From the NCBI GenBank assembly GCA_035527835.1, contig DATKZS010000208.1:1-10663 (forward strand): a stretch of 10,663 nucleotides of DNA, given 5' to 3'. Each line of letters starts with the position of its first letter. The first letter of the stretch is position 1. This stretch comes from DATKZS01 sp035527835 [NCBI: bacterium]. GTDB taxonomy: Bacteria; RBG-13-61-14. Made by a program: the position numbers and the translations under genes. The notes beneath the pieces are model-generated. The model did no database searches. It saw only the letters and a list, made by a program, of their open reading frames with translations, and was not told the origin of the DNA. Shown here one piece after another: positions 1-10,663 of the stretch.

Positions 1-1
1 C

Positions 2-49
2 CGGAAGGGCGCTCCCACGGCGAGTTTGCGGCCGTCCCGAAAACGTTAG
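2..49 (+). CDS. possible 3' end of an upstream gene (partial)
   Basis: One frame is open from the window edge for 15 codons and stops at TAG 47-49. It would encode a basic tail ending in RPSRKR, 19 bases before tssA. In an operon this compact, a gene ending just upstream of tssA would be expected. However, 15 open codons in GC-rich DNA are easily produced by chance and nothing in the peptide is recognisable. This is a weak call; the real last codons of the upstream gene could lie outside the window. Confidence 0.2.
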   Translation, partial: RKGAPTASLRPSRKR

Positions 50-68
50 CGGAACAAGGAACCATCAG

Positions 69-1586
69 ATGGAACTTCTGGAACTGGGCAAGAGCCCGAT
101 CAAGCCCGATGCCCCCGCCGGGACCGAGGCCAAGTACGAACCCGAATACGAGCAACTGGAAGCCGAGATCGCCAAGCTCAGCTCACCCACCTCCTCCGGA
201 AGCCTGGACTGGAAAAAGGTCCAGGAGCTGGCCACCACCATTCTCGCCGAGAAGTCCAAGGACCTGATGGCGGCGTGTTACCTCACCGCCGCGCTCCTTA
301 AAAACCGGCAACTCGAGGGCCTCGCCACCGGGCTCACCGTCATGAACGACCTGATGAAGACCTTCTGGGAGGACCTCTACCCGGCCAAGAAGCGCATGAG
401 GGGCCGGAAGAACGCGGTCGAGTGGCTCTTCGCCCGGGTGGAGTCGGCCCTGCAGGATTACAAGGGCCCGCCGGTGCCGGAGGCCAAACACAAGGCCCTG
501 CTCGACCAGCTCGGCGAGCTGGACACGTTCCTGGCCGCGAACATGGAGGACGCGCCCTACGCCCGGCCGGTCAAGGACCTGATCGAGAACCTGCCGGTGC
601 AGTCCGCGGCGGCCCCCGCCGCTCCCGACGCGCCCCGCCCGGCGGGAGCGGCCGAGACGGTGAGCGAGGTGGCCAACCCGCAGGACGCGCAAAAGGCCAT
701 CACCGCCGGACTCAAGCAGCTTAGGCTCGCGGCCAACTTTTTCCTGGAGCAGGACCAGAGCGTGCCCGGCATCTACATCATCAACCGCATGGCGGCATGG
801 ATGCCCATTCCGGCCGTGCCTCCCTCCGAAAACGGCGCCACCAAAATCCCGCCGCCGCCGGACCAGGTCAAGAGCGTGATGCAGAACCTGGCCGCCGGCG
901 GCGACTCGGTGAACCTGTTGAAGTCGGCCGAGGCCAAGGTCAACCAGTTCCTCTTCTGGCTCGACCTCTCGCGCTGGGTGTACGAGTCGCTTGGCCGGCT
1001 CGGATCCAACTATGAAGCGGCCCAGGAGGCCGTGGCCCACGAGACCGCGGCGTTCGTGAAGAGGCTTAAAGGCGTCGAGTCCCTGTCCTTCGCCGACGGA
1101 ACGCCATTCGCCGACGCCGACACGCTGAAGTGGCTGGCCGAGATCTCGGCCGGAGAGGGCGGCCCCGGCGCCGCGGCCGCGGCGCCCGCCGACTCGGAGG
1201 AGGCCACGGTGGCACAGGCCTTCAAGAACGCCGACGCGCTGGCCCGCGACAAGAAGCTTGCCGAGGCCGTGGGGGTGCTGCAGGCGGGACTGGGCGCCGC
1301 CGCTTCCGGCCGCTCGCGCATGATGTGGCGCATGGCGCTGTGCCAGCTTTTGCTGAACCACAAGAAGGACCAGACCGCGCGGCCCCACCTCGACCAGCTT
1401 CTCACCGACATCGAGAGCTACAAGCTGGGCGACTGGGACCCCAAGCTCGCCATCCAGGGCTTCAAGATCGTGTTCCAGGGTCTCGCCGGCCAGAAGGACC
1501 CGGACTCCGTGGCGCGGAGCGGCCGGGCGCTGGACAGCATTTCCCGGCTTGATCCGGGCGAGGCCCTGAAATTTGATAGAAAATAA
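69..1586 (+). CDS. tssA: type VI secretion system protein TssA, long form with middle domain
   Basis: The 505-residue cytoplasmic protein fits TssA, which binds the baseplate and sheath end and primes tail polymerisation. The N-terminal ImpA_N-type region (about residues 10-125) includes the LTAALLKNRQLEGLATGL and FWEDLYPAKKRMRGRKNAVEW segments typical of the family. A Pro/Ala linker (about 178-195) leads to a middle helical domain (about 205-340) with the IINRMAAWMPI signature. A Gly/Ala linker (about 361-376) leads to a C-terminal VasJ-like domain (about 378-495) with WRMALCQLLL, LDQLL and WDPKLA. The length and middle domain point to the longer TssA forms rather than the roughly 350-residue short form; this class assignment is inferred. 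The ATG is preceded by AAGGA at 56-60, 8 bases upstream. No upstream in-frame start is available, and tssB follows after 83 bases. Confidence 0.93.
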   Translation: MELLELGKSPIKPDAPAGTEAKYEPEYEQLEAEIAKLSSPTSSGSLDWKKVQELATTILAEKSKDLMAACYLTAALLKNRQLEGLATGLTVMNDLMKTFWEDLYPAKKRMRGRKNAVEWLFARVESALQDYKGPPVPEAKHKALLDQLGELDTFLAANMEDAPYARPVKDLIENLPVQSAAAPAAPDAPRPAGAAETVSEVANPQDAQKAITAGLKQLRLAANFFLEQDQSVPGIYIINRMAAWMPIPAVPPSENGATKIPPPPDQVKSVMQNLAAGGDSVNLLKSAEAKVNQFLFWLDLSRWVYESLGRLGSNYEAAQEAVAHETAAFVKRLKGVESLSFADGTPFADADTLKWLAEISAGEGGPGAAAAAPADSEEATVAQAFKNADALARDKKLAEAVGVLQAGLGAAASGRSRMMWRMALCQLLLNHKKDQTARPHLDQLLTDIESYKLGDWDPKLAIQGFKIVFQGLAGQKDPDSVARSGRALDSISRLDPGEALKFDRK

Positions 1587-1595
1587 GGGCGCGGT

Positions 1596-1624
1596 TTGCA
1601 TTTAAGAAAATCGGCGGCTAAAAT
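1596..1624 (+). promoter_or_regulatory. possible sigma70-type promoter before tssB
   Basis: The 83-base tssA-tssB gap is AT-richer than its surroundings. It holds TTGCAT at 1596-1601 and TAAAAT at 1619-1624, separated by 17 bases. The -10 box matches TATAAT at five of six positions; the -35 box matches only TTG. An internal promoter would fit the need for much more sheath and Hcp than TssA, but this is inferred from sequence alone. I found no convincing -24/-12 (sigma54) pair in the gap. Confidence 0.35.
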
Positions 1625-1669
1625 AACACGGCTTGCCTACAGGTAACGACCTTTACAAAGGAGGAGAAA

Positions 1670-2206
1670 ATGGCAAAGGAAGGCTCAGTAGCTCCCAAGG
1701 AACGGGTGAATATTGTTTACAAGCCCGCCACCGGCGACGCCCAGGCCGAGGTCGAGCTTCCGCTCAAGGTCCTGGTGATGGGCGATTTTACCATGAAGCA
1801 GAACGACACCCCGGTGGAAGGCCGCAAGCCGATCAACATTGACAAGGACAATTTCAGCGACGTGATGAAGGCCCAGAACCTGAACCTGGACGTGAGCGTG
1901 GCGGACAAGCTCTCCGATGACCCGAAGGCCAAGATGAACGCCTCGCTCAAGTTCCGGAGCCTGTCGGACTTCAACCCGGACTCGGTCGTGGCGCAGGTGC
2001 CCGAGCTGAAGAAGATGATCGAGATGCGCGACGCGCTCAAGGCGCTGAAGGGCCCGCTGGGCAACGTGCCGGCGTTCCAGAAGAAGTTGAAGGAGCTGGT
2101 CACGGACGAGGGGACCCGCGAGCGCCTGCTCAAGGAGTTGGGCCTCGGCAAGGGCGAGGCCGGCAAGGGCGGGGCCGGCAAGGGCGAGGAAGGAGGGAGT
2201 AAGTAA
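1670..2206 (+). CDS. tssB: T6SS contractile sheath small subunit TssB (VipA)
   Basis: The 178-residue protein is a TssB/VipA-family sheath subunit that pairs with TssC to build the cytoplasmic contractile sheath around the Hcp tube. The family core is visible as RVNIVYKP (about 12-19), the beta strand LPLKVLVMGDF (about 33-43), the INIDKDNF and LNLDVSVADKL segments, and LKFRSLSDFNPDSVVAQVPEL, which is typical of VipA. The last 19 residues (160-178) are an unusual Gly/Lys-rich tail made of GKGEA, GKGGA and GKGEE units, encoded by a 15-base tandem repeat. The start ATG has a near-perfect AAGGAGG at 1658-1664, 5 bases upstream. The stop overlaps the tssC start by one base (TAATG), so translation of the two sheath subunits is probably coupled. 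Confidence 0.96.
   Translation: MAKEGSVAPKERVNIVYKPATGDAQAEVELPLKVLVMGDFTMKQNDTPVEGRKPINIDKDNFSDVMKAQNLNLDVSVADKLSDDPKAKMNASLKFRSLSDFNPDSVVAQVPELKKMIEMRDALKALKGPLGNVPAFQKKLKELVTDEGTRERLLKELGLGKGEAGKGGAGKGEEGGSK
2147..2191 (+). repeat. three tandem 15-bp units at the 3' end of tssB
   Basis: Three in-frame copies of a 15-base unit beginning GGCAAGGGCG lie at 2147-2161, 2162-2176 and 2177-2191. They differ only in the last few bases of each unit and encode GKGEA, GKGGA and GKGEE. The unit length is a multiple of three, so copy-number slippage would lengthen or shorten the TssB tail without breaking the frame. The third copy runs directly into the AGGAGGGAG ribosome binding site of tssC. Confidence 0.85.
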
Positions 2207-3687
2207 TGGCTGAAGAGGAAAAACAAAAAGCGGCGCAGGAGGCGCAAACGCAGGAGACTTCCCTGGTTGACGACATCATTGCGATGACCAAGGTGAAGCC
2301 CACCGACGAGGCCTACTCCATGACCAAGGCGGGGCTCACCGCCTTTGTCAACCAGATCACGGCGAAGGGCAAGGTGGAGGCCCGGTTCACCCAGGCCGAG
2401 GTGGACGCCATGATCTCGGAGATTGACAAGAAGCTCTCCAAGCAGGTGGACGAGATCCTGCACAACGCCGACGTGCAGAAGCTGGAGAGCGCGTGGCGCT
2501 CGCTCAAGTACCTGGTGGACAAGACCGACTTCCGGGAGAACGTCAAGATCGAGCTCTTGAGCGCGACCAAGCAGGAGCTGCTCGACGATTTCGAGGACGC
2601 GCCGGAGATTTCCAAGGCCGGGCTGTACCGCACGGCCTATACCGCGGAGTTCGGCCAGTTCGGGGGCCAGCCCTACGGCGTCATGGTCGGCAACTACGAG
2701 TTCGGGCCGGGCGCCCAGGACATCAAGCTCCTGCAGAACGTGGCCAGCGTCGCCGCCATGAACCACGCGCCGTTCATCTCGGCGGCGTCGCCGCAGTTCT
2801 TCGGGGTCGAGCACTTCTCGGAGCTTCCGGCCTTGAAGGACCTGAAGAGCATCTTCGAGATGCCGCAGTACACGAAGTGGCAGAGCTTCCGCGAGTCGGA
2901 GGACGCGCGCAACGTGGGTCTCACGCTGCCGCGCTTCATGCTCCGCGTGCCTTACGGCTCGGAGAGCGTCCCGGTGAAGAGCTTCGAGTACACGGAAGAC
3001 GTTTCCGGCGGCGACGACAAGTTCTTGTGGGGCAACTCGGCGTTCGCGTTCGCGTCCCGGATCACCGACAGCTTCGCCAAGTACCGCTGGTGCGCCAACA
3101 TCATCGGTCCGCAGGGCGGGGGCGCGGTGGAGGACCTGCCGGTTTACAAGTATGAATCCATGGGCGAGATCCAGACCAAGATCCCGACCGAGGTCATGGT
3201 CTCGGACCGGCGCGAATTCGAGCTGGCGGAGGAGGGCTTTATCGCGCTGACCATGCGCAAGGGCTCGGACAACGCCGCGTTCTTCTCGGCCAACTCGGTG
3301 CAGAAGCCCAAGAAGTTCGGGTCCACCAAGGAGGGCAAGGAGGCCGAGATGAACTACCGGCTCGGCACTCAGCTCCCCTACATGTTCGTGATCGCGCGGC
3401 TGGCGCATTACATCAAGGTGATCCAGCGCGAGAACATCGGGACCTGGAAGGAGAAGGCGGACCTGGAGCGCGAGCTCAACACCTGGATCCGCCAGTACGT
3501 GGCCGACCAGGACAACCCGGCGCCCGGCGTGCGCAGCCGGCGGCCGCTCCGGCAGGCGCAGATCGAGGTCTCGGACGTGGAAGGCGCGCCCGGCTGGTAC
3601 CGGGTGGGCGTCAAGGTCAAGCCGCACTTCAAGTATATGGGGGCCTCCTTCACCTTGTCCCTGGTGGGCAAGCTGGAGAAGGACTGA
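2206..3687 (+). CDS. tssC: T6SS contractile sheath large subunit TssC (VipB)
   Basis: The 493-residue protein is a full-length TssC/VipB sheath subunit, normal for the family (about 490-500). After a polar N-terminus, the conserved core includes LLDDFEDAPEISKAGLYR, YGVMVGNYEFGPG, LPRFMLRVPYG, FLWGNSAFAFASRITDSF, the Gly-rich IIGPQGGGAVEDLP and TEVMVSDRREFELAEEGFI. The C-terminal gp18-like part has NYRLGTQLPYMFVIARLAHYIKV and ends FTLSLVGKL. TssC assembles with TssB as a heterodimer. The N-terminal region normally contributes the ClpV-recycled or linker elements, though which residues do so here cannot be read directly. The start is fixed by the one-base overlap with tssB and by GGAGGGAG at about 2192-2199. 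hcp follows after 31 bases with its own strong ribosome binding site. Confidence 0.97.
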   Translation: MAEEEKQKAAQEAQTQETSLVDDIIAMTKVKPTDEAYSMTKAGLTAFVNQITAKGKVEARFTQAEVDAMISEIDKKLSKQVDEILHNADVQKLESAWRSLKYLVDKTDFRENVKIELLSATKQELLDDFEDAPEISKAGLYRTAYTAEFGQFGGQPYGVMVGNYEFGPGAQDIKLLQNVASVAAMNHAPFISAASPQFFGVEHFSELPALKDLKSIFEMPQYTKWQSFRESEDARNVGLTLPRFMLRVPYGSESVPVKSFEYTEDVSGGDDKFLWGNSAFAFASRITDSFAKYRWCANIIGPQGGGAVEDLPVYKYESMGEIQTKIPTEVMVSDRREFELAEEGFIALTMRKGSDNAAFFSANSVQKPKKFGSTKEGKEAEMNYRLGTQLPYMFVIARLAHYIKVIQRENIGTWKEKADLERELNTWIRQYVADQDNPAPGVRSRRPLRQAQIEVSDVEGAPGWYRVGVKVKPHFKYMGASFTLSLVGKLEKD

Positions 3688-3718
3688 CAATTATCAGGAA
3701 AAGAGGGAGGATAGTATC

Positions 3719-4204
3719 ATGGCAATGCCGTCTCATTTGTCTCTGACCGGAAAGACCCAGGGAAAGATCGAAGGCTCCTGCGACATCGCGGGAAGGGAAG
3801 GGACCGTGCTGGTTTACTCGATGGAGCACCTCATCAACATCCCGCGCGACACCCACACCGGCCTGCCCACCGGCAAGCGCATCCACGGCTCCTTGAAGAT
3901 CGTCAAGGAGATTGACAAGGCCTCGCCCAAGCTGTTCCAGGCGCTGTGCAGCGGCGAGCAGTTCTCCGAGGTCCTGCTCGACTACTACCGGATCAGCCCG
4001 GCGGGGGCGGAGGAAAAGTATTACACCATCAAGCTCCAGAACGCGATCATCGTGGACGTGCGGGCCTGGTTCCCGGAGACCCTGGTCAAGTCCAATGAGC
4101 CGTTCAAGCACATGGAAGACATCTCCTTCTCCTATGAGAAGATCATCTGGACCTGGGTGCCCGACGGCATCGAGGCCGAGGACTCATGGAGTGCGCCCAA
4201 ATAA
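3719..4204 (+). CDS. hcp: T6SS tube protein Hcp (TssD)
   Basis: The 161-residue protein has the length and motifs of Hcp, which forms hexameric rings that stack into the T6SS inner tube and is itself secreted. Family landmarks are the opening HLSLTGKTQGKIEGSC, VYSMEHLINIPRDTHTGLPTGKRIHGSL (the Hcp loop and strand region, about 31-58), LSP-type LFQALCSGEQF, YYTIKLQNAIIVDVRAWFP and the closing HMEDISFSYEKIIWTW. There is no C-terminal effector extension and no signal peptide, so it is a structural Hcp. The ATG follows GAGGGAGG at 3703-3710 with 8 bases between, a strong site that fits high expression. Immediately downstream is a very stable hairpin block (4218-4277) that could protect the hcp mRNA end or reduce expression of the baseplate genes. 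Confidence 0.97.
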   Translation: MAMPSHLSLTGKTQGKIEGSCDIAGREGTVLVYSMEHLINIPRDTHTGLPTGKRIHGSLKIVKEIDKASPKLFQALCSGEQFSEVLLDYYRISPAGAEEKYYTIKLQNAIIVDVRAWFPETLVKSNEPFKHMEDISFSYEKIIWTWVPDGIEAEDSWSAPK

Positions 4205-4217
4205 GATGACGAGCGGC

Positions 4218-4277
4218 GCCGGGCCCGGAAGCGCTTCCGGGCCCGGCCGGCCCCGTGCCGGGGCCTGGGCCCGGGCC
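4218..4277 (+). promoter_or_regulatory. GC palindrome block after hcp (attenuator or mRNA-stabilising hairpins)
   Basis: Three palindromes lie side by side. The first (4218-4247) is a perfect 30-base inverted repeat whose left arm is GCCGGGCCCGGAAGC, 15 of 15 paired, with no unpaired loop. The second pairs 4249-4255 with 4259-4265, 7 bp around a 3-base loop. The third is the self-complementary GGCCCGGGCC at 4268-4277. No T tract follows, so it is not a canonical intrinsic terminator. Its place, 13 bases after the hcp stop and about 40 bases before tssE, suggests partial termination, blocking of 3' exonucleases, or a protein or RNA signal separating abundant Hcp from scarce baseplate proteins. 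The role is inferred. Confidence 0.6.
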
Positions 4278-4315
4278 GGACGGCGGATGCAAAACAGCGG
4301 AAAGCGGTGGCTCTA

Positions 4316-4741
4316 ATGCGGGAAGAGAGGCTCTTGGAGAGGATCGCGCGAGTCAGCGGCGAGCGCCACCGGGGCGCCGTCCGCGACGAGGAGCTCGTGC
4401 TCGCCTCCATCATTTCCTATCTCAATAAAATCTTGAACACCAGGAAGGGCAGCGTGCTCATGGACCCGGAATTCGGCGTGCCCGATTATTCCGGAATGGC
4501 CAGCCGCTTCTCCACCGCCGTCAACGAGACCCTGGACGACATCGAGACGTCCGTCCGCGACGCCGTCACCAGGTATGAGCCCCGGCTCGCGTCCCCCAAA
4601 ATCAAGTTCCTGGACAAGGAAGAATTCGAGCTGTCGCTCTTTCTCGAGCTCGAAGCCACGGTGAAGACCGGGCCCGAGCCGATCCCGGTCACGCTCAAGA
4701 TCCGGATGAGCCCAAACGGAAGTATCGTGGTCGGAAGGTGA
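4316..4741 (+). CDS. tssE: T6SS baseplate protein TssE (gp25-like)
   Basis: The 141-residue protein is TssE, the T4 gp25-like baseplate component that links TssF/TssG/TssK to the first sheath ring. It shows the family's N-terminal RLLERIARV, the central ISYLNKILNTRKGSVLMDPE followed by FGVPD (the NTR-G-YG-PD signature, about 34-57), a VRDAV..YEPRL segment (about 80-91) and a C-terminal strand with VTLKIRMSPNG. I chose ATG 4316, which has AGCGGTGG-like purine-rich sequence 5 bases upstream. An in-frame GTG at 4307 would add only three residues and is also possible. The preceding gap carries the GC hairpin block. Normally tssF follows closely, but here about 2.96 kb of foreign-looking DNA separates them; the reading frame of tssE is complete. 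Confidence 0.94.
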   Translation: MREERLLERIARVSGERHRGAVRDEELVLASIISYLNKILNTRKGSVLMDPEFGVPDYSGMASRFSTAVNETLDDIETSVRDAVTRYEPRLASPKIKFLDKEEFELSLFLELEATVKTGPEPIPVTLKIRMSPNGSIVVGR

Positions 4742-4889
4742 GGGTTCATCGTGGAAAGCAAAGGTGGAATTTTAACAAGAATGCACAGTATATTAAGAAT
4801 AATAATATTTCACGCAATTATGCACCAGACAAGGCAATGGTCGTAACGCATTGAAAATAAAAAGTGCATATTGGGAGCAATTAAACCAG

Positions 4890-4997
4890 ATGTGTGGCTT
4901 TTCGGGTAAGATTGAAGGCCGTCTAGTAGCAAACCAGGCATGGTGGGAAAATGCCATGTATTCATGGATTGAGGGTGATGACCATGCAATACAGTAG
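4890..4997 (+). CDS. possible small ORF upstream of the methylase-nuclease (35 codons, or remnant)
   Basis: An open frame running from 4806 to TAG 4995-4997 encodes a protein-like, tryptophan-rich peptide. Candidate starts are ATG 4890 (35 aa, with a weak GGAG at 4874-4877) and TTG 4851 (48 aa, no clear ribosome site). Segments such as SAYWEQLNQM and NQAWWENAMYSWIEGDD look like real protein, not random AT-rich translation. It overlaps the preferred start of the next gene by 14 bases, an arrangement common in translationally coupled pairs. I do not recognise a family and see no helix-turn-helix. It may be a genuine micro-protein or the 3' remnant of a gene cut off when the island inserted. Confidence 0.28.
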   Translation: MCGFSGKIEGRLVANQAWWENAMYSWIEGDDHAIQ

Positions 4998-7572
4998 CCT
5001 TTTCAAATTGCAGGGTATGAATCTGAAATCCGAAGCTCAGGTTGAAACGCGCCTTCTCGCACCTCTATTCCATGATCTTGGCTATCCACCAGAGGCAGTG
5101 ATTCCCAAGAAGAACCTAAAGCCGCTCATAATAAGCGATGGGACTAGGAGCAGATCTAAAGAGGTGGATTTCTTGTTGTTGAGGCCGAGCAAGTCTGCCC
5201 GCATGGTCGTCGAAGCAAAAGACCCCCAAGAAGACCTCTTCAAACATTGGGGACAGGCCGCAAGCTACGCACTTAGTTATAATCGAGATAAACAAGACGA
5301 AGAACGTATTAAATTTCTTCTCCTGAGCAACGGCCATCTCACCTGTCTATTCAAACATGATAGTGATACACCTATCGTGACCTTGAAACTCTCCGATTTT
5401 TCCAGCGGATCGCCACCTTATGTATCTTTGCGTAGTTATATCAAGTACCGAACCTCTACAGATGTCGTTTCCCAAGGGATACTCCCCTTCGAGCCTATCG
5501 CACCAGATCAATTGAACAAGTTGTTTCAAGAGGCGCATGATTATGTTTGGAAAAAGGAGAAGCTGCATCCAGTCGATGCGTTTTTTGAGTTCTGCAAATT
5601 CATGTTCCTGAAAATCCGAGAGGATAGGAAGAGGGAAACCGAGCCATACAAGCTTCCGATGACGCTTGCATGGCTTAACGCCCAAGAAAAAACTTCTTCT
5701 CATCCAATACGCGACATACTTTTTCGCCGGCTCCGAGATGATTTGGAAGAGAGCATAAAACGGGAGCACAAGAAACGCATCTTCGATCCCGATGAATCAC
5801 TTAAACTGACGGCGGGGACTTGTAAGGAATTGGTTCTGCGCTTTGAGCAGATCAATCTGACTTCCATAGATGAAGACCTAAATGGTCGAATGTTCGAGGT
5901 CTTCTTAAATGCAGCCGTCCGGGGCAGAGCCTTAGGTCAGTACTTCACCCCTCGTTCCGTTGTCGATTTTATGACCCGAATTGGTCTCTATGGTGCGGAT
6001 ATAATTAAGCCGCCCAGAATCGTAGATGCCTGCTGTGGGACGGGTGGATTCTTGATTGAGGCGATGGCCTATCTACTTTCAAGCCTGAGAAACGACACGC
6101 GGCTTAACGATGAGGACCGGGAAAACCAACGAAAAAAAATATGTAATGAGATGCTGTACGGCGTTGATGCCAACGAGCGCGTTGCAAGGATCGCTCGCAT
6201 CAATATGTATTTGCACGGCGACGGTGGAAGCCATATATTTTACGCGGATGGGCTGGATTCTGAATCCGAGATAACTGATGATATGACAGATGAAAGAAAG
6301 GATGAGGTAAGGGATTACCTTGCAAATGTAGGAACGGAAGACGACGGGATCGGCTTTGACTTAGTTCTGACGAACCCCCCTTTCAGTATGATTTATTCAA
6401 AACAAAAAGAGGATGAGGAGCGGATATTGAATCAGCGCCCGATAACTAAAAATAGCGGGTCTGCGAAATCCAACATCTTATTTTTAGACAGGTATAAAGA
6501 GATTCTAAAGGCAGGAGGTGAGATGTTGATCGTCCTCGACGATACAGTTCTCAATGGAAGTACCTGTCAGGCAGTCCGTGATTGGATTGTGGACAATTTC
6601 GTTGTGCTTGGCGTCCACTCTCTCCCATTCAATACGTTCTTCAAAGCCGAAGCAAACATCAAGACCTCTATTCTCCACCTTCGTAGGAAGAGAAACAAAA
6701 ATGACAAACAGGGCCATGTCTTCATGTCAATTAGTAATAATGTTGGCCACGATAATGCCCTTAACGATACCCCTGACAGAAACAACCTGCTCGATATTAT
6801 CGCCGCCTACTTTGAGTGGAAGAGGACTGGACGATTGGCAATAGTAATTAAGCCTAATCAAAACAAGAGCGAGAATTTGGAATGTTCAGAGCAGATTTGG
6901 CTTGTGCCTCCCGATCACTTTAGAAAAGAGCGCATCGACGCTTTCGGATACGCGCCGGAACTTGCACGTGTGCATAAAGAGATTGCCAGCCTTGAAAAGA
7001 AGGGTATAGTGAAGTCTATTCTTGGAAAGCAATTTGAATTGGTCAAGAAAGTTTCCAAGGAGTATAAGAAAGAACGCAAAAAGTCTGATGATCCCGTCAG
7101 GTACATTGAAATCAGTGATGTAACTAAATATGGATTGATCGTGACAAGCCTTTATGCGCCGTTTGGTGAACTGCCGACTAGGGCTGAATATGAAATTCAC
7201 AAGGGCGATGTATTAGTAGCTATAAATAATAGTTCCAGAGGCACCGTAGTTCTTGTTCCCGATGAATTTGATGGAGCTTTTTGCACATCGGGCTTCTTGG
7301 TTATCCGCCCAAAATCAGAAGAGGAGGGTCGTCTCCTCTGGTACTCATTGAGGAGCGAATACGCGAGAAAACAGATTTACTATCTCGCTCAGACGGCTAG
7401 TCAGCCGGAGCTGAAAATTGGTTCTTGGAAGAATAAATTCGTAGTTCCGATTCCCATAGGGGTTTCCGCCAAGAAGGCAATAAGGGAATCAAAGGAATTC
7501 CAAGAGCACCTAAAATCATTGATAAACGCGGATCATTACTCTCTCGATTCATTAATCGTAAATAATATTTGA
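4984..7572 (+). CDS. single-chain restriction-modification enzyme: PD-(D/E)XK nuclease, N6-adenine methylase, target-recognition domain (type IIG-like)
   Basis: The 862-residue protein joins three modules. The N-terminal HSDR_N-like nuclease (about 15-150) shows EVDF with D62, then E77-A-K79 and Q91xxxY95, the PD-(D/E)XK plus QxxxY pattern. The central HsdM-like gamma-class N6-adenine methylase (about 295-600) has GQYFTP (318-323), SAM-binding motif I DACCGTGGF (348-356) and catalytic NPPF (464-467). The C-terminus (about 640-862) resembles one HsdS target-recognition domain: a charged helical linker, YIEISDVT at 707, then GDVLVAINN. No SF2 helicase motifs are present, so it is not HsdR. Predicted role: methylate adenine in one target site and cut unmodified DNA. 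ATG 4984 is preferred because GAGGG (4971-4975) lies 8 bases upstream; ATG 4978 and 4951 are in frame. Key residues look intact. Type IIG is inferred; target unknown. Confidence 0.85.
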   Translation: MQYSSLFKLQGMNLKSEAQVETRLLAPLFHDLGYPPEAVIPKKNLKPLIISDGTRSRSKEVDFLLLRPSKSARMVVEAKDPQEDLFKHWGQAASYALSYNRDKQDEERIKFLLLSNGHLTCLFKHDSDTPIVTLKLSDFSSGSPPYVSLRSYIKYRTSTDVVSQGILPFEPIAPDQLNKLFQEAHDYVWKKEKLHPVDAFFEFCKFMFLKIREDRKRETEPYKLPMTLAWLNAQEKTSSHPIRDILFRRLRDDLEESIKREHKKRIFDPDESLKLTAGTCKELVLRFEQINLTSIDEDLNGRMFEVFLNAAVRGRALGQYFTPRSVVDFMTRIGLYGADIIKPPRIVDACCGTGGFLIEAMAYLLSSLRNDTRLNDEDRENQRKKICNEMLYGVDANERVARIARINMYLHGDGGSHIFYADGLDSESEITDDMTDERKDEVRDYLANVGTEDDGIGFDLVLTNPPFSMIYSKQKEDEERILNQRPITKNSGSAKSNILFLDRYKEILKAGGEMLIVLDDTVLNGSTCQAVRDWIVDNFVVLGVHSLPFNTFFKAEANIKTSILHLRRKRNKNDKQGHVFMSISNNVGHDNALNDTPDRNNLLDIIAAYFEWKRTGRLAIVIKPNQNKSENLECSEQIWLVPPDHFRKERIDAFGYAPELARVHKEIASLEKKGIVKSILGKQFELVKKVSKEYKKERKKSDDPVRYIEISDVTKYGLIVTSLYAPFGELPTRAEYEIHKGDVLVAINNSSRGTVVLVPDEFDGAFCTSGFLVIRPKSEEEGRLLWYSLRSEYARKQIYYLAQTASQPELKIGSWKNKFVVPIPIGVSAKKAIRESKEFQEHLKSLINADHYSLDSLIVNNI

Positions 7573-7619
7573 TGGCGATGATACAGAGTAATAATTTGAA
7601 ACATTCATGGGGATTGAAC

Positions 7620-7712
7620 ATGAGTTGCGGAAAAAGCGCGAAGGCAATGCTTTTTCAAGCAGCGCCAAAGTTCGATAATGGAATAGCCCACGGGGAAAGG
7701 CCACATGTTTAA
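7620..7712 (+). CDS. possible 30-codon micro-ORF overlapping the tssF start
   Basis: ATG 7620 is preceded by GGGGA at 7609-7613 (6 bases away) and opens a 30-residue frame beginning MSCGKSAKAML. It ends at TAA 7710-7712, overlapping the tssF ATG at 7705 by 8 bases. Such an overlap could couple translation of tssF to a leader peptide, restoring expression downstream of the inserted gene. The peptide has no recognisable family, and a frame this short can occur by chance. The hairpin at 7630-7656 lies inside it. Weak call. Confidence 0.18.
   Translation: MSCGKSAKAMLFQAAPKFDNGIAHGERPHV
7630..7656 (+). terminator. hairpin between the methylase-nuclease and tssF
   Basis: GAAAAAGC at 7630-7637 pairs perfectly with GCTTTTTC at 7649-7656 around an 11-base loop. 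The stem is A/T-rich and its own 3' arm contains the five T residues, so it is only terminator-like. It lies 58 bases after the stop of the inserted gene. It might end part of the island transcript, or simply be a folded leader for tssF. Confidence 0.3.
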
Positions 7713-9438
7713 CCGTTATTTTCAGCAGGAGATCGCCAATCTCCGGGACCTGGCGGCCGAGTTCGCCAAGGCCCATCCCGCGCTGGCCCCGATGCTGGAG
7801 GGGCCATCCGCGGACCCCGACGTCGAGCGCCTGCTCGAAGGCGTCGCGTTCCTCACCGGGCTGTTGCGCGAGAAGCTCGACGACGAGTTCCCGGAGATCG
7901 TGCAGGGGCTGATGCAGCTCGTGTTTCCGCATTACTTAAGGCCCATACCCGCCGCCACCATCGTGGCGTTCAGCCCGAAGCCGAACCTGAAGCAGTCGTA
8001 CAAGGTGCCGGCGGGCGTGAAGCTCGGCTCGGCGCCCATCGAGGGGACCTCGTGCACCTTTCAGACCTGTTACGAGGTCGAGGCGCACCCGCTCAAGATC
8101 AAGGCCGCCTTCTTTGACCAGCTTCCGGGCCAGCCGCCCCTGATCACGCTGGTCTTCAAGCTCACGGGAATGGACCTCACCCGCTGGTCCCCGCAAAGCC
8201 TGCGTCTGCACCTGGCCAAGGACTACCCCGAGGCCGCCAACATCTATTTCCTCCTGATGCGATACTTGAACCAGGTCACCCTGGCCCCGGTCGAGAGCGG
8301 GGCCAGCTGCGTGCTCGACCCCAGCCACGTGACGCCCGCCGGCTTCGCGGACAACGAGGGCATGCTCCCCTACCAGTCCCACGCCTATCCCGGATACAGG
8401 ATCATCCAGGAGTACTTCATGCTCCCGCACAAGTTCCTGTTCGTGGACGTGAACGGCTTCGAGAAATGGCAGAACCGCGGGGCCGGCTCCGAGTTCAAGA
8501 TCATCTTCGAGCTCAAGGATATGCCCTTCCCGCCGCCCAAGATCACCGGCGACAACTTCGTGCTCTTCGCCACCCCCGCGGTCAACGTCTTCGACCACGA
8601 CGCCGACCCCATCAGCCTGGACCACCACCGCAACGAGTACCGGGTCCGCCCCTCCGGGTCCAACAAGTCCCACTACCAGGTTTATTCCGTGGACAAGGTC
8701 CAGGGCTACCGGCAGGGGTCGGTCAAGGCCCGCGAGTACGAGCCGTTCGAGATGTTCCAGCCCGAGACCCGCGACCGGCCCATTTACCACGTGTCCTTCA
8801 AGCGCTCCGCCGTCGGCAACGCCATTGACGCCCTGCTCTCGTTCACTTATCCGGACAAGGGCGAGGTCCCGGCGCCCGAGACCCTTTCCATCAACGTCAC
8901 CTGCACCAACGGCGAGCTCGCGGAGCGGCTCCAGGTCGGCGACCTCAACCAGCCCACCCCGACCTCGCCCGAGCTCCTGGAGTTTAGAAACATCCGGCCG
9001 CCAACCGCCAGCGTGCTCCCGCCCCTGGGCAGCACCCTGCTGTGGCGCTTCCTCTCCCTCTACTCCCTGAACTACCTCTCCCTGGCCCACGCCGACAACA
9101 TCAAGGCCCTGCTCAAGCTCTACATCTTCCCGGAGAGCCGCGACCAGGCCGCGACCTACGCCAACACCCGCCGGGTGGACGGCATTGACGCCATCGAGGT
9201 GAGGAGGGAAAACCGCCTGGTCACCGGGTACATGATGCGCGGACAGGAAATCATACTCAAGGCCAAGTCCGACCATTTCGCCAGCGACGGGGACCTGTAC
9301 ATTTTCGGCTCCGTGCTGGACGCGTTCCTGGGATGCTATGCCAGCATCAACAGCTTCACCAATTTCCGGATCGAGGAAGTCTTGAAAGGAGACACCCACC
9401 GATGGCCGGCGAGGATCGGAGACCGCCCCCTGATCTAA
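7705..9438 (+). CDS. tssF: T6SS baseplate protein TssF
   Basis: The 577-residue protein is TssF, which with TssG forms the wedge of the T6SS baseplate and recruits TssE, TssK and VgrG. The N-terminal signature is clear: FNRYFQQEIANLRDLAAEFA then KAHP (to 25), DPDVERLLEG (37-46), FLTGLLREKLDDEFPEI and FPHYLRPIP (74-82). Later segments typical of the family include GYRIIQEYFMLPHKFLFVDV, the SLDHHRNEYRVRP stretch with YQVYSVDKV, and the C-terminal LWRFLSLYSLNYLSL with GTE-type FGSVLDAFLGCYASINSFT. The length is normal. GGGGAAAGG at 7692-7700 provides the ribosome site. GC content and codon use return to those of tssA-tssE, so the gene belongs to the ancestral operon although the inserted island separates it from tssE. 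Its 3' end overlaps tssG by 37 bases. Confidence 0.96.
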   Translation: MFNRYFQQEIANLRDLAAEFAKAHPALAPMLEGPSADPDVERLLEGVAFLTGLLREKLDDEFPEIVQGLMQLVFPHYLRPIPAATIVAFSPKPNLKQSYKVPAGVKLGSAPIEGTSCTFQTCYEVEAHPLKIKAAFFDQLPGQPPLITLVFKLTGMDLTRWSPQSLRLHLAKDYPEAANIYFLLMRYLNQVTLAPVESGASCVLDPSHVTPAGFADNEGMLPYQSHAYPGYRIIQEYFMLPHKFLFVDVNGFEKWQNRGAGSEFKIIFELKDMPFPPPKITGDNFVLFATPAVNVFDHDADPISLDHHRNEYRVRPSGSNKSHYQVYSVDKVQGYRQGSVKAREYEPFEMFQPETRDRPIYHVSFKRSAVGNAIDALLSFTYPDKGEVPAPETLSINVTCTNGELAERLQVGDLNQPTPTSPELLEFRNIRPPTASVLPPLGSTLLWRFLSLYSLNYLSLAHADNIKALLKLYIFPESRDQAATYANTRRVDGIDAIEVRRENRLVTGYMMRGQEIILKAKSDHFASDGDLYIFGSVLDAFLGCYASINSFTNFRIEEVLKGDTHRWPARIGDRPLI

Positions 9439-10412
9439 AAGCGGAGCTGTTGGGGGACGGCAAGTCGTTCGCCTTCTTCCAGGCCATCCGTCTGCTCCGC
9501 TATTACATCAGCCGGGACAAGGGACTGGGCAAGGACAAGGACCCGATCCGGAGCGAGGTCCGGATCAGGCCCGAGCTCTCGCTGGCCCATCCGGCAGTGG
9601 AGGTGGAAGAGGTGAGGGCGCTGGACACCGAGCAGCCCTCGTACCGCATGACCGCCAATTTCCTCGGACTCTACGGCGAGTCCACCCCGCTGCCCACCTT
9701 TTACTCCGAGGACCTGATCTACGATTCCCAGGAGGGAGAATCGGCGGTCCGGGATTTTTACGACATCATCAATTACCCGGTGTACTTGTTGTTTTACCGG
9801 ATCTGGACCAAGTACCGCCCGTTTCTCAAGGTGATTGACGAGAAAGACCCGCAGTACCTGGAAATCCTGTTTTCCATGATGGGCCTGGGGGTGGAGAAGA
9901 TCAGGGAGGACGTGAGCAGCGCCGCCCAGCTCCTTAAATACATCGGCCTGCTGAGCCAGTTCCCGAAATCGGCGCTCGGCTTGAAGACCCTGCTCACCGA
10001 CGTGATCGAGGAGCCGAGCATCCGGATCGAGCCCTGCGTTAAAAGGACGGTGGCGATCCCGGAGGACCAGCGCTGCCGGCTGGGGAAGGTCGGCAACGTG
10101 CTCGGCCTGGAATGCTTCGTCGGCCAGGTCATGGAAGACCGCATGGGCAAGTTCCGCGTCATCATCGGCCCGCTCTCCGCTCCCCGCTTCCGGCTGCTCA
10201 TGCCCGGCACCTTCAAGTTCCGGCGCATTCTCTTTTTCGCCGCGATCTACCTTATTGACTCTTTCGACATGGACCTGGAGCTGATCCTGAGCGAGGGCGA
10301 GGTCAGGACCGCCCGGCTGGGCGACGAGTTCTGGTCGCAACTGGGCAAGGACACCTGGCTGTTCTCCGGGGATTACGGGCGCCAGGTCCGCGCCGGGTTC
10401 GAGCTCAATTAG
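9402..10412 (+). CDS. tssG: T6SS baseplate protein TssG
   Basis: The 336-residue protein is TssG, the partner of TssF in the baseplate wedge. Family landmarks are SFAFFQAIRLLRYY (22-35), VRIRPELSLAHP (53-64), MTANFLGLYGESTPLPTFY (83-101) and the DFYDIINYPVYLLFYRIWTK segment (118-137). Many TssG proteins have a DFLDIFNHR-like version of that last motif; here His-Arg is replaced by Tyr-Pro, a lineage difference or a local divergence. The C-terminal half has the usual GNVLGLECFVGQ and FRVIIGPL strands. I chose ATG 9402 because AAAGGAG at 9385-9391 lies 10 bases upstream. An earlier in-frame ATG at 9333 would bury 106 bases in tssF without a ribosome site. The overlap with tssF implies coupled translation. 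The stop at 10410-10412 ends the visible operon. Confidence 0.94.
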   Translation: MAGEDRRPPPDLKAELLGDGKSFAFFQAIRLLRYYISRDKGLGKDKDPIRSEVRIRPELSLAHPAVEVEEVRALDTEQPSYRMTANFLGLYGESTPLPTFYSEDLIYDSQEGESAVRDFYDIINYPVYLLFYRIWTKYRPFLKVIDEKDPQYLEILFSMMGLGVEKIREDVSSAAQLLKYIGLLSQFPKSALGLKTLLTDVIEEPSIRIEPCVKRTVAIPEDQRCRLGKVGNVLGLECFVGQVMEDRMGKFRVIIGPLSAPRFRLLMPGTFKFRRILFFAAIYLIDSFDMDLELILSEGEVRTARLGDEFWSQLGKDTWLFSGDYGRQVRAGFELN

Positions 10413-10418
10413 CCTCTG

Positions 10419-10470
10419 CGGCCGCGCGGCGGCCGATGACCATACTGCTTTTTTCGGTAACGTAAGCAGT
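10419..10470 (+). terminator. possible transcription terminator region after tssG
   Basis: Two hairpins follow the tssG stop. CGGCCGC (10419-10425) pairs with GCGGCCG (10429-10435) around a 3-base loop. Then ACTGCTT (10444-10450) pairs with AAGCAGT (10464-10470) around 13 bases. A run of six T at 10449-10454 lies 13 bases after the first stem and inside the second structure. The arrangement is not a textbook terminator, but a strong GC stem, a T run and no gene in the next 190 bases make transcript ending here plausible. Confidence 0.4.
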
Positions 10471-10498
10471 GCTGTCCAAAATAAACGGACCGGAGAAC

Positions 10499-10607
10499 CG
10501 CCAAGACGCCAAGAGCGCCAAGGATTATTTTAAACACTATTTAAAGAGGGCTTGGGTGCGAAGGTTTCTTGCTTGGCGCTCCCGTCAGCCGGTTCGCCAA
10601 GCCGGTT
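10499..10607 (+). repeat. short CGCCAAG repeat cluster in the intergenic tail
   Basis: CGCCAAG occurs at 10499-10505, 10507-10513, 10516-10522 and 10595-10601, and in reverse complement at 10572-10578. GAGCGCCAAG (10513-10522) and CTTGGCGCTC (10572-10581) form a perfect 10-bp inverted repeat around 49 bases. AGCCGGTT occurs at 10587-10594 and 10600-10607, bracketing the last copy. The clustered near-8-base spacing is not coding-like. It resembles dispersed intergenic repeat elements of GC-rich bacteria, but the family is not identified. The rest of 10413-10663 shows no gene that I can support on either strand. Confidence 0.6.
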
Positions 10608-10663
10608 GGGGCCAGCGCTCCTGATCTGTTCTTTTTAGGGCCGCAAAGAAACATCATGATTTA

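Follow-up and report, generated by a model that had tools for sequence, protein, structure and literature searches.

The window analysed here, a stretch of DNA 10,663 nucleotides in length, carries a restriction-modification gene within a T6SS core operon, which raises the question of how the gene came to lie there and whether its position ties DNA defence to the secretion system. All genes are on the + strand, in the order tssA-tssB-tssC-hcp-tssE, the gene for an 862-aa protein, then tssF-tssG. This gene is very probably a self-contained, horizontally acquired restriction-modification gene residing in the normally short tssE-tssF spacer between full-length neighbours; as tolerated cargo, it would owe its place in the T6SS operon to no shared mechanism. 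The enzyme belongs to a known kind; its position in a T6SS operon is unusual. Among the titles and abstract openings listed in literature searches on T6SS with restriction or defence, none mentions a restriction gene in the tssE-tssF gap.

A foreign stretch between tssE and tssF

The seven T6SS proteins encoded in the window (TssA, B, C, Hcp, E, F and G) all pass the curated NCBIfam cut-offs. Their genes are tssA (69–1586; equivalog TIGR03362), tssB and tssC for the small and large sheath subunits (1670–2206, TIGR03358; 2206–3687, TIGR03355), hcp or tssD (3719–4204; TIGR03344), tssE (4307–4741; TIGR03357), tssF (7705–9438; TIGR03359) and tssG (9333–10,412; TIGR03347), whose true start is uncertain within the overlap with tssF. 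No T6SS genes beyond these seven were seen in the window. In gene order, which is the same as in relatives, and in family membership, the locus matches the T6SS core operon tssA-B-C-hcp-tssE-F-G; however, the tssE stop (4741) and the tssF start (7705) are separated by 2963 bp, whereas the median distance over 99 other tssE-tssF pairs is 40 bp. This interval contains a single large ORF on the + strand, in keeping with the preliminary description, which had placed a restriction-modification gene there in the operon's orientation between intact genes. TssE, the product of the left neighbour, is near full length (residues 7–139 align to positions 2–130 of the 133 in its profile) and TssF, that of the right neighbour, covers its profile entirely (1–600 of 600).

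The inserted gene (4984–7572, + strand) lies in a frame that is open from 4951, and the ATG at 4984 was taken as its start. This ATG is likely to be the start rather than 4951, since in the longer frame residue 12 is where the tblastn matches of the two closest relatives of the enzyme (L107 and L108, discussed below) both begin, the ORF of L108 begins there too (that of L107 opens five codons earlier) and GAGGGTGAT sits just upstream.

The lower GC content attributed to the insert on first description is well marked. The inserted gene has a GC of 0.45 (0.450) and a GC3 of about 0.49 (0.489; 0.488 counted from 4984), against 0.595–0.669 and 0.841–0.939 for the seven T6SS genes, and for each of 18 tabulated amino acids its codon use leans towards codons ending in A or T. 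In a two-segment likelihood analysis, run with fixed GC values, the composition breaks fall at 4744 and 7724, corresponding to the tssE stop and a position just past the tssF start. The low-GC leader that connects tssE to the inserted gene (4742–4983, + strand; GC 0.397 over 4742–4950) and the tail that forms the spacer up to tssF (7573–7704, + strand; GC 0.455) belong to the foreign stretch, and tssE and tssF agree in composition with each other. The final bases of this spacer before tssF are GGGGAAAGG, identified by eye as a candidate tssF ribosome-binding site.

A 63-codon open frame in the leader (4806–4997, including the stop) overlaps the start of the inserted gene. It looked like a lost upstream gene, a reading that the searches did not bear out: Pfam was blank, a single plasmid match was at chance level (E = 1), and the fetched loci gave weak matches at best (E 0.064, in L018), with none in L107 or L108. 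RNA folding was unremarkable (z −1.32 for the tail strand and 0.05 for the leader).

Anatomy and relatives of the inserted enzyme

Three domains can be assigned along the inserted protein: an HsdR-like N-terminal nuclease domain at residues 11–156 (5014–5451, + strand), from alignments and a structural match to 3h1t; an N6-adenine methyltransferase domain at residues 297–622 (5872–6849, + strand), from PF02384; and a single target-recognition domain at residues 664–838 (6973–7497, + strand), from a structural match to 5ybb_D and phmmer matches of residues 716–836 of the longer frame to S subunits. Pfam matches include N6_Mtase (PF02384; about 4e-35), Eco57I (1.2e-12) and UPF0020 (7.7e-06), PADLOC ranks Type I and Type II methyltransferases highest, and among PDB sequences RM.BsaXI matches best (6.1e-24, residues 183–586 of the longer frame). 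Motif I of the methyltransferase, DACCGTGGF, is found at residues 348–356 and NPPF at 464–467. The nuclease profile HSDR_N_2 scores 21.1 bits in the window protein, under the Pfam cut-off of 25; among the relatives, L107 passes (27.2) and L108 just fails (24.3). The nuclease residues D62, E77-A-K79, Q91 and Y95 are nonetheless present. D62, K79, Y95 and all four NPPF residues are invariant across six family members, and E77 and Q91 are common to the window protein, L107 and L108. BsaXI is reported to require E73, D90, E105 and K107 for cutting and to be inactivated by mutation of D90-E105-x-K107 (PMC11997821); the D-to-E spacing of 15 in D62-E77-x-K79 equals that of the BsaXI motif.

A structure model was built with AlphaFold2 from an alignment of six sequences. 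Its mean pLDDT is 64.9, with the nuclease and recognition domains better and the methyltransferase core worst (pLDDT <50 over much of residues 295–476). Foldseek with this model ranked BsaXI first. In VIA-align, the model matched the S subunit 5ybb_D (Z 12.7, rmsd 2.8, 160 aligned), M.TaqI 1aqj_B (Z 12.3, rmsd 4.5, 308 aligned), the HsdR fragment 3h1t (Z 10.0, rmsd 4.1, 115 aligned) and, loosely, DrdV 7lo5_A over residues 6–851 (Z 10.4, rmsd 11.9, 462 aligned).

The Type IIG enzymes HaeIV and DrdV have one recognition domain each. For HaeIV this is supported by the statement that it is probably active as a homodimer, cutting on either side of a symmetric site (PMC3874165), in a source that describes Type IIG enzymes as gamma-methyltransferases carrying N-terminal cleavage domains. 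The inserted enzyme resembles DrdV and HaeIV in the order of nuclease, gamma-class adenine methyltransferase and recognition domain in a single chain: an N-terminal nuclease is predicted from the catalytic motif and the modelled match to 3h1t, motif I and the NPP(Y/F/W) motif of the gamma class are present, and the recognition domain at residues 664–838, matched to that of HsdS, is part of the same chain. It differs from them in its HsdR-like nuclease and is only distantly akin to them in sequence. RM.BsaXI, a Type IIB enzyme, is its top PDB sequence and Foldseek match and has the same nuclease motif spacing, but BsaXI is described as using a separate S subunit, whereas the window enzyme has one fused recognition domain. 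In Type IIB systems of the BsaXI/BcgI kind an S gene adjoins the RM gene; here the next gene is tssF, 132 bp downstream of the inserted gene. One distant relative, L110, does have a separate downstream ORF with what appear by eye to be duplicated recognition-domain-like halves. The parts of the enzyme also resemble HsdR, HsdM and HsdS of Type I systems in turn. In contrast to the separate R (with motor), M and S genes of those systems, it forms one chain, in which Pfam found no helicase or translocase domain. Assignment to MADS as a MAD2 methyltransferase (NF047738; 186.4 bits against a curated cut-off of 720) or to BREX as PglX (17.5–24.6 bits against curated cut-offs of 500–900) was rejected.

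By its anatomy, we infer that the inserted gene encodes a Type IIG-like enzyme that has a single recognition domain and predicted restriction-modification activity. Such an enzyme would bind its target through this domain and methylate adenine at the target on host DNA; probably acting as a dimer, it would cut incoming DNA that lacks this methylation, at a fixed distance and in the manner of single-chain Type IIG enzymes. With cutting, marking and recognition on one chain, the gene could stay functional after landing on its own.

The closest relatives of the enzyme found are L107 (62% identical in the alignment) and L108 (60%), both contigs from a viral collection. A first scan of viral contigs with the window protein alone gave no match; an alignment-based scan gave six loci, and a rescan with a close alignment returned L107 and L108 again and nothing else. 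L107 has an integrase-like gene directly upstream, which matches Phage_int_SAM_5 and Arm-DNA-bind_5 but no catalytic domain, and the element in L108 also encodes a Phage_integrase protein and a Mob_Pre relaxase. The genes of these relatives have a GC of 0.33 (L107) and 0.31 (L108), compared with 0.45 in the window. More distant relatives are 37% (L110) and 33% (L109, L112) identical. Among 2231 matching plasmid records, two, from Gordonia and Aeromicrobium and typed as mobilizable, cover at least 80% of the query (31–33% identity), and none of the 91 phage records with a match does so. Some match was found in 214 of the 395 genomes of a phylum sample containing T6SS relatives (phylum of G001); among the matches listed for this sample, every one but L074 starts at residue 169 or beyond, without the nuclease, and L074, the best, is 40% identical over residues 24–391, in a gene cut off by the end of the locus. 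Of the 18 genomes in which the first TssF loci lie, four also have a match, at 31% identity at best.

The tssE-tssF junction in other genomes

A TssF scan of genome contigs returned 19 loci with 43–58% identity, whose titles name Desulfobacterales, Desulfobacteraceae, Desulfobulbaceae, Deltaproteobacteria and Proteobacteria. Further TssF searches, with some overlap, covered 85 genomes (order of G005), 395 (phylum of G001), 194 (order of G002) and 17 (order of G406). The best full-length TssF across these searches is 59% identical, with higher values for short fragments (67% over residues 1–156 in G045; 79% over residues 1–66 in G439). The loci were pooled with 47 extra fetched regions for a junction survey of 107 distinct tssF starts, of which 99 show a tssE upstream without another tssF intervening, six have no tssE in view and two are second copies of tssF; the window itself stands outside the 99 pairs. 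Roughly a dozen TssF hits that were weak or fragmentary did not enter the survey (e.g. G439, G481, G495, G497, G505, G539, G573, G578, G622, G627 and G637). Loci with tssF but no tssE in the upstream 5.9–10 kb (L013, L142, L152) or with a short upstream stretch (L006, L072, L146) were not counted as insertions.

That tssE and tssF are usually adjacent, as previously proposed, is evident from these 99 pairs, in which the gap has a median of 40 bp and exceeds 300 bp in seven and 700 bp in two. Mid-size spacers of 322–491 bp occur in L016, L067, L073 and L122, and one of 650 bp with short ORFs only in L054. The two large gaps hold other genes: in L120, 1.6 kb with a 315-aa signal-peptide-like protein, and in L119 (read wider as L162), 5.9 kb with a GC of 0.366 (tssE 0.496, tssF 0.507) and a tandem array in which a small protein occurs four times and a secreted-looking protein of ~230 aa five times. 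None of the ten ORFs in these gaps scored above cut-off in Pfam (seven of ten scanned) or NCBIfam (all ten), and PADLOC on all ten gave two weak matches, JAB (13.7 bits) and PbeC (13.4 bits), which are taken as chance on these scores. The cargo of the two loci and that of the window appear unrelated, with no common family, and no restriction-modification gene was found in the gap of any of the 99 other pairs.

It is plausible that the tssE-tssF gap sometimes, though rarely, tolerates cargo. The further suggestion of the preliminary description, that the gap is a landing site for defence genes, is not supported: differing defence cargo was not found at this site in relatives, the large cargo in two of 99 gaps being free of defence families above cut-off. 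The comparison of junctions in relatives thus yielded other cargo at the site but no close relative with a clean, empty one, the best full-length TssF being only 59% identical. For these same reasons the acquisition cannot be dated as recent.

Acquisition, transcription and alternative readings

Acquisition by horizontal transfer, also part of the earlier proposal, is supported by the foreign composition of the gene and by the location of its closest relatives near integrase and relaxase genes; the insertion event is likewise deduced from composition and distant relatives. The insert contains no transposase or integrase gene, the one large ORF being the restriction gene and the frames in leader and tail having no Pfam match. 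There is no convincing repeat of at least 12 bases at its two ends, the repeats found in 4400–8000 being short, and 4641–4860 and 7561–7800 have no 12-base word in common. Neither an Rfam match nor a tRNA was found in the window, so a tRNA-type integration site is not indicated. One reading is that the spacer was replaced through recombination. Close to the insert ends, a 9-base near match (8/9) was noticed by eye and may be due to chance.

The sharp composition difference would also be expected if the assembly were chimeric, with a restriction gene of another organism joined into the operon. This is a highly improbable explanation, as it needs two independent joins, one falling where tssE stops and the other where tssF starts, and the flanks, with only short repeats and no shared 12-base word around the junctions, are matched in composition and keep the gene order of relatives. 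A general cargo insertion site at tssE-tssF in this T6SS lineage, for which the filled gaps of L120 and L119/L162 speak, is an unlikely account too: only two of 99 pairs are involved, their cargo looks unrelated to each other and to that of the window, and the survey covered the tssE-tssF gap alone, so its counts carry no claim of enrichment.

No terminator-like match was found in 4742–4983 or 7573–7704, so read-through from tssE to tssF is possible as judged from the sequence, and the strand of the inserted gene and these junctions are consistent with its co-transcription with the T6SS genes. Promoter-like matches on the + strand lie at 4772–4800 and 7652–7679, and the region has a modest excess over shuffles of both promoter-like (9 vs 5.2) and terminator-like (6 vs 3.4) matches. 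As it runs with the operon and lacks terminator-like matches at both junctions, the insert need not silence tssFG. The same features could be taken to mean that the gene is kept since co-expression pays, the enzyme degrading DNA from lysed neighbours or protecting the cell during T6SS activity. Interbacterial and anti-phage defences are reported to be regulated together in Pseudomonas, where a regulator coordinates the response to bacterial and viral threats (PMC11888443). However, the link described there is regulatory and not positional, such a gene is absent from all 99 other pairs (97 with gaps below 700 bp and two with larger gaps that hold other genes), and the closest relatives of the enzyme lie near integrase and relaxase genes, not T6SS genes. 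A benefit from co-expression is therefore very unlikely to explain the arrangement, and it is slightly less likely still that the gap is a tolerated co-transcribed slot in which the enzyme is wired to T6SS expression and cuts the DNA of killed neighbours on entry. By analogy, the Pseudomonas case may make speculation about a link with killing reasonable, without supporting it at this locus.

With the gene read as tolerated, horizontally acquired cargo, the locus suggests that 2.9 kb of foreign DNA can be accommodated in a baseplate operon, between genes for interacting proteins, and that a restriction enzyme encoded by one gene can spread as cargo by itself. If the gene is truly transcribed together with the T6SS genes, it would provide a direct example of DNA defence co-expressed with a contact-killing weapon and would open that idea to testing.

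The restriction gene and its distant relatives

In the window, a 63-codon open frame (4806-4997, + strand) runs at its 3' end into the first codons of the restriction gene. No relative of this frame was found, and it may be what is left of a gene upstream. A relative of the window enzyme is present in split form in the viral-collection contig L110 (3579-6952), where a nuclease-methyltransferase gene precedes a second, independent ORF whose two halves, by eye, are duplicates resembling recognition domains. In two actinobacterial plasmids (L105, 6674-7147; L106, 6677-7198) and the viral-collection contig L112 (4938-5480), a gene for a 157-180-aa protein lies directly 3' of a distant relative of the enzyme. 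These proteins look alike when compared by eye, and their gene has no counterpart in the window.

Other T6SS loci

Two fetched T6SS loci, L062 and L063, contain an additional tssF-like stretch approximately 2.8-3.0 kb downstream of tssE (G124:C3:359-2065 and G248:C26:204512-206221), within a frame of approximately 940 aa. Between tssE and tssF, L120 encodes a signal-peptide-like protein of 315 aa (4818-5765), with no family match above the cut-off. In L162 (6433-12336; the same DNA as L119), tssE and tssF flank a low-GC tandem array in which a ~105-aa protein is encoded four times and a signal-peptide-like protein of ~230 aa five times. These proteins likewise lack family matches above the cut-off; the array could serve its own T6SS in an immunity-like or accessory role.
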